Assembly (NCBI GenBank): GCA_900313005.1
Contig: ONZJ01000002.1
Location: forward strand, 3,817,909-3,881,908
Length of the DNA: 64,000 bases
Source: Rhodobacteraceae bacterium EL129
GTDB taxonomy: Bacteria > Pseudomonadota > Alphaproteobacteria > Rhodobacterales > Rhodobacteraceae
Direction: 5' to 3'
In this document: positions 1 to 64,000 of the stretch, one piece after another
Position numbering within the stretch: position 1 is the stretch's first letter
Layout: each line of letters starts with the position of its first letter
Position numbers and translations under genes: made by a program
Notes under the pieces: model-generated
Seen by the model: only the letters and a program-made list of their open reading frames with translations
Told to the model about the DNA's origin: nothing
The model's database searches: none

Positions 1-262
1 GTCATTTTCTTAATCATGTCAGGTTCCTTTCGAGACAAGTCCGGACGCATGGGTGCGTCTCAGATGTCGGGACACTGGAACCGGATTGAGGGATTGTCTG
101 CCACGGTGGGTGTTCTGGCCCGAAAACTGCGAAAACGGGCCGAAACCTGCGCTTCAATGTGGCAGACGATTGCCACAGGCCCCAAAGGCCCATCCCATGG
201 GCGGGACGCTGCCGAAGAGACAGGCCGGATTTGGCGGAAATCTACGTAAAGTTCGGGGCAGA

Positions 263-1258
263 TCATCGCAGTGCAGCGGCCGCCCGCATGGATCCGGTTT
301 CGATTCCGTTCCAGTTGCGGATGGCAGTATCGAGATACAGACGTGCCGTGGGGTGGTCTTTGTCCAAGACACCCAGCCGCACCAACAGCGCTGTGATTGC
401 GCATTCCGAGGCGCGCGTGGCCCCATCGCTGATCTTCAGCGCGATTCCGAGTTTGCGCGCGGGCAGGATTGCGATGAAGTATCCTTCGGCGCCGGTTTTT
501 AGAGCCACGGGCTCGGCGCAGGCGCGCATCAGGTTGGTACAGGCGCGGGTTTCTCCGGCAACCAAATCAGGATGCGCAATCATCGCATCACGCAACTGCG
601 CTGCGGCGGTTGCGCGGGTGCCATTGCCCTGACGTGCCGCAGCAAAAAACCCCATGGCCCGCGCCATACCATGCAGGCTGGTCAGATGGTTGGGGGCAGA
701 GCATCCGTCGATGCCGTAGCCGGGGCTGTTCACCTGTGTCAGTTCCTCAAAAGCAGTAAGGCAAGCGCGTTGCACAGGATGGTCGATGTCTACGTATTCC
801 GGCCCGGCTTTGAGGTGGTCCGTCAGAGTCAGAAACCCGCAATGTTTGCCGGAACAATTGTTGTGGTACTGGCATGGGCTGTCGCTCGCACGGATCAGCG
901 CGTCTCGGGTCGGGATGTCGCCCGGTTCCTGAGCGCCACATCGAAAATCAGAATCAGATTTCCCCAGGTTCATCAGCCAGGTCTGAACACGGTCCGTGTG
1001 AATGGCTGCCGCATTGTGTGAGGCACAGGCCAAGGCCAGATGTTCGGGCGTCAGACCATATGCTGCGGCTGCGCCGCTTTCGATCAGAGGGAGGGCCTGG
1101 ATCATCTTGGACGAGCTGCGCGGATAGATCATCGCCTCGGGATTGCCCCAACTTTCGACGATTTGGCCGGTGTCATCACAGATCACAGCATGACCCATGT
1201 GCAAGCTTTCCACGATCGGCCCCCGCCAAATTTCGACCAAAGGAGCTGGATTTGTCAT
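263..1258 (-). CDS. L-asparaginase, Rhizobium (ReAV/AnsA-II) type
   Basis: Predicted to hydrolyse L-asparagine to aspartate and ammonia in the cytoplasm. The 331-residue protein belongs to the Rhizobium-type asparaginase family, which is unrelated to E. coli AnsA/AnsB. Two Ser-Lys pairs expected for this family are visible: S48/K51 in PRSSSKM, and S80 (ACAS) with K254 in KTGAEG. Probable metal-binding residues are C135 and K138 in NNCSGK, and C186 in DGCSAPN. The family assignment and residue roles come from knowledge of the Rhizobium etli enzyme. The gene stands alone and is divergent from the IalB-like gene to its right. No gene is supported in the 262 bases to its left. Confidence 0.88.
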   Translation of the reverse strand: MTNPAPLVEIWRGPIVESLHMGHAVICDDTGQIVESWGNPEAMIYPRSSSKMIQALPLIESGAAAAYGLTPEHLALACASHNAAAIHTDRVQTWLMNLGKSDSDFRCGAQEPGDIPTRDALIRASDSPCQYHNNCSGKHCGFLTLTDHLKAGPEYVDIDHPVQRACLTAFEELTQVNSPGYGIDGCSAPNHLTSLHGMARAMGFFAAARQGNGTRATAAAQLRDAMIAHPDLVAGETRACTNLMRACAEPVALKTGAEGYFIAILPARKLGIALKISDGATRASECAITALLVRLGVLDKDHPTARLYLDTAIRNWNGIETGSMRAAAALR

Positions 1259-1440
1259 AAATGTGATCCCTTACCTGCGGAAAACGCGCGAAAAATTGCC
1301 AATTCTTTCTTTCACATCTCGCCTGTTTCAGTCTAATATTGCAATGTCGAGTAAGAAGCGACCGCGATCAAACAGAAATCCAAGAAGGATTCATGCGGTT
1401 GAATTATAATTGAGGCAAGGACAGCTTGGAGGCTGGACAC

Positions 1441-1968
1441 ATGGTATCATGGTTTGCACGTGGATTGGCCGGATCGGTCATGGCCGTCATGGCGACAACG
1501 GGCGTAGAGGCGCAGGAAAGCACCAATCAGGTTGCGGCAAAAACCGCCTGGAGCGTGTTTGAAGACAAAAACCCCCGCGAATGCTGGGCGGTGTCTTCGC
1601 CCACCGAGACGGTTAACAAAAAAGACGGACGGGTCGTAGCTGTGCGTCGCGGCGACATCCTGCTGATGACATTCTTCCGGCCCAGTGCCGGGGTAAAGGG
1701 CCAGCTTGCATTTACTGGTGGCTACCCTTTTGCCAGCGGATCGACCGTCAATCTGAACATCAGCGGCAATTCGTTTGAGTTGTTTAGCGAAGGCGAATGG
1801 GCTTGGCCTGCTTCGGCGGCGGATGATGCCAAGATCATCGCAGCCCTGAAGCGCGGTGCGGATGCCAAGCTGTCAGCGCGGTCGTCACGTGGCACGCAGA
1901 CGTTTGATACGTTTTCGCTGATGGGCTTTACGGCTGCGGTCGAAGAAGCCGAGAAGCGCTGCCAATAA
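1441..1968 (+). CDS. IalB-like (invasion-associated locus B family) exported protein
   Basis: A 175-residue protein with an N-terminal hydrophobic stretch ending near VEAQ that fits a Sec signal peptide, so it probably acts in the periplasm. The rest shows the IalB pattern: an early conserved Trp (TAWSVFED), a CWAVSSP segment, and a C-terminal FDTFSLMGFTAA segment followed by a Cys. IalB was named in Bartonella, but in free-living alphaproteobacteria the family is common and its role is unknown. The ATG at 1441 is chosen because GGAGG lies 9 bases upstream; an in-frame TTG at 1426 is the alternative. It is convergent with the Sua5-type gene. Confidence 0.8.
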   Translation: MVSWFARGLAGSVMAVMATTGVEAQESTNQVAAKTAWSVFEDKNPRECWAVSSPTETVNKKDGRVVAVRRGDILLMTFFRPSAGVKGQLAFTGGYPFASGSTVNLNISGNSFELFSEGEWAWPASAADDAKIIAALKRGADAKLSARSSRGTQTFDTFSLMGFTAAVEEAEKRCQ

Positions 1969-2042
1969 TCCGCCTGATCTGACGATCAGACACATAGGTC
2001 GAAGGCGCGGGATTTGATCCAGCGCCTTTTCCACTTGTGTGG

Positions 2043-2987
2043 TTATCTGGGTGCCGCCGCCCGGCGCAGCCTGTCATTGATCGCAAGACCAAGACCTGTT
2101 TCCGGGATCGGAGAGACCGCAATGATCTGCGCGCCGGAGTTATCCAACTTGTGCAAATGCCCGAACAGAGCGGCGGCTGCCTCAACCAGATCGCCTGCGG
2201 CGGACAGGTTGAGATCACACTCTACCGCTCCGAAGCCCAGAAGCACCTCACCTGAGCGTCGTTCTTCGGCATTCAGGCGCATCGCGGCCCCCGGTGCGTA
2301 ATGCGATGCCATTTGCCCTGGGGCCGTCAATGTACCGTCGCCAATATGTGCAGCCAAAGGTGCGCCTAGGGCGTGTGCCGCGGCCTCTGCGGGTAGGCCA
2401 CCAGGACGCAGCAGGGTGGGGGTGTCGGTCAGGCCGATGATGGTGCTTTCCAACCCCACATCACAGGCGCCGCCGTCTAGTATCCCGGCAATGCGCCCGT
2501 CCAGCCCTTGGGCTACGTGGGCCGCTGTTGTGGGGCTGATCTTTCCTGACGGGTTGGCAGACGGGGCCGCAACAGGCCCACCAAAGGCACGCAATAAAGT
2601 CTGAGCGACCGGATTGGCGGGCAGACGAATGGCCAGAGATTCCAGCTCCGCCGTCACAAGGGGCGAAAGCCCGTGGCCTTCTTTCAAAGGCAACACCAAA
2701 GTCAAAGGTCCGGGCCAGAAGGCCGAGGCCAGAATGTCTGCTGCATCGGACCAATGGACCAATGATTTGGCCTCTTCGATTGAGGGCACATGCACGATGA
2801 GGGGGTTGAAGCGTGGGCGGCCCTTGGCGTCGAAAATCCGCGCCACCGCCACGTCATTGCACGCATCCCCGCCAAGCCCATAGACCGTCTCGGTCGGGAA
2901 GGCGACGAGATTGCCCTGCGACAGCAAAGCCACAGCACGGGCATAGCCCTGTGGATCGGGCTCAAGCATTTCGGTTGTCATTGGCAT
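2043..2987 (-). CDS. tsaC: L-threonylcarbamoyladenylate synthase (Sua5/TsaC type)
   Basis: Makes threonylcarbamoyl-AMP from threonine, bicarbonate and ATP, the first step of t6A37 modification of ANN-decoding tRNAs. The N-terminal YrdC-like domain is clear: FPTETVYGLGGDA, then KGRPRFNPLIVHV, then SANPSGKISPT. At 314 residues it is longer than TsaC alone and has a C-terminal extension, so it matches the two-domain Sua5 form. The reading frame stays open upstream to 3239, but that extension does not look like the family, so the start is placed at MPMTTEML (2987); a second ATG lies at 2981. The next gene is divergent. Confidence 0.9.
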   Translation of the reverse strand: MPMTTEMLEPDPQGYARAVALLSQGNLVAFPTETVYGLGGDACNDVAVARIFDAKGRPRFNPLIVHVPSIEEAKSLVHWSDAADILASAFWPGPLTLVLPLKEGHGLSPLVTAELESLAIRLPANPVAQTLLRAFGGPVAAPSANPSGKISPTTAAHVAQGLDGRIAGILDGGACDVGLESTIIGLTDTPTLLRPGGLPAEAAAHALGAPLAAHIGDGTLTAPGQMASHYAPGAAMRLNAEERRSGEVLLGFGAVECDLNLSAAGDLVEAAAALFGHLHKLDNSGAQIIAVSPIPETGLGLAINDRLRRAAAPR

Positions 2988-3121
2988 TTGGCACTCTGAC
3001 GCGGCGTTTCGGTTGCTGGCAGATAGGTTTCGCTTACTCTGCCCCTCAAGTCGAATTGCATATAAGGGGCGCGGCGCAATGCCAAGCCACCCCGTAAAAG
3101 TTAACCCGCAGGAGAGCCCGC

Positions 3122-4837
3122 ATGACCTATCGCGCGCCAGTCGAAGAATTTCGGTTTCTGTTTGATCATGTCGTGAAGTTTGATCAGGTGTCGGCCACCG
3201 ACCGCTTTGCCGAAGCGACGGGTGACATGACTGCAGCAATCCTGACCGAAGCGGGGCGCATGTGCGAAGATGTCCTGGCGCCGCTTCAGCGCAGTGGAGA
3301 CATGCACCCGGCCTATCTGGAAAATGGTGTCGTGCGCACCAGCCCAGGATTTGTCGAGGGCTACAAGGCGATCGCTGAGGGTGGGTGGGTGTCCATTGCC
3401 GCTGATCCGGAACATGGTGGGATGGGTTTGCCGATCAGCCTGACTTCGGCGGTGAATGAGATGATGGCCAGTGCTTGTCTGAGCCTGCAAGTCAGCCCGT
3501 TGATGACCCAAGGCCAGATCGAAGCCTTGGAACATCACGCCAGTGACGAGATCAAGGCGATTTATCTGCCCAAGCTGGTCAGCGGCGAATGGCACGGCAC
3601 GATGAACCTGACCGAGGCGCATGCAGGCAGTGATGTCGGCGCGTTGAGGACCAAGGCAGAGCCGCGTTCGGATGGCAGTTATGCGATCTCCGGCCAGAAG
3701 GTCTATATCAGCTGGGGCGACAGCGACCTGACCACCAATACCTGTCATCTGGTGTTAGCGCGCCTGCCCGATGCGCCGGAGGGCACCAAGGGCATCAGTC
3801 TCTTTATGGTGCCAAAGTTTCTGCCGGATGATACCGGCACGCCCGGCCCGGCCAACAGCCTGAGTGTTGTCAGTCTGGAACATAAGATGGGCCTGCATGG
3901 CAGCCCGACTGCCGTGATGCAGTTTGATGGGGCTCAGGGCTGGTTGGTTGGCCGTGAAAACGACGGCATGCGCTGCATGTTCACGATGATGAACAACGCC
4001 CGCCTTGGGGTGGGGGTGCAGGGCATCGGAGTGGCTGAGGCCGCGATGCAACACGCGTTGAGCTATGCCCAAGAGCGCAAGCAAGGGCGCACTCCGGTTG
4101 AGGGTGAGGGCACGATCATTGATCATGCCGATGTGCGCCGGATGCTGGCTACGATGAAGGCTGATACCTTCGCGGCGCGGTCGATTGCCTTGGCCAATGC
4201 CGTTGCCATCGACATGGCGCAGGCGATAGGGGGCACGGACTGGGAAGCGCGTGCCGCCTTTCTGACACCGATCACCAAGGCCTTTGGGACGGAAACAGGC
4301 ATGTGCGTGGCCGATATGGGCATCCAGGTGCATGGCGGCATGGGGTTTATCGAGGAAACCGGTGCTGCACAGTATCTAAGGGATGTGCGTGTCACGGCGA
4401 TTTACGAGGGCACCAATGGCATTCAGTCGATGGATCTTGTCGGTCGCAAGATGATGGACGGAGGTGAAGCTGCTTCCGCCTTGCTCGACGAAATCGAAGC
4501 GCATGCCGAAGGGGCGCGCGCGCAGATGCCGGATCTGGCCGAGCCCGTGTGGCAAGCCTCGGAAACCCTGCGCGAAGCAACCGAGTGGATGGTCTCACAA
4601 CCGGATATGAATGCACGCTTTGCCGGGTCTTTGCCGTTCCTGCGTGCCTTTGCGCGGGTGTTGGGGGGGCATTTCCATCTGACCGCCGCGATGGCCGAAG
4701 GCGGTGAAGGGACACGCAGCCGACTTGCACGGTTTTACATTACCCGGCTTTTGCCTCAGCATGTGGGTTTGTTGACCCAAGCCACTGCAGGAGCCGAAGA
4801 TTTGTACGCCATAACTGCCGAAGACCTGAGCGCGTGA
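3122..4837 (+). CDS. Acyl-CoA dehydrogenase, DmdC-like long form
   Basis: A 571-residue FAD-dependent acyl-CoA dehydrogenase with the extra C-terminal domain of the long subfamily. Visible signatures are MNLTEAHAGSDVG (about residues 161-173), the IQVHGGMGFIEE segment (401-412) and AIYEGTNGIQ (427-435), where E429 is the likely catalytic base. In roseobacters this subfamily includes DmdC, the 3-methylmercaptopropionyl-CoA dehydrogenase of DMSP demethylation, but several paralogues with other substrates exist, so the substrate is inferred. AGGAGA lies just upstream of the start. The next gene begins with a GTG overlapping the stop codon by 4 bases, giving an operon with a metallo-hydrolase. 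Confidence 0.88.
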   Translation: MTYRAPVEEFRFLFDHVVKFDQVSATDRFAEATGDMTAAILTEAGRMCEDVLAPLQRSGDMHPAYLENGVVRTSPGFVEGYKAIAEGGWVSIAADPEHGGMGLPISLTSAVNEMMASACLSLQVSPLMTQGQIEALEHHASDEIKAIYLPKLVSGEWHGTMNLTEAHAGSDVGALRTKAEPRSDGSYAISGQKVYISWGDSDLTTNTCHLVLARLPDAPEGTKGISLFMVPKFLPDDTGTPGPANSLSVVSLEHKMGLHGSPTAVMQFDGAQGWLVGRENDGMRCMFTMMNNARLGVGVQGIGVAEAAMQHALSYAQERKQGRTPVEGEGTIIDHADVRRMLATMKADTFAARSIALANAVAIDMAQAIGGTDWEARAAFLTPITKAFGTETGMCVADMGIQVHGGMGFIEETGAAQYLRDVRVTAIYEGTNGIQSMDLVGRKMMDGGEAASALLDEIEAHAEGARAQMPDLAEPVWQASETLREATEWMVSQPDMNARFAGSLPFLRAFARVLGGHFHLTAAMAEGGEGTRSRLARFYITRLLPQHVGLLTQATAGAEDLYAITAEDLSA

Positions 4838-5877
4838 ATAAAACCTTTGAACCGCTGAGGTTCCCCTGGCCAACTCCGCCCGCCAATGGCGAAGCGATTG
4901 AGGTGGCCGATGGGGTTTTGTGGATCAGATTGCCTCTGCCCATGGCGTTGGATCATGTCAATGTCTACGCGCTGGACGAAGGCGACAGCTGGACGGTGGT
5001 GGATACCGGTATCCACTCCAAACGCTCGGTCAAGCTGTGGGAAGATGTGTTGGCGGGCCCGTTGCAGGGCAAACCCGTCGCCCGTGTGATTCTGACCCAT
5101 CACCATCCGGATCATGTGGGCATGGCGGGATGGCTGATGGATCGCTTTGGCGCGGAACTGCTGACCACGCGGACCGCCTGGTTGATGGCGCGGATGCTGA
5201 TTTTGGACGAAGAGCAGCGCCCGACCGAAGAAGCCCTGCGCCACTGGCGCCGTGCCGGGATGGCTCCTGAGATCTACGACAAGCGTAAGAACGACCGCCC
5301 TTACAATTTCGCCGATGTCTGCCACCCGCTGCCCGTGGGTTACACCCGGTTGAAACAGGATGACACGCTGACCGCCGCCGGGCGAATCTGGGACGTGAAT
5401 ATCGGCAATGGTCACGCGCCGGAACATCTGACGCTTTGGAGCCAGGACGACAATCTCGTGATCGCTGGGGATCAGATCATCAGCTCGATCAGCCCTAACA
5501 TCGGTGTCTACCCCACCGAGCCCGAGGCTGATCCGGTGGGCGATTGGATGGAGGCCTGTGAACGGTTCAGGACGCTGGCACGCGAGGATCATCTGGTCCT
5601 GTCAGGCCACAAGACCCCGTTCACTGGACTGCCGGTGCGTATGCGCCAATTGATCGAGAATCATCATGGCTGTCTGGAACGACTGTTGGCGCATCTGGTC
5701 ACGCCCAAAGTGGCGTCTGACTGCTTTGCCCCACTCTTCAAACGGAAAATTGATGAGGGGATTTACGGATTGGCCCTTGTGGAAGCGGTGGCACACCTTA
5801 ACCATTTGCTTCAAACAGGGCAGATTACACGTACCATGCGTGACGACGGTGCATGGCTGTGGCAAGCGAAAGGGTGA
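4834..5877 (+). CDS. MBL-fold metallo-hydrolase
   Basis: A 347-residue metallo-beta-lactamase-fold hydrolase. The metal site is intact: THHHPDHVG gives the HxHxDH motif (H89, H91, D93, H94), followed by GNGHAPEH and IAGDQII for the later ligands. The C-terminal ~100 residues resemble the winged-helix tail (LACTB2-like) of many MBL thioesterase/hydrolase proteins. It starts with GTG inside the stop of the acyl-CoA dehydrogenase gene, so the two are probably translationally coupled. A thioesterase-like role on acyl-CoA products is a reasonable guess from context but is not shown by the sequence. Confidence 0.85.
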   Translation: MNKTFEPLRFPWPTPPANGEAIEVADGVLWIRLPLPMALDHVNVYALDEGDSWTVVDTGIHSKRSVKLWEDVLAGPLQGKPVARVILTHHHPDHVGMAGWLMDRFGAELLTTRTAWLMARMLILDEEQRPTEEALRHWRRAGMAPEIYDKRKNDRPYNFADVCHPLPVGYTRLKQDDTLTAAGRIWDVNIGNGHAPEHLTLWSQDDNLVIAGDQIISSISPNIGVYPTEPEADPVGDWMEACERFRTLAREDHLVLSGHKTPFTGLPVRMRQLIENHHGCLERLLAHLVTPKVASDCFAPLFKRKIDEGIYGLALVEAVAHLNHLLQTGQITRTMRDDGAWLWQAKG

Positions 5878-5882
5878 GTGCG

Positions 5883-6356
5883 ATGGATGACAAGATTGAA
5901 ACCTCGGCAGAATTGGCAGAGGCCGCGGCGCTGCCCCGGTGCGAAGAAATCCACTCGAACCCCGAAGATCAGGCAAGATGTCTGACCCAGAGATCCGAAG
6001 CGCTGCGCAAACAGCCGATGGCCCAGAAGAGCCCGGCTGAATGGGCCTATGAGCGGTTGATTCTGTATATCCAGAACTTTGAAGAGACGCTGGACAACGA
6101 GCATGAGGTCGCCATGGGTTTCACCGGGGCTGAAGCCGGGATCATGCGGATCGAAGGGATGGGGTTTTTCGACCCTGATATCATCACGTTTTATGGCAGT
6201 GATCCGGCCGGAATGAAAACCCAGCAAATCCAGCATGTCAGCCAGTTGAATGTGATCCTGCGCGCCTTGCCCACCGAGGTCGATGTGGCCGAGCCAGAAC
6301 GGATCGGATTCCGCCTGGCCCAAGGCCTCAGTCAAGATGACACAGGTGCCAGCTAG
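5883..6356 (+). CDS. DUF6173-like small cytoplasmic protein
   Basis: A 157-residue protein without signal peptide or membrane segment, starting 6 bases after the MBL gene and so probably in the same operon. The body contains SPAEWAYERLILYIQNFE and a GITRI-like core (GIMRIEGMGFFDPDIITFYG), which resembles proteins I associate with DUF6173 in Rhodobacteraceae. No catalytic motif is visible and the function is unknown. The ATG at 5883 is chosen over an upstream in-frame start at 5853, which overlaps the preceding gene. Confidence 0.7.
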   Translation: MDDKIETSAELAEAAALPRCEEIHSNPEDQARCLTQRSEALRKQPMAQKSPAEWAYERLILYIQNFEETLDNEHEVAMGFTGAEAGIMRIEGMGFFDPDIITFYGSDPAGMKTQQIQHVSQLNVILRALPTEVDVAEPERIGFRLAQGLSQDDTGAS

Positions 6357-6430
6357 GTGGTGACAGTGCATGGGAAATGCAGTATCAACGCGCCTGATTT
6401 ACATAACAATATCCAACGGAGATGACGCAT

Positions 6431-6565
6431 ATGTCTGATCACAAACACGGCGAAATGAACACCGAAGTGCAAGAGAAGACCTTTGAAGGGTTTATCAAGG
6501 CGTCGACCTATGTTGCGGTCTTCAGCGTTTGTGTTCTGATTTTTATGGCGTTGGTTAACTCCTGA
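6431..6565 (+). CDS. aa3-type cytochrome c oxidase subunit IV microprotein
   Basis: A 44-residue protein with a polar N-terminus (MSDHKHGEMNTEVQEKTFEG) and one C-terminal membrane segment (about residues 27-43). This is the pattern of the bacterial aa3-type oxidase subunit IV, a single-helix accessory subunit of the terminal oxidase that is nearly always encoded apart from the main cox genes in Rhodobacteraceae. AACGGAGATG lies shortly upstream of the start. Its function is known only by family resemblance; it probably stabilises the oxidase complex. Confidence 0.8.
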   Translation: MSDHKHGEMNTEVQEKTFEGFIKASTYVAVFSVCVLIFMALVNS

Positions 6566-6606
6566 CGCCTTTGCGCACTGCCGCGACGCTAGGATGGGGG
6601 ACGCCG

Positions 6607-7239
6607 ATGCGTAAGATAATTGCTGGATTGCTCACTTTGGTGATGCTGGCCGGGTGTGGCACGAACGAGGTTGTTTTTGACGACGAAGAATTTGTGCGTT
6701 CCAAAATCTACCGTCATGATGGTCCGCCGCGCATCACGCTGTTGACGATGATCAACAATTCCACCGGGTCAGGTGCGCATACATCGATGATCATCAACGC
6801 CTCTCAGCGGGTGATCTGGGACCCGGCCGGATCGTTCCGCCACAAGAGTATTCCCGAACGCAACGATGTGGTTTTTGGGGTGACACCGGCCGTGGCAGAT
6901 TCCTATGTTCGCTATCATGCGCGCGAAACTTTTCATGTGCGGGTGCAAGAGCTGGATGTGTCTCCTGAAGTGGCCGAAGGGATCATGCGCGCCGCGATGG
7001 AATACGGCACCGTGCCCCGCGCCCAATGTGCGCTGAGCACTTCTGATATCTTGTCGCGGTTCTTCCCGAACAACGTCCAGAAAGGCTGGTATCCCAAGAA
7101 GCTGGCCGACGGGTTCCAGACCCTCCCGGGCGTGCGCAACCGGGTGCTGCGCGAATATGACAGCGATGACAACAGCCGTGTTCTGGAAGAATGGGACCCC
7201 ACCCGTCTGCGCGCCGAGCGGTTGTTGAGCGATTCCTAA
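6607..7239 (+). CDS. Putative lipoprotein of unknown function
   Basis: A 210-residue protein with a short hydrophobic leader ending in the lipobox LAGC (Cys about residue 17), so it is predicted to be a lipid-anchored envelope protein. The mature part contains HTSMIIN, then a WDPAGSF segment, then AQCALSTSDIL. The Cys and the surrounding spacing loosely recall a papain-like (NlpC/P60 or DUF4105-type) fold, but no catalytic assignment can be made. The ATG at 6607 is chosen because it places the signal peptide at the N-terminus; an in-frame start at 6571 would add 12 polar residues. Two hairpin terminators follow. Confidence 0.72.
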   Translation: MRKIIAGLLTLVMLAGCGTNEVVFDDEEFVRSKIYRHDGPPRITLLTMINNSTGSGAHTSMIINASQRVIWDPAGSFRHKSIPERNDVVFGVTPAVADSYVRYHARETFHVRVQELDVSPEVAEGIMRAAMEYGTVPRAQCALSTSDILSRFFPNNVQKGWYPKKLADGFQTLPGVRNRVLREYDSDDNSRVLEEWDPTRLRAERLLSDS

Positions 7240-7240
7240 C

Positions 7241-7272
7241 AAAAAAGGCGCGCTGCTGCGGCGCGCCCTTTC
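7241..7272. terminator. Bidirectional Rho-independent terminator
   Basis: A GGCGCGC/GCGCGCC perfect 7-bp stem (7247-7253 with 7261-7267) with a 7-base loop, preceded by six A and followed by CTTTC. It can terminate the lipoprotein transcript on the plus strand and the LOG-family gene on the minus strand. Confidence 0.75.
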
Positions 7273-7286
7273 GCAGAATGTGTTAA

Positions 7287-7315
7287 CCCCTGGCGTGAGA
7301 ACCGCCGGGGGTTTT
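7287..7315 (+). terminator. Second Rho-independent terminator
   Basis: A 9-bp stem containing one G-T pair (7287-7295 with 7303-7311), a 7-base loop and a TTTT run. It reads on the plus strand immediately after the first hairpin and just before the stop codon of the convergent LOG-family gene. Confidence 0.65.
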
Positions 7316-7317
7316 GC

Positions 7318-8133
7318 TTATTCGGCGTACCAGTCGTCGATGATCTTGGCTGCCTCCTGAGCAGTTTCCACGAAACGGAACAGCTCCAGATCTTCGGCAC
7401 TGATGGTGCCGGCCTCGGACAGGGCTTCCCAGTTGATGATCGAGCGCCAGAATTCTTCACCAAACAGCAGGAACGGCACGGGCTTCATGCGTTGGGTCTG
7501 GATTAGGGTGAGAGCTTCGAACATTTCATCCAGGGTGCCAAACCCGCCCGGGAAGCAGCACACGGCCTTGGCGCGCATCAGGAAGTGCATTTTGCGAATG
7601 GCAAAATAGTGGAAGTTGAAACACAGACCCGGCGTGACGTATTCATTCGGGGCCTGTTCAAACGGCAGCACGATGTTCAGGCCAATCGAATTGCCGCCTG
7701 CATCCACAGCGCCGCGGTTGCCTGCCTCCATGACACCGGGTCCACCACCTGTTGAAACGACATATTCCTTGCCGTAACTCGCCATGGATTTTTCGGTCAT
7801 CAGCCGGGCGAACTCTCGGGCTTCGTCATAGTAATGTGACAGCTTGGCCAAAGTTTCCGTACGGGCCTGATCCTTGTGTTCAGGATCCGGGATACGCGCG
7901 CCCCCAAACAGCACCACGGTGCTTTCGATGCCGCGTTCGTTCAGGATCATCTCGGGTTTGAGCAGCTCCAGCTGCAACCGCACGGGGCGCAGCTCTTCGC
8001 GGCACATGAAATCCTCATCCGCGAAGGCCAGCTTGTAGGCAGGCGCACGGGTTTGCGGCGTGTCGGGAACCTGTTCAGCCGTACGTTTGTCGGTGCCGGA
8101 ATCGCGGAACTGGCTGTTACGATCGTCTTTCAT
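7318..8133 (-). CDS. LOG-family protein (TIGR00730), nucleotide 5'-monophosphate phosphoribohydrolase-like
   Basis: A 271-residue Rossmann-fold protein with both LOG signatures: GGGPGVME (129-136) and PGGFGTLDE (195-203). Characterised relatives release the base from cytokinin riboside monophosphates or from purine/pyrimidine nucleotides (PpnN type). The length and the N-terminal ~60 residue extension match the longer bacterial form. The true substrate in this organism is unknown. The gene is convergent with the lipoprotein gene and divergent from the dehydratase gene. Confidence 0.85.
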   Translation of the reverse strand: MKDDRNSQFRDSGTDKRTAEQVPDTPQTRAPAYKLAFADEDFMCREELRPVRLQLELLKPEMILNERGIESTVVLFGGARIPDPEHKDQARTETLAKLSHYYDEAREFARLMTEKSMASYGKEYVVSTGGGPGVMEAGNRGAVDAGGNSIGLNIVLPFEQAPNEYVTPGLCFNFHYFAIRKMHFLMRAKAVCCFPGGFGTLDEMFEALTLIQTQRMKPVPFLLFGEEFWRSIINWEALSEAGTISAEDLELFRFVETAQEAAKIIDDWYAE

Positions 8134-8204
8134 TTACATAGGGTCCTTGTTGGGCTCTTTTCCCAAGAGGTATAGGGTTTGCACAGAGATGACCAGTAAC
8201 AGGG

Positions 8205-9134
8205 GTGCGATCATTGAATTGGACAGAAACGATATCGGCGGCCTCCGCCCGGATTGAAAGGCATGTTCGACGCACTCCGATTCTGCAGGATGGCGGACTA
8301 GGTTTGGGGTATCCTGTGGCTTTGAAACTGGAGCATATGCAGCACACTGGCAGCTTTAAGGCACGTGGTGCGTTCAACACTTTGCTGTCGCAGCCCGTGC
8401 CAGAGGCTGGATTGGTTGCGGCATCCGGGGGCAATCATGGGGCAGCAGTCGCCTATGCCGCGCAGGCGCTGGGGCACCGGGCCAAAGTCTTTGTGCCTGA
8501 AATGGCGGGGCCGGCGAAGATTGCCCTGATCGAACGCTCGGGTGCTGATCTGGAGGTTGTTGAGGGGGCATACGCCAATGCGTTGCAAGGCGCGCGCGCC
8601 TATGAGGCCGACACAGGTGCGATGCAGGTCCATGCCTATGATGCAGCGGCCACAGTGGCTGGTCAGGGCACGGTCATGGCCGAATGGGAGAATCAGGGCT
8701 TGGACGCCGATACGGTATTGATTGCCGTGGGGGGCGGTGGATTGATCGCAGGCGCGCTGGGCTGGTTGCAAGGGCGGCGCAAGGTGGTCGCGGTAGAGCC
8801 CGTGACCTGTGCCGCATTGCACGCAGCCTCGCAGGCAGGGCAGCCCGTGGATGTGGAAGTGTCCGGCGTGGCAGCCAATGCTCTGGGTGCGCGGCGGATT
8901 GGCGACATTTGTTATGATCTGGCCTGCGGGTCGGGGATCGAAACAGTGCTGGTTGAAGATGCCGCAATCACCGAGGCGCAGGCTGTGCTGTGGCGCGACC
9001 TGCGGCAATGGGTGGAGCCTGCCGGGGCGGCTGCCTTGGCGGCTTTGATCAGCGGAGCCTACCAGCCCGCGCCGGATGAGCGTGTTGCGGTTCTGGTGTG
9101 TGGGGGCAATGTGGCGCCTGACCCTCTGGGATAA
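8205..9134 (+). CDS. PLP-dependent threonine/serine dehydratase
   Basis: A 309-residue fold-type II PLP enzyme. The PLP-binding lysine lies in TGSFKARGA, the phosphate/substrate loop is SGGNHG and the glycine-rich PLP phosphate loop is VGGGGLIAG. There is no ACT regulatory domain, so it is the short catabolic type rather than IlvA. Predicted product is 2-oxobutyrate or pyruvate plus ammonia. It starts with GTG at 8205; the next possible start, a TTG at 8214, would lose only three residues. Confidence 0.85.
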   Translation: MRSLNWTETISAASARIERHVRRTPILQDGGLGLGYPVALKLEHMQHTGSFKARGAFNTLLSQPVPEAGLVAASGGNHGAAVAYAAQALGHRAKVFVPEMAGPAKIALIERSGADLEVVEGAYANALQGARAYEADTGAMQVHAYDAAATVAGQGTVMAEWENQGLDADTVLIAVGGGGLIAGALGWLQGRRKVVAVEPVTCAALHAASQAGQPVDVEVSGVAANALGARRIGDICYDLACGSGIETVLVEDAAITEAQAVLWRDLRQWVEPAGAAALAALISGAYQPAPDERVAVLVCGGNVAPDPLG

Positions 9135-9287
9135 AGGCGCTTTCGGGCGCTCCCACCCGCCCACCCCGCACCCCAAAGCGCCTTTGCGTGGCGCAGATTG
9201 CGCCGCTTGGGTCGCATTGCGCTGCGCGCCGGGTCAAAGTATAGGCCAAAGCGATACCAATAGATGTTCAACAAAAGGCTGCACCTC

Positions 9288-10115
9288 ATGTCTAACGCCC
9301 AACTGGAATCCGCGATCGAAGCTGCCTGGGAGGCTAGCGATAGCATCACGCCCGCCACCACAGGTGAAACGCGCGAGGCTATTGAAGACACGCTGAATGC
9401 GCTGGACAGCGGCACGTTGCGCGTGGCCGAGCGTCTGGGCAGCGGCGAGTGGCATGTGAATCAATGGGCCAAGAAGGCCGTGCTGTTGTCGTTCCGTCTG
9501 CGCGATATGGATGTGATCGAAGGCGGGCCGGACAATGCTGGCTGGTGGGACAAAGTGCCCTCTAAGTTTGATGGCTGGGGCGAAAATCAATGGCGAGAAG
9601 CGGGGTTCCGTGCTGTGCCGGGTTCTATCGTACGTCGTTCGGCCTATGTTGCACCCGGTGTGGTGTTGATGCCCTCATTTGTGAACATCGGTGCCTATGT
9701 CGACGAAGGCTCGATGGTGGATGGCTGGGCCACGGTGGGCAGCTGCGCCCAGATCGGCAAGAACGTACACCTGTCGGGTGGCGTGGGCATTGGCGGCGTG
9801 TTGGAGCCGATGCAGGCCGGACCTACGATTATCGAAGACAATTGCTTTATTGGCGCGCGGTCTGAAGTCGTAGAAGGCTGCATCGTACGCGAAGGGTCGG
9901 TTCTGGGAATGGGTGTCTTTATCGGCCAGTCCACCAAGATCGTGGACCGTGAAACCGGCGAAGTGATGTACGGAGAAGTACCACCCTATTCGGTTGTCGT
10001 CGCCGGTTCGATGCCGACCAAGAACAACATCAGCCTGTATTGCGCGGTGATTGTGAAGCGTGTGGACGAAAAGACCCGTTCAAAAACAGGCATCAACGAG
10101 CTGTTGCGCGACTGA
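9288..10115 (+). CDS. dapD: 2,3,4,5-tetrahydropyridine-2,6-dicarboxylate N-succinyltransferase
   Basis: Succinylates tetrahydrodipicolinate in the lysine/meso-diaminopimelate pathway. The 275 residues match the usual DapD length exactly when the ATG at 9288 is used (an in-frame ATG at 9264 adds eight residues). Hexapeptide-repeat left-handed beta-helix segments are visible, for example [35 protein letters not shown] and [16 protein letters not shown]. The partner desuccinylase dapE lies about 3.8 kb downstream on the same strand, with unrelated genes between. Confidence 0.95.
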
Positions 10116-10136
10116 TCCAGCACCAGGCACGCGGCG

Positions 10137-10526
10137 CTACTTTTGAGGTTTATCCCCGACAGCGCCGCCTGCCTTTTTCCAACCAGCGAAGCCGTCTTCG
10201 ATGTGGCTGACATTCTCAAGCCCCATGTCCTGCGCAGTTTTCGCCGAAAGTGCAGATCGCCAGCCCGACGCGCAGTAAAACACAAAACGGTTTGCTGTTT
10301 GAAAAACAGGCTTGGCATAGGGGCTTTCGGGATCAATCCAGAACTCCAGCATGCCCCGGGGGCAGTGAAATGCGCCGGGGATCATGCCGTCACGCTCAAG
10401 CTCACGAGGATCGCGCAGGTCAACAAGAGTGACACCGTTTTGGTTGGGCAGGTCCAGCAGCTTGGTGGCGGGCGCGTGTTCAACCATAGTGTTGGCCTCT
10501 GCGACCATATCTTTGATGCGCTTCAT
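10137..10526 (-). CDS. Rhodanese-like single-domain protein
   Basis: A 129-residue rhodanese domain. The active-site loop is CASGWR with the persulfide-carrying Cys at residue 85, and the CH2A-like segment VDLRDPRELERDG lies upstream. Single-domain rhodaneses transfer sulfane sulfur, but the acceptor is not deducible here. It is convergent with dapD, with about 20 bases between the stops, and divergent from the following 112-residue gene. Confidence 0.85.
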   Translation of the reverse strand: MKRIKDMVAEANTMVEHAPATKLLDLPNQNGVTLVDLRDPRELERDGMIPGAFHCPRGMLEFWIDPESPYAKPVFQTANRFVFYCASGWRSALSAKTAQDMGLENVSHIEDGFAGWKKAGGAVGDKPQK

Positions 10527-10587
10527 GTATCAGATCCCTCGTGTTGCGTGACTTGCCAAGCTTTGCATCTCAGGCTAGGCGAAGGGC

Positions 10588-10926
10588 ATGAGTGAACGCA
10601 AGAAACCATCACGCCAACAGGTTTTTACCCTTTTGGTCGAAGTCGGTCGCAAAGACGGCGACGGGTTGCCGGACAAGGCGACGGGTGCGGCCCTGATGCT
10701 CTACGCCAGTGGCGTGGACGAGGCCGAAGCCGTTCGCGAAAGTGTCGCAATCCTGAAACAAGCGGATATGAACCCGCTGGATGTGACGGGCTATGGCACC
10801 TTGGCTGAACGCGAAGCTGACGGACATGACATTGGCGACGAAGAACGCAATCTCATGCAACGCGCATTGGACGAGAATGCCGTGATTGTGGCGCAGGTGA
10901 CGCCATTCTTTGAAGATCGGAACTAG
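10588..10926 (+). CDS. Conserved-looking hypothetical protein, 112 aa
   Basis: A small soluble protein, probably helical, rich in charged residues, with no signal peptide or membrane segment. It has a GRKDGDGLPDKATGAALM segment near the N-terminus and an acidic C-terminus. The family is not recognised. It is divergent from the rhodanese gene (61 bases between starts) and convergent with the Hint-domain gene at 10928, with 1 base between the stops. Coding seems likely from the clean frame and tight packing. Confidence 0.6.
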   Translation: MSERKKPSRQQVFTLLVEVGRKDGDGLPDKATGAALMLYASGVDEAEAVRESVAILKQADMNPLDVTGYGTLAEREADGHDIGDEERNLMQRALDENAVIVAQVTPFFEDRN

Positions 10927-10927
10927 C

Positions 10928-12019
10928 TCAGGCGACGCGGCTGAGCGCCAGTGCAATAGCCTCAAACGGTTTTAGCACAGGCCATACGGGCTGCGGATGC
11001 TCTGGCAGATGCGCGCGGTCAAAAGGGGCCAGAAGGCTGGCGGCCAGCGGCTCGGGTTTGCGCCGCAAACGTCCCACATAGAGACTTTCGACAGGGCATC
11101 CTGCAGCATCTATGACCTCATGTCCGGGCAGCAGAAGATGATGATACGTCACAAAGTCAGGACCCGAGGCCCGTAGGGCAGATACGCCGTTTATCAGGTG
11201 CCGCGCGGGGACCAGTACGGCTTCGCTGCCAAACAGATATTCCACTTGAGTGCCGCTGATCACCAACCTTTGGTGGGGGGCTACGACGATGTCCCGGCGC
11301 AGGCCGAAATAAGGCGCACGCAGACGCACAGGGCGCAGGCTTCCATGGGCCGGTACGGTTTGGCGGACGACTTGCAGGACAGGGACGGCCTCGCCTGATT
11401 TCGTCATCACAAGATCACCGCGTTTCAGGATGCCAGCGGGTTTGTAGCCATGTGGTGTAGAAATCGGTAGGTTGCCGGTGAGACCGGGTTGAGGGCCCTG
11501 CGGTTCGACCTGATCAGACAGGGCCAGAAGTGAAACATCCGCGGCAGGATCCCGGTGATGAGAATGAATGATGGTCTGCGCCAGATCTGCCATCGGCAAG
11601 GGATGTGGAGGTTGGATGTCTTCTGAATGCGCGGTGTCCGTTTCGGGACGCTCCATCGTCAACCGCCCCCATTTGGCCGGTGCATCCCAACGATAGGTCA
11701 GCCGAACCACATCCATGCGGCCGTCTGGCACGAAGGGCAAGGTCACGTGGCGCATCCGGTCATTTTGCGTCTCGATCAGGATAAACCCGCCGCCGGGCAG
11801 GGCTTGCAGCGACAAGCTGAACGCCCATGGATGCGAACGCCGCACCTCCAGCATTTTGCGCGGCCGTCCATCGGGAGACAATCGCGTTTCCACCATCAGG
11901 CTACCTCGGGGCATCAAAACATCAGGGGAGGGCAGTTTTTGAGAGGCCACATCACTGTTTTCGATGCCCTGCGGGTCAAACCTATGGTTCGATCCATCAA
12001 AGAGCCCGATCCAACCCAT
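10928..12019 (-). CDS. Hint-domain protein lacking the nucleophile cysteine
   Basis: A 363-residue protein. Residues 1-165 form a beta-rich region of unknown type. Residues about 179-330 form a Hint (Hedgehog/intein) module, alignable to the neighbouring larger Hint protein through ISTPHG, GDLVMT, VAPHQRLVISG, YLFGSEAVLVPARHLING and LLPGHEVIDA. The position that holds Cys in the neighbour (CFVAGT) is Gly179 here (GLTGNL), so the splicing or cleavage nucleophile is gone while the later His (PHQRL) remains. It starts one base after the stop of the upstream Hint gene and is surely co-transcribed. It may be a non-cleaving partner or a decayed paralogue. Confidence 0.8.
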   Translation of the reverse strand: MGWIGLFDGSNHRFDPQGIENSDVASQKLPSPDVLMPRGSLMVETRLSPDGRPRKMLEVRRSHPWAFSLSLQALPGGGFILIETQNDRMRHVTLPFVPDGRMDVVRLTYRWDAPAKWGRLTMERPETDTAHSEDIQPPHPLPMADLAQTIIHSHHRDPAADVSLLALSDQVEPQGPQPGLTGNLPISTPHGYKPAGILKRGDLVMTKSGEAVPVLQVVRQTVPAHGSLRPVRLRAPYFGLRRDIVVAPHQRLVISGTQVEYLFGSEAVLVPARHLINGVSALRASGPDFVTYHHLLLPGHEVIDAAGCPVESLYVGRLRRKPEPLAASLLAPFDRAHLPEHPQPVWPVLKPFEAIALALSRVA

Positions 12020-12020
12020 A

Positions 12021-13601
12021 TCAGGCCGCCTGAAGACCAGCGGACAGAAGCAACTGTGCTTCGTATCGCTTGAGGGTGCGTCGAGCGGCGCGGCTGTAGC
12101 CGCTGCCAGTTTCGGGATCTATCTCGGGGAAGAGTGTGCATATCTCGCGCACAATCTCGTCTTTGAAACTTTTGGTTGTTTGAGGCCCCGGAAAGAAGCT
12201 TTCGGTGGCCAGGCCCTCGGACCAGACAACCTGGTGTCGATCAAACAGGATATGCACATAGGTCACGGTTCCGCCTTCAACCGGGCGGACTGAGTGGTCG
12301 TTGATCAGATCGCGTGCGGCCACCAAGACCTCGTTGTCGCCAAACAGCAGCTCGGCCAGACTGTCGCGGATCAGAACCCGGTGCAGCGGGGACAGCATCA
12401 GTGTTCCGTGTTGGCCAAAGGCATTCTCGGTGATGCGGATCGGAGCGAATTCTCCCATGGCGTCGACCTCGCGCGTACCAATCCAGCGCAAAGGTTGGGG
12501 GCCATCGTCGCGTGTCATGACCAGATCGCCGGGTTCCAGGCTTTCGACCGACACCTCTCCATCCGGCGTTCGGATCATCGTACCCGCGACGAAACAAGGC
12601 ACCGAGTTAACGGTGACAAACCCGACATCTGTGTCGCCGGTCGTGCTTTCGACTGTATAGGTGAAGTTGAACAATTCGGTGTCGCCATCGCCGATGACGG
12701 TGATCTGTCCAAGGGCATTGACCTGAATTTGTTGCCCCGTGCTGAGCGTCACCACGGAACCGAGGACTACGGGCTGACCATTGATATGTGTGATCGATAG
12801 CGTCCCGCCCGTGCTGTTGATGTCGTTGCCCAGTAAGTCAATCGTTTTGCTGCCGGTTGGGTTCAGGTTTTGGGTGTCGTCAATCGCGACCAAGGTCGTC
12901 TGGACGCTATCGCCCGCAATCAGCAAAGTTGAATCGTAGCGGTTGTCCAATACATCGGCGATCCCGATGCGGATTGAATTGACCTGGCCCGAGTTCACCG
13001 GAATTGTCAGGGTCATGGTGACCGTAAAGCCATCCATCTCAGTGTTGTACTGATCGGCGGTGTTGTCGTTGAACAAGTTTTGATTGGACCCGGCGTTGAC
13101 GTTACTGGGGTCAATGTCCCCGTCGCCCACGCTCATATCAACCTGAACACCATTGGCCCACACGCCGACGAAATCCTGGTAAGCGCCAGTTGCGTATTCG
13201 GGATATTCTTCTGATGCAAAGACAAATTGCATTGTCATGACATCACCCGTCGGGATGAAATCGATGTCGATGAAGGACGCGTCAAATGTGTTGGTTCCAG
13301 CCGCAGCATTGAAATCCGGATTATTGTTTGGTCCGCTTGATGCTGTTGTTGTGTTCGTCCGTAAATTTGATTCTGATGCGTTATTGGTAAAGCCGCGCAG
13401 ATCGCCGGTCGAAAACAGTACTCCCGTATCGCCCGGTGTCACACCCGGAGCAACTGCATCTCCGCCAGTATAGATGCCCGAGCTGTCGTTGTCGCCGGTG
13501 TAGGACGCGCTGACGACGGTTACACCGTTGCCAAACATCTCCTGCGCCATCTGGGTCGCGGTCGCGGCCCGGTTAATTGAGAGTTCTACACCTGCTACCA
13601 T
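12021..13601 (-). CDS. Choice-of-anchor L / Hint-domain surface protein
   Basis: A 526-residue Asp/Asn/Thr-rich protein. Residues about 10-235 fit the choice-of-anchor L fold (FASEEYPEYATGAYQDF, FVGVWANG), about 240-330 look like a cadherin/VCBS-type beta domain, and 336-480 are a Hint module that begins with the nucleophile Cys336 in VPCFVAGTMIRTPDG and contains SPLHRVLI (H407). There is no classical signal peptide; proteins of this architecture in roseobacters are often thought to leave by type I secretion, but no RTX nonapeptides are seen here. The start has AGAGG 6 bases upstream. A second, Cys-less Hint gene follows after one base. Confidence 0.85.
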   Translation of the reverse strand: MVAGVELSINRAATATQMAQEMFGNGVTVVSASYTGDNDSSGIYTGGDAVAPGVTPGDTGVLFSTGDLRGFTNNASESNLRTNTTTASSGPNNNPDFNAAAGTNTFDASFIDIDFIPTGDVMTMQFVFASEEYPEYATGAYQDFVGVWANGVQVDMSVGDGDIDPSNVNAGSNQNLFNDNTADQYNTEMDGFTVTMTLTIPVNSGQVNSIRIGIADVLDNRYDSTLLIAGDSVQTTLVAIDDTQNLNPTGSKTIDLLGNDINSTGGTLSITHINGQPVVLGSVVTLSTGQQIQVNALGQITVIGDGDTELFNFTYTVESTTGDTDVGFVTVNSVPCFVAGTMIRTPDGEVSVESLEPGDLVMTRDDGPQPLRWIGTREVDAMGEFAPIRITENAFGQHGTLMLSPLHRVLIRDSLAELLFGDNEVLVAARDLINDHSVRPVEGGTVTYVHILFDRHQVVWSEGLATESFFPGPQTTKSFKDEIVREICTLFPEIDPETGSGYSRAARRTLKRYEAQLLLSAGLQAA

Positions 13602-13898
13602 CTTCGCCTCTTAGAACCTAAAGAGGCAGTGCAACGACCAGCACGGCGGATTGATCCGCTCGTTCTTTATGTTTGGACTTATAGTTTGTCCGCTCGATTG
13701 CGGGCCTTTGTGGCCCTGCTGATTGCCCTGCCTCGGGTCATTTATTAGGGATTTAGTAACAACTTTTGGGTGCTTTGTTAAGGGGTTAACGTCGGGGATC
13801 CTCAAAAAACACGCATTCTAGCGCTCTCATGGCCACATTTGCGCTGGCTGGCAAAGAAGGCTAGGTCTCAGCAAAGACCCCAGCGCGAAGAAAAACCG

Positions 13899-15050
13899 AT
13901 GACTGAAACACCTGTTGATCCCGTAGATTTAACCGCTCAGCTGATCCGCTGTGCCTCGGTGACGCCGGAAGAAGGCGGGGCTTTGGTGCTGCTTGAGGGG
14001 ATGCTGAGCGAGGCTGGTTTTACCTGTACCCGTGTGGATCGGGGCGAGGTTTGCAATCTGTTTGCACGGTGGGGCGACAAGGGGGCCAACCGCAGCTTTG
14101 GCTTCAACGGGCATACGGACGTTGTCCCCGTTGGAGACGAGGCCGCGTGGAGCGTGCCGCCCTTTGGTGCTGTCCAGAAGGAGGGCCAGCTTTGGGGACG
14201 CGGTGCCACCGATATGAAATCGGGTGTTGCAGCCTTCGTGGCGGCGGCTGTTGATATGGTCCGAAGCACCCCGCCTGATGGTGCGATTGTGCTGACCATC
14301 ACCGGCGATGAAGAAGGCGATGCGGTGGATGGCACCACCGCGCTGCTGGACTGGATGGCCCAGGAAGGCGAACGTATGACCGCCTGTTTGGTGGGTGAGC
14401 CGACCTGCCCGGATCGCATGGGTGAGATGATCAAAATTGGTCGTCGCGGGTCCTTGTCCGCTTGGTTCACCCTGACGGGTGTGCAGGGCCATTCGGCCTA
14501 TCCGCACCGCGCTGTTAATCCGGTGCCGGCGATTGCCCGTTTGGTGGATCGGCTGGCCTCGCACGAACTCGACACCGGTACCGCGCATTTTGATGCCTCG
14601 ACTGTGGCCGTTGTGACCATCGACACGGGCAACCCCACGACCAATGTGATCCCTGCGCAATGCACCGCCACGACGAACATCCGGTTCAACGATGCCCACA
14701 GCAGCGACAGTGTGATTGCCTGGCTTCAATCGGAACTGGACCGTGTCGCCGATGAGTTTGGCGTTCAGGGGGAGATGAAGGTAAAGGTTTCGGGAGAAAG
14801 CTTTCTGACGCCGCCCGGCACTCTGTCTGACCTGGTCTCAACGGCTGTAGAGGCCGAAACCGGTGTAACGCCCCAGCTGTCGACCACAGGGGGCACATCG
14901 GACGCGCGGTTTGTCAAAGATCACTGCCCGGTGGTGGAATTTGGTTTGGTTGGCAAGACCATGCACCAGGTGGATGAGCGGGTGGAGATTGAACAAATCC
15001 ATCAATTGAAATCCATCTATGCCCGCATCCTGCAGGACTACTTTGCATGA
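13899..15050 (+). CDS. dapE: Succinyl-diaminopimelate desuccinylase
   Basis: Releases succinate from N-succinyl-LL-diaminopimelate in lysine and peptidoglycan precursor synthesis. This is a 383-residue M20 zinc peptidase-fold protein with [12 protein letters not shown] (metal His and following Asp), [12 protein letters not shown] (bridging Asp), [12 protein letters not shown] (general-base Glu pair) and [11 protein letters not shown] with a late metal His near the C-terminus. The ATG at 13899 gives the standard length; the frame is open to 13839, but those 20 residues look non-native. Its stop overlaps the next gene by 4 bases. The 297 bases upstream contain no supported gene and probably hold the promoters of dapE and of the divergent Hint operon. 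Confidence 0.95.
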
Positions 15051-15646
15051 GCAAGGGGCGGCGCCCCACTTTGGTGGTGATGGTGAAGGAACCACACCCG
15101 GGTCGCGTGAAAACCCGGTTGGGTCGTGACATCGGCATGGTATCTGCGGCCTGGTGGTTTCGTCATCAGACCCGTCATTTGTTGCGCCGTATTGAAGATC
15201 CGCGCTGGGACCTGCTCCTGGCCGTGGCGCCTGATCATGAAGGTTTGCAAAGCCGCGTTTGGCCTGCTCATCTGCCGCGCATAGCGCAGGGGGCCGGTGA
15301 TTTAGGCGATCGTATGGGGCGCATCTTGCGTCGGCTGCCGCCGGGACCTGTCTGCATCATTGGTGCGGATATTCCGGGTGTGGGCAAGCCGCAGATTGCC
15401 CGGGCCTTTGCCGCGCTGGGCGGCAAGGATGCGGTGTTTGGGCCTGCTCCTGATGGCGGGTATTGGCTGGTGGGCGCGCGCCGGGTGTCCGCATTGCACC
15501 GGCAGCTGTTTCAGGATGTGCGCTGGTCTACGGAACATGCGTTGTCTGACAGTATGAAGGCCTTTGACCCTGGGCGCATCGCTTTGGTGGAAGAGCTGCG
15601 TGATGTGGATACAAAGGCGGATCTTGAGCCTGCTCATCAGCCCTGA
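15047..15646 (+). CDS. DUF2064/TIGR04282-type glycosyltransferase
   Basis: A 199-residue GT-A-like nucleotidyl/glycosyltransferase domain of the family annotated as arsenosugar biosynthesis glycosyltransferase. Typical segments are [17 protein letters not shown] (N-terminal), IIGADIPGV (the Asp-containing metal/nucleotide motif) and [13 protein letters not shown]. It overlaps dapE by ATGA, so it is translationally coupled. No arsenic methylation or radical SAM gene is nearby, so an arsenosugar role is only the family label; a role in envelope or cofactor chemistry is equally possible. Confidence 0.75.
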
Positions 15647-15705
15647 CAGGTGGGTTCGCGCATTTCGCGGATGACGGCTGTGATCTGCCATGCTAGGCCA
15701 TTTAC

Positions 15706-17949
15706 ATGAGCCAATTGCCCACAAAGGACGAAATCCTTGAATGGATTTCCGACAACCCGACCCTCACCTCGAAACGTGATATCGCCCGTGCCTTTGGCAT
15801 AAAGGGCGCTGACCGGATTGATCTAAAGCGTATCCTGAAAGAGCTGGAGTCCGAAGGACATCTGGAAAAGCGCAAGAAAACCTATCGCGATCCGGACCGT
15901 TTGCCGCCTGTGGCCATGTTGCAGATCACGGGCCAGACGCCGGATGGCGAACTGATGGCCCGGCCGATGGAGTGGCACGGTGAGGCGGAGGAACCTAAGG
16001 TCCTGGTCATCCCCAAAGCGTCGGACCCAGCGCTGGGCGAAGGCGATCGTGTGTTGGCGCGTGTCGCAGCAATCAAAGGCGAGGCGCATCAGTATGAAGG
16101 CAAGCTGATCCGCCGCATTGGCACCAATCCGTTGAAGGTGCTTGGTGTTTTCTCAAAACGCGGAGACGGCGGGCGTATCCTGCCCATCGACAAGGGAGAC
16201 GGCAAGGAATGGCGCGTGGCCGCCGATGCCACAGGCGGCGCCAAGGATGGCGAGCTGGTCGAGGCGGAACAGGCTGGCCCCAAGGATCGTATGGGCCTGC
16301 CGTCGGCGCGCGTTGTTAGTCGTTTGGGCGATCCGACCGCCCCCAAGGCGGTGTCGCTGATTGCAATCCACCAGCACGGTATTCCGGATGACTTCCCTGA
16401 CGAAGTGATCGTCGAGGCCGACAAGATGAAACCTGCGGGTCTGAGCGGCCGCGAAGATTTGCGCGATGTGCCGTTGATCACGATTGATCCGGCCGATGCG
16501 CGGGACCACGATGATGCGGTCTATGCACACGCCGATGATGATCCCAAGAACGAGGGTGGCCATATCGTCTGGGTCGCGATTGCGGATGTGGCGTGCTACG
16601 TCACGCCCGGCTCGGCGCTGGACGCCGAGGCGCGCAAGCGGGGGAACTCTTCGTACTTCCCGGACCGTGTGGTGCCCATGTTGCCGGACCGTTTGTCGGG
16701 TGATCTATGTTCCCTGCACGAAGGGGTGCCGAGGGCTTGTATTGCGGTGCGCATGCAGATTGATGCCTATGGCGAAAAGATCAGCCACCGCTTTGTGCGG
16801 GGCCTCATGCGGTCGCCTGCGTCGCTGAATTACCGCGAGGTGCAGCAGGCGATAGACGGCGCGCCCAATGAGAATTGCGCGCCTTTGATGGACGATGTGA
16901 TCCGTCCGCTGTATGCCGCTCATGCCGCCTTGCAAAAGGCGCGGAACAACCGGCAACCACTGGATCTGGAACTGCCTGAGCGCAAGGTAGAGCTGTCCGA
17001 TGAAGGCGAAGTTCTCAGCGTCAATTTCGCGGATCGGTTGGAGGCCCATAAGCTGATCGAAGAATGCATGGTTCTGGCCAATGTGGCTGCGGCCGAGACG
17101 TTGATTTCCAAGAAATCCCCGCTGCTGTTCCGCGTGCACGAAGACCCTCCGCCCGAGAAACTGGAAAGCCTGCGCGAGGTGGCCGATGCGGCGGGATTGC
17201 CATTGGCCAAGGGTCAGAACCTGAAAACCCAGCATTTGAACCAACTTTTGCGTGACGCGCGTGATACCGATCATTCCGAAGTGGTGAATATGGCCACCTT
17301 GCGTGCCATGACCCAGGCCTATTACGCGCCCTCGCATATCGGGCACTTTGGACTGGCGCTGAAGTCCTATGCGCATTTCACCTCGCCCATTCGGCGGTAT
17401 GCGGATCTCATCGTGCATCGGTCGCTGATCTCGGCCCATGACTGGGGTGATGATGGTCTGACACCCCGCGATATAGAAACACTGCAATCGACGGGCGAAC
17501 ACATCTCGGACACCGAGCGACGCTCGATGATGGCCGAGAGGGACACCAATGACCGTTATCTGGCGGCGTTCCTGTCTGAACGTGTGGGAGAGGCCTTTAC
17601 CGGGCGCATCAGCGGTGTGGCCAAGTTTGGCGTCTTTGTACGGCTGGATGAAACCGGGGCGGATGGATTAATCCCGATCCGGTCCCTAGGCCGTGAATAT
17701 TTCCATTTTGACCGTGATGCCGCCACCCTGACGGGGTCAGACAGTGGGTTGGTGATCGGACTGGGCCAACGCGTGACCGCTAAACTGGCCGAAGCGGCCC
17801 CCGTCACCGGTGGTATCGCAATGGAGCTGATCAGCCTTGACGGTCAGGTGGTCAAGCGCAGCGCAGGCGGGGGGCATCGCCGCAAGTCAGGCAAAGGCAA
17901 AGCCAAATCCGACAAAGCCAAACGTAAAGTCGCCCGCAAGCGGAAGTGA
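15706..17949 (+). CDS. rnr: Ribonuclease R
   Basis: A 747-residue processive 3'-5' exoribonuclease of the RNase II family, active on structured RNA. The order is an N-terminal helix-turn-helix-like segment (1-60), cold-shock domains (about 65-215), the RNB catalytic domain starting near 245 with the Asp cluster IDPADARDHDDAV (D261, D264, D267, D269, D270), an S1 domain (about 625-715) and a Lys/Arg-rich tail. The family length is about 750-810, so it is complete. It has its own intergenic region of about 60 bases after the glycosyltransferase gene. Its stop codon abuts the stop of the convergent DUF1801 gene. Confidence 0.95.
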   Translation: MSQLPTKDEILEWISDNPTLTSKRDIARAFGIKGADRIDLKRILKELESEGHLEKRKKTYRDPDRLPPVAMLQITGQTPDGELMARPMEWHGEAEEPKVLVIPKASDPALGEGDRVLARVAAIKGEAHQYEGKLIRRIGTNPLKVLGVFSKRGDGGRILPIDKGDGKEWRVAADATGGAKDGELVEAEQAGPKDRMGLPSARVVSRLGDPTAPKAVSLIAIHQHGIPDDFPDEVIVEADKMKPAGLSGREDLRDVPLITIDPADARDHDDAVYAHADDDPKNEGGHIVWVAIADVACYVTPGSALDAEARKRGNSSYFPDRVVPMLPDRLSGDLCSLHEGVPRACIAVRMQIDAYGEKISHRFVRGLMRSPASLNYREVQQAIDGAPNENCAPLMDDVIRPLYAAHAALQKARNNRQPLDLELPERKVELSDEGEVLSVNFADRLEAHKLIEECMVLANVAAAETLISKKSPLLFRVHEDPPPEKLESLREVADAAGLPLAKGQNLKTQHLNQLLRDARDTDHSEVVNMATLRAMTQAYYAPSHIGHFGLALKSYAHFTSPIRRYADLIVHRSLISAHDWGDDGLTPRDIETLQSTGEHISDTERRSMMAERDTNDRYLAAFLSERVGEAFTGRISGVAKFGVFVRLDETGADGLIPIRSLGREYFHFDRDAATLTGSDSGLVIGLGQRVTAKLAEAAPVTGGIAMELISLDGQVVKRSAGGGHRRKSGKGKAKSDKAKRKVARKRK

Positions 17950-18378
17950 TCAGACGTTGGCGTTTTTGGTGGTATGATACGTCAAGGCGTGACGGATCAG
18001 GTGTGTCAGACGCTCTGGTTCGATCTGATCGGGGTGATCAAATAGAATGGCCCGGTTGCCGTCCAGTTTGTCCCATCCCGGAAAGGCCTGCGCATAGCTG
18101 GTGATGATACTCGACTGGCAATGAGCAAAGATGGCGAAACTTGCGTCCTTGTGCGGGCCCAATCGTAATGTTGATCCCTTGGGAGCGATGTAAGCTGGTT
18201 GCCCCCAACGCAGGGTTTCCTCAATCGGCTCTGAAAGGCTTCGCGCAACGTTGAGTATCAACCCACGCAATTGTAAAACACCCATTCGTGTTGCGGCATC
18301 GTAGCAGTCTATCACCTCGGAAATCGAGGTTGAGAGTGCAGGAATGGCGGGATATAGCGTTGAGGTCATGACGGTCAC
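17950..18378 (-). CDS. DUF1801 domain protein
   Basis: A 142-residue single-domain protein with the DUF1801 pattern ETLRWGQPAYIAPKGSTLRLG in the middle and a mixed alpha/beta remainder. The YdhG-like fold is shared with eukaryotic-type GYF/CyaY-like small proteins, but the biochemical role is unknown. It is divergent from a WYL-domain regulator, with a palindrome in the intergenic region, so it is the obvious candidate target of that regulator. Its stop codon abuts that of rnr. An in-frame ATG at 18369 is an alternative start. Confidence 0.75.
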   Translation of the reverse strand: MTVMTSTLYPAIPALSTSISEVIDCYDAATRMGVLQLRGLILNVARSLSEPIEETLRWGQPAYIAPKGSTLRLGPHKDASFAIFAHCQSSIITSYAQAFPGWDKLDGNRAILFDHPDQIEPERLTHLIRHALTYHTTKNANV

Positions 18379-18393
18379 TTAGCACAATGATGG

Positions 18394-18408
18394 TGACACT
18401 TACTGTCA
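18394..18408. promoter_or_regulatory. Palindrome TGACA-N5-TGTCA, candidate operator
   Basis: A perfect inverted repeat (TGACACTTACTGTCA) in the divergent region between the DUF1801 gene and the WYL regulator. Its position over both likely promoters suggests autoregulation by the adjacent regulator. A closely similar 15-mer (TGACACATTCTGTCA, 13 of 15 identical) occurs at 36722-36736. The binding protein is inferred, not known. Confidence 0.5.
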
Positions 18409-18431
18409 GGATGTGCGACCATAGTCACAAA

Positions 18432-19124
18432 ATGAGCAGAACCCACCGACTTTTCCAACTGATGCAAGCCCTGCGCATGGCCCCGCCCCCTGCGACTGCG
18501 TCTGAACTGGCGCAAACCCTGGGGGTGTCGCCGCGCACGGTGTACCGCGATATTGAAACGCTGCGGTCGCTAGGAGCGGTGATTGATGGCGAATCTGGCT
18601 TTGGCTACACGTTGATTGAAGATGCGGCCATGCCGCCGCTTAGCTTTGACACGGATGAACTAGAGGCTTTGGTTCTTGGCCTGCGAGAGGTTGGAGAAGT
18701 CGGAGATCCGGCCCTCGCCAAGGCTGCAGCAAATGCGCTGGGCAAGTTGCGTGCGCGGTTGCCTGCGGCTCAGGCTCACCGGTTGGAACATGCCGTGCTG
18801 ACCGCCCGGCGGTTTTCACGCATGCCCGAGCCGGGTGTTGATCCGTCGTTGCTGCGTCAGGCGGCCTGGGATGAAAAGCGCATTCGGTTTGACTATTCCG
18901 ATGCCGAAGGCCGCCCCACCAACCGCGAAGTTGATCCGTTGTCGATCGTCTATATGCAAGCTTCGCACTGTTTGCTGGCCTTTTGCCATTTGCGGCAGGA
19001 CTTCCGGGCATTTCGTCTGGATCGCATGCGGAACTTTGAGCTGACCGAAGCCTCGTTCCGCCCGCGCCGTGTGCCTTTGTTGCGGGAATATCTGGCGCGG
19101 ATCAAAGAAGAAGAGCATGGATAA
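18432..19124 (+). CDS. YafY-type transcriptional regulator (HTH + WYL domain)
   Basis: A 230-residue cytoplasmic regulator. Residues 1-60 contain a DeoR-like winged helix-turn-helix (ASELAQTLGVSPRTVYRDI, then TLRSLGAVID), and residues about 130-225 form a WYL-type ligand-binding domain, here with SIVYMQASHCLLAFCHLRQDFRAFRLDRM. WYL domains sense small ligands or nucleic-acid cues. It is divergent from the DUF1801 gene across about 55 bases that hold a perfect palindrome. The ATG at 18432 starts the domain exactly; an in-frame start at 18387 would run through the palindrome. Confidence 0.85.
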   Translation: MSRTHRLFQLMQALRMAPPPATASELAQTLGVSPRTVYRDIETLRSLGAVIDGESGFGYTLIEDAAMPPLSFDTDELEALVLGLREVGEVGDPALAKAAANALGKLRARLPAAQAHRLEHAVLTARRFSRMPEPGVDPSLLRQAAWDEKRIRFDYSDAEGRPTNREVDPLSIVYMQASHCLLAFCHLRQDFRAFRLDRMRNFELTEASFRPRRVPLLREYLARIKEEEHG

Positions 19125-19219
19125 GCGGCTGATTGCGCGCTTTGAAACTCGATTCTTTTGATTCTCATCGGTTCGCGCTACCATGTCCTCAACGACATAT
19201 AACAATAAAGGGCCGGGCA

Positions 19220-20560
19220 ATGCGTATTTGTGTTTTGGGGGCCGTCGTCACAGGCATACTCTCTGCAACCGCCGCCTGGGCCGGGCCGGTTGAGACCTCC
19301 TTGCGACCTCATTTGCGGCCGGGCACGGTCACGCCGATGGATGTGGTTGTGATGCTGGACGTCCCGGTGAACGCCATTCGGCCGGTCTTGCGACCTGACA
19401 CCCTGCAAGCCAAGCCCGACGCCTTGATCAAAGTGGCGACCTCGAACAAAGCTTTTGATCGCTGGATCGACGGGTTTCGCGGACGTGCATTGGCAGCCGG
19501 GATCAAGAAAAGCGTCTTCAACAATGCGTTCCGCGGCATTCAGTACAACACCGATGTGATCGATAAGGATCGCAATCAGGCCGAATTCAAGAAACAAATC
19601 TGGGACTATCTGGACAGTGCGGCCTCGCCCGACCGGGTCAGCGAAGGCCAAAAGGCATTGCGCAAACACCGCCGCGTTCTGGAGCAGATCGAGCGTTCTT
19701 ACGGCGTTGAGAAAGAAGTGGTCACGGCTGTCTGGGGGCTTGAAAGCCGCTATGGCACGCGCATGGGTGACATCAACGTGATCGAGGCGATGGCGACATT
19801 GGCCTATGACGGACGGCGCGGGGTGTTCTTTGAAAAACAGCTGATTGCCGCGCTGAAGATTCTGCAATCGGGTGATGTGGCGCCGCGTAATATGACCGGC
19901 TCCTGGGCTGGCGCGATGGGTCACACGCAGTTTATTCCGACCTCGTACCTGGCCTATGCAGTGGATGCCACGGGCGATGGCAAACGCGATATCTGGTCCA
20001 AGAACAACCCGGCGGATGCTTTGGCCTCGACGGCTGCCTATCTGAAGCGCTTTGGATGGGTCAAAGGCATGCCCTGGGGCTTGGAAGTGAAAGTGCCAAA
20101 AGGGTTCAAACCGGGCAATGCTAAACGTATGCCTTCGGACTGGGCGGCGCGGGGTGTGACGGACATCAATGGCCGTGCGATCAAGAACTACGGATCAGCG
20201 CGTATCCTCATGCCTGCGGGCAATGCAGGTGCCAAGTTCATGGTGTTCAAGAACTTTGACGTGATCAAACGCTACAACAACGCCGATGCTTATGCGATTG
20301 GCGTGGGCCATTTGGGCGACCGGATCGGTGGTGGGCCTGCCATACAGGCCAAGTGGCCACGCGGATACACGCCTGTAACGTTCGAGCAGCGCAAGGAAAT
20401 CCAGAAGCGGTTGAAGCGCAAAGGCTATCCGCTGGAGAAGATCGACGGGTTGATTGGGCCGAATACTGTGAAGTCGATCAAAGGGTTTCAGGCCTCGATT
20501 GGCGTGAAGCAGGATGGCTTTCCGTCAGCCGAATTGCTGCAGCAGCTCAGACGTAACTAA
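19220..20560 (+). CDS. Lytic murein transglycosylase, MltB family with peptidoglycan-binding domain
   Basis: A 446-residue periplasmic enzyme that cleaves the MurNAc-GlcNAc bond of peptidoglycan. A signal peptide (cleavage near AWAG, residues 19-22) is followed by the SLT_2/MltB domain (about 73-370), with the catalytic Glu175 in VWGLESRYG and the GAMGHTQFIPTSY segment. A PG_binding_1 domain is at the C-terminus (about 385-445, PLEKIDGLIGPNTVKSIKGF). The frame is open to 19133, but the signal peptide sets the start at 19220. It is convergent with an esterase gene. Confidence 0.92.
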   Translation: MRICVLGAVVTGILSATAAWAGPVETSLRPHLRPGTVTPMDVVVMLDVPVNAIRPVLRPDTLQAKPDALIKVATSNKAFDRWIDGFRGRALAAGIKKSVFNNAFRGIQYNTDVIDKDRNQAEFKKQIWDYLDSAASPDRVSEGQKALRKHRRVLEQIERSYGVEKEVVTAVWGLESRYGTRMGDINVIEAMATLAYDGRRGVFFEKQLIAALKILQSGDVAPRNMTGSWAGAMGHTQFIPTSYLAYAVDATGDGKRDIWSKNNPADALASTAAYLKRFGWVKGMPWGLEVKVPKGFKPGNAKRMPSDWAARGVTDINGRAIKNYGSARILMPAGNAGAKFMVFKNFDVIKRYNNADAYAIGVGHLGDRIGGGPAIQAKWPRGYTPVTFEQRKEIQKRLKRKGYPLEKIDGLIGPNTVKSIKGFQASIGVKQDGFPSAELLQQLRRN

Positions 20561-20565
20561 AGCGT

Positions 20566-21516
20566 TTAGTCCGCCACAGGCAGATCTGCGTTTCCCGTAA
20601 AGAAATCAAGGATGTATTCGGAGGCCTCCAGATCCTGGTTCTGACCACCGGCACGTTTGACCCAATCGGCGTTCCGGAGTTTCGGCTGGGGAATGATGTG
20701 GCCGGCGCCTTCCATTCTGAGGAGGCGAACAGACCCATCGGGTGTGTCGCAACTGCTCCACCAGATCAGGCGGATCTTGCTGTTGTCTTCCGGGACGATG
20801 TCGGGCAATTCATGCCAGTTTTGTCGTTGGCACCCATGGGCCTGCACGAATATGTGCATCGTTTCAGGAACGGACAGGGTGCGCCCTCCCGGATACACCC
20901 ATCCATCGTAGGCCAGTATCCGGTCATGTGTTCCAGCAAGAGCGGTGTATGGCACGATCTTCGGATCACAGTCTTTTGCGGCATGATCCTGAATTGAAGC
21001 AATCATCGTGATGACACCTGCAAAGGGATGATCTGGGCGACACATAAACTGAAACGACAGCAGCGCCCCATTGGAATTCCCGACCAGATACACTTCGTCT
21101 TCAAGCGCGATGCCATTGGCGACCAAGTCATCTATGACACTTTCGACAAAACCCAAATCATCCACCAGTTCACCAGTTTCCGGATGCTTTGCGCGGTCGT
21201 ATGAGGTCGAAACCGCCCATTCTCCGGCCAGAGAAGACGGATAGGCAACGGCAAACCCATGCTGGCGGGCCTGTTCATCCAGACTTTCCCAAGCAAGATT
21301 TTGATAGTTGCTTTCGACCAGTTTTCTTTGGCGTTCTTCATCGCGCCAACTGTGCAAGTAGACAATCAGCGGACGCGGGGCTTCGCCTGTGTTCTCAAGC
21401 CAGACTCTGCGATCCAGCCCCTCGTATTCTAGCGACAGTAAGTCCGCCGTCGCTGTTGTCGCGCCGCACAGAAAGAAACACAGAGAACACCAAAGCAATC
21501 GTCGCATAGCTTTCAC
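20566..21516 (-). CDS. Exported PHB depolymerase/feruloyl esterase-like alpha/beta hydrolase
   Basis: A 316-residue protein with a signal peptide (about 1-24, ending ATATA). The hydrolase core shows LIVYLHSW (oxyanion-hole strand), VYLVGNSNGALLS with the GxSxG nucleophile Ser148, and an FQFMCRPDHPFAG segment typical of the LpqC/PhaZ-depolymerase-like group; the late His is in GAGHIIPQ. The substrate is unknown. A link to the PHB genes phaA/phaB about 11 kb away would be speculative. Confidence 0.8.
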   Translation of the reverse strand: MKAMRRLLWCSLCFFLCGATTATADLLSLEYEGLDRRVWLENTGEAPRPLIVYLHSWRDEERQRKLVESNYQNLAWESLDEQARQHGFAVAYPSSLAGEWAVSTSYDRAKHPETGELVDDLGFVESVIDDLVANGIALEDEVYLVGNSNGALLSFQFMCRPDHPFAGVITMIASIQDHAAKDCDPKIVPYTALAGTHDRILAYDGWVYPGGRTLSVPETMHIFVQAHGCQRQNWHELPDIVPEDNSKIRLIWWSSCDTPDGSVRLLRMEGAGHIIPQPKLRNADWVKRAGGQNQDLEASEYILDFFTGNADLPVAD

Positions 21517-21599
21517 ACCCTTTGTAAAACGCCATTCCTACTGATCAGTATACCAGCAAGACACGCCCGTTTAACCACGGTGGCGTTTTTGTTGGTGCT

Positions 21600-22619
21600 T
21601 CAGTCAAACGTCCCGGCGACCCGGCCCAGCAGCATGAAGGCGCGGGCAGTGCGGGTGTCGGAGAGGTTGGAAATCTCGCCGTCGCTGGCGGTCTCGGCAA
21701 AGTCCGAGATCATCCGGTCAAACTTGCGCAAAAAGTGATGTGCCGCATCGCGGAAGATCGGGTCGGAGCGCATACGTGTGGCTGTCAATGCCAGCGAGGA
21801 GCGATCTCGTACACCGCCCAGGGTGGCGATCTGACGGCCACGCTCTCCGGCGGCAAAGCGGCGCCAGATTTCTGAGCGTGCCATGTCGGGGCGCAGATCG
21901 TCCATATAGATGCCGTCCTGGCTGAGCAGGGTCAGAACGTCCTGGCTGGCCTGTATGAGCTGCGCTGTGGGCCGGTCTTTCAAAGCGCGGCGCAAAGAGG
22001 CAAAGCCCACCTTGTCCTCGGCGGTTTCTGGGAAATTGAGCGCGCGGATGAAATCTTCGTGGTCCAGCGGTGGCTGAATGTCTTCGGCTGTTGTGCCCAG
22101 GGGCAATGCCACCTGATCATCGCTTCCTGTGCTCTGCGCCGGCTGAGGCGCTGCGGTGCGAGGGGGCAGGGGCTGTCGGGACGACGAAAATGTGGCCAGG
22201 GCTGTTTCTGTCTTGCGTTGGGCCGCTGCAATCTCGTCCAGTTTCCTGGTCACCGAGGGTTCGGCCGTGGCGTGTTGCGCCTGTGCCTGGTTCAGGTAGG
22301 CCTGCCGGATCGCATCAATCGAGGCCTGCAATCGTTTGCTTTCTTCCCGGAAGATGCGGCTTGATTTGGTGGCCGTGGTCACAACCCAGATCATGGCGAC
22401 AGGCAAAAACACTGTCATCAGCACCATGACGAACCGCAAGGCACCGCCTGATTCAGAAAATGCGCCTGCGGGTTCCAGCACCAGAAAAAAGATCAGCGTC
22501 AGGGCAAACCACACCAAAGACAGCGCAATCGCAACCACCTCGATGGTCGAGAGCGATTCCTGTCTTGCTTTGTCGTAAATCCCCAAAGAAGGAGAGGGTG
22601 TGTCGCGCCGGTTAGGCAT
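21600..22619 (-). CDS. Two-TM coiled-coil membrane protein, unknown function
   Basis: A 339-residue protein with two N-terminal membrane helices (about residues 26-50 and 62-83), then a likely coiled coil (RIFREESKRLQASIDAIRQA and on, about 90-150), a Pro/Gln-rich linker and a helical C-terminal domain (about 190-335) containing RALKDRPTAQLIQASQDVLTLL. The family is not recognised. The topology suggests a large cytoplasmic or periplasmic coiled-coil body on a hairpin anchor. It lies 14 bases after greA in the same direction, so the two may share a transcript. Confidence 0.72.
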   Translation of the reverse strand: MPNRRDTPSPSLGIYDKARQESLSTIEVVAIALSLVWFALTLIFFLVLEPAGAFSESGGALRFVMVLMTVFLPVAMIWVVTTATKSSRIFREESKRLQASIDAIRQAYLNQAQAQHATAEPSVTRKLDEIAAAQRKTETALATFSSSRQPLPPRTAAPQPAQSTGSDDQVALPLGTTAEDIQPPLDHEDFIRALNFPETAEDKVGFASLRRALKDRPTAQLIQASQDVLTLLSQDGIYMDDLRPDMARSEIWRRFAAGERGRQIATLGGVRDRSSLALTATRMRSDPIFRDAAHHFLRKFDRMISDFAETASDGEISNLSDTRTARAFMLLGRVAGTFD

Positions 22620-22632
22620 GGTGGTTTCCCGC

Positions 22633-23103
22633 TCAGATATAGGCGATCTTTAACACTTCATACGAGCGTTCGCCACCGGGAGTGCGCACTTCGACGCTAT
22701 CGCCCTCATCTTTGCCGATCAGCGCGCGGGCGATGGGTGATTTGATGTTCAAAAGCCCGGCTTCGATGTTGGCTTCGTGTTCGCCGACGATCTGATAGGT
22801 CTTCTCTTCGTCAGTGTCCTCATCAACCAAAGTGACGGTGGCGCCAAATTTGATCGTGCCGGACAAGGATTTGGGATCAATCACATCGGCAAGGCTGATC
22901 ACGCCTTCGATTTCCTTGATCCGCCCTTCGATGAAGGACTGCTTTTCCTTGGCCGAGTGATATTCGGCATTTTCGGACAGATCCCCATGTTCGCGTGCTT
23001 CAGCAATCGCGCGGATGATGGCCGGGCGTTCCTCGGACTTGAGGTGCTTCAATTCGGTTTCCAGAGCGGTAAAGCCGCCATGGGTCATTGGAATCTTGTC
23101 CAT
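22633..23103 (-). CDS. greA: Transcription elongation factor GreA
   Basis: Stimulates RNA cleavage by backtracked RNA polymerase. The 156-residue protein has the N-terminal coiled coil ([39 protein letters not shown], with the tip acidic residues D and E in GDLSENAEY) and the C-terminal FKBP-like domain ending in [10 protein letters not shown]. The frame is open to 23196, but the normal GreA N-terminus ([10 protein letters not shown]) sets the start at 23103. Confidence 0.95.
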
Positions 23104-23522
23104 TATGCAAATCCGTTTGTTTGGTGCGGTCTGGTACGGGGTCCGGGACCGGGATGCAACTCTATCAGCATGGGGGAAGATGCCTGCGTTTTGCAAGAGG
23201 CGATAAGATGCCGGTTTGCGGTCCGTTGGCGCGTCACATCATTCGACGGCTTTCCCGCGCCGTGCCGTAGTGTGACGTCCGAACGGACGGGCATAAGACA
23301 CAAGGCCAATAGTGGTGAGGTGAACTGCGACGTTGGCACCAACAGCGCAGTGGCTTGCAGAGAAAAAGTCGATTGGCAGGAAAGGGCGGAATATTATGTC
23401 TTTTCCTGCCGCATTTCCGAACTTTAACGTCGCGACGCAATTGACGATATGCCGCAAGGAACGCTAAGCAACCTCGGACTATATATGCGCCATGCCTTGG
23501 CCCGTGAGTGAGGAAGTGACTG
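23104..23522. other. Divergent intergenic region between greA and the ETF-QO gene
   Basis: About 420 bases without a supported gene. It must contain the promoters of greA (minus) and of the ETF-ubiquinone oxidoreductase gene (plus). The clearest structure is an inverted repeat of 9 bp, GGCAGGAAA at 23375-23383 and TTTCCTGCC at 23402-23410, with an 18-base spacer, lying about 115 bases upstream of the oxidoreductase start. It may be an operator or a 5' leader hairpin. Open frames across the region are shadows or random. Confidence 0.5.
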
Positions 23523-25157
23523 ATGTCCGATATTGAACGCGAAGCAATGGAATACGACGTGGTGATCGTCGGCGCTGGTCCTGCGGGTCTGAGTGCTGCG
23601 ATCCGTCTGAAGCAGCTGGACCCCTCACGCGAGGTTGTTGTGCTGGAAAAGGGCTCGGAAGTGGGTGCGCATATTCTGTCCGGTGCGGTGCTCGACCCAT
23701 GTGGTCTTGATGCGCTGATCCCCGATTGGAAAGAAAAAGGCGCACCACTGAACGTTCCGGTGAAGGACGACAATTTCTATATGCTGGGCGAGGCCGGCCA
23801 GATCCGTATCCCCAACTTCCCCATGCCACCTTTGATGAACAACCACGGTAACTACATCGTGTCGATGGGCAATGTCTGCCGCTGGATGGCTGAACAGGCC
23901 GAAGAGCTGGGCGTTGAGATTTTCCCAGGCATGGCATGTTCTGAGCTGGTGTTTGGCGACAATGGTGAAGTGAAGGGCGTGGTGGCCGGGGTGTTTGGCC
24001 TAGAGGCCGATGGCTCAATCGGTGAAAACACCGAGCCGGGGATGGAACTACATGGCAAATACGTATTCCTCTCTGAAGGTGTGCGTGGCAGCTTGTCGAA
24101 GGAAGTGATCGCCAAATACGACCTGGCCAAAGGCAAAGAGCCGCAGAAATACGGCATCGGTATGAAGGAAATCTGGGAGATTGATCCAGAGAAGCACCGC
24201 GAAGGCAGTGTGACCCACACAATGGGCTGGCCCCTGGGCAGCAAAGCTGGCGGTGGATCGTTCATCTATCACCTGGACAACAACCAGGTTTACGTCGGTT
24301 TCGTGGTGCACCTGAACTACAAGAACCCGCATCTGTTCCCCTACATGGAATTCCAGCAATTCAAGCATCATCCAATGGTGGCCGAATTGCTGAAGGGCGG
24401 CAAACGCGTGGCTTACGGCGCGCGGGCAATCTCCGAAGGCGGATACCAGTCGATGCCCAAGATGGTCGCCCCCGGCGTGGCGTTGCTGGGCTGCTCGGTT
24501 GGCATGGTCAACGTGCCGCGGATCAAGGGCAACCACAACGCAATGCTGTCCGGTATGGCCGCAGCCGAGGCCGCGCATGAGGCGATTGAATCTGGTCGTG
24601 CCTCAGATGAGCTGAGCGATTACGAGACCGAAGTGCGTAACGGTGCCATCGGCAAAGATCTCAAGAAGGTGCGCAATGTCAAACCCATGTGGTCCAAGCA
24701 TGGTCTGCTGGCCAGCCTGATGGTGGGCGGCTTTGACATGTGGTGCAACACGCTGGGCTTCTCACTGCTGGGCACACTCAAGCACGGTAAGTCGGATGCC
24801 GAGGCCACCGAAGAGGCCTCCAAGCACAAGCCGATTGATTATCCGAAACCCGATGGCAAGCTCAGCTTTGATCGGTTGACCAACGTCAGCTTCTCGATGA
24901 CCAACCACGAGGAAAGCCAGCCGGCGCACCTGCATCTGACAGATGCAAGCGTGCCGATGTCGATCAACATGCCGAAATTCGCCGAGCCCGCGCAGCGCTA
25001 TTGCCCAGCGGGTGTGTACGAGGTGGTGGATGATCAGTTTGTGATCAACTTCCAGAACTGCGTGCACTGCAAAACCTGTGACATCAAAGATCCCAGCCAA
25101 AACATCACCTGGGTCACGCCACAGGGTGGAGACGGGCCAAACTATCCCAACATGTGA
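23523..25157 (+). CDS. Electron transfer flavoprotein-ubiquinone oxidoreductase
   Basis: Passes electrons from ETF to ubiquinone at the inner membrane, linking fatty-acid and amino-acid dehydrogenases, such as the acyl-CoA dehydrogenase at 3122, to respiration. The 544 residues are the normal length. The N-terminal FAD site is VVIVGAGPAGLSAAIRLKQL and the C-terminal 4Fe-4S cluster region is CPAGVYEV then NCVHCKTCDIKDP. The start has GAGGAAG upstream. A strong terminator follows directly. Confidence 0.95.
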   Translation: MSDIEREAMEYDVVIVGAGPAGLSAAIRLKQLDPSREVVVLEKGSEVGAHILSGAVLDPCGLDALIPDWKEKGAPLNVPVKDDNFYMLGEAGQIRIPNFPMPPLMNNHGNYIVSMGNVCRWMAEQAEELGVEIFPGMACSELVFGDNGEVKGVVAGVFGLEADGSIGENTEPGMELHGKYVFLSEGVRGSLSKEVIAKYDLAKGKEPQKYGIGMKEIWEIDPEKHREGSVTHTMGWPLGSKAGGGSFIYHLDNNQVYVGFVVHLNYKNPHLFPYMEFQQFKHHPMVAELLKGGKRVAYGARAISEGGYQSMPKMVAPGVALLGCSVGMVNVPRIKGNHNAMLSGMAAAEAAHEAIESGRASDELSDYETEVRNGAIGKDLKKVRNVKPMWSKHGLLASLMVGGFDMWCNTLGFSLLGTLKHGKSDAEATEEASKHKPIDYPKPDGKLSFDRLTNVSFSMTNHEESQPAHLHLTDASVPMSINMPKFAEPAQRYCPAGVYEVVDDQFVINFQNCVHCKTCDIKDPSQNITWVTPQGGDGPNYPNM

Positions 25158-25178
25158 TCACTTCTTTGCCAAGTGATG

Positions 25179-25207
25179 GGGCGGCGCAGCAATTGCGCCG
25201 CCCTTTT
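25179..25207 (+). terminator. Rho-independent terminator after ETF-QO
   Basis: A perfect 9-bp GC-rich stem (GGGCGGCGC at 25179-25187 with GCGCCGCCC at 25195-25203), a 7-base loop and TTTT. Confidence 0.85.
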
Positions 25208-25272
25208 CATTGCCACGGCGGGGTGCACATACTACCTTTGCACGGCAGCAGTCATAAAACAGGCAGATCAGC

Positions 25273-26988
25273 GTGAAAACAGGTGTCATTCTAACCCTAG
25301 CCGCAGCTTTGGTGCTGGGTGCCCCCGTACCACCCGTCAAGGCAGATGAACCCATCGGATCGTATCTGGCGGCGCGTCAGGCCCGTTATGACAATGATTT
25401 CGCCACCGCTGCGCGTTACTTTACGCAGGCGTTGACCAAAGATCCTTCGAACCCTGAAATACTGGAAAGCGCCGTTGTTGCGCATTTGTCCTTGGGCAAT
25501 TTGGACACGGCCCTGCCGATCGCCAAAAAGATCGAAGCTGACGGCTTGATGAGCCAGGTCACCCATATGGTTCTGATGGCCGACGAAGTGAATCGCGAAG
25601 CCTATGACGATGTGTTCAAACGCATCGAGGAAAACCGAGGCATCGGGGCCTTGGCGGATGGTCTTGTTTTGGCGTGGGCGCATCGTGGCAAAGGCCAGAT
25701 GGATGAGGCCCTCGCCCAGTTTGATAAAGTTGCTGCGGAACGCGGCCTGCGCAGTTTCGCGATTTATCACAAAGGTTTGGCGCTGGCCTCGGTCGGGGAT
25801 TATGAAAGTGCCGAAAAGATATTTTCAGGCGAGGTAGATGGTCCCATCCAACGCACACGTCTGGGCACGATTGCATGGGTCGAAATCCTTAGCCAGCTTG
25901 AGCGCAATGACGATGCAGTTAAAATCCTGACGGATACCTTTGGCCCTGTCGCTGATCCGGAAATCACAGATTTGTCTGAACGGCTTGCCGCTGGTGAGAC
26001 CTTGCCGTTCACACGCATTCGGTCAGCACAGGAAGGCGTGGCCGAAGTGTTCTTCACCCTTGGTCAGGCCCTGCTGGCAGAGAGCTCAGAGGACTACGTT
26101 CTGCTGTATGCGCGCGTCGCCGAGTATCTGAAGCCTGATCATATAGATGCGTTGATCATGACGGCCGAGCTGCTTGAGGCTTTGGAAAACTACGATCTGG
26201 CAAATGAGGCCTACAAACGCGTGCCCCGAGAGCATCCCAATTTTCATGTGGCCGAACTGGGCCGTAGCGAATCGCTGCGACGGGCGGGCAAGATCGACAC
26301 CGCCATCGAAGTGCTGACACAGCTGACGAAAACCCATGCCGAACTGCCATTGGTGCATGTCACTTCAGGTGATCTCTACCGGCAGGAAGAGCAGTGGGAG
26401 AAGTCTATCGCGGCCTATGATCGCGCGGTTGAGATCTACGATGCTCAGGGCAGCGATCAGTGGTTTGTCTTCTATGCTCGCGCCATTGCACACGAACGTT
26501 TGGACAATTGGGCGAATGCCGAGGCCGATTTCCGAAAGGCACTCGATCTTAGTCCGGGCCAACCTTCGGTGCTGAACTATCTTGGCTATTCCATGGTGGA
26601 AAAGCAGATCAATCTGGACGAAGCGCTGGACATGATCGAGCGTGCTGTCGCGGCGCAGCCCAATTCGGGGTACATCGTGGATAGCCTGGGTTGGGTCTTG
26701 TACCGGCTTGGTCGCTATGACGAGGCGATTGTCCACATGGAACGCGCCGCCGAGCTGGAACCGGTCGATCCGGTCGTCAACGATCATCTGGGCGACGTTT
26801 TATGGGCCGTGGGCCGCTTCACCGAAGCCGAGTTTCAATGGAAACGGGCCTTGTCATTCGTGAATGAGGACGCACCGACACCCGACATGGATGCAGACCG
26901 CGTGCGGCGCAAAATCGAAGTTGGACTGGATACCGTACTTGAAGAAGAAGGCGAGCCTCCGCTTCGGATGACATCTGACGATGGTTAA
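25273..26988 (+). CDS. Exported tetratricopeptide-repeat protein
   Basis: A 571-residue protein with a signal peptide (about residues 1-24, ending VKADE) and many TPR units through the rest, for example around residues 33-66 (YLAARQARYDNDFATAARYF), 365-430 and 460-545 (GWVLYRLGRYDEAIVHMERA). TPR proteins of this size in the alphaproteobacterial envelope act as scaffolds; the partner is unknown. The start is GTG at 25273. The 3' end overlaps ispE by 8 bases, an arrangement I have seen described in Rhodobacteraceae, and suggests coupling. Confidence 0.85.
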   Translation: MKTGVILTLAAALVLGAPVPPVKADEPIGSYLAARQARYDNDFATAARYFTQALTKDPSNPEILESAVVAHLSLGNLDTALPIAKKIEADGLMSQVTHMVLMADEVNREAYDDVFKRIEENRGIGALADGLVLAWAHRGKGQMDEALAQFDKVAAERGLRSFAIYHKGLALASVGDYESAEKIFSGEVDGPIQRTRLGTIAWVEILSQLERNDDAVKILTDTFGPVADPEITDLSERLAAGETLPFTRIRSAQEGVAEVFFTLGQALLAESSEDYVLLYARVAEYLKPDHIDALIMTAELLEALENYDLANEAYKRVPREHPNFHVAELGRSESLRRAGKIDTAIEVLTQLTKTHAELPLVHVTSGDLYRQEEQWEKSIAAYDRAVEIYDAQGSDQWFVFYARAIAHERLDNWANAEADFRKALDLSPGQPSVLNYLGYSMVEKQINLDEALDMIERAVAAQPNSGYIVDSLGWVLYRLGRYDEAIVHMERAAELEPVDPVVNDHLGDVLWAVGRFTEAEFQWKRALSFVNEDAPTPDMDADRVRRKIEVGLDTVLEEEGEPPLRMTSDDG

Positions 26989-27805
26989 AGTCTTTGCTCC
27001 GGCAAAAATCAATCTGACCTTGCACGTGACTGGCAAGCGTGACGACGGATATCACCTGCTGGATTCCCTGGTGATGTTTGCCGATGTAGGTGACACGATC
27101 CATGTGACTCCTGCGGCACAAATCTCGCTTTTGGTCAGTGGTCACATGGCACATGGGGTGCCTGTGGATGACCGTAACATCATGGTGCGTGCCGCACAGT
27201 TGGCCCGTGTGAATGCGGCGATGCGTTTGACCAAAGTCCTGCCCCCCGCAGCGGGCATCGGAGGGGGGTCCAGTGACGCAGCCGCGACCCTGCGTGCCCT
27301 GGCTGATATCAGCGGCCAGCCCATAACAGGTAAGGCGCACACGCTGGGGGCGGATATCCCAGTTTGTCTGCTGGGGCAAACAGCGCGTATGCGCGGGATC
27401 GGTGAAAAGGTCGAGGTGCTACCCGATATGCCGACGTTACACGCCGTTCTGGTCAACCCGAATGTGCCTGTGTTCACAAAATCCGTGTTCGCGTGTCTGA
27501 CGAAACCCGATAATCCAGCCATGCCCGAGGATATTCCTTGCGGCCTGTCCGCGGCTGATCTGATCAATTGGCTTAAAGATATGCGAAACGATCTTGAACG
27601 CTCGGCTATGGCGGCTGAACCGGCCATCGCACAGATCTTTAATGCGTTGGAAGTGACGCCAGGGTGCCAACTGACCCGGATGTCAGGCTCGGGCGGAACC
27701 TGCTTTGGGCTCTATTCGGATCACGAAACCGCAGCGTCGGCCGCTGGCCGCCTGACCGAACAACAGCCCGGTTGGTGGGTGCGCGCGGTGCGGCTGAACC
27801 CCTGA
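26981..27805 (+). CDS. ispE: 4-diphosphocytidyl-2-C-methyl-D-erythritol kinase
   Basis: GHMP kinase of the non-mevalonate isoprenoid pathway; phosphorylates CDP-methylerythritol with ATP. The 274-residue protein has the N-terminal AKINLTLHVTGKRDDGYH segment, the glycine-rich ATP loop PAAGIGGGSSDAAATL and the C-terminal SGSGGTCFGLY motif. It overlaps the TPR gene and is convergent with the polyprenyl synthase gene, another isoprenoid gene. Confidence 0.95.
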   Translation: MVKVFAPAKINLTLHVTGKRDDGYHLLDSLVMFADVGDTIHVTPAAQISLLVSGHMAHGVPVDDRNIMVRAAQLARVNAAMRLTKVLPPAAGIGGGSSDAAATLRALADISGQPITGKAHTLGADIPVCLLGQTARMRGIGEKVEVLPDMPTLHAVLVNPNVPVFTKSVFACLTKPDNPAMPEDIPCGLSAADLINWLKDMRNDLERSAMAAEPAIAQIFNALEVTPGCQLTRMSGSGGTCFGLYSDHETAASAAGRLTEQQPGWWVRAVRLNP

Positions 27806-27814
27806 GGGGCCATC

Positions 27815-28819
27815 TTAGTTGATGCGGGCGACCACATAGTCGGCCAGATCATCCAGCATCTGACGCACGGGGTGCTCGGGCAGTTGACGGATCGCTGTTT
27901 GTGCCTTTGCAGTCCAGGCCAGAGCGTCGGCGCGTGTGGCATCCAGCGTGCCGTGTTTGTCCAGAAGCGCCAGCGCATACTCCAGATCCCCATCGCGTTG
28001 GTCGCCTTTTTCGATCGTCCGCACCCAAAAGGCGCGTTCTTCGGCATCGGCTTTGGCCACCGCCTTGATCACCGGTAAGGTCAGTTTACGTTCGCGGAAA
28101 TCATCGCCCACGTTTTTGCCCGTCGCGGCAGATTGCCCCTGATAATCCAGCAGGTCATCCACGATCTGAAACGCGATGCCCAGCGCGTCGCCGTAGTCAA
28201 AGAGCGCCTGAACCTGCGCTTCAGGGGCACCTGCAATCACGCCACCCACTTCGGTGGCCGCTGAAAACAATGCCGCTGTCTTGCCACGTACCACTTGCAG
28301 ATAAATGGCTTCATCCGTGCGCAGATCCCGCGCGGCGGTCAGTTGCAGAACTTCTCCCTCTGCAATGGTGGCCGAGGCATTGGACAGAATATCAAGGACC
28401 CTCAGGGATCCGGTTTCCACCATCAACTGAAATGCACGTGAGAACAGATAGTCGCCGACCAGAACGCTTGATTTGTTGTCCCACAGAAGATTGGCAGTGG
28501 GCCGTCCCCGGCGCTGTCCGCTTTCGTCCACGACATCGTCGTGCAGCAAGGTCGCAGTATGGATGAATTCCACAGTTGACGCCAAATGCACGTCATAGGG
28601 GCCGTCATAGGCGCAGATTTCGGCGCTGGCCAAGGTCAACATCGGACGCAGCCGTTTGCCGCCTGCCTCAACCAAATGCGCGGTCACTTCGGGGATACGC
28701 GGCGCATGCTCTGAGGTCATGCGCTCGCGGATCAATAGGTTCACCGCATCCATCCGGCCGCTTAAATGCGCGGCCAGTTGTTCATGTGGCTTGGTGGCGA
28801 GCTCATCCAATCCCATCAC
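27815..28819 (-). CDS. Polyprenyl diphosphate synthase (octaprenyl/ubiquinone side-chain type)
   Basis: A trans-prenyltransferase of 334 residues, probably making the long side chain of ubiquinone. The first aspartate-rich motif is LLHDDVVDES and the second is FQIVDDLLDYQG, with GKRLRPML upstream. The length fits the long-chain (IspB) group rather than FPP synthase (about 300). The chain length cannot be read from the sequence with certainty. The convergent ispE gene ends 9 bases away. Confidence 0.88.
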   Translation of the reverse strand: MMGLDELATKPHEQLAAHLSGRMDAVNLLIRERMTSEHAPRIPEVTAHLVEAGGKRLRPMLTLASAEICAYDGPYDVHLASTVEFIHTATLLHDDVVDESGQRRGRPTANLLWDNKSSVLVGDYLFSRAFQLMVETGSLRVLDILSNASATIAEGEVLQLTAARDLRTDEAIYLQVVRGKTAALFSAATEVGGVIAGAPEAQVQALFDYGDALGIAFQIVDDLLDYQGQSAATGKNVGDDFRERKLTLPVIKAVAKADAEERAFWVRTIEKGDQRDGDLEYALALLDKHGTLDATRADALAWTAKAQTAIRQLPEHPVRQMLDDLADYVVARIN

Positions 28820-28871
28820 ACTCCCGTCACATCGCTCGACATTCCCTGCGATGTACCCCTAAATCAATCCC

Positions 28872-29090
28872 ATGAAACAACTGATGCGCACAACTGACCC
28901 CACCGAGATCGCCTTTGCCAAAGCGTTGCTTCAGGGCGAGGGTATAGACTGCTTTGAATTGGACGTAAATATGAGCATCCTTGAGGGAGGCATCGGTATT
29001 TTCCCTCGGCGCATCATGGTGGCTGAGGGTGATTTCATTGCAGCAGCGCGCGCCCTGCAGGACAATGGTTTACACGTCGATGAACAATGA
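28872..29090 (+). CDS. DUF2007-type small protein
   Basis: A 72-residue protein with the DUF2007 pattern: an N-terminal RTTDPTEIAFAKALLQGEGI helix, a central strand region with two Gly-rich turns, and RRIMVAEGDFIAAARALQD at the C-terminus. The family is described as putative signal-transducing PII-like small proteins. Its stop overlaps the start of the methyltransferase gene by 11 bases, so the two are coupled. It is divergent from the polyprenyl synthase gene. Confidence 0.75.
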   Translation: MKQLMRTTDPTEIAFAKALLQGEGIDCFELDVNMSILEGGIGIFPRRIMVAEGDFIAAARALQDNGLHVDEQ

Positions 29091-29847
29091 CTGGGCGGAA
29101 GACGCGCTGACCCATGATGACTTTTTGGGGGGGCGGCTGAAACTGACCCAACCGCGCGACGGTTACCGCGCCGGAATTGATCCGGTGTTGCTGGCGGCAT
29201 CCGTGCCAGCCAAAGCGGGCCAAACCGTCTTTGATATCGGGTGTGGCGTCGGGGCCGCGATGCTGTGTGTGGCGGTGCGCGTCCCAGGGGTGAAGGTCGC
29301 TGGGCTGGAAATTCAGGCGCAGTACGCAGTATTGGCACGCCGCAATGCCCAGGCCGCTGGTATCGAGGCAGACATCTACACCGGGGCGCTTGATTCAATG
29401 CCCGAGGCCTTGCGCCAACGGCAATTTGATCACGTTATCGCCAATCCTCCTTATTTCCTCCGTTCCACCAGTGTTGCCGCCCAGGATGCGGGCCGAGAAC
29501 GTGCAATGGGCGAAGACACGCCCTTGGCACAATGGGTTAAGGCGGCTGCCAAGCGCTGTGCACCCAAGGGCACGGTCACGATGATCCAGCGAGCCGACAG
29601 GCTGCCCGAGCTTCTGGAGGCGTTCTCAGCACATCTGGGCTCGGTTGCGGTTCAGCCGCTCATCCCACGCCGTGGAAAACCGGCGCGATTGGTCCTGATC
29701 CGTGGGCGCAACGGGGGGCGGGCCGATTTTTTGATCCACGATGGATGGCTGCTTCACGAGGGTGAGGAGCATCCCGGTGATAGAGAAAACTACACAAATG
29801 CAACTGGTTGCATCCTTCGGAAAGGGGCGACGTTACCATTTCGTTAA
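29080..29847 (+). CDS. tRNA1(Val)-adenine37 N6-methyltransferase-like (TrmN6/YfiC family)
   Basis: A 255-residue SAM-dependent methyltransferase. It has the family N-terminus (TQPRDGYRAGIDPVLLAAS), motif I FDIGCGVGAAML and the amino-methyltransferase motif NPPYF, which is expected for N6-adenine methylation. The E. coli relative modifies A37 of tRNA1(Val); the target here is inferred. The ATG at 29080 overlaps the end of the DUF2007 gene; upstream in-frame starts would run through that gene. Confidence 0.8.
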   Translation: MNNDWAEDALTHDDFLGGRLKLTQPRDGYRAGIDPVLLAASVPAKAGQTVFDIGCGVGAAMLCVAVRVPGVKVAGLEIQAQYAVLARRNAQAAGIEADIYTGALDSMPEALRQRQFDHVIANPPYFLRSTSVAAQDAGRERAMGEDTPLAQWVKAAAKRCAPKGTVTMIQRADRLPELLEAFSAHLGSVAVQPLIPRRGKPARLVLIRGRNGGRADFLIHDGWLLHEGEEHPGDRENYTNATGCILRKGATLPFR

Positions 29848-29968
29848 CACTTTGCATCCAGTCTTAGGCAATGATCCGCAGTCAATGATGCAACCGCAGC
29901 GTGACAGAAGTAGCGAAATGTGGTGCTATTGGCTGGCTAAGACTGAAACCTGCACAAGGAGACTTTCT

Positions 29969-30139
29969 ATGAGCCTAAGTTCGCATCTCACCGAACTGAA
30001 ACGTAAACACCAAGATCTCTCAGACCGGGTCGAAGAGGAGCAGCGCGCTCCAGGCTCCTCGGATTTGGCGATCGCAGACCTCAAGAAACAAAAATTAAGG
30101 CTCAAAGAAGAGATTGAGCGTCTGTCTGTCAGCGCTTAG
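29969..30139 (+). CDS. YdcH-family (DUF465) small protein
   Basis: A 56-residue, fully helical protein: SSHLTELKRKHQDLSDRVEE followed by a short break and LAIADLKKQKLRLKEEI. This is the DUF465/YdcH helical hairpin, common in alphaproteobacteria and of unknown function. AAGGAGA lies upstream of the ATG. Its 3' end overlaps the 3' end of the convergent LysR gene by 11 bases. Confidence 0.78.
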   Translation: MSLSSHLTELKRKHQDLSDRVEEEQRAPGSSDLAIADLKKQKLRLKEEIERLSVSA

Positions 30140-31082
30140 GCGACGGCACCTCTGATACATCCATAATATCGTGATGTTGCGTCAGGTCTTCCATTTCAGA
30201 GGCCTGACGTAAAATCCATTCGCGCAACGCTTTTATGTTGGGTCGATTCTGGCTGCCCTCCTGGCACAGGATGCGGAATCGCGCCTGCGTGCCTAGGGCC
30301 AGCCTATACGGGGCCACCAGGCGGCCTGTGATGATGTCGTGGTGCACCAGCGTGTTGCGACCCAATGTGATGCCTGCTCCGGATACAGCGGCATTGATCG
30401 CGTGATCGGGCTGCGAGAAGTGAATGCCTTGCTTGGGTGTGAAATCCACGCCATTCGCGCGGAACCACGTGGGCCAATCGGTTGAAAGCGATAGAAAATC
30501 CATTGAATCATCTATGATCAGTGGCGCGTCGCGCAGGCTTTCTATTGTGGGGTATTGCTTGGCCAAGTCCGGTGTCATGACCGGTGTCACCCATTCGTCA
30601 TCCAGCGGTGCCGCATGCAATCCGGTGTCCGGGCCCAACCCAAACCGAATGGCCACATCTATCTCATCGCGTTCAAAATCCTTGAGGGTCAGACTGGCTG
30701 AAAATCGCAGTTCGATGTCGGGGTGGTCTCGGGCAAATTCAAACAGACGCGGGGCCAACCATTTCGCCGTGAAAGCCGGACCTGCCGTGATCACCACCGA
30801 TCCGCTGTCCTGTATCCGCCGGGCGGATCGCCAGGCAGCCCCCAGAATTTCAAAGCCATCCTTGGCGCCGGGGGCTAAGGCGCGACCGGCCTCGGTCAAT
30901 TCCACCGCACGATTGAGGCGATGAAACAAAGGCGCGCCCAAATGCTCCTCTAGGGATTTGATCTGAAAGCTGAGCGCTGCGGGTGTGACATTCAATTCAG
31001 CAGCGGCTTGTTGAAACGACATGTGCCGAGCCGCCGCATCAAAGGCGCGCAGAGCGGTCAAGGGGGGTAAGCGATCCGGCAT
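30129..31082 (-). CDS. LysR-family regulator, GcvA-like
   Basis: A 317-residue LTTR. The N-terminal winged HTH is in LTALRAFDAAARHMSFQQAA, then ELNVTPAALSFQIKSLEEHL, and the substrate-binding domain follows (about 92-300). The sequence resembles the GcvA-like subgroup. A palindromic site sits immediately upstream of the start codon, which suggests autorepression. It faces a 39-residue microprotein gene across 112 bases. The inducer and targets are unknown. Confidence 0.88.
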   Translation of the reverse strand: MPDRLPPLTALRAFDAAARHMSFQQAAAELNVTPAALSFQIKSLEEHLGAPLFHRLNRAVELTEAGRALAPGAKDGFEILGAAWRSARRIQDSGSVVITAGPAFTAKWLAPRLFEFARDHPDIELRFSASLTLKDFERDEIDVAIRFGLGPDTGLHAAPLDDEWVTPVMTPDLAKQYPTIESLRDAPLIIDDSMDFLSLSTDWPTWFRANGVDFTPKQGIHFSQPDHAINAAVSGAGITLGRNTLVHHDIITGRLVAPYRLALGTQARFRILCQEGSQNRPNIKALREWILRQASEMEDLTQHHDIMDVSEVPSPKR

Positions 31083-31087
31083 TTCAG

Positions 31088-31106
31088 TTAAGTATCACTT
31101 AAGTGA
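31088..31106. promoter_or_regulatory. Overlapping palindromes, candidate LysR operator
   Basis: Two perfect overlapping inverted repeats lie 5 bases upstream of the LysR start: TTAAGTATCACTTAA (31088-31102, a T-N11-A core) and TCACTTAAGTGA (31095-31106). This shape is what an LTTR box looks like and its position favours autoregulation plus control of the divergent microprotein. Confidence 0.6.
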
Positions 31107-31194
31107 AGCCAAAGAAAGTCTCGTTTGTCGCCTGCGTTTTAAATGCGCATATTGAGTTCAGACAACAAATGCTGACATGATTAAGGAACATCAG

Positions 31195-31314
31195 ATGATT
31201 GAAGCACCCACAACGAATCGCACACGTGATGCCATCCGCGCCGCGCACGAAGCGCGTGGGAACGCCCTGGTCGATGTCCTGCGGTGGCTGCGTAAACCTT
31301 TTCCTTCCGAGTGA
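31195..31314 (+). CDS. 39-residue microprotein facing the LysR gene
   Basis: A short frame (MIEAPTTNRTRDAIRAAHEA then RGNALVDVLRWLRKPFPSE) predicted to form one amphipathic helix with a Trp-containing C-terminus. It has no signal peptide. A strong terminator follows within 27 bases, giving a tight transcript unit, and the LysR operator candidate lies upstream, so the unit is probably real and regulated. It could also be a short regulatory RNA with an incidental frame. I do not recognise a named family. Confidence 0.55.
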   Translation: MIEAPTTNRTRDAIRAAHEARGNALVDVLRWLRKPFPSE

Positions 31315-31340
31315 TCGTTGCAAGCGTCTTTCGGAAAGAC

Positions 31341-31373
31341 AAAGGGCCGGTCGTGATGACCGGCCCTTTTTTG
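31341..31373. terminator. Strong bidirectional terminator
   Basis: A perfect 12-bp stem (31341-31352 with 31358-31369) with a 5-base loop, flanked by AAA and TTTTTT. It serves the microprotein transcript on the plus strand and phaB on the minus strand. Confidence 0.88.
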
Positions 31374-31390
31374 CTGTGCTAGGTCTGAGA

Positions 31391-32113
31391 TCAGACGAAG
31401 AATTGTGCGCCGTTGGCCGAGATGGTCGAGCCGTTCACAAATTGCGAATCCTCGGAGGCCAGGAAGGTCACACAGCGTGCGATCTCTTCTGGCTCGCCCA
31501 AACGACCCGCTGGGATCTGCGCGATGATGCTCTCACGTACCTTCTCAGGCACAGCCATAACCATTTCAGTGGCGATGTAGCCGGGGCAGATGGCGTTGGC
31601 GGTGATGCCCGCGCGTGCGCCTTCTTGGGCCAATGACTTCACGATGCCCAGATCGCCTGCTTTGGTCGCGGCATAGTTCACCTGTGCGAACTGGCCTTTT
31701 TGGCCGTTGATCGAGCTGATCACGATGACACGGCCAAATTTACGTTCCCGCATGCCGGGCCAGATGGGGTGCACGGTGTTGAATACGCCGGTCAGGTTCG
31801 TGTCGATCACCTGATGCCACTGCTCGGGGGTCATCTTGTGGAACGGGGCGTCACGGGTGATGCCGGCGTTGGCGACAACGATGTCGATGGGGCCTACTTC
31901 GGCTTCGACCTTGGCGATGCCAGCGGCGGATTCGTCATAATCGGCGACGTTCCATTTGTAGGTGTTGATGCCGGTTTCCGCGCTGAATGCCGCGGCGGCT
32001 TCATCGTTGCCCGCGTAGGTGGCGGCGACGTTGTAGCCCTCGGCCTTCAATGCTTTCGAGATGGCCGCGCCGATACCGCGCGATCCACCGGTGACAAGTG
32101 CTGTTCGTGCCAT
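31391..32113 (-). CDS. phaB: Acetoacetyl-CoA reductase
   Basis: NADPH-dependent reduction of acetoacetyl-CoA to (R)-3-hydroxybutyryl-CoA for polyhydroxybutyrate synthesis. The 240-residue SDR has TGGSRGIG (coenzyme loop), NAGITRD, SSINGQKGQ (catalytic Ser) and the Tyr-Lys pair in VNYAATKAG, plus the C-terminal AICPGYIATEMV typical of PhaB. The start is MARTALV at 32113. The thiolase gene lies upstream in the same direction, but a terminator between them suggests separate or attenuated transcription. Confidence 0.93.
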   Translation of the reverse strand: MARTALVTGGSRGIGAAISKALKAEGYNVAATYAGNDEAAAAFSAETGINTYKWNVADYDESAAGIAKVEAEVGPIDIVVANAGITRDAPFHKMTPEQWHQVIDTNLTGVFNTVHPIWPGMRERKFGRVIVISSINGQKGQFAQVNYAATKAGDLGIVKSLAQEGARAGITANAICPGYIATEMVMAVPEKVRESIIAQIPAGRLGEPEEIARCVTFLASEDSQFVNGSTISANGAQFFV

Positions 32114-32251
32114 GGGGTCCTCCATTATGGCTGAATTCTCTTGGCAACTCTGTTACTCTTTGATTGGGTGATGCGCAATATTATTGCGCGAGCAAATTGC
32201 CGCAGTGCAGCTAATATTTGCGATTATTTGCTCAAGACAGGTCGTTCAATG

Positions 32252-32278
32252 AAAAAGAGGCGTCCGGTCAGACGCCCC
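32252..32278 (-). terminator. Terminator between phaA and phaB
   Basis: On the minus strand, GGCGTC pairs with GACGCC (32271-32276 with 32259-32264) with a 6-base loop, followed by a T-rich run (complement of GAAAAAGA at 32251-32258). It follows the stop of phaA and precedes phaB. Confidence 0.75.
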
Positions 32279-32304
32279 TTTTCTGGTATGATTCGGGCGC
32301 AGAG

Positions 32305-33480
32305 TTATGGGCGCTCAAGGCACATGGCCACGCCCATTCCACCACCGATGCACAGGGTGGCGAGACCTTTCTTGGCATCGCGTCGCTGCATTTCAAACAG
32401 CAGCGTGTTCAGAACACGACAGCCTGAGGCGCCGATGGGGTGACCAATGGCAATGGCACCGCCGTTGACGTTTACGATGGACGGATCCCAGCCCATGTCC
32501 TTGTTTACGGCACAGGCTTGGGCTGCGAAGGCTTCGTTGGCTTCCACCAGGTCCAGATCGTCCACGGACCAGCCGGCCTTGTCCAGCGCCTTGCGCGAAG
32601 CGTAGATCGGACCAACACCCATTACGGATGGGTCAAGACCCGCCGTTGCATAAGAGGCGATACGCGCAAGCGGCTGGATACCACGTTTCTCGGCGTCGTC
32701 TGCGCTCATCAGCAGCACAGCAGCAGCACCGTCGTTCAGGCCCGAGGCGTTGGCGGCAGTAACCGAGCCCTCTTTGGCGAAGGCTGGGCGCATTTTCTGC
32801 ATGGCTTCGATGTTGGCACCGTGACGGATGTATTCATCCTTGTTTACTTCGATGTCGCCCTTGCGAGTTTTGACGGTGAAGGTGATCACTTCGTCATCAA
32901 ATTTCCCAGCGTTTTGAGCAGCTTCGGCTTTGTTTTGCGAACCGACTGCAAACTCATCCTGCATATCGCGGCTGATCTGCCATTGCTCGGCGACGTTCTC
33001 GGCGGTTTGGCCCATGTGGTAGCCGTTAAAGGCATCCCACAGACCGTCGCGGATCATCGTGTCGATGTATTTCATGTCGCCCATTTTGTGCCCTGCACGC
33101 AGATGCGCGGCGTGGGGGCTTAAAGTCATGTTTTCCTGGCCCCCTGCGGCGACGATGGATGCGTCACCCAATTGGATGTGCTGAGCACCCAGTGCCACGG
33201 CGCGCAAGCCCGACCCACAGACCTGGTTGATGCCCCAGGCGGATGCCTCTTTCGGCAGGCCGGCGTTGATGTGTGCCTGCCGGGCCGGGTTTTGCCCTTG
33301 GGCCGCTGTCAGAACCTGGCCAAGAATGGTTTCGGACACTTCGTCTTTGCTGACGCCCGCGCGTTCAACGATGGCTTCCAGGACGGCAGCGCCCAGGTCG
33401 TGGGCGGGTGTATTGGCAAACGAGCCACCAAACGAGCCAACAGCGGTGCGAGCCGCAGATGCGATTACGACATTGGTCAA
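32305..33480 (-). CDS. phaA: Acetyl-CoA acetyltransferase (beta-ketothiolase)
   Basis: Condenses two acetyl-CoA to acetoacetyl-CoA at the start of PHB synthesis. With the TTG start at 33480, preceded by GGAGGA, the protein has the standard 391 residues; extending to 33528 adds an unlikely N-terminus. The nucleophile Cys is in [18 protein letters not shown] follows, the catalytic His is in [14 protein letters not shown] and the second Cys is in [12 protein letters not shown]. It is paired with phaB. Confidence 0.93.
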
Positions 33481-33609
33481 GATAAGTCCTCCATAAGAAA
33501 ATGTCTGAAGGATGCCTGATTCGCGCAATTAAATTTCGCGCCAAACATCCCAGCTTGGAGGTTTCATATCTCAGATGCCGCGATGCGGCAACCAACGGAA
33601 TGTCGCAGG

Positions 33610-34473
33610 TTAAGCGGTGATCTGCTGTTCGCTGGGGGATAACCAAGGCGGGCGGACCGTGGGCGCGCCAAAGTAGTAGCCCTGCAGGCAATCGATTCCC
33701 ATTGCGGTCAAAAAGGCTGCGTCATGTGGTTGCTCGACACATTCAGCCACTGTGACCATATCAAACTGTTCGGCAATTGACGCGAGAGCGGCGGTGAGAA
33801 TCTGATTGTCGGAATTTTCGCATATACCTCTGATGAATTCGCCATCAATTTTCAGGATGTCGAAGTAGAAATCGCGCAGATATCGGAAGGAGGTATACCC
33901 GGACCCAAAATCATCCAGCGCAAAGCTTATGCCCTTGGCCTGTAACTCGTTCATGAAGCTCACCACCAGTTCGGGGACGGTCATGGCAGAGCGTTCGGTG
34001 ATTTCCAGGATCAACCGTTCGGCGACAGTCGGATCTTTGGCAAGCCCCCGTTTAAGCACCCGCATCCACCGCGGATATCCGATCGAGCGCGCTGACATGT
34101 TGATCGCCAAGCGCAGGTCAGGATGCATCGAGAGGGCACGAATGCCTTTTTCCAGTGCAAGGCAGTCGATGATGCGTCCCGTTTCCGTTTCTTCGATTGC
34201 ACCGATAAAGTCCTTGGCCGGAATGATGCGCCCGGTTTCATCCAACACGCGAATCAGACCTTCATAAAAGGCAGGGCGGGATTGGTCACCGGCGGGCACA
34301 ATGGCCTGATAGGCCAGCATCACCTGTTTGTGCCGCACCGCCTGCTCGACCATCTGTATGGTTGACTGATCCCGCGCCGCAACGGCATAGGACAAGGGGT
34401 CATTGTGACCGGCCGGGGTATCCGCTTTGATCCGTCTGCTTTCGCGCACCACTGTCGCCTCCACATTGTTCAA
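33610..34473 (-). CDS. Stand-alone EAL-domain protein (c-di-GMP phosphodiesterase-like)
   Basis: A 287-residue protein: about 40 N-terminal residues of unknown type, then an EAL domain with no recognisable sensory, REC or GGDEF module. The signature is EGL instead of EAL (residues 71-73), but the Glu is kept. Other catalytic residues are in place: N125 (INMSARS), E157 (ILEITE), D187/D188 (DDFGSG), K208 (KIDGEF), E244 (AECVE) and Q264 (CLQGYYFG). It is therefore likely an active phosphodiesterase that lowers c-di-GMP. Its regulation is not visible. Confidence 0.85.
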   Translation of the reverse strand: MNNVEATVVRESRRIKADTPAGHNDPLSYAVAARDQSTIQMVEQAVRHKQVMLAYQAIVPAGDQSRPAFYEGLIRVLDETGRIIPAKDFIGAIEETETGRIIDCLALEKGIRALSMHPDLRLAINMSARSIGYPRWMRVLKRGLAKDPTVAERLILEITERSAMTVPELVVSFMNELQAKGISFALDDFGSGYTSFRYLRDFYFDILKIDGEFIRGICENSDNQILTAALASIAEQFDMVTVAECVEQPHDAAFLTAMGIDCLQGYYFGAPTVRPPWLSPSEQQITA

Positions 34474-34569
34474 GGTTCACAGGCTGCAAGGTTCCGGCTA
34501 AGGAATTCTTAAGCTAACAATTTGAAACATTGCTGGGACGCCCGAAACTGGCGTCTTGAGGAGGATGAC

Positions 34570-35142
34570 ATGTCGGAGCGATGCGGCTGGGCGGGCCCGG
34601 ATGAGATGTATCTGGCGTATCATGATACCGAATGGGGCGTTCCTGAATACGACAGCCGTGCCTTGTGGGAAAAGCTGATCCTGGATGGGTTTCAGGCCGG
34701 ACTGGCCTGGATCACGATCCTGCGCAAAAGAGACAACTTTCGCGAGGCCTTTGCCGGGTTTGACCCTTATATTATTGCCGAATGGGGCGAAGAAGATGTC
34801 CAGCGTTTGTTGGGCAATTCGGGTATTATCCGCCATCGTGGAAAGATCGAGGCGACGATTACAAACGCACGTGCTTGGATCGCAATCGAAGCGGAGCAGG
34901 GCTTTGATACCTTTATGTGGAATTACATGGATGGCAAACCTTTGCAAAACAGCTGGGTTAGTTTGGATCAGGTTCCGGCTCATACGCCCCTGTCTCATGA
35001 AATTTCCAAGGATTTGAAGAAACGTGGATTCAAATTTTGCGGGCCCACCATTGTCTATGCGTGGATGCAGGCCACGGGTTTGATCAACGATCATTTGGTG
35101 GGTTGTCCCTGCCACGCGAAGGTCAAGGCATTGGCCAAATGA
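34570..35142 (+). CDS. tag: DNA-3-methyladenine glycosylase I
   Basis: Removes 3-methyladenine from alkylated DNA in base excision repair. The 190-residue protein has the Tag signatures: RCGWAG near the N-terminus, YHDTEWGVP, WITILRKRDNFREAF, the KFCGPTIVYAWMQATGLIND segment and the zinc-binding Cys/His pattern (C5, H18-type position, then GCPCH at the C-terminus). GAGGAGG lies 8 bases before the chosen start. Confidence 0.92.
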   Translation: MSERCGWAGPDEMYLAYHDTEWGVPEYDSRALWEKLILDGFQAGLAWITILRKRDNFREAFAGFDPYIIAEWGEEDVQRLLGNSGIIRHRGKIEATITNARAWIAIEAEQGFDTFMWNYMDGKPLQNSWVSLDQVPAHTPLSHEISKDLKKRGFKFCGPTIVYAWMQATGLINDHLVGCPCHAKVKALAK

Positions 35143-35196
35143 CAGTCATGCGCCTTGTGCAAGGATCGCCGGTGGAAATCGCCCGTCAAATCCTAT

Positions 35197-36408
35197 ATGC
35201 ACCCTGATCTGATGAATAACGAAGCAACCCCAACGCCAAGTGCGCCGATCACACAGGATGTGATGACGATCCCCCGGAAGCTGCCGGAGGGGCCGATCAA
35301 CCTTGTTGGCCTGACACGCGAGGCCCTGCGCGAGACATTGATCGCCCATGGGACACCGGAAAAGCAGGCCAAGATGCGCATGGGCCAGATCTGGCAGTGG
35401 ATCTATCAATGGGGTGTACGCGATTTCGATGCAATGACGAACCTGTCCAAGGCCTATCGCGCGGACCTCGCCGAAAAATTTGTGATTGCCGTGCCCGATG
35501 TCATTACCCGCCAGCTGAGCGATGACGGGACGCGCAAATATTTGGTACGCATTGCTGGTGGGCATGAGGTTGAGGTGGTCTATATCCCCGAAACCGATCG
35601 TGGAACGCTGTGCATTTCCTCGCAAGTGGGCTGCACATTGACCTGTTCGTTCTGCCACACAGGCACTCAGAAACTTGTGCGCAATCTGACAGCAGGTGAA
35701 ATCATCGGTCAGGTGATGGTCGCACGGGATGATCTGGGCGAATGGCCCGAACCCGGCACACGGTCAGAAGAGGGGCCTCGTCTGCTCTCGAACATCGTGC
35801 TGATGGGCATGGGCGAACCCTTGTACAACTTCGACAACGTGCGCGACGCGATGAAGATCGCGATGGACCCGGAGGGCATCCAACTGTCACGCCGCCGGAT
35901 CACGCTCAGCACGTCAGGTGTGGTGCCCGAGATTGCCAAAACCGCCCAAGAGATTGGGTGCCTGCTGGCCGTTAGTTTTCACGCCACCACGGATGAGGTG
36001 CGAGACAAGCTGGTGCCGATCAACAAGCGCTGGAACATCGAAACATTGCTGACGGCGTTGCGCGAGTATCCGAAGGTCAGCAATTCCGAGCGGATCACAT
36101 TTGAATACGTGATGCTGAAAGATGTGAACGATTCTGATGCCGATGCACGTCGTCTGGTGCAACTGATCAAGGGCATACCGGCCAAGATCAACTTGATCCC
36201 CTTTAACGAATGGCCCGGTGCGCCTTATGTGCGCAGTGACTGGCCCCGGATCAAAGCATTTGCGGATATCATCCATGATGCAGGCTATGCCAGCCCGATC
36301 CGCAAACCGCGGGGCGAAGACATCATGGCCGCTTGTGGTCAGCTCAAGTCCGCGACGGAACGTGCCCGGAAGTCGAAAAAGCAGATTGAGGCTGAGGCGA
36401 AGTTGTAA
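35197..36408 (+). CDS. rlmN: 23S rRNA (adenine2503-C2)/tRNA methyltransferase RlmN
   Basis: Radical SAM methyltransferase that adds the C2-methyl to A2503 of 23S rRNA. The radical SAM cluster motif CTLTCSFC uses C146, C150 and C153; a conserved Cys (C139 in [10 protein letters not shown]) and the late Cys in AACGQL correspond to the two methyl-transfer Cys. The N-terminal [19 protein letters not shown] segment is typical. Length is about 400 residues. Starts at 35197 and 35212 are both possible (no good ribosome-binding site near either); an upstream TTG at 35155 is less likely. Confidence 0.93.
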
Positions 36409-36803
36409 TCTATCCGTTGATGCCTGCCTTGAGCCCTGAGCAGACCTTTGTTTTGAAACGCTCTGCTACGGTAGGCCAACGTCAGCCCCTGGGGTGGTGA
36501 GCTGCCGCTAATTTCAGCACGCTTTATGTCAGCCAACAGCATCCGACAAAACTAGTGATGCGCCCATCCTCACCATATCGCCAGCCCAAGGGAGGGGTTG
36601 ACGATGGCCGGGCCGCTAAAGCGGCTGTTAACCGGCCTGGGTGCGCTATCGGAAACGGCAGCAATGGTCCGCTGCTCAGAAATCTTGCCATTGTGTCCAC
36701 GCCATGAACAATCCCCTGTTCTGACACATTCTGTCACGAATTCCGCCACGGTCCTTAACTATCCCTGATTTTGCAACAATGAGCATTAAACAGGAAACAG
36801 ACC
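36409..36803. other. Intergenic region with hairpin and palindrome
   Basis: About 395 bases with no supported gene between rlmN and the 60-residue gene. Two structures are visible: a nested hairpin, GGCCGG-GCCGC-taaa-GCGGC-tgttaa-CCGGCC (36606-36637), and the perfect palindrome TGACACATTCTGTCA (36722-36736), which nearly matches the WYL-regulator palindrome at 18394. A small non-coding RNA or a long regulated leader is possible; no known RNA family was recognised. Confidence 0.45.
36722..36736. promoter_or_regulatory. Palindrome TGACA-N5-TGTCA upstream of small gene
   Basis: A perfect inverted repeat 68 bases upstream of the 60-residue gene, 13 of 15 bases identical to the site between the DUF1801 and WYL-regulator genes. 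Candidate shared operator. Confidence 0.45.
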
Positions 36804-36986
36804 ATGAAAACCCAAGAATTGCAGAGCCTTGCACAACGTGAACGCCAATTGGCCGTATCCGAGCGTGAATGGATGCACCGCCTCAAAGGCTACGGGTATG
36901 CGATCAAAGACACCAACGAAGGACGGTTTCTGACTTCGATCGTACGCAAAACCGAGCTGTGCAGCCTGCCGGGCCACATCACCTGA
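36804..36986 (+). CDS. Small hypothetical protein, 60 aa
   Basis: A soluble, basic-to-neutral peptide: N-terminal charged helix (TQELQSLAQRERQLAVSERE) and a C-terminal region with a single Cys (RKTELCSLPGHIT). CAGGAAACAG precedes the ATG at suitable spacing, which supports translation. The family is not recognised. A long, structured upstream region with a palindrome suggests regulated expression. It is convergent with the phosphotransferase gene, with a weak hairpin between the stops. Confidence 0.55.
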   Translation: MKTQELQSLAQRERQLAVSEREWMHRLKGYGYAIKDTNEGRFLTSIVRKTELCSLPGHIT

Positions 36987-36999
36987 TCATTCTCAGGAT

Positions 37000-38031
37000 T
37001 TAACCATCGCGCAGGGCTGCCTCCAGGCCCTGTCGCGCGAACACCGGGACATATGTGCCCAGCTTCATGCCTTTTGCCGGGTCCGACGCAGTGCCGTCGA
37101 GCGCACGCTTCTTGACCCCTTGCAAAATGGCCGCCATCCGAAAATGACAGAACGCCAGATAATAGCCGAACCGGTTGATGCCGGGCAGGTCGCGACGTTG
37201 ACAGTAGATGTCGATGAATTGTTGATCGCTCCACAGTCCCGCTGCAGTGCGGTCAATGCCTTGGAGCCCGCGACCAACGATGCCTTGCGGCATTCCCCAT
37301 TGCATGATCACTGACGCAAGATCGGCGTAAGGGTGCCCAATCGTTGACAATTCCCAATCCAAAACCGCAACGCAGGTGGGGCCTTCGGGTTCAAACAGCA
37401 GATTGTCCAACCTGTAATCCCCATGCACCAGGCAACGCTGACCGTCGTCATTTGGCATGTTTTGATCCAGCCAGGTGATCAAGGCCTGCATGTCGGGAAG
37501 ATCATCGGTTTGGCTGGCGGTGTATTGCTTGGTCCATCTGTCGACCTGCCGCCTGATGTAATGACCATCGGGGCCATAGTCAGACAGGCCATTTGCTGTG
37601 ATATCAACACTATGAATGGCTGCTAGAACCCGGTTCATCTGGTCGATGATCAGGCCGCGCTGATCGGGGGGTAATGAGGGCAGGCGTGGGTCATCAAAAT
37701 TGCGGCCTTCGACCATGCCCATAATGTAGAAGGCCGAGCCAATCACATCGTCCTCTTCGCACAGAAGATACATCGGGGCGACGGGCACGTCAGATCCTGC
37801 CAAGGCGTGCTGGACCCGAAACTCCCGATCCACAGCGTGTGCCGATTTCAGTATTTTACCCAAGGGCTTACGCCGCAAGACATAGGCGCCAGCAGAAGTT
37901 TGCAACCGGTAGGTTGGGTTGGATTGCCCCCCTTGGAATTTGGTCGCTGTCACACGCCCGTCAAAGCCCGGCAAGCGGCCTGCAACCCAATCTGAGACGG
38001 CTGCGGTGTCCAAAGTTTCGTGGGTGTGCAT
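37000..38031 (-). CDS. Aminoglycoside phosphotransferase-like kinase (ACAD10/APH family)
   Basis: A 343-residue kinase-fold protein. The catalytic loop is LVHGDYRLDN (201-210, D205 as the base) and the metal-binding Asp is in VLDWELS (D225). The N-terminal lysine strand (YVLRRKP) and GGQSNPTYRL nucleotide loop are present. In bacteria this subfamily usually sits with acyl-CoA dehydrogenases and is thought to phosphorylate hydroxyacyl-CoA-type substrates (ACAD10-like) rather than antibiotics. No acyl-CoA gene is adjacent here, so the substrate is open. Confidence 0.83.
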   Translation of the reverse strand: MHTHETLDTAAVSDWVAGRLPGFDGRVTATKFQGGQSNPTYRLQTSAGAYVLRRKPLGKILKSAHAVDREFRVQHALAGSDVPVAPMYLLCEEDDVIGSAFYIMGMVEGRNFDDPRLPSLPPDQRGLIIDQMNRVLAAIHSVDITANGLSDYGPDGHYIRRQVDRWTKQYTASQTDDLPDMQALITWLDQNMPNDDGQRCLVHGDYRLDNLLFEPEGPTCVAVLDWELSTIGHPYADLASVIMQWGMPQGIVGRGLQGIDRTAAGLWSDQQFIDIYCQRRDLPGINRFGYYLAFCHFRMAAILQGVKKRALDGTASDPAKGMKLGTYVPVFARQGLEAALRDG

Positions 38032-38122
38032 GAAGGACGCCTCTTATTTCACTGGACCTGCGGGATCATTGGTTGCACAAAGCGCCCAGCCGATCAACGT
38101 TGCCTGCGCCTAAGGAAATCAC

Positions 38123-38812
38123 ATGTCATTCGACCGCTCCATCAAGATTGCCCCCTCCATCCTCAGTGCGGATTTCGCCAATTTTGGTGAGGAAATTCAA
38201 GCGATTGAGGCCCAAGGCGCGGATTGGGTGCATGTCGATGTGATGGACGGGCATTTCGTGCCGAACCTGACCTTTGGACCCCAAGCGGTCAAGGCGTTCA
38301 GGCCACATGTGAAGACGTTTATGGACGTGCATTTGATGATTTCGCCCGTGGATCAATACATTGAGGCCTACGCCGAGGCGGGGGCCGATCTGATTTGCGC
38401 CCATGTCGAGGCCGGACCGCATGTGCATCGCACCATGCAGGCAATCAAGGCGACGGGAAAGATGGCCGGTGTTGCGGTTAATCCCGGCACGCCACTGGAG
38501 AGCATCGCGCATGTGCTTGATCTGGTGGATATGGTCTGTCTGATGACCGTAAACCCTGGATTTGGTGGACAAAAATTCATTCACAGCGGGGTCGAGAAAA
38601 CCCGTAAACTGCGCCAGATGATTGGCGACCGGCCCATTCACATTGAGATTGACGGCGGTGTCACGACTGAGACCGCCCCCCTCGTGGCCGAGGCCGGAGC
38701 TGATGTTCTGGTCGCGGGATCAGCCGTGTTCAAAGGTGGCAGCGTGGGCAATCCCGACGTCTACGGCAGCAATATCGCGGCCATTCGCAAGGTGGCAGCG
38801 AGCGCTTTGTAA
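38123..38812 (+). CDS. rpe: Ribulose-phosphate 3-epimerase
   Basis: Interconverts ribulose-5-phosphate and xylulose-5-phosphate. The 229-residue TIM barrel has IAPSILSADFANFG at the N-terminus, the metal/catalytic segment HVDVMDGHFVPN, FMDVHLMI, TVNPGFGGQKF and EIDGGV with the second catalytic Asp. AAGGAAA precedes the start. An inverted repeat lies just after the stop. Confidence 0.95.
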   Translation: MSFDRSIKIAPSILSADFANFGEEIQAIEAQGADWVHVDVMDGHFVPNLTFGPQAVKAFRPHVKTFMDVHLMISPVDQYIEAYAEAGADLICAHVEAGPHVHRTMQAIKATGKMAGVAVNPGTPLESIAHVLDLVDMVCLMTVNPGFGGQKFIHSGVEKTRKLRQMIGDRPIHIEIDGGVTTETAPLVAEAGADVLVAGSAVFKGGSVGNPDVYGSNIAAIRKVAASAL

Positions 38813-38815
38813 ATT

Positions 38816-38832
38816 ATTGGCAGTCTGCCAAT
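38816..38832. promoter_or_regulatory. Perfect palindrome ATTGGCAG-t-CTGCCAAT
   Basis: A 17-base perfect inverted repeat 4 bases after the rpe stop and about 75 bases before the nitronate monooxygenase start. The TTGGCAN3TGCCAA shape looks like an operator; the lack of a T-run makes a terminator less likely, although a 7-bp hairpin could form. Confidence 0.5.
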
Positions 38833-38906
38833 TCGACTCGGATTTATTGCAAGTTTACGGTCTATGATGGGGCGATCCGATGATTGCGCCCGAAATGGAG
38901 ATGTAA

Positions 38907-39887
38907 ATGATCCGCACCCGACTGACTGACCGCTTTGATCTGGAGCATCCGATTGTCTCGGCCCCGATGGCATTCGCGGCGGGCGGAAGACTGGCCGCAG
39001 CGGTGACCCATGCCAGGGGCCTGGGGCTGATCGGTGGCGGCTACGGCGATCCCGAGTGGCTGAAAGGCGCGTTCAAGGACGCGGGCAACGCGCGGGTTGG
39101 GGCCGGGTTGATCACCTGGAAACTGGCCGAGCAGCCTGAGGTTCTGGACCTGGTCTTGGAACGTGATCCGGCGGTGATGTTTCTGTCGTTTGGCGACCCT
39201 GCGCCTTTTGCGCCCAAAATGCGCGAGGCCGGTGTGCCGCTGATCTGTCAGGTGCAGAGCCTGCGTGACGCCCAACATGCGGTTGAGGTTGGGGCAGAGG
39301 TGATTGTCGCCCAAGGTGCCGAGGCCGGGGGGCATGGCGAGAAACGCGCGACCTTCACGATTGTGCCTGAGGTGGCTGATTGGCTGGCCACCCATGCGCC
39401 CAACACGTTGCTTTTGGCCGCTGGTGGCGTGGCCGATGGGCGTGGGTTGGCGGCGGCGTTGATGCTGGGGGCGGATGGCGTGCTGGTGGGATCACGGCTT
39501 TGGGCCTCGGCCGAAGCGGAGGTGTCTGAAGCGATGACGGATGCCGCGATAGCCTCGACCGGGGATCACACGATCCGCTCGACCGTGATGGACCGGGCAA
39601 GGTATCTGGATTGGCCAGAGCGCTATACCGCGCGGGTGTTGCAGAATGCGTTTACCCAGCGCTGGCACAATGATCTGGACGGGCTGATGGCCAAGGCCGC
39701 CGAGGAATCCGAGAAGTGGATTGCGGGGTGGACAGCTGGAGACCCTGAGCGCGCCAATACCTTTGTGGGCGAATCCGCCGGGTTGATCAACGATCGCCCG
39801 CCGGCGGGTGAGATCATTGAACGCATGAGTGCCGAGGCTGAATCTTTGATGACGGGAACCGCAACCCGATACGGATTGACGGGTTGA
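38907..39887 (+). CDS. Nitronate monooxygenase (NPD family)
   Basis: A 326-residue FMN-dependent TIM barrel protein of the 2-nitropropane dioxygenase family, which oxidises alkyl nitronates. Visible segments are VSAPMAFAAGGRLAAAVTHA, AQGAEAGGHGEKRATF (the phosphate/catalytic region with the active-site His), AAGGVADGRGLAAAL and GADGVLVGSRL. The physiological role may be detoxifying propionate-3-nitronate. The gene is preceded by the palindrome at 38816 and is convergent with the methyltransferase gene. Confidence 0.87.
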   Translation: MIRTRLTDRFDLEHPIVSAPMAFAAGGRLAAAVTHARGLGLIGGGYGDPEWLKGAFKDAGNARVGAGLITWKLAEQPEVLDLVLERDPAVMFLSFGDPAPFAPKMREAGVPLICQVQSLRDAQHAVEVGAEVIVAQGAEAGGHGEKRATFTIVPEVADWLATHAPNTLLLAAGGVADGRGLAAALMLGADGVLVGSRLWASAEAEVSEAMTDAAIASTGDHTIRSTVMDRARYLDWPERYTARVLQNAFTQRWHNDLDGLMAKAAEESEKWIAGWTAGDPERANTFVGESAGLINDRPPAGEIIERMSAEAESLMTGTATRYGLTG

Positions 39888-40619
39888 TCACCCGGGCTTT
39901 TGCCATTCCATCATCATCAGATAGGGCATTTTTTGATAGGCTTCGATGCGCTCGGGGGGGCCGCTTTGGGGCTGTGGTTCGTCGAAGTGGGTGAGCGACA
40001 GACCTGCACCAAGGGCGGCTTGCATGTAGTATGACAACGGGCGGTGCCAGTTTTGCACCCGCATCCCATCCCACTCAAACCAACCTTTGCGGGTTTCCAG
40101 GTAGTTCCCCAAAGGGCGCAGTTCTTCGCCGGTGGTGGCACATGTGCGACGGCCAAACAGATTGCTGGAGGTCGAAAAGCTGGTCAGATTTGCGATCAAC
40201 AGACGCCCGCCGGGTGTCAGCACCCGCGCCATTTCCGATATGGCCTGCGCGGCGTCGTCGATGTCGATCAGCGAGAGGTAGCTGACCACCAGATCGAACG
40301 CGGCCTCGGGGTGGGGGATGGCTTCGGCAAAGCCTAGCTGATAGTCGCCCTGCCGATCACGCTGCCGGGCTGTTTCGATCATCTGAGGCACCGGATCCAA
40401 CCCGGTGGTCACAATGCCCTGCTCGGCCATCATCCGGCAAAACCGGCCTTCGCCACAGCCCACATCCAGAGCCGTGGCCGGGGTGGCCGCCTTGATCCGG
40501 GCCAGCATCGGTGCATCAAGCACATGCAGGCGTGAAAAATCCCCTGATGTCCCGGCGCGGTCAATCCAGGCCTGAGCCGAGCTGACCCAGCCGTTTTCAT
40601 CTGCATCACGATTGATCAT
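39888..40619 (-). CDS. Class I SAM-dependent methyltransferase
   Basis: A 243-residue protein. Motif I is ALDVGCGEGRFCRMMAEQG and motif II/III segments follow in DLVVSYLSLIDIDD and LTPGGRLLIANL. The substrate is not deducible; the UbiE/Methyltransf_11 type handles small molecules and quinones. AAAGGAGG precedes the start at 40619. The frame is open to 40967, but that part looks like random translation. Confidence 0.83.
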   Translation of the reverse strand: MINRDADENGWVSSAQAWIDRAGTSGDFSRLHVLDAPMLARIKAATPATALDVGCGEGRFCRMMAEQGIVTTGLDPVPQMIETARQRDRQGDYQLGFAEAIPHPEAAFDLVVSYLSLIDIDDAAQAISEMARVLTPGGRLLIANLTSFSTSSNLFGRRTCATTGEELRPLGNYLETRKGWFEWDGMRVQNWHRPLSYYMQAALGAGLSLTHFDEPQPQSGPPERIEAYQKMPYLMMMEWQKPG

Positions 40620-40732
40620 GCCAGCCTCCTTTGGGAAACCCCGTGTGGTATCCAAGCCAGAGATCGAGATCAAGCGCCACTTTTGTTGAGATGGGGCGGG
40701 TGTTAGACAAGAGCAGCAAGCAGGAGTGCCCC

Positions 40733-42004
40733 ATGGATGTGACAGACAAGCTGAGAGCCGAGGTCGAGGCGCGGGAAGGTGATCTGGTGGCGCTGACGCA
40801 GGAACTGATCCGCATGCCCACGCTGAACCCGCCCGGCGCGCTTTATCGTGATATCTGTGACTATCTGGACAGGCGTTTGTTGAAGGCCGGGTTTGAGACG
40901 CAGCTGATCCGGGCGGAGGGGGCCATTGGTGACAGTAACACCTATCCGCGTTGGAACATCGTGGCACGGCGCGAGGGCAAGTGTGCCGGTGAATGCGTGC
41001 ATTTCAACTCTCACATTGATGTGGTGGAGGCAGGCCACGGCTGGACGGTGGACCCCTTTGGCGGTGCGTTGAAGGATGGTCGTGTCTACGGGCGCGGGGC
41101 TTGTGACATGAAGGGCGGATTGGCAGCGTCGATCATTGCGGCGGAGGTGTTTATTGACCTGTGTCCTGATTATGCCGGCGCGATTGAAATCAGCGGTACG
41201 GCGGACGAGGAATCGGGCGGCTTTGGCGGTGTGGCCTATCTGGCCGAGCAGGGGTTTTACAAACGGGTGGATCACGTGATCATCCCTGAGCCGCTGAACA
41301 AGGATCGCATCTGTCTGGGGCATCGCGGCGTCTGGTGGGCCGAGATTGAGACCAAGGGCGAGATTGCCCATGGCTCCATGCCCTTTCTGGGTGATTGTGC
41401 CGTGCGCCACATGGGGGCAGTGATGCAGGAGATGGAGACATCGCTGTTTCCCGCTTTGGCATTGAAGCGCACGGACATGCCTGTGGTGCCCGAGGGAGCC
41501 AAGCAATCGACGTTGAACATCAATTCGGTGCATGGCGGAGAACCCGAGCAGGATGTATCGTACTCGGGTCTGCCTGCGCCTTGTGTGCCGGATCGGTGCC
41601 GGATGGTGATCGACCGGCGGTTCCTGATCGAGGAAGACATCGGCGATGTGGAGCAAGAGATGCGTGATGTGTTGGAGAGCGTGCGCGCGGAGCGGCCCGG
41701 GTTTGACTATGACATCCGCGAATTGCACCGGGTGTTGCCCACGATGACCGAGCGGGACGCGCCTGTTGTGGGTGCCGTGGCCGGGGCCATCGGCCAAGTG
41801 TTTGACCGCGAGGCAGACTATGTCGTCAGTCCCGGCACCTATGATCAGAAACACATCGACCGGATTGGACGTTTGAAGAACTGCATCGCCTACGGCCCCG
41901 GCATTCTGGATCTGGCGCATAAGCCGGATGAATACGTGGGTGTCGAGGATATGGTCCAATCGGCGCAGGTCATGGTGCTGGCGTTGCACGAGTTGCTAGA
42001 ATGA
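40733..42004 (+). CDS. M20 family deacylase (ArgE/DapE family)
   Basis: A 423-residue zinc deacylase. Metal and catalytic residues appear in HFNSHIDVVEAG, YGRGACDMKGGLAA and GTADEESGGFGG, with a late His in GTYDQKHIDR. The family includes acetylornithine and succinyl-DAP deacylases; this subgroup (ArgE/DapE-like) often cleaves N-acylated amino acids, so the substrate is unknown. The final 37 codons (41894-42004) are the source of two 3'-end copies at 43219 and 44438, making this gene the left core of the cassette array. Confidence 0.88.
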   Translation: MDVTDKLRAEVEAREGDLVALTQELIRMPTLNPPGALYRDICDYLDRRLLKAGFETQLIRAEGAIGDSNTYPRWNIVARREGKCAGECVHFNSHIDVVEAGHGWTVDPFGGALKDGRVYGRGACDMKGGLAASIIAAEVFIDLCPDYAGAIEISGTADEESGGFGGVAYLAEQGFYKRVDHVIIPEPLNKDRICLGHRGVWWAEIETKGEIAHGSMPFLGDCAVRHMGAVMQEMETSLFPALALKRTDMPVVPEGAKQSTLNINSVHGGEPEQDVSYSGLPAPCVPDRCRMVIDRRFLIEEDIGDVEQEMRDVLESVRAERPGFDYDIRELHRVLPTMTERDAPVVGAVAGAIGQVFDREADYVVSPGTYDQKHIDRIGRLKNCIAYGPGILDLAHKPDEYVGVEDMVQSAQVMVLALHELLE

Positions 42005-42117
42005 GTGGAGTCGCTGCTCATTTGCTTTTAGCGCTTTGACGGTGCTGACAAGTAGTGGCATTCACTTCGTTTTGATGTAGTCCAAGAGTTGGTCTCGTTA
42101 CTTGCAGGAAGACACTC

Positions 42118-42675
42118 ATGATCAGACTATTGCGGCGTGTTAGGCATCGGATCAGCCTAAGTGTTTTTTTTAGTCTAGCTGTGATTTCACTTTATTCTCC
42201 TACTTATGCCCAAGGTGACTCATTTTGGGCATCAGTCAGAGTAGAACGTATCGTCGTCGACGTCCCAGACATTGGTCTGACTCGTGTATATAGAAAAGAC
42301 CGGAGTTTGGCGTATTCGGACGACCGCATAGTCAAGGATCTAGAGGCAGCTCTCTGGAAAGACTTTGGGTCGCTTGGAAAGGGCTCGATCCCAGTTGAAT
42401 TGAACGTTCGCCTGAATATTTTAAGCATACCGCAAATGAAAAAGGCCAGAAACATCGGTGCAAGAAGTATGATGGCCGCGTTCAAGGTAACGGTTTTGCA
42501 GATTTCTGAACAATCTAAGTTGACCCAATTGCGAGGCGTCAGAAAGTTCGGAGCGACGACAAATTGTCTCGAATTAGATGGGCGGAAGCTTCCTTTGCCA
42601 CACGAGGATGTCGCCGTTGAATATGAGGAACTTTTATCTGGGTTCTCGTGTGCATTGCGAAAAGCCTTGCAGTAG
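42118..42675 (+). CDS. Cassette cargo 1: exported protein of unknown function
   Basis: A 185-residue protein with an N-terminal signal peptide (about 1-31, ending PTYAQ). The mature part has repeated strand-like segments and two cysteines (NCLE, SGFSCALR). No family is recognised. The base composition is clearly more A+T-rich than in the surrounding genes (runs such as ttttttttagt near the start), which suggests recent transfer. AGGAAG precedes the start. It lies between the intact M20 gene and the first panC fragment, as the first cargo of the array. Confidence 0.65.
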   Translation: MIRLLRRVRHRISLSVFFSLAVISLYSPTYAQGDSFWASVRVERIVVDVPDIGLTRVYRKDRSLAYSDDRIVKDLEAALWKDFGSLGKGSIPVELNVRLNILSIPQMKKARNIGARSMMAAFKVTVLQISEQSKLTQLRGVRKFGATTNCLELDGRKLPLPHEDVAVEYEELLSGFSCALRKALQ

Positions 42676-42776
42676 TTGCCGCTAACGGAATGGGCCAAAT
42701 CTTGGTCTACTCTACCATTTTCCTACTATGGACTACACGCTGTGTTCGCTAATGGATTTCCGGATGAGTACGCAAG

Positions 42777-43058
42777 TTACTCCACCGCGATATTGTCGAT
42801 CAGGCGTACACCGGCCAACCATGCGGCGGCGAACAGTCGGGCGGGGTGTGTCGGGGCCTCTAACGTGGTCAAATCATCCGCGGCACGCAGATCGAGGTAT
42901 TCGATATCGGTGAAGCCAGCGGCCGCGAGCCGATTGACCGCCACGGCGTGCAGGTCAGAGAAGGGGTCGCCTGCGGTCAGACCTGCGGCGATGATCCTCA
43001 ACTCTTCAAACAATGCGCGGGCTTTGACGCGGGAACGGCCCGACAGCAGAAGATTGCG
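42777..43058 (-). pseudogene. panC 3'-end fragment A
   Basis: An approximately 280-bp copy of the 3' end of panC, running in the panC direction (reverse strand), encoding [18 protein letters not shown] and on through [11 protein letters not shown], with its own stop. It lacks the N-terminal two thirds of PanC. The first ~145 bp are identical to fragment B and differ at many sites from the resident panC, so the two fragments share a source other than the resident gene. It joins directly to an LRR-gene fragment. Confidence 0.85.
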
Positions 43059-43218
43059 GGTTGGATGGCTCGACCGAGTATTTCAAGGCATTGGAAGGTA
43101 AGGGGTGTGAGCTGACGGGTGGGAATTTCTAGCGCCAGGGTTACAAGCCCGGATGGCACTATCAAATGGAAGTGCAATACACGCGGATGAACGATTGGTT
43201 TGGGTTGAGCGAGACAGC
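43059..43218 (+). pseudogene. LRR-protein C-terminal fragment A
   Basis: In the plus frame it reads DGSTEYFKALEGKGCELTGG, then a TAG (43130-43132), then RQGYKPGWHYQMEVQYTRMN. This aligns with the C-terminus of the intact LRR protein at 43442 (DGSTKYFRKLEGRVHDLSGG, then RQGYRPGEQYQWMVTYWRWK). It is therefore a decayed remnant of a paralogous LRR gene, joined to panC fragment A on the left and to M20 fragment A on the right. Confidence 0.75.
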
Positions 43219-43332
43219 GGCCCCGGCATTCTGGATCTGGCGCATAAGCCGGATGAATATGTGGGTGTCGAGGATATGATGCAATCGGCACAGGTCATGG
43301 TGCTGGCGTTGCACGAGTTGTTGGCAGGGTAG
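43219..43332 (+). pseudogene. M20 deacylase 3'-end fragment A
   Basis: A 114-bp copy of the last part of the M20 gene (aligned to 41894-41995, four mismatches in 102 bp), ending in a divergent two-codon tail and TAG. It encodes GPGILDLAHKPDEYVGVEDM and on, but has no promoter or start. The left boundary with the LRR fragment is the same as in fragment B. Confidence 0.85.
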
Positions 43333-43441
43333 TACCGACTTTCGAGTGCCAAGACGGATACGCGTAAGACGTCACAAAGTTGTGAGGTCTGTTGATCGCA
43401 GCCGCCACAATTTGCCCAAATCCAAACGATACGCGTTCAGT

Positions 43442-44107
43442 ATGAAACATTTTATGACACTCCTGACCGTCGCCGCCGTGGGCTTTGCCTTCTGGCAATA
43501 TCCTGCGTGGAGAGTCTCTCAGCAGCAGTTGACCCTTGCCGAAGACCGAGTAGAGGCCATGATTGCCGAAGGGATTAACCACGTCACCTTCAGTGATCTG
43601 ACTGAACTGAGGCGGTTGCCTTCGAACATTCGCAATGCGGAGCGGCTGGAATATCTCAACCTCAGCAAAACCAGCGTGTACAACCTGTCGGGTATCGAGG
43701 GTCTGACCAAGTTAAAGCAACTGAATGCCAATCAGACCAGAGTGATGGATTTGCAGCCGTTATCGGGGTTGCCAAACCTCAGGTTGGTCTATTTGCACGG
43801 GACCTGGGCTGAAGATTTGACACCGCTGACAACATTGCCTGCTCTTGAGCAGCTGGATATCGGTAAGATGCAAATAGCTTCGCTTGAGCCGGTGACGCAG
43901 ATCGCTGGTCTGAATTGGCTTAATCTACATCGAAGCTATGCGCTGGATGGTTCAACCAAGTATTTCAGAAAGCTGGAAGGGCGTGTGCATGATTTGAGCG
44001 GGGGCAATTCATACCGTCAAGGATATCGCCCCGGTGAACAGTATCAATGGATGGTGACATATTGGCGTTGGAAAGCCCGGTTAGGTTATCAGTCCCAATC
44101 GAGTTAA
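43442..44107 (+). CDS. Cassette cargo 2: membrane-anchored leucine-rich-repeat protein
   Basis: A 221-residue protein with an N-terminal hydrophobic segment (about 4-19, signal anchor or signal peptide). Residues about 66-165 contain roughly five 22-residue leucine-rich repeats of the internalin-like type (LEYLNLSKTSVYNLSGIEGL, LKQLNANQTRVMDLQPLSGL, LRLVYLHGTWAEDLTPLTTL, LEQLDIGKMQIASLEPVTQI). A C-terminal tail of about 55 residues follows. Likely periplasmic or surface protein-binding role. The ATG at 43442 has only a weak ribosome-binding site. Its stop is 1 base from panC fragment B. Confidence 0.75.
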   Translation: MKHFMTLLTVAAVGFAFWQYPAWRVSQQQLTLAEDRVEAMIAEGINHVTFSDLTELRRLPSNIRNAERLEYLNLSKTSVYNLSGIEGLTKLKQLNANQTRVMDLQPLSGLPNLRLVYLHGTWAEDLTPLTTLPALEQLDIGKMQIASLEPVTQIAGLNWLNLHRSYALDGSTKYFRKLEGRVHDLSGGNSYRQGYRPGEQYQWMVTYWRWKARLGYQSQSS

Positions 44108-44108
44108 A

Positions 44109-44385
44109 TCACTCCACCGCGATATTGTCGATCAGGCGTACACCGGCCAACCATGCGGCGGCGAACAGTCGGGCGGGGTGTGTCGGGGCCTCTAACGTGG
44201 TCAAATCATCCGCGGCACGCAGATCGAGGTATTCGATATCGGTGAAGCCAGCGGCCTCGAGCCGCTTAACCGCCACGGTGTGCAGGTCAGAGAAGGGGCC
44301 GCCTGCGGTCAGACTTGCGGCGATGATCTCCATTTCTTCAAACAATGCGGGTGCTTTGACTCGGGCGCGGTCCGACAACAGCAGG
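44109..44385 (-). pseudogene. panC 3'-end fragment B
   Basis: The second reverse-strand copy of the panC 3' end, with stop TGA at its left end and frame reading to about [20 protein letters not shown]. It is identical to fragment A over the first ~145 bp and diverges from it further into the gene, a mosaic pattern typical of recombination or gene conversion. It starts 1 base after the LRR cargo stop. Confidence 0.85.
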
Positions 44386-44437
44386 TGGAGGTGCAATACA
44401 CGCGGATGAAAAATTGGTTTGGGTTGAGCGAGACCGC
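44386..44437 (+). pseudogene. LRR-protein C-terminal fragment B (short)
   Basis: A 52-bp piece reading VEVQYTRMKNWFGLSET, matching the last part of fragment A (MEVQYTRMNDWFGLSET). It looks like a version of junction A in which about 110 bp between panC and this point has been deleted. Confidence 0.7.
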
Positions 44438-44548
44438 GGCCCCGGCATTCTGGATCTGGCGCATAAGCTGGATGAATATGTGGGTGTCGAGGATATGGTC
44501 CAATCGGCGCAGGTTATGGTGCTGGTGTTGCACGAGTTGCTCAGGTGA
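44438..44548 (+). pseudogene. M20 deacylase 3'-end fragment B
   Basis: A 111-bp copy of the last part of the M20 gene (four mismatches in 102 bp against 41894-41995, different ones from fragment A apart from one shared). It ends with a Leu-Arg tail and TGA. Its left junction to the LRR piece is the same as in fragment A. Confidence 0.85.
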
Positions 44549-44555
44549 GGCAGCC

Positions 44556-44942
44556 TTAGCCAGCGGCTTCGAGAATCTGTACCCGTGTAACAACCTCACC
44601 AGAGCCATAAACCCGTACCAGCACGAAACCGATGTACTGGCTGCGAATGCGCTCTACCGTATGGTGGCTGCGAGAATATTCGCATTTGCCGGAGATCATT
44701 GCGCGTCGAGAAGAAGTGGTGAAGAATTTATCTGGCGTGTCACTATCTGGATTTCCGAATTTGTGAACATTTGCACGGTCTTGCCGTACGATGGCGCATA
44801 CATCGTTCAGTGGCTGGCCTGAAGAGTTGTAGGTGTCGCGAGGGCTGAGCGTGGCATAGTATTCAAACAGGAGGCTTTCAGCGGATGCCATAGCGGGAAC
44901 CATACCCAGCATCAGGGTTAATACGAATGACAAAGACTTCAT
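44556..44942 (-). CDS. Cassette cargo 3: small exported protein
   Basis: A 128-residue protein with a clear signal peptide (about 1-21, ending MASAES). The mature part contains two Cys (NDVCAIV, SGKCEYS), possibly a disulfide, and no recognised family. Unlike cargos 1 and 2 it lies on the reverse strand, facing the M20 fragment B. AGGAT precedes the start. It sits between M20 fragment B and the resident panC as the third cargo of the array. Confidence 0.65.
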   Translation of the reverse strand: MKSLSFVLTLMLGMVPAMASAESLLFEYYATLSPRDTYNSSGQPLNDVCAIVRQDRANVHKFGNPDSDTPDKFFTTSSRRAMISGKCEYSRSHHTVERIRSQYIGFVLVRVYGSGEVVTRVQILEAAG

Positions 44943-45035
44943 TGTGTAAATCCTAAAAGATAATTGCGTCAGGGGTGTCGCGTCCCCTTAGAAAAGCATG
45001 TGTTGCGGGCCTGTGTCGAGACAGATTTGGATCCG

Positions 45036-45878
45036 TTATACAGCGATATTGTCGATCAGGCGCACGCCGACCAGCCAGGCTGCGGCGAAGAGGCGGGCGG
45101 GGCGTGTGGGGGCGTCCAGAGTGGTCAGATCATCAGCCGAGCGCAGGTCGAGGTATTCGATATCGGTGAAACCTGCGGCCTTGAGCCGTTTGACAGCCAC
45201 GGCGTGCAGGTCAGAGAAGGGGTCGCCTGCGGTTAGACCTGCGGCGATGATCTCCATTTCCTCGAACAGGGCCGGGGCTTTGACACGGGCGCGGTCCGAC
45301 AGCAACAGGTTGCGCGAGGACATGGCGAGACCGTCGATTTCGCGAATGGTCGGGCAGCCGTGCACCGTTGTGCCGAGGTCCAGATCACGGGCGAGGCGGG
45401 TGACGACCTGCAGTTGCTGAAAGTCCTTTTCGCCAAAGAAGGCATCGGTGGCGGAGGTCTGGGTGAAGAGCTTGGTCACCACCGTGGCCACGCCGTCAAA
45501 ATGGCCGGGGCGGTGTACACCGTCCATCACATCGGTGAGGCCTGCGACTGAAACGGTGGTTGAAAACCCATCGGGGTATATCTGCGGCCCGTCGGGGACA
45601 TAAATCGCATCCACGTCAAAGCGTTCCAGCTTGCGGGCGTCGTCCTCTTCGGTGCGGGGATAGTTTTTCAGATCTTCTTCGGAATTGAACTGTTTGGGGT
45701 TCACGAAGATCGTGACGATCACATGATCACAGTGCTTTTTCGCCTCGGCCACCAGGGACAGATGCCCGTCGTGCAAGGCCCCCATGGTGGGCACCACGCC
45801 GATGCGCTTGTCAGCCAGTTGCCAGGGTTTTGTTGTGGCGCGCAGCTCGGGCAGCGTGCGAATAATAGGTGCGATCAT
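45036..45878 (-). CDS. panC: Pantothenate synthetase (pantoate-beta-alanine ligase)
   Basis: Joins pantoate and beta-alanine with ATP in coenzyme A synthesis. The 280-residue protein has [16 protein letters not shown] (HxGH nucleotide motif), [28 protein letters not shown] and SSRN. It overlaps panB by ATGA. Its 3' end (45036-45325) is the template-like sequence of the two panC fragments in the array, making this the right core gene of the cassette region. Confidence 0.95.
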
Positions 45879-46702
45879 TTCTTTGGGGCTTTGTCTGCGA
45901 ACGTGTGTTCAGGCGCCGGGAAGCTGCGATTGCGGACCTCATCAGCGTAGGATTGGATGGCCGCGCGGCCTTCATCGCCGAGTGTCGCGTAGCGTTTGAC
46001 GAATTTGGGTTTGAACGCGGTAAAGAGCCCAAGCATGTCATCAACGACCAAAATCTGACCATCACAGTTGACCGAGGCACCGATGCCGATGGTGGGGATG
46101 CTGATGTCCTTGGTAATGCGGTCCGCCAGATTGGCCGGGACTTTTTCCAAGACAACACAGAACGCGCCGGCTTCGGTCACGGCCTTGGCATCGTGTTTCA
46201 GCTGTTTGGCCTGACCATCGCGGCCCTGCACCTTGTAGCCGCCCAGCGTGTTGATCGACTGCGGCGTGAGACCGATATGCGCCATCACCGGGATGCCACG
46301 CGCCGTGAGAAAGGCTATCGTGTCGGCCATATGGGTGCCGCCTTCCAGCTTTACTGCGCCCGCGCCAGTGTCGCGCATCAGAGCGGCGGCGTTGCGGAAC
46401 GCCTGTGCGGGGCTTTCCTCGTAACTGCCGAAGGGCATGTCGATAACCATCATGGATTTGGTCAGACCACGCGCGACGGCGGCCCCATGCAGGGTCATCA
46501 TTTCCATCGTCACCCCTAAGGTCGACGGCAGCCCATGCAGCACCATGCCGACGCTATCGCCCACCAGCACAAAGTCACATATGCCATCCATCAATTCCGC
46601 CATAGGCGTTGTGTAGGCGGTCAGGCTGACAATGGGCGTGCCGCCTTTCATCGCCAGAATATCATCGGGCATGGGGGCGGTTTTGCGGGCCGTGGCACTC
46701 AT
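45875..46702 (-). CDS. panB: 3-methyl-2-oxobutanoate hydroxymethyltransferase
   Basis: First step of pantothenate synthesis: adds the hydroxymethyl group from methylene-tetrahydrofolate to 2-oxoisovalerate. The 275-residue protein contains [28 protein letters not shown], the KLEGG segment and GIGAS. GGAGGT precedes the start at 46702; the frame is open further upstream without support. It forms an operon with panC. Confidence 0.95.
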
Positions 46703-46828
46703 GTCGGACCTCCGGTTGATGCTGCGTTGCGGCATTAAGTACCAAGCCGAACCGACAAAATCTACCATTCTCTGAGGTGTTAACGTGCGGCATTCGCTTG
46801 ATTGCGGTCCCATTTAAGGGGATGGTGG

Positions 46829-46856
46829 AAAAAAAGCTCGGGTTGAACGCCCGGGT
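46829..46856 (-). terminator. Minus-strand terminator-like hairpin upstream of panB
   Basis: A 6-bp stem containing one G-T pair (46837-46842 with 46850-46855), a 7-base loop, and seven A on the plus strand (46829-46835), which is a U-run on the minus strand. No minus-strand gene ends here, so it may protect the panB promoter from antisense read-through. Confidence 0.5.
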
Positions 46857-46874
46857 CAGCACAGGAGAGATGGG

Positions 46875-48350
46875 ATGACTGTGATCCGCAATGTAGCCTT
46901 GGGATGTGTGTTGGGGATGTTGGCTGCTATGGCCAGCGCAAAGACAGATATCGTTGTGGGTCAACAGCTTGAGCCGCCGCATCTGGACCCGACCAGTGCT
47001 GCAGCCGGTGCGATTGATCAGGTGCTCTATTCAAATGTGTTTGAAGGGCTGACCCGTTTCGGACCGGATGGATCGGTGAACCCTGGATTGGCGCAGAGTT
47101 GGGATATTTCGGAAGACGGGCTGACGTATATGTTTTCGCTGCAGCCTGGAGTGACCTTTCACGATGGCACCCCAATGGATGCCGCGGATGTGAAATTCAC
47201 GCTGGACCGTGCCCGCGATGAGACCAGCCAAAATGCACAGAAGGCCTTGTTTGAGGGGATTGAGGCGGTTGAGGTGATTGATGATCTGACGGTCAAGATT
47301 ACCCTCACGGCACCCAACGGGAACCTGCTTTTTAACCTTGCTTGGGGGGATGCGGTGATTGTCGCCCCGGAAAGCATTGGTGAGATCAAGCAGATGCCAG
47401 TGGGCACCGGGGCGTTCAAGTTTGAGGATTGGGTGCAGGGGGATCACATCACGCTGCTGCGCAATCCTGACTATTGGGGCAGCCCGGCCAAGCTGGACAA
47501 GGCCACGTTCAAGTTTATTGACGACCCGACCGCCGCCTTTGCGGCCATGATGGCCGAGGATGTTGACGTGTTTGGCGGCTATCCGGCACCCGAGAACCTG
47601 CCGCAGTTCGAAGCGGATCCGCGCTTTCAGGTGTTGGTTGGTTCGACCGAGGGTGAGACTATCCTGAGTATCAACAACCAAATGGAACCTTTGGGCGACG
47701 TCAAAGTGCGCGAGGCGATTGCCCATGCGATTGATCGGCAGGCGGTTATTGACGGGGCGATGTTTGGGCTGGGCACCCCCATCGGCACGCATTTTGCGCC
47801 GCATCACCCGGATTATGTCGATCTGACCGGGCTGTCGTCCTATGACCCAGACCGCGCACGCGCCTTGTTGGCGGAAGCGGGTTTTGCAGATGGGTTCACC
47901 ACAACGCTGAAACTGCCACCCCCGTCCTATGCGCGTCGCGGTGGCGAGATCATTCAGGCGCAGCTGCGCGAGGTGGGGATCACGGCCGAGATCAGCAATC
48001 TGGAGTGGTCGCAATGGCTGGAGGAGGTGTTCAAAGGCAAGAACTTTGGCCTCACCATCGTCAGCCACACCGAGCCCTTTGATATCGGGATTTATGCCCG
48101 ACCGGACTATTACTTTCAGTATGACAACCCAGCGTTTCAGGCACTGAACACGGCGCTGACAGCTGAGGCTGATCCGGCGATGCGCTCAGATCTGTTGGTC
48201 CAAATGCAGCGCACCATTGCCGAAGATTTTGTGAACGGGTTCCTCTTCCAGCTGGCCACACCCACGGTGGCAAATGCCAAGGTGCGCGGCCTGTGGAAAG
48301 ACGCGCCAACGCAGGCCACGGATTTGACAGGCGTTTACTGGGAAGACTGA
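46875..48350 (+). CDS. ABC transporter substrate-binding protein (peptide/opine/nickel family)
   Basis: A 491-residue periplasmic solute-binding protein, SBP_bac_5 family, with a signal peptide (about 1-22, ending ASAK). The body shows ARDETSQNAQKALFEG, VNGFLFQLATP and other family-typical segments. The ligand (peptide, opine, glycoside or nickel) is not readable. AGGAGAG precedes the ATG. First gene of a complete importer operon. Confidence 0.9.
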   Translation: MTVIRNVALGCVLGMLAAMASAKTDIVVGQQLEPPHLDPTSAAAGAIDQVLYSNVFEGLTRFGPDGSVNPGLAQSWDISEDGLTYMFSLQPGVTFHDGTPMDAADVKFTLDRARDETSQNAQKALFEGIEAVEVIDDLTVKITLTAPNGNLLFNLAWGDAVIVAPESIGEIKQMPVGTGAFKFEDWVQGDHITLLRNPDYWGSPAKLDKATFKFIDDPTAAFAAMMAEDVDVFGGYPAPENLPQFEADPRFQVLVGSTEGETILSINNQMEPLGDVKVREAIAHAIDRQAVIDGAMFGLGTPIGTHFAPHHPDYVDLTGLSSYDPDRARALLAEAGFADGFTTTLKLPPPSYARRGGEIIQAQLREVGITAEISNLEWSQWLEEVFKGKNFGLTIVSHTEPFDIGIYARPDYYFQYDNPAFQALNTALTAEADPAMRSDLLVQMQRTIAEDFVNGFLFQLATPTVANAKVRGLWKDAPTQATDLTGVYWED

Positions 48351-48424
48351 CCGGACAGGTCGGTGCTTAGGGCTTTTGCTTCTGGCAGGAGTATTTTTGG
48401 CAAGATGAAGTGTGGGTTCTGCAC

Positions 48425-49369
48425 ATGCTGAGGTATTTTGCCCGGCGTGTGGTGTCGTTGGGGCTGTCTTTGTTAGTGGCCTCGCTTGTGATCTTTGTTG
48501 CGCTGGAAATGGTGCCCGGCGATCCGGCGGCGTTCATGCTGGGGCTGAATGCACAAGACGACACATTGGCGGCCCTGCGCGAAGAACTGGGTTTGAATCA
48601 GGGCCCGGTAGCCCGGTACATTAGTTGGATCGTCGGCATGGTGCAGGGGGATTTTGGCACCTCCTATACGTATCGCACGCCCGTGTCGGGGATGATTGCC
48701 GATCGCCTTTGGATCAGCCTGCCTTTGGCGCTCTATGCGTTGGCTCTGAGTGTGTTGATCGCTTTTCCTGCGGGCATCTGGGCAGCATCCAAGCGGGGCA
48801 AGCTGGCCGATGTGGTAGTGATGGGCACCACGCAGTTGGGTGTCGCCATTCCAAACTTCTGGTTTGCCATGCTGATGGTGCTGATCTTTGCCATCAACCT
48901 GCGCTGGTTCAGCGCGGGCGGGTTTGCCGGATGGGATGCAGGCCTGTTGCCGGGGCTGAAAAGCCTGACCTTGCCCGCCATTGCCCTGGCGCTGCCACAG
49001 GCCAGCATTCTGGCGCGGGTTATGCGATCTGCACTGCTGGACACATTGGGTGAGGATTACATCCGGACCGCCCGCGCCAAAGGGCTGAGCCGAGGGCAGG
49101 CGCTGCGGCGCCATGCGCTGCGCAACGCGATGATCCCGGTGCTGACCATCATTGGCTTGCAGTTCTCGTTCCTGATGGCCGGGGCGATCATTATCGAAAA
49201 CGTGTTCTTTCTGCCCGGTCTGGGGCAGCTGGTGTTCAAGGCCATCTCGGCGCGGGATCTGATCGTTGTGGAATCGGTGGTCATGCTACTGGTCTTTGCG
49301 GTGATCGTGGTCAATTTCACCGTCGATCTGGCGTATGCCTGGGTCGATCCCCGGTTGAGGGGGCGCTGA
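48425..49369 (+). CDS. ABC transporter permease, DppB-like
   Basis: A 314-residue inner-membrane permease. It opens with MLRYFARRVVSLGLSLLVAS, has about six membrane helices, and carries the EAA loop DYIRTARAKGLSRGQALRRH with the conserved Gly. A GTG at 48410 is the alternative start, adding five residues. It overlaps the next permease by one base. Confidence 0.9.
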   Translation: MLRYFARRVVSLGLSLLVASLVIFVALEMVPGDPAAFMLGLNAQDDTLAALREELGLNQGPVARYISWIVGMVQGDFGTSYTYRTPVSGMIADRLWISLPLALYALALSVLIAFPAGIWAASKRGKLADVVVMGTTQLGVAIPNFWFAMLMVLIFAINLRWFSAGGFAGWDAGLLPGLKSLTLPAIALALPQASILARVMRSALLDTLGEDYIRTARAKGLSRGQALRRHALRNAMIPVLTIIGLQFSFLMAGAIIIENVFFLPGLGQLVFKAISARDLIVVESVVMLLVFAVIVVNFTVDLAYAWVDPRLRGR

Positions 49370-50184
49370 TGCGGGCCACGCTGATCCTTGGATTTCTGCT
49401 GACAGGCGTGTTCGCACTGGCTGCGCTGGTGTCGTTCCTTTGGGTGCCGTTTGATGTGGCCGCTGTGGACATCGCCAACAAGATCAAGCCGCCCACGTGG
49501 ATACACCCTTTGGGCACGGATCATTTTGGCCGCGATATCCTGAGCATGATCATGGTGGGCGCGCGCACCTCGATTGCCGTTGCCCTGGTGGCTGTCGGGA
49601 TCGGTATGGGCCTGGGCGTGCCATTGGGCTTGGCGGCCGCCGCCCACAAGGGCAGCCTGCTGGACGAGCTGATCATGCGTGGCAATGATCTGATCTTTGC
49701 CTTTCCCAGCTTGTTGATCGCCATCATGATCACGGCCGTCTTTGGTGCCTCGGCGCTGAATGCCATTATCGCCATCGGCATCTTCAACATTCCCGTGTTT
49801 GCCCGTTTGGTGCGCGGTGCCGCGCTGTCGCTGTGGACGCGAGACTATGTTCTGGCGGCGCGTGTGGCGGGCAAAGGGCCGGTGCGGATCAGTTGGGAGC
49901 ATATCCTGCCCAATGTCACCAACCTGCTGATCGTGCAGGGTACCATTCAGTTCAGCCTTGGCATTCTGGCCGAAGCGGCGCTGAGCTATGTGGGGCTGGG
50001 GGCGCAGCCGCCTGTGCCCAGTTGGGGGCGGATGCTGGCGGACAGTCAGACGATGATTTCGTTCGCACCGCATATGGCACTGTTTCCGGGGCTGGCGATT
50101 CTGCTGACGGTGCTGGGCCTGAACCTATTGGGTGATGGTTTACGAGATCGGCTTGATCCGCGCCTGAGACGGCAAACGCGATGA
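49369..50184 (+). CDS. ABC transporter permease, DppC-like
   Basis: A 271-residue inner-membrane permease with several membrane helices, the LGTDHFGRDILSMIMVGART segment near the N-terminus that marks DppC/OppC proteins, and an EAA-like region (DYVLAARVAGKGPVRISWEH). ATG overlaps the previous stop; the ATPase start overlaps this gene's stop by 4 bases. Confidence 0.9.
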   Translation: MRATLILGFLLTGVFALAALVSFLWVPFDVAAVDIANKIKPPTWIHPLGTDHFGRDILSMIMVGARTSIAVALVAVGIGMGLGVPLGLAAAAHKGSLLDELIMRGNDLIFAFPSLLIAIMITAVFGASALNAIIAIGIFNIPVFARLVRGAALSLWTRDYVLAARVAGKGPVRISWEHILPNVTNLLIVQGTIQFSLGILAEAALSYVGLGAQPPVPSWGRMLADSQTMISFAPHMALFPGLAILLTVLGLNLLGDGLRDRLDPRLRRQTR

Positions 50185-51761
50185 GCTTGCTTGAGATCAC
50201 AGATCTGAACATGGCCATTCACACCCATGAGGTGCTGCGGGATGTCAGTCTGAGCGTGCAGGCAGGCCAGATTACGGGTGTGATTGGAGAGAGCGGATCG
50301 GGCAAATCCATGACGGCGCTGAGTATATTGCAGCTGTTGCCCGAAGGTGCGCGCTTGGACGGGCAGATACGGTTGGGCGGGCAGGATGTGTTGAGGTTGA
50401 GCGAGACGCAGATGTGCCATCTGCGCGGGCGCGAGGTTGGCATGGTCTTTCAGGAGCCGATGACGGCGCTGAACCCGCTGCATACGATCGGCCGCCAGGT
50501 GGCCGAGACGATCCTGATTCACGAGAGAGTGAGCCGCAACGAGGCGATGCGGCGTGCCGCCGAAGCGCTGGAGCGGGTCGAGCTGCCCAATGATGCGGTG
50601 CCGTTGAACCGTTATCCACATGAGTTGTCCGGCGGACAACGTCAGAGGGTCGGGATCGCTATGGCGATAGCCCTGCGTCCCAAGCTGCTGATCGCCGATG
50701 AGCCAACGACGGCGCTGGATGTGACTACGCAGGCCGAAGTGTTGACGCTGCTCAAACGGTTGGTGGTTGAGGACGGCATGGGCCTGCTTCTGATCAGCCA
50801 TGATCTGGGCGTGGTGGCCGAGATGGCCGATGAGATCGTGATCATGCGTGGTGGCGCCGTGGTGGAACGTGGTGTCTTTGGCACATTGACGCATCCATAC
50901 TCACAAGCGCTGCTGGCGGCCTCGAACCACGTTCCAGACCGCGCCGAGCAGGTGGATCAGCTGCCCTTGTTGCGCGTGCGGGATGTGGTGCGTGACTATG
51001 CGACGCCGCGCAAAGGCTGGCTGGGGAAACCTGGAGTGTTTCGGGCCGTCGATGGGGTCAGCTTTGACATCCAGGAAGGCGAGAACCTTGGATTGGTCGG
51101 TGAATCGGGCTGTGGGAAATCCACGCTCACCCGGGCGCTCTTGGGGTTGGAGCCCGTGCAGGGTGGTACGATTGAGATGATGGGCACCCGGATCGAGGCA
51201 GGCCAGACCGTGCCACGCGCCATTCGCGCGCACATGCAGGTGGTGTTTCAGGATCCATATGGCAGCTTTAATCCGCGACACACGGTGGGGCGTCTGGTGG
51301 GCGAGCCGTTTCATCTGGCTGAGGCGCCCCCGCAAGGGGCGAAGATGCGCGCCGCGGTGGCCGAAGCCCTGGACAGTGTTGGTTTGAGCGCGGCGGATGC
51401 CGAGAAATACATCCATGAGTTTTCGGGTGGGCAACGACAGAGGATCGCCATCGCCCGAGCGCTGATCATCCGCCCCCGACTGATCATTCTGGATGAGGCC
51501 GTGAGCGCATTGGATGTGCAAGTGCGCGCGCAAATCCTCGATCTTCTGGCCGATTTGAGTGACCGTTTTGGGCTCACTTACTTGTTCATCAGTCACGATC
51601 TGAGCGTGGTGCGCAATGTGACCGACCGCGTGATGGTGATGCGCGCGGGGCAGATTGTGGAAACCGGCAAGACGGAACAGGTGTTTCATGCCCCTCAGCA
51701 CCCTTATACGCAAACCTTGATTGACGCCGTCCCACAGCTGCCAGCGGGTGTGCCCGGATGA
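50181..51761 (+). CDS. ABC transporter ATPase, fused DppD-DppF type
   Basis: A 526-residue protein with two full ATPase domains in one chain. First domain: Walker A GESGSGKS (36-43), signature LSGGQRQR (149-156), Walker B LLIADEPT. Second domain: Walker A GESGCGKS (307-314), signature FSGGQRQR, Walker B LIILDEA. Such fusions are common for peptide/opine importers of Rhodobacteraceae. It completes the SBP-permease-permease-ATPase operon. Confidence 0.92.
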   Translation: MSLLEITDLNMAIHTHEVLRDVSLSVQAGQITGVIGESGSGKSMTALSILQLLPEGARLDGQIRLGGQDVLRLSETQMCHLRGREVGMVFQEPMTALNPLHTIGRQVAETILIHERVSRNEAMRRAAEALERVELPNDAVPLNRYPHELSGGQRQRVGIAMAIALRPKLLIADEPTTALDVTTQAEVLTLLKRLVVEDGMGLLLISHDLGVVAEMADEIVIMRGGAVVERGVFGTLTHPYSQALLAASNHVPDRAEQVDQLPLLRVRDVVRDYATPRKGWLGKPGVFRAVDGVSFDIQEGENLGLVGESGCGKSTLTRALLGLEPVQGGTIEMMGTRIEAGQTVPRAIRAHMQVVFQDPYGSFNPRHTVGRLVGEPFHLAEAPPQGAKMRAAVAEALDSVGLSAADAEKYIHEFSGGQRQRIAIARALIIRPRLIILDEAVSALDVQVRAQILDLLADLSDRFGLTYLFISHDLSVVRNVTDRVMVMRAGQIVETGKTEQVFHAPQHPYTQTLIDAVPQLPAGVPG

Positions 51762-51866
51762 AGCGCGTTTTCGGTGCGAAGACAAAAAGTGAAGGTTTTG
51801 AGGTTGTGGTTGCAGGACGAGTGAGGGAGACTGTCAGAATTCAGCGATCCTAAAGGGAGATGCCAA

Positions 51867-52649
51867 TTGCGCCTGACTGTCATTTTAACCGTAATGATAC
51901 TGGCGATCTTTGGTTCCGCTTCCTTTGCCGTTGCACAGCAACCTTCGGTGACGCGAGCCGAACTCGTAGAGCTGATCGGGAAATTACCCGAATTGAATGA
52001 TACAAAACTATCGTTGCAACGGCAGGGGTTTTCCGGGGACAAGCTGGCGTTGGCGCTGGATCATGAAAACCGCATGATGCGCGACAAGGTCATTGCCGGG
52101 TACATCGCGGATCGTCTGCTGGCGCTGAACAATGGTAACTTGCCTTCAGGCTGGGCCCCCAATGGATTGGTTTCGCCCTTGTTTAGCAGCGGTTACACCA
52201 ATCTGTCGCGTGGCGATAAAGCGTTTTACTGGAAGGTTCAGAGATCGCTTCTGGCCGCCATGACAACGCGCGACTGTGGACTGATCGTCAAAGGCCGCAT
52301 GAATGAAACCCGACTGGAACGGACCATATCGCAGGCAGAAGCGCGGCTGAGTGCTGCGACGCTCAAACGATATTATCAGGTGCAGCGCAACGCGATCCGA
52401 ACCGGTGTTAGCCGCTCGCCCAAAACCCTGAGCCCTGCTGATTCCGCACGCATTCAAGAGAAGATCAACCAGGTTTTGCGCGCGCGTTTGGACAGTGATG
52501 CGACCCTTGCGCCGGCCGCGGGGGCCTTTGACAACATGAACCGGGCATCGGCGGGTGCCGCCTGTCAGGCGGGTATTTTGTTCTATGACGTGGCGCTGGG
52601 CCTCTCTGGGCGCGATCTGGATCATGCGTTGTTGTATCTGAACGAGTAA
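51867..52649 (+). CDS. Exported helical protein of unknown function
   Basis: A 260-residue protein with a signal peptide (about 1-23, ending AVAQQ). The mature part is mostly predicted helical with a single Cys pair (RDCGLIV, GAACQAG). No family is recognised. It starts with TTG at 51867 with AAGGGAG 7 bases upstream; an ATG at 51860 is out of frame. Its stop overlaps the start of the AlkX-like gene by one base, so it may be coupled. Confidence 0.62.
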   Translation: MRLTVILTVMILAIFGSASFAVAQQPSVTRAELVELIGKLPELNDTKLSLQRQGFSGDKLALALDHENRMMRDKVIAGYIADRLLALNNGNLPSGWAPNGLVSPLFSSGYTNLSRGDKAFYWKVQRSLLAAMTTRDCGLIVKGRMNETRLERTISQAEARLSAATLKRYYQVQRNAIRTGVSRSPKTLSPADSARIQEKINQVLRARLDSDATLAPAAGAFDNMNRASAGAACQAGILFYDVALGLSGRDLDHALLYLNE

Positions 52650-53812
52650 TGTCCCGACTGCGTATCAGCAACAAAGATGCGCGGCGGATCTGGCTCTGGA
52701 CCAATGGGCTGTCTGCGACACCAACCGGCCCGGTGGATGTGATCGGAATGATCCGCCGACTGGGGTTTTTGCAAATTGACACCATTCGAAATGTCACCCG
52801 TGCGCACAATCACATCCTGTGGACCCGCAATCAGAACTTTCGCGAGGGCATGCTGTGGCCGTTGCTGCAGGGCCGGCAATTGTTTGAACATTTCACGCAT
52901 GATGCCTCGTTGATCCCGATGGAAACCCTGCCGATCTGGCAGCGGCAGTTTCGGCGTCTCGGGGCCAAAGTCGCACAGGGGGATTGGTACCAATCCGGTT
53001 TGGCGCGCGAGGAGATTAGAAACATACGCAAGCGTATTGAAGCCGAGGGCGCGTTGTCCACCCATGCGTTTGACACCAAAGTCCAAAGCCGGGAAATGTG
53101 GGCGCGGCCACCGCACAAGAAAGCCTTGGATCAGATGTGGTACGTCGGCGATCTGGCGACCTGTTACCGAGAGAGTTTCGTGAAGTACTACAATCTGGGG
53201 GACCGCGTGTTTCCAGCGCATCTGCGCGAGGGGCTGGATGATCAAGATCAGGTAAATATGCTGTGTGATCAGGCGCTTGACAAGATCAGCTTTGGCACTG
53301 GCGGTGAAGTGCAGCGGTTTTGGGAGGCCATGTCTGCGCAGACCTGCAAAGGGTGGCTCGATCAACAAACCCTGGTGCCTGTCTCGGTGCAGGCTGCGGA
53401 TAAGACTTGGTATGACGCCTGGGGTGCGCCTGACATCGAAGACCGGCTGGAACGGGCCGCTGATCCCACCATACGCTTGCGTATTCTAAATCCATTCGAT
53501 CCCGCCATACGGGACCGTATGCGATTGCAAAGACTGTTTGGATTTGAATACCGCAACGAGATGTTTGTACCACAAGCCAAGCGGCGGTGGGGCTATTATG
53601 TCTATCCTTTGCTGGAGGGTGATCGGTTTGTTGGCCGCTGCGAGATCAAAGCAGATCGAGCCAAGGGGTGGCTGCGGGTGACAGGGTTCTGGCCTGAGCC
53701 TAAGGTGAAATGGACCACAGCTCGATTGGCGAAATTTGAAGCCGAACTGGTCCGCTTTGCGCGGCTGGCCGGGATCAGGGATGTGGACTGGGACGTCGCG
53801 CGTCCGGTGTAA
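52649..53812 (+). CDS. AlkZ/AlkX-family DNA glycosylase (YcaQ, winged helix)
   Basis: A 387-residue HTH_42-type DNA glycosylase. The catalytic segment is RLGFLQIDTIRNVTRAHNHI, with Q42-I-D44 in the QxD form typical of AlkX (YcaQ), which unhooks alkylated bases and interstrand crosslinks; AlkZ proper has QxQ. The winged-helix domain and the C-terminal region (DRFVGRCEIKADRA, then VTGFWPEPKV) fit the family. It begins at the stop of the exported-protein gene. The crosslink-repair role is inferred from the family. Confidence 0.85.
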   Translation: MSRLRISNKDARRIWLWTNGLSATPTGPVDVIGMIRRLGFLQIDTIRNVTRAHNHILWTRNQNFREGMLWPLLQGRQLFEHFTHDASLIPMETLPIWQRQFRRLGAKVAQGDWYQSGLAREEIRNIRKRIEAEGALSTHAFDTKVQSREMWARPPHKKALDQMWYVGDLATCYRESFVKYYNLGDRVFPAHLREGLDDQDQVNMLCDQALDKISFGTGGEVQRFWEAMSAQTCKGWLDQQTLVPVSVQAADKTWYDAWGAPDIEDRLERAADPTIRLRILNPFDPAIRDRMRLQRLFGFEYRNEMFVPQAKRRWGYYVYPLLEGDRFVGRCEIKADRAKGWLRVTGFWPEPKVKWTTARLAKFEAELVRFARLAGIRDVDWDVARPV

Positions 53813-53822
53813 GGAGAACGAC

Positions 53823-54563
53823 ATGCGATTGCAGGGTAAAACCGCGATAGTCACAGGCGGAGCTAGCGGATTTGGCGCAGGGATTGCAACCAAATTCGTG
53901 GCTGAGGGGGCCACGGTGATGATCGCTGATCTGAATGCAGAGGGCGCGAGGGCAAAGGCTGAGGAGCTGGGATGCCTTGGTGTGTCTGTAGATGTCTCGG
54001 ACGCCGCTTCGGTGCAGGCGATGTACGAGGCGGCGATGCAGGCCATGGGGTTGCCCGACATCGTGGTGAACAACGCCGGGATCACTCATGTGCCACAGGG
54101 GTTGGAGTACGTTACCGAGGATGATTTTGACCGGGTGTTCGCGGTCAACTGCAAGTCGGTCTATCTGACCGCGCGTGCCTTTGTGCCTGGAATGAAGGAG
54201 CGCGGAACCGGTTGCATTCTGAATGTCGCCTCGACCGCGGGTGTCAGCCCGAGACCCAAGCTGAACTGGTACAATGCCAGCAAAGGCTGGATGATCACCG
54301 CCACCAAGGCGATGGCGGTGGAGCTGGCCCCTGAGGGGATACGTGTGAATGCGATCAACCCGGTGGCCGGTGAGACGCCGCTGCTGGCCAGTTTCATGGG
54401 TGAGGATACACCCGAGATGCGCGCCAAGTTCCTGAGCACCATTCCGATGGGCCGGTTTTCGACGCCAGAGGATATGGGGAATGCGGCGTGCTATCTGTGC
54501 TCGGACGAGGCTAGTATGGTGACGGGGGTCTGCATGGAGGTGGACGGGGGGCGGTGTATTTGA
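53823..54563 (+). CDS. SDR-family oxidoreductase
   Basis: A 246-residue short-chain dehydrogenase with TGGASGFGAGIA (coenzyme loop), NNAGITH, the catalytic Ser in NVASTAG and the YxxxK pair in LNWYNASKGW. The closest pattern is a FabG/glucose-1-dehydrogenase-like SDR, so the substrate is open. AGGAGAACG precedes the ATG. It starts 10 bases after the glycosylase gene, and a hairpin follows it before the deoxysugar operon. Confidence 0.85.
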   Translation: MRLQGKTAIVTGGASGFGAGIATKFVAEGATVMIADLNAEGARAKAEELGCLGVSVDVSDAASVQAMYEAAMQAMGLPDIVVNNAGITHVPQGLEYVTEDDFDRVFAVNCKSVYLTARAFVPGMKERGTGCILNVASTAGVSPRPKLNWYNASKGWMITATKAMAVELAPEGIRVNAINPVAGETPLLASFMGEDTPEMRAKFLSTIPMGRFSTPEDMGNAACYLCSDEASMVTGVCMEVDGGRCI

Positions 54564-54599
54564 AGCACCCAGCCGGTTAACAGGCCGCAGGCCCCGGCC

Positions 54600-54628
54600 A
54601 TCGTCAGGCCCCCCCTTGGCCTGGCGAT
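54600..54628. terminator. Intergenic hairpin, possible terminator
   Basis: An 11-bp stem with one mismatch-type G-T pair (54600-54610 with 54618-54628) and a 7-base C-rich loop, between the SDR gene and gmd. There is no good T-run, so it may be a structured leader rather than an intrinsic terminator. Confidence 0.4.
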
Positions 54629-54810
54629 ATTGCTGATGAAGCTGTGACAATTGTTCTGTGGAGGTGCGTTGCAGGCATAAAGCGCATTGGAATTTTCGTT
54701 TGATCGCCTGTCCGGGGCCTGACAAGGTCCGCGGCGCATTCCAAGGTCTGTTCAAACCGCGCCAATACAGGTAATCCCATCTCAACCAAACGTATCAAGA
54801 GGCTGAACCT

Positions 54811-55869
54811 TTGAAAAAAGCACTGATCACCGGGGTCACGGGCCAGGATGGCGCCTATCTGTCAGAGTTTCTGCTGGAGAAGGGATACGAGGTGCACGGC
54901 ATCAAGCGGCGCACCTCTTTGTTCAATACCGCCAGGATTGACCACCTGTTTGAAGGTGAGCCGGGACAGACGGGCCAGTTTCAGCTGCACCACGGCGATA
55001 TGACGGATAGTTCGTCTTTGACCAACGTGTTGCAGAAGGTGCGGCCGGATGAGGTGTATAACCTTGCCGCGCAGAGCCATGTGGCGGTCAGTTTCGAGGA
55101 ACCTGAGTATACTGCCAACTCAGACGCGATGGGTGCGTTGCGTCTGCTTGAAGCGATCCGGTTTCTGGGCATGGGCGATACAACGCGGTTTTATCAGGCC
55201 TCGACCTCGGAATTGTACGGGTTGGTGCAGGAGACGCCTCAGAAGGAAAGCACACCGTTTTATCCACGCTCGCCCTATGCGGTTGCGAAGCTCTACGCCT
55301 ATTGGATCACGATCAACTACCGCGAGTCGTACAATATGTACGCGTGTAACGGCATTCTATTTAACCACGAAAGCCCCATTCGCGGTGAGACATTTGTGAC
55401 CCGCAAGATCACGCGGGCTTTGGCGCGGATCAAACTGGGCATGCAGGACGAATTGCTGTTGGGCAACATGGACGCCAAGCGCGATTGGGGCCATGCACGG
55501 GATTACGTGCAGATGATGTGGCTGATGCTGCAACAAGATACGCCCGAGGATTATGTGATCGCCACGGGCCAGCAATATTCGGTGCGTGAATTTGTGGCGC
55601 GTGCGGCTGAAAAGCTGGACATTCCGCTGACCTTTGAGGGCAGTGGTGTGGATGAGGTGGCCAAGGATGCCGAGGGCCGCGTGGTGGTGCGGGTTGATCC
55701 TCAGTATTTCCGTCCTGCGGAAGTTGAGACCTTGCTGGGCGATGCATCCAAGGCTCGGCAACAGTTGGGCTGGGAGTCTGAGACCTCGTTCGAGGCGCTG
55801 GTGGATGAGATGGTGACATCTGATCTGGCTGAGGCCGAAGCGCAGAAGCGTGCGGCTGAACACGGATGA
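54811..55869 (+). CDS. gmd: GDP-mannose 4,6-dehydratase
   Basis: Converts GDP-D-mannose to GDP-4-keto-6-deoxy-D-mannose, the entry to fucose, colitose and perosamine. The 352-residue extended SDR has [27 protein letters not shown], the catalytic [10 protein letters not shown] and [15 protein letters not shown]. It starts with TTG at 54811 with AAGAGG upstream. It overlaps the next gene by 4 bases, so the three deoxysugar genes form one operon. Confidence 0.95.
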
Positions 55870-56786
55870 AAGTGTTCCTGACAGGGGGACGCGGCATGGT
55901 GGGCCGCGCGGTACAGGATGATCCTGCCGCTGCTGGTCATGAGATCATTGCCCCCAGTTCGGCGGAGTTGGACCTGACGGACCGTCGTGCGGTGATGGCC
56001 GCCGTGGCCGCGGCCAAGCCTGATCTGGTGATCCACTCTGCCGGCCGCGTGGGCGGCATTCAGGCCAATATGGCCAATAAGGCCGGATTTCTGGCCGATA
56101 ATATGGATATGGGGCTGAACATTGTGCTGGCCTCGGCTGAGGCGGGGGTGCCGCAGCTGTTGAATCTAGGATCGTCGTGCATGTATCCGCATGATGCGCC
56201 CAATCCATTGCGCGAGGAAAGCCTCGGCAAGGGCGAGCTGGAGCCGACCAACGAAGGTTATGGATTGGCCAAGCTATCGGTGGCGCGGCTTTGTGCTTTC
56301 ATGTCCGAGCAGAACGAGGGGCTGAGCTATAAGACGCTGATGCCCTGTAACCTTTATGGCTTGCACGATAAGTTTGACCCCGAGCGGTCCCATCTGGTGC
56401 CGGCGATCATTCGCAAGGTGCATGAGGCCAAGCTGTCGGGTGCACCCAGCGTTGAGATCTGGGGCGATGGCACGGCCCGACGCGAGTTCATGTTTGCAGG
56501 CGATCTGGCGGATGGCCTCTGGACCGCCGCTGCGCGGTTCAAAGACCTGCCGGAGTTTATGAATATCGGGTTGGGCCATGATCATTCGATCAACGACTAT
56601 TATGCCGAGGCGGCAAGGGTGATTGGTTGGCAGGGGGCGTTTACCCATGACCTGACCAAGCCCACGGGGATGAAGCAGAAGCTGGTGTCCGTGGCCCGGC
56701 AAGAGGCCTTTGGCTGGACGGCTGCGCATTCGCTGGCTGAAGGGCTGGCGCTGACCTATGCCCATTTCAAGGAGCATCACGCATGA
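55866..56786 (+). CDS. GDP-L-fucose / GDP-L-colitose synthase-like epimerase-reductase
   Basis: A 306-residue bifunctional SDR of the Fcl/WcaG family: [17 protein letters not shown], the catalytic YGLAKL and [12 protein letters not shown]. True Fcl usually has a TNEPYAIAKI segment; this protein reads [10 protein letters not shown], a pattern I associate with GDP-colitose synthase (ColC). Together with the 3-dehydratase gene that follows, colitose synthesis is the better guess, but fucose cannot be excluded. Confidence 0.78.
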
Positions 56787-57967
56787 GCGAGATCCACTTT
56801 CCATTGGCGACGACAAGTTGGGACGCGGCCGAATATGCGGCCATCGACCGGGTGGTGAAATCGGGCATGTTCTCGATGGGGCCGGAAGTGGCCAAGTTCG
56901 AACGCCAGTTTGCGGATGCGATGGGATCGGCCCATGCGGTGATGGTCAACTCAGGCTCAAGCGCGAACCTGCTGATCGTGGCGGCGCTGCGCTATCATTC
57001 GTCCAATCCCATCCCAGAGGGCTCGGAAGTGATCGTGCCGGCGGTCAGCTGGTCGACGACATATTATCCGCTGCATCAATACGGGCTGGTGCAGAAGTTT
57101 GTCGATATTGACCCCGACACGTTGAACTATGATCTGGACGCGCTGGAGGCAGCTATCAGCCCTGAGACGCGTGCCATCATGGTGGTGAACCTTTTGGGCA
57201 ATCCGAATGAGTTTGCCCGGATCGAGGCGATGGTGAAGGGTCGCGATATCATCGTGATTGAGGACAATTGCGAGAGCCTGGGGGCGACGTTTGAGGGCCG
57301 ACAAGCGGGCACCTTCGGGATAGCGGGCAGCTATTCGTCGTTCTTTTCACACCATATTGCCACGATGGAAGGTGGGCTGGTGGTGACAGATGATGAAGAG
57401 CTTTATCACATCATGCTGTCTGTGCGCTCGCACGGTTGGACGCGGCATTTGCCGAAGGAAAACCATGTGACGGGCACCAAATCGGATGACCCGTTTGAGG
57501 AAAGCTTCAAGTTCGTGCTGCCCGGGTACAACCTGCGCCCGGTTGAGATGTCAGGGGCCATCGGACAAGAGCAGATTGCCAAGTTGCCGATGATCGTATC
57601 CGAGCGCCGCGCCAATGCCGAAAGGTTTCGTGCGGTGATGCAAGGTTATCCTCAGATCCGCATCCAGCGCGAGATTGGCGAGAGCAGCTGGTTCGGCTTT
57701 GCCATGGTGGTGCAACCGGACGCCGGGTTTGATCGCGCAGCGTTGCTGGCTGCCCTGAACAAACACGGCGTGGAATGTCGCCCCGTGGTGGCGGGGAACT
57801 TTGCCAAAAACGATGTGGTCATCAATCATATGCCGCATAGCATCCACGGCACGCTGACCCATGCGGACGACATTGACCGCAATGGGTTGTTCATTGGCAA
57901 TCACCATTATCCTCTGGACACGGCCTGGGATGCCTTGCGCGCCGCGTTGGACGAGGTGGTTGGGTAG
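56783..57967 (+). CDS. PLP-dependent GDP-4-keto-6-deoxymannose 3-dehydratase-like protein (ColD/RfbH type)
   Basis: A 394-residue DegT/DnrJ/EryC1/StrS-fold protein. In aminotransferases of this family a Lys binds PLP; here that position is His (H190 in SSFFSHHIATMEGG, aligned with the Lys six residues before the EGG). A His there is the mark of ColD and RfbH, which remove the 3-OH to make 3,6-dideoxysugars. With gmd and the synthase in one operon, the likely pathway is GDP-colitose or a related GDP-3,6-dideoxyhexose for O-antigen or capsule. The overlap is ATGA. Confidence 0.85.
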   Translation: MSEIHFPLATTSWDAAEYAAIDRVVKSGMFSMGPEVAKFERQFADAMGSAHAVMVNSGSSANLLIVAALRYHSSNPIPEGSEVIVPAVSWSTTYYPLHQYGLVQKFVDIDPDTLNYDLDALEAAISPETRAIMVVNLLGNPNEFARIEAMVKGRDIIVIEDNCESLGATFEGRQAGTFGIAGSYSSFFSHHIATMEGGLVVTDDEELYHIMLSVRSHGWTRHLPKENHVTGTKSDDPFEESFKFVLPGYNLRPVEMSGAIGQEQIAKLPMIVSERRANAERFRAVMQGYPQIRIQREIGESSWFGFAMVVQPDAGFDRAALLAALNKHGVECRPVVAGNFAKNDVVINHMPHSIHGTLTHADDIDRNGLFIGNHHYPLDTAWDALRAALDEVVG

Positions 57968-58075
57968 TTTCAGTTAAATTGAGTGCGTGCCGCACGCTTT
58001 ATGTCTCGTCATTCGCCTGCGGCTGCTTCCTCGGAGACAGGTTGCGAGGCGACTTGCTGATGACAGGCTTGCGCC

Positions 58076-59035
58076 CTAGGCGACACCCGCTCGCAGGATG
58101 TCGTGGATATGGACCAACCCTTGCAAGGTGTTGTCGTCCGAGACAGCAAAAAGCGCGCTGATTTTGGAGGTGTTCATCACGCCCAAAGCTTCGGGTGCCA
58201 GTGCATCAGGCGAGATGGTGAGGGGGTTCAGGGTGGCGACTTCGGCGGCGGTGCGCGTCATCAGGTCAGACATGTTGCGGCGCAGGTCGCCGTCGGTGAT
58301 CATGCCGATCAACTTGCCATTTTCGATGAGGGCTGCGACGCCAAAACCCTTGGCGGTCATTTCGAGCAGAGCCTCGGGCATTGGCGTTACGCTGTGCACG
58401 ATGGGCAGGTCGTCGCCTGTGTGCATCAGAGCTGAGACCGTGAGAAGTTGAGCGCCCAGGGTGCCACCGGGGTGGAAGGCAAGGAAGTTTTCGCGTTCAA
58501 ACCCGCGCAGATTCATAAGCGCCACGGCCAACGCGTCGCCCATGGCCGCGGTACATGTGGTTGATGTCGTTGGGGCCATGCCAATGCCGCAGGCTTCGGG
58601 GGCGTTGGGCAGAGGCAGGACGTGGGTGGCCTGGCGGCCCAGGGTGCCATCGGGTTTTTTGGTGATGGCGATCAGAGGGATCTGGAATCGTTTGGCGTGG
58701 GCTATGATATCGGCCAGTTCGCGGGTCTCGCCTGAGTTGGAGATCAGGATCAGCGCGTCATCGGGGGTGATCATGCCGAGATCACCGTGTGAGGCCTCGC
58801 CCGGATGGACGTATTGCGCCGGTGTGCCGGTGCTGGCCATGGTGGCGGCGATCTTGGCGGCGATATGGCCGGATTTGCCCATGCCGGAGAGGATCACGCG
58901 GCCTTTGACCTTCAGGAGCGTCTCGATGCAAGAATCAAAGTCAGGTGGCAGGTCGTCGCGCAATTGCACAAGCGCGTCAGCTTCGATGGCCAGCACATCG
59001 CGGGCGATGTCGGATGGGGTTGGGGCGACGGGCAT
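58076..59035 (-). CDS. kdsD: Arabinose-5-phosphate isomerase (KpsF/GutQ/KdsD family)
   Basis: Isomerises ribulose-5-phosphate and arabinose-5-phosphate, the first step of Kdo synthesis for LPS. The 319-residue protein has an N-terminal SIS domain (GMGKSGHIAAKIAATMASTG, LISNSGETREL) and two C-terminal CBS domains (about 200-315, with MITDGDLRR). The start is MPVAPTPSD at 59035. It is convergent with the deoxysugar operon and fits the same cell-surface polysaccharide theme. Confidence 0.9.
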   Translation of the reverse strand: MPVAPTPSDIARDVLAIEADALVQLRDDLPPDFDSCIETLLKVKGRVILSGMGKSGHIAAKIAATMASTGTPAQYVHPGEASHGDLGMITPDDALILISNSGETRELADIIAHAKRFQIPLIAITKKPDGTLGRQATHVLPLPNAPEACGIGMAPTTSTTCTAAMGDALAVALMNLRGFERENFLAFHPGGTLGAQLLTVSALMHTGDDLPIVHSVTPMPEALLEMTAKGFGVAALIENGKLIGMITDGDLRRNMSDLMTRTAAEVATLNPLTISPDALAPEALGVMNTSKISALFAVSDDNTLQGLVHIHDILRAGVA

Positions 59036-59127
59036 CGTGGTCTCCAAACAGATCAGTGTCTGGTCATACCCCGGTGTTTGCCCAAGGCCAAGCCTTCTCA
59101 TTGACCCACGTGGATGCGCGGCCTGCG

Positions 59128-59598
59128 CTACTTGGCAAAGCGGCTTTCGATTTCGGCCAGTCCGGCCTCATAAATACCGGCCACGGCTTGTTCCATGTTG
59201 GGGTCATCTGACTTGAATTTGCCCGACCAGGTTATTCTGTGGGGTTTGCCGCGTGTCAGCGAGAGTGTGGCCACATAGCGATCCAGTGGAAAGGGTGCGT
59301 CAGTGATGCTGTAGGTGTAGGACAGCCCCGCTTCGACGGCGATCAGCTTTTCCCAGACTTCGGCGTCTTCGCCCACGGTGATCCGGCGGAACACCGCCCC
59401 GTCGCGGGCTTTCAGCGCGCAGTCGGAAATGCTGGGGTGCCAATCGTCGATATCGCAGAAATCACCGATGGCTTGCCAGATCTCGACGGCGTTTCCGTCC
59501 AATGTGATCGCGCGCTCAACTGTATAATTTTCTGCAATGGCGTGATGTGCGGTGACAGCTGTTAGCGCGGCGATGCCCAAAAAATGGCTAAGCTTCAT
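59128..59598 (-). CDS. Exported SRPBCC-family (polyketide cyclase-like) protein
   Basis: A 156-residue protein with a signal peptide (about 1-22, ending AIAEN) and a START/SRPBCC helix-grip domain: VEIWQAIGDFCDIDDWHPSI and the C-terminal helix AVAGIYEAGLAEIESRF. Ligand unknown. GGGAGA precedes the start. Confidence 0.78.
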   Translation of the reverse strand: MKLSHFLGIAALTAVTAHHAIAENYTVERAITLDGNAVEIWQAIGDFCDIDDWHPSISDCALKARDGAVFRRITVGEDAEVWEKLIAVEAGLSYTYSITDAPFPLDRYVATLSLTRGKPHRITWSGKFKSDDPNMEQAVAGIYEAGLAEIESRFAK

Positions 59599-59655
59599 AG
59601 TCGTCTCCCCTTGTCTGATATCATTTCAGGATATCACAGTTTGCAGGGGATTTCA

Positions 59656-60564
59656 CTAAGACAGGAAGTTCATATGGCTCTCGCCACGGGCCTCGGACAG
59701 GGCGATCTGTTTCTGGCGTTCGCGGAAGCGGTCTTTGTCGGCCTCGGTGGTTTCCCCGTGGCAGTGGGTGCAGGACACACCGTGTTCATAGGTGTCGCGT
59801 TGCATATCCTCGGGCAGAATGGGGCGGCGGCAGGCGTAGCACAGCTCGTGCGGGCCTTCGGCCAGCCCGTGGCTGACGGACACGCGGCCGTCGAAGACAA
59901 AGCAGTCGCCTTGCCATGTGCTGTCGGTCTGGGGCACCTCTTCGAGGTATTTCAGGATGCCACCTTTGAGGTGATAGACGTCCTCGACCCCTTGGCCCAG
60001 CAGGTAGTTGGTGGATTTTTCGCAGCGGATGCCGCCGGTGCAGAACATGGCGATGCGTTTGTTGTGAAACCGCTCTTTGTTGGCCTCCCACCATGCCGGG
60101 AAATCGCGGAAGCTGGCGGTTTCGGGGTCGATGGCGCCTTCAAAGGTGCCGATGGCCACTTCGTAATCGTTGCGGGTGTCGATCACGGCCACATCCGGCG
60201 ACGTGATCAACGCGTTCCAATCGGCGGGGTCCACGTAGTGGCCGGTGCCAGTCATTGGGTCCACGTCGGGCTGGCCCATGGTGACGATTTCTTTCTTGAG
60301 GCGCACCTTGAGGCGGCGGAAGGGTTGATCGGTGCTGTGGCTTTCCTTGTGTTCCAGATCGGCGCAACCGGGCAGGGCGCGCAGATGGGCCAGCACTGCG
60401 TCAATGCCCGCACGCGGCCCGGCGATGGTTCCGTTGAGGCCTTCGTGGGCCAGCAGAAGCGTGCCTGAGATGCCGTTGTCTTCGCACAGTTTCAACAGCG
60501 GCGGTTGAATGGCCGCCGGATTTTCAAACCGGGTGAAGTGGTAGAGGGCTGCGATGGTGAACAT
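59656..60564 (-). CDS. trhO: tRNA uridine(34) hydroxylase TrhO (rhodanese-fold)
   Basis: Oxygen-dependent hydroxylation of U34 in tRNA (ho5U), later used for mo5U/cmo5U. The 302-residue protein has the N-terminal YceA domain (HEGLNGTIAG), the central rhodanese domain with IDTRNDYEVAIGTF and the active-site Cys in FCTGGIRCEKST, and a C-terminal Cys-rich part (CYACRRPI, CTHCHG) that may bind zinc. The frame is open to 60735, but the family N-terminus sets the start at 60564. Confidence 0.92.
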   Translation of the reverse strand: MFTIAALYHFTRFENPAAIQPPLLKLCEDNGISGTLLLAHEGLNGTIAGPRAGIDAVLAHLRALPGCADLEHKESHSTDQPFRRLKVRLKKEIVTMGQPDVDPMTGTGHYVDPADWNALITSPDVAVIDTRNDYEVAIGTFEGAIDPETASFRDFPAWWEANKERFHNKRIAMFCTGGIRCEKSTNYLLGQGVEDVYHLKGGILKYLEEVPQTDSTWQGDCFVFDGRVSVSHGLAEGPHELCYACRRPILPEDMQRDTYEHGVSCTHCHGETTEADKDRFRERQKQIALSEARGESHMNFLS

Positions 60565-60605
60565 GGCAGCGCATTTAGGCCTTTGGGCCAGCTGACGCAA
60601 GAGGT

Positions 60606-61235
60606 CTAGCTGGGGGTGTTGCGGGCAATGACCTCTTGCAGCTTTGGCTGATCGGCCACGGCGCGCGCCAGATGGGCCAACACAGGGCTGGCGGATTGCA
60701 CGTGGTCGGGGTCCAGCCATGTGGTGAGGGTCCAAGCCAGGTAGTCAACGCCATAGGGTTGATCACCCAGCAGGAAGGGACCTTGTGTGATAGCATCGCC
60801 AAACAAAGCTAGATGGCGGGCGATGTAAGAAAACGCAGCAGATTTGACAGCGGGCACGCTCGCGGGATCATCGGTGTATCGCTCGGTGTAGTAATAGCGC
60901 AGAACGGCCTCGTAGACATTGGCATGAAGGAAAGCCAGCCAGCGGTCATGCTGGGCGCGTTCGGATGTGCCAGGGGCCGGGGCCAACCCGCAATGAGGGT
61001 GTGCATCGGCCAGATGGTTCAGGATGGCCGGCACTTCGGTGATGATCGAACCGTCGGGATGTTTCAGCGCGGGCACCTGACCGCGTGGATTAACCGCCTG
61101 AAACTCAGCCGTTTCCAGCGCGCCGTTGTCGACGTCCAGATTGTGAAAGGTGAAGGGGATCTCTGCCGCGACCAGCGCGACCTCGATTGCGGCGGACCCG
61201 CTCTCGGGATAGCCATAGAGAACGTAGCCTGTCAT
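60606..61235 (-). CDS. Glutathione S-transferase family protein
   Basis: A 209-residue GST: thioredoxin-fold N-terminus with YGYPESGSAAIEVALVAAE and the cis-Pro and glutathione Ser/Glu region VNPRGQVPALKHPDGSIITE, then an all-helical C-terminal domain (about 85-205). The catalytic Ser/Cys of the beta/theta classes is probably in the N-terminal ESGS turn. Substrate unknown. It is divergent from pncA. Confidence 0.87.
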   Translation of the reverse strand: MTGYVLYGYPESGSAAIEVALVAAEIPFTFHNLDVDNGALETAEFQAVNPRGQVPALKHPDGSIITEVPAILNHLADAHPHCGLAPAPGTSERAQHDRWLAFLHANVYEAVLRYYYTERYTDDPASVPAVKSAAFSYIARHLALFGDAITQGPFLLGDQPYGVDYLAWTLTTWLDPDHVQSASPVLAHLARAVADQPKLQEVIARNTPS

Positions 61236-61365
61236 GTTCGGTCCTTTCAGAATATGCGTTTGCCCTGCCGACGGTAGGATGGGTATGGTTCCCTGACAAG
61301 TGTCGGAACCGCCTTTCAGAATGAAGTGGCCCGGCAGGCGAGATTTGACACAGGAGGGTCATGCC

Positions 61366-61965
61366 ATGACCAACGCGCTGATCGTGATTGATGTGCAGAA
61401 CGATTTTTGCCCAGGCGGTGCGCTGGCTGTCAGCGGCGGAGATGAGATTGTTGCGGGCATCAACGCCCGGATGGCCGACTTTGATGCGGTGATCTTGACG
61501 CAGGATTGGCACCCGGCGGGGCATTCCTCTTTCGCGTCCTCACACCCAGGCAAGGCACCGATGGAGATGATCGACATGGCTTACGGCCCACAAGTGCTGT
61601 GGCCGGATCATTGCCTTCAGGGCAGCGCGGGGGCGGCGTTTCATGACGGGCTGGATACGGATCGTGCCGATATGATTGTACGCAAGGGCTACAACCCGCA
61701 GATCGACAGCTATTCCGGGTTCTTTGAGAACGATCAGACCACTCCCACGGGACTGCACGGATATTTGCAGGTGCGCGGCATTGAGACGTTGACCCTGGTC
61801 GGGCTGGCCACCGATTTCTGCGTGAACTTTACCGCGGTTGATGCCGCCAAGCTGGGATATGCCGTGACAGTCGACACAACCCTGTGCCGCGCAATTGACA
61901 TTGGCGGATCCCTGGCAGCGGCAACTGATGGGATGCGTGCCGCCGGTGTGATCCTTGAAGGTTAA
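61366..61965 (+). CDS. pncA: Nicotinamidase
   Basis: Hydrolyses nicotinamide to nicotinate for NAD salvage. The 199-residue protein has the full catalytic triad D9 (IVIDVQNDF), K107 (IVRKGYNP) and C152 (ATDFCVNFTA) and the metal-site segment QDWHPAGHSSF. AGGAGG precedes the start at 61366. The nicotinate phosphoribosyltransferase gene lies about 1.3 kb downstream on the same strand, giving both salvage steps in one neighbourhood. Confidence 0.95.
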   Translation: MTNALIVIDVQNDFCPGGALAVSGGDEIVAGINARMADFDAVILTQDWHPAGHSSFASSHPGKAPMEMIDMAYGPQVLWPDHCLQGSAGAAFHDGLDTDRADMIVRKGYNPQIDSYSGFFENDQTTPTGLHGYLQVRGIETLTLVGLATDFCVNFTAVDAAKLGYAVTVDTTLCRAIDIGGSLAAATDGMRAAGVILEG

Positions 61966-61971
61966 ATCCTA

Positions 61972-62790
61972 GTGGTGTTGCTCTGGCTGGTTCTGGCCTT
62001 CCCTGTCGTTTTGGCCGGCTGGATGGGGTACCGCGCCTGGGCGGTGCGGCGCGAGAGGCAGGCCTTGATGGCCACACCGCTGGGTCCGGCGGAACGCGCC
62101 ATGATCGAACACCATGTGCCCTTGGTGCGGCGATTGCCCGACGACATGCGCACCCGGTTAGACGGCAAAATACAGGTCTTTCTGGAGCAGGTTGATTTTG
62201 TCGGATGTGATGGCTTGGAGATCACCGAGGAGATGCGCCTGTCCGTGGCCGCACAAGCCTGCCTGTTGGTGGTGAACTCTGAGGCCTGGTATGACCCTTT
62301 GACCACCATCCTGATCTATCCCGGTGCTTTCAAATCACGCCAACAAAGCCACGATGGTTACGTTGTGTCTGAGGCCGAGATCATCCGCAGTGGCGAAAGC
62401 TGGACCGATGGTCCGGTGGTGTTGTCCTGGGCCCATTCGCAGGCTGGAGCCGCCAACGACCGCGATGGCCAGAACGTGGTGTTTCACGAATTTGCCCACC
62501 AGTTGGATGCCTTGTCGGGGCACACGGATGGTGCACCTTTGATGGCCGAGGGGCAGGATTATGGGGATTGGGCGCGAACGATGCAGAATGCCTATGCGCG
62601 GCACCAAAAAGCCGTATCCCAAGGCCGCGCCACCGCGATTGATGCCTATGGCGCGACCTTGCCGGAGGAGTATTTTGCGGTGGTGGTCGAGATGTTCTTT
62701 GAAACCCCAGAAGCTCTGAAACGTGAGGAGCCAGAGGTGTATGACCAGCTGGTGCAATTGATGCAGGTTGATCCCGTGGGGTGGGGATGA
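61972..62790 (+). CDS. MtfA-like zinc metallopeptidase (M90)
   Basis: A 272-residue protein with one N-terminal membrane helix (about 2-22) and the metal site HEFAH (172-176) in VVFHEFAHQLDALSG, plus a later Glu-rich helix (YFAVVVEMFFETPEAL). E. coli MtfA binds the glucose-PTS repressor Mlc and has peptidase activity; this membrane-anchored form may act on another target. It starts with GTG 6 bases after the pncA stop. Confidence 0.83.
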   Translation: MVLLWLVLAFPVVLAGWMGYRAWAVRRERQALMATPLGPAERAMIEHHVPLVRRLPDDMRTRLDGKIQVFLEQVDFVGCDGLEITEEMRLSVAAQACLLVVNSEAWYDPLTTILIYPGAFKSRQQSHDGYVVSEAEIIRSGESWTDGPVVLSWAHSQAGAANDRDGQNVVFHEFAHQLDALSGHTDGAPLMAEGQDYGDWARTMQNAYARHQKAVSQGRATAIDAYGATLPEEYFAVVVEMFFETPEALKREEPEVYDQLVQLMQVDPVGWG

Positions 62791-62841
62791 TCACTGGGAA
62801 AGAACTAGTTGCATTGATCCCAAGCAACAGAGAGGCACGAC

Positions 62842-63231
62842 ATGACCCGCGAACCAATCATTCCTGAAGCGTTAAGCTCGTATTACTCGGACTGGAAAAT
62901 GTCGCCCGGCCTGAGATCGGGGTCACATATCTTCTTTACCGGGTTCACCGGGGCAGATCCGGATGGACGCCTGCCCGAAGATCCAGAGGCGCAGATGCGC
63001 AATGCCTTCGCCAAGGTGGGATATGTCCTGCACGAGGCGGGGCTTGATTTCGGTGCTCTGGTGGAAATGACAACTTATCATGTCGGCCTGAGGGATCATC
63101 TGGAGTTGTTCAAATCAGTGCGCGCCGAATTTGTGCGGGAACCTTACCCGGCCTGGACCGCCATCGAGGTTTCCGGATTTGTGGCCGAGGGGGCTATCAT
63201 CGAAATTCGTGTTGTGGCCGCTGTCGAATAG
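62842..63231 (+). CDS. RidA-family protein lacking the deaminase arginine
   Basis: A 129-residue Rid/YjgF fold protein with the typical core (GSHIFFTGFTGAD, LHEAGLDFGALVEMTTY and C-terminal EGAIIEIRVVA). True RidA deaminases have an Arg in the PxR segment; here it reads YPAWTAIEV, so W105 takes that place. The enamine deaminase activity is therefore doubtful and it is probably one of the non-RidA Rid groups. AGAGAGG precedes the start. Confidence 0.8.
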   Translation: MTREPIIPEALSSYYSDWKMSPGLRSGSHIFFTGFTGADPDGRLPEDPEAQMRNAFAKVGYVLHEAGLDFGALVEMTTYHVGLRDHLELFKSVRAEFVREPYPAWTAIEVSGFVAEGAIIEIRVVAAVE

Positions 63232-63301
63232 CGGCCCTTGCTGCTCCTGCGTCCCTCGCCTACCCTGAATGCTGCAATGTGACTGAAGAAGGACCGCCGC
63301 C

Positions 63302-64000
63302 ATGGACATCGCCACACGCGTGCATAATCACAAGTGGAAGATTGACCCGATCGTGCGGTCTCTGATCGACACGGATTTCTACAAGCTGCTGATGTGTCAG
63401 TCGATCTTTCGCAACAAGCCGGACACGCAGGTGAAGTTCAGCCTGATCAACCGGACCAAATCCATCCGTCTGGCTGAGCTGGTGGACGAAGGCGAGCTGC
63501 GCGAACAGCTGGATCATATCCGGTCGCTGTCGCTAAGCCGGGGCGAAAGCACCTGGATGCGCGGCAACACGTTCTACGGGCAGCGTCAGATGTTCTCGCC
63601 CGAGTTCATGGACTGGTTCGAGGGGTTGCGCCTGCCGCCCTATCACCTTGAGAAACGCGATGGACAATACGAGCTGACCTTTGAAGGGGCATGGCCCGAG
63701 GTGATGCTGTGGGAAATCCCGGCGCTTGCGGTGCTGATGGAATTGCGCAGCCGGGCTGTGCTGAATGACATGGGCAAGTTCGAACTGCAGGTGCTCTATG
63801 CGCGCGCGATGACCAAGCTGTGGGAGAAGGTTGAGTTGCTACGCCCCATTGACGGCTTGAAGGTGGCGGACTTCGGCACCCGGCGGCGTCATTCGTTTCT
63901 CTGGCAAGACTGGTGCGTGCAGGCCATGGGCGAAGGTCTGGGCGAGGCCTTCGTGGGCACCTCGAACTGCCTGATTGCCAAGAACCGTGAGGTTGAAGCG
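63302..64000 (+). CDS. pncB: Nicotinate phosphoribosyltransferase, 5' part (cut by window end)
   Basis: Makes nicotinate mononucleotide from nicotinate and PRPP for NAD. Only the first 233 residues are in the window, with no stop. The N-terminal PIVRSLIDTDFYKLLMCQSI segment, FSLINRTKSIRL and TFYGQRQMF match the family, and the phosphorylated active-site His is in FGTRRRHSFLWQ. AAGGA precedes the start at 63302. Confidence 0.93.
   Translation, partial: MDIATRVHNHKWKIDPIVRSLIDTDFYKLLMCQSIFRNKPDTQVKFSLINRTKSIRLAELVDEGELREQLDHIRSLSLSRGESTWMRGNTFYGQRQMFSPEFMDWFEGLRLPPYHLEKRDGQYELTFEGAWPEVMLWEIPALAVLMELRSRAVLNDMGKFELQVLYARAMTKLWEKVELLRPIDGLKVADFGTRRRHSFLWQDWCVQAMGEGLGEAFVGTSNCLIAKNREVEA

Follow-up and report, generated by a model that had tools for sequence, protein, structure and literature searches.

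Displaced 3' ends of an M20 deacylase gene and panC among three unrelated cargo genes in a Roseovarius genome

Introduction

How does a bacterial genome add small genes between two core genes without a mobile element? Such gains are normally inferred from the comparison of strains. The question is raised here by a window of 64,000 nucleotides (the whole stretch of DNA that was analysed) from the genome of a marine Roseovarius, in which three unrelated cargo ORFs lie between an M20 deacylase gene and panC and are interrupted by two broken composites. Apparent intermediate steps are still readable in this one genome, namely displaced tails, what remains of a lost cargo and a tract of recombination between tails. 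The broken gene ends resemble scars of recombination with the DNA of relatives, and the locus looks like an uncommonly clear instance of a known route by which bacteria collect genes.

Organization of the interval

The left anchor is an intact gene for an M20-family deacylase (40733..42004, plus strand; Pfam Peptidase_M20, 6e-33; NCBIfam NF009558, 3.7e-235), and the right anchor is an intact panC (45036..45878, minus strand; Pfam Pantoate_ligase, 4e-93). The two genes are convergent, and their 3' ends, which supply the repeated parts (41894-42004 of the M20 gene and 45036-45325 of panC), face each other across the interval. Cargo 1 (42118..42675, plus strand) is an ORF of 185 aa whose N-terminus resembles a signal peptide by eye. 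It is followed by a first displaced panC 3' tail (42777..43058, minus strand; 83% nucleotide identity to native panC), by a C-terminal remnant that derives from an LRR gene as a fourth cargo and contains a single in-frame stop (43059..43217, plus strand), and by a first displaced M20 3' tail (43219..43332, plus strand). Cargo 2 (43442..44107, plus strand) is an LRR protein of 221 aa with a hydrophobic N-terminus (Pfam LRR_4, 3e-11). Beyond it lie a second panC tail (44109..44385, minus strand; 85% identity to native panC), a shortened copy of the LRR remnant (44386..44437, plus strand) and a second M20 tail (44438..44548, plus strand); both M20 tails carry the native base at 98 of the 102 positions compared. 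Cargo 3 (44556..44942), an ORF of 128 aa that also has a signal-peptide-like N-terminus by eye, is on the minus strand, and hence the cargos do not share one orientation. All six tails listed in a preliminary description of this DNA were recovered to within a few bases, and the cargos are unrelated to each other, as it had held (blastp E 2 or worse).

The GC content of the cargos is 0.47-0.51 (0.47 in cargo 1 and 0.51 in cargo 2) against 0.58-0.64 in five neighbouring genes. Cargo 1 had no match in the 83 other genomes of the genus, in 294 other genomes of the family sample, or among plasmids, viral contigs and phages, and its structure was poorly predicted from the single sequence (mean pLDDT 37.5). 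Members of the cargo 2 family occur elsewhere in Rhodobacterales at other genomic places; cargo 2 touches the internalin and Xop models of NCBIfam through its LRRs only, far below the cut-offs. Homologues of cargo 3 are found in 18 of the 83 other Roseovarius genomes, and none was seen in 158 loci around M20 or panC. No family of polymorphic-toxin tips, immunity genes or delivery proteins was found among the cargos in Pfam, NCBIfam or PHROGs.

Two copies of one composite

The segments 42777-43332 and 44109-44548 represent the same composite twice, each being made of a panC tail, the LRR-gene remnant and an M20 tail in that order, with the second copy about 113 bp shorter inside. The preliminary description was right that the pattern of tails is real but overlooked both the LRR remnant inside the composites and the fact that these are copies of each other. 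When the first composite (42774-43340) was searched against the whole genome, five matches were obtained. Besides itself, the composite matched the later panC tail (93%, E 5e-116) and the 3' end of native panC (84%, E 7e-80), as well as the later LRR-remnant/M20 tail (94%, E 2e-61) and the 3' end of the native M20 gene (96%, E 6e-42). These E-values exclude chance as the source of the tails. The LRR remnant shares 25 of 42 residues with cargo 2 (E 2e-15), interrupted by a single in-frame TAG, and the joint between the remnant and the M20 tail is common to both composites. The homology of the tails ends at the stop codons, and no relatedness is seen among the spacers that separate tails from cargos.

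Both displaced M20 tails start at the same base, as would be expected if an integrative element attached at the M20 or panC 3' end and brought a replacement tail, so that each integration displaced the old one. Integrative elements do attach at the 3' ends of genes and restore the tail. The shared joint is, however, accounted for by the duplication of the composite, displaced tails belong to both flanking genes and not to one, and no integrase or transposase was matched in the three cargos and one tail ORF in Pfam, or in the cargos in NCBIfam and PHROGs. Such an element is therefore a very improbable source of the array.

Divergence of the tails

The panC tails differ from native panC by 15-17%. 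In a phylogenetic tree, both tails and the native panC of the window form one clade (support 100/97), which is joined by G062, the nearest relative by PanC, at 99/92. The differences from native panC that are common to both tails are distributed over the codon positions as [7,2,24], i.e. 24 of 33 at the third position (p 6e-6 against one third), and this is the pattern of working genes, the corresponding counts between the genome's own panC and that of G062 being [14,12,49]. The differences between tail 1 and tail 2 are distributed as [6,5,7], with 7 of 18 at the third position; the contrast between common and private differences is modest when taken alone (Fisher p 0.034). The third-position excess suggests that the panC tails diverged from the native gene as working genes do, and the displaced tails thus appear to be more than simple local duplicates. 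It could instead be the native panC end that was imported. The M20 tails, with 4 differences from the native gene in 102 bases each, are too short and too alike the native gene for a test of import.

Counted from the stop codon, the two panC tails are near-identical for about 150 bp and diverged farther on, with 1 difference in the 144 bases at the stop-codon end and 17 in the next 126 (Fisher 2e-5, to be read in the light of a split picked after the data were seen). This is a mark of recombination from tail to tail.

A simpler origin would be local tandem duplication from inside M20 to inside panC followed by decay, with the cargos inserted or replaced later. Between such end points, a tandem duplication would by itself place the truncated tails on the inner side and keep whole genes on the outer side, which is exactly the pattern seen, and the composite itself was duplicated. 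A precedent is found in L109, another Rhodobacteraceae genome, in which the M20 tail copy is an exact tandem duplication of about 317 bp including the start of the next gene, a different thing from the present array. However, tandem duplication predicts identical or related cargos, whereas the observed ones are unrelated; the panC differences common to the tails resemble the divergence of working genes and not decay; and tandem duplication does not account for the LRR remnant that lies between the tails. Moreover, the divergence of the displaced tails from the native genes is 4% for M20 against 15-17% for panC, whereas the ratio between this genome and G062 is narrower (15.5% for M20 and 26% for panC), and hence a single date of duplication fits poorly. 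On balance, this origin is unlikely.

The interval in related genomes

In G062 the interval is empty, M20 and panC being 98 bp apart. Among 78 panC loci of Roseovarius, 36 have a convergent adjacent M20 gene, 38 are without M20 in the stretch fetched and 4 lie at contig edges. The gap between M20 and panC is below 250 bp in 29 of the 36 convergent loci and 497-1374 bp in the other 7. Other genes occupy the interval in these 7 and in the records L077 and L102, in a comparison made between species. Thus the expectation that the same two flanking genes would enclose different inserts in other genomes was borne out. In nine long-interval relatives examined, no remnants of M20 or panC were found.

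Among the 84 genomes of the genus searched, displaced tails appear to be confined to this one. Matches to panC were obtained in 79 of 84 genomes of the genus, with no displaced panC tail outside the genome of the window; partial matches occur in this genome and in G052 and G065, in which they are cut by contig ends. The M20 tail was matched in 55 of the 84 genomes at E 1e-6, with partial matches in the window's genome only. Displaced tails at internal boundaries had also been anticipated elsewhere, and with none among 84 Roseovarius genomes the claim of a recurrent system was too strong. No donor carrying M20 tail, cargo and panC tail was found among the genomes searched. In the family, 234 of 394 genomes match panC at E 1e-8, and G137, G359 and G400 have two matches each among the matches listed. 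The best 10 of 13 matches in a DNA search of plasmids were short and annotated as panC, deacetylase or nothing.

The array comes from a single genome, a point in favour of an assembly artefact. The tails, however, are 4-17% different from the native genes, the contig has 3,900,206 bases and the composites differ in internal length, which makes an artefact extremely unlikely. One may likewise imagine that M20 and panC were once present here in a further working copy, which decayed and received unrelated genes between its pieces. The third-position divergence of the panC tails would then be explained without import from another strain, and G007 and G009 of the genus do hold whole second PanC genes, yet at 55-58% identity. 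Against such decay, only the 3' tails remain, twice and with the same joint, and a panC search of the genome itself returned no 5' part outside the native gene; this origin is quite improbable.

When 1.6 of 3.94 Mb (41%) of the genome was scanned against itself for direct repeats lying close together on one strand, 36 repeat pairs were obtained, six of them at the M20-panC locus, and the pairs of at least 73% identity were checked for ORFs. No second array of the M20-panC kind was found in this 41%. One other pair resembles a displaced tail, in which 93 bp of the 3' end of an enoyl-CoA hydratase gene recur 4.6 kb downstream, with differences even over the codon positions ([8,6,9]). The genes around this remnant were not found next to the hydratase gene of 29 relatives, each compared over at most about 1.5 kb, or in longer stretches of three near relatives. 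The hydratase tail is therefore no evidence for a second insertion of this kind.

A possible route of assembly

The array was probably built when alleles of the interval were imported and became linked, through homologous recombination at the gene tails together with illegitimate joining of free ends. The proposal in the preliminary description that incoming DNA of relatives recombined at the shared tails gains from the codon-position excess, the internal breakpoint and the ending of homology at the stop codons; homologous exchange as the sole process does not stand, since it fails for the two truncation joints of each composite, which need illegitimate joining in addition. The joints of truncated panC, LRR remnant and truncated M20 would fit homology-facilitated illegitimate recombination.

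We infer the following order of events. DNA carrying M20, cargo and panC from a close lineage would enter the cell, possibly by a gene transfer agent (GTA) or natural transformation, and the M20 and panC 3' ends would act as homology arms. A first fragment would cross over in the M20 tail while its free end inside panC joins the resident LRR cargo illegitimately, reducing this cargo to its 3' remnant. A second fragment would cross over in panC, its free end inside the M20 tail being joined illegitimately to the end of the remnant, and this would give the panC-tail/LRR-remnant/M20-tail composite between two cargos. Two such alleles may then have recombined homologously at the displaced tails, so that cargo 2 came to lie with a copy of the composite on each side. 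Later, conversion from tail to tail would have made the panC tails alike over about 150 bp, and about 113 bp would have been lost from the second composite. The outer M20 gene and panC would have stayed intact, presumably through selection against cells losing either function. As for the vehicle, the same genome carries DprA and a GTA-type cluster (GTA_TIM, capsid, portal, protease) and seems to encode a GTA of its own; DprA says little on competence, as it is present in 11 of 14 control genomes.

The M20-panC interval is best read as a site resembling a minimal mobile element in one species and at one locus. A bolder and rather doubtful extension is that strains of this lineage swap small exported-protein genes and pile them up in tandem via the 3' ends of core genes, the displaced tails serving as new landing sites for growth without a recombinase of its own. 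If the array were confirmed in strains of the species, displaced tails of core genes could be searched for as a sign of genes gained additively and without a recombinase.

Comparison with known systems

The minimal mobile element is reportedly due to Saunders and Snyder in 2002. No report of this tail-framed arrangement of cargos was found in a literature search of limited scope. The principle, which the preliminary description had taken to be undescribed, is nevertheless present in the accessible text of two sources (PMC3898611; PMC5361080). In the part available of the former, a minimal mobile element is defined by two conserved genes that frame exchangeable whole-gene cassettes. As here, the cassettes vary between genomes and recombination at homologous flanks is inferred, and no mobility gene was found in the present cargos; the M20-panC interval is likewise a region between two conserved genes. 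The definition speaks of solely homologous recombination, and at this locus no recombinase family was found in the cargos and a tract of recombination between tails is seen, yet the truncation joints need illegitimate joining as well. Different strains hold different cassettes in that account, whereas here the cassettes stand in tandem with displaced tails between them.

Similarly, sequential displacement by homology-facilitated illegitimate recombination has been proposed for the T6SS effector-immunity arrays of V. cholerae (PMC5361080, in the portion available). A homologous anchor and an illegitimate end add modules there and shift remnants back, including a displaced effector 3' end. In that portion the anchor is one-sided, upstream and within the module, and old immunity genes are retained, whereas here two metabolic genes serve as anchors on both sides and no toxin or immunity family was found among the cargos. 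The likeness to the growth of rhs/CDI orphan modules, which the preliminary description had drawn and which the same portion names (PMC5361080), holds in that a row of displaced 3' parts lies behind an intact gene; at the present locus it is tails of metabolic genes, and not toxin tips, that are displaced, and no delivery protein is seen. Likewise, in S. pneumoniae merodiploids, as described in the available part of PMC3784515, short donor DNA pairs at an alternative repeat and unequal recombination at repeats yields a duplication, as may be the case here. Those duplications measure about 100-900 kb, with IS remnants among the repeats that bound them, whereas the present ones span 1-3 kb with gene tails as the repeats. 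The reading proposed for the locus brings together the minimal mobile element and the displacement array, both of them known ideas.

Organization of the M20-panC interval

An M20-family deacylase gene (40733..42004, plus strand) and panC (45036..45878, minus strand) are convergent at 40.7-45.9 kb of the window, and the interval between them holds three cargo ORFs (cargo 1, 42118..42675, and cargo 2, 43442..44107, on the plus strand; cargo 3, 44556..44942, on the minus strand) along with two composites made of broken gene ends (42777-43332 and 44109-44548). Each composite consists, from left to right, of a panC 3' tail (tail 1, 42777..43058, and tail 2, 44109..44385, both on the minus strand), a remnant of a leucine-rich-repeat (LRR) gene and an M20 3' tail. 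The second composite duplicates the first, minus about 113 bp of its interior. The first composite, used as a query against the whole genome, gave five matches, every one at this locus. The spacers are mutually unrelated, and the repeat homology ends at the stop codons. Hence, the array noted in the preliminary description is real and was well described, and its three-fold pattern of M20 tail, cargo and panC tail is correct. The LRR remnant resembles cargo 2, with which it shares 25 of 42 residues (E 2e-15), without being copied from it, so that a fourth cargo, mostly lost by now, must be added to this pattern.

A possible second displaced gene tail occurs elsewhere in the same genome (G000:C2:1255609-1255708 and 1260217-1260309; L301, L302), where an enoyl-CoA-hydratase-like gene is followed, 4.6 kb downstream, by 93 bp that match its 3' end at 79.6% identity. 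This putative tail is decayed, and the copies enclose HTH-hydrolase, LysE-like and patatin-like ORFs (all gene names by eye). In another Rhodobacteraceae genome (L109, 11150-11770), about 317 bp are exactly repeated in local tandem, which joins an M20 tail to the first part of the next gene, RimO-like by eye.

Cargo genes

The cargos have a GC content of 0.47-0.51 against 0.58-0.64 in five adjoining genes, and their N-termini are signal-like or hydrophobic as judged by eye. A comparison with 158 loci around M20 or panC gave no match for any of the three. Cargo 1 matched nothing in Pfam, NCBIfam or PHROGs, in 83 other genomes of the genus and 294 others of the family sample (one genome being in both sets), or among plasmids, viral contigs and phages. 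Cargo 2 is an LRR protein, with matches covering most of its length in two other Roseovarius (G020, G077) and in five genomes of the family sample (G119, G162, G234, G280, G300); the 3.5-kb loci around these seven relatives contain no M20, panC or panB match. The internalin and Xop models that it hits in NCBIfam are matched through the LRRs, with scores far under the cut-offs. Of the 83 other Roseovarius genomes, 18 carry homologues of cargo 3.

The interval in related genomes

The genus set comprised 84 genomes, the window's own included. panC was present in 79 of them at E 0.001, with partial matches in the window's genome and also in G052 and G065, where they are cut by contig ends; M20-tail matches at E 1e-6 occurred in 55 of the 84, and partial ones in the window's genome only. 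Among the panC regions taken from the 78 other genomes with this gene, a convergent M20 lies beside panC in 36 (29 spaced <250 bp, 7 spaced 497-1374 bp), 2.5 kb or more by panC is free of M20 in 38, and the region ends too early in 4. For example, the spacing is 98 bp in the nearest relative by PanC (G062), and in the next nearest (G014) M20 is located elsewhere in the genome. The seven long intervals, and two more in named records (L077, L102), each carry at least one long ORF, and a search at an E cut-off of 0.1 gave no remnant of M20 or panC in any of them. It follows that the M20-panC interval accepts insertions in several lineages. The tail array was seen once among the genus genomes compared.

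Four Roseovarius of one clade of the panC tree (L139, L140, L161, L167) each have, in an interval free of displaced tails, an ORF of 115-123 aa with a signal-like N-terminus, and these ORFs look alike; in their clade-mate L137 the interval is 161 bp. panC was not found in G038, a genome 76% complete, which may reflect a panBC deletion or an assembly gap; there the M20 spacer continues towards a peptide-transporter-like gene (L359, 1-620), with no more than a segment similar to the panB start (54% over 50 residues) on the way.

Origin of the displaced tails

Tail 1 differs from native panC at 46 of 276 bases and tail 2 at 41 of 270, mainly at third codon positions. The 33 differences that the tails share (7, 2 and 24 across codon positions) look like divergence between working genes, as between the genome's own panC and that of G062 over the same region (14, 12 and 49), and the 18 positions differing between the tails (6, 5 and 7) look like decay; taken alone, this contrast is a modest one (Fisher p 0.034). 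A tree built from 77 rows unites the tails with native panC (100/97) and places G062 next (99/92), the bootstrap being unsettled according to a program warning. From the codon-position pattern and this grouping, the tails may have come from a lineage closer than any compared genome, native panC may have been replaced from such a lineage, or the tails may descend from a former second working copy; the data fit either direction. Comparison of each M20 tail with native M20 gives 4 differences over 102 bases, too few for a test.

Next to the stop codon, tails 1 and 2 differ at 1 of 144 bases, and over the following 126 bases at 17 (Fisher 2e-5, an optimistic value because the split was picked with the differences already in view). 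We read this unevenness as a sign that the displaced tails underwent exchange or conversion with each other, the recombination at shared tails that had earlier been only inferred.

The array most likely arose from two incoming fragments, illegitimate joining and one further exchange. Each fragment would have had one homologous end, that of the first lying in M20 and that of the second in panC, and the free ends of both would have joined illegitimately into a resident LRR cargo, which would yield exactly panC tail, LRR remnant and M20 tail. If two alleles of this kind then underwent one more homologous exchange at their tails, two composites flanking cargo 2 would result. This scenario requires three events in all, together with one deletion and one conversion tract, in an order that we infer. 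Candidate vehicles encoded in the genome are a GTA-type gene cluster (G000:C2:1994001-2013000, L369) with GTA_TIM (3e-149), baseplate hub, capsid, prohead protease and portal genes, and DprA, although the latter is likewise present in 11 of 14 control genomes.

Relation to known systems

In a minimal mobile element (MME), as defined in PMC3898611 and treated further in PMC2784325 and PMC1538595, two conserved genes frame exchangeable whole-gene cassettes; the M20-panC locus has this site structure, and its cassettes differ between species. Its truncation joints exceed the 'solely homologous' integration of an MME. For the T6SS arrays of V. cholerae, PMC5361080 proposes serial displacement by homology-facilitated illegitimate recombination, including an effector 3' end shifted back, and its authors note that experiments in other organisms yield such recombination rarely. 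Transformation can lead, at alternative repeats, to unequal recombination (PMC3784515). The mechanism of the preliminary description, in which DNA from relatives recombined at shared gene tails, holds in its main line, is incomplete, and has precedents in the MME and the V. cholerae arrays. The apparent novelty, at one locus of one species, is an additive arrangement built on the tails of two core genes, with the scars of intermediate steps still in place, and the locus resembles a fusion of an MME with a serial-displacement array of the V. cholerae T6SS type.
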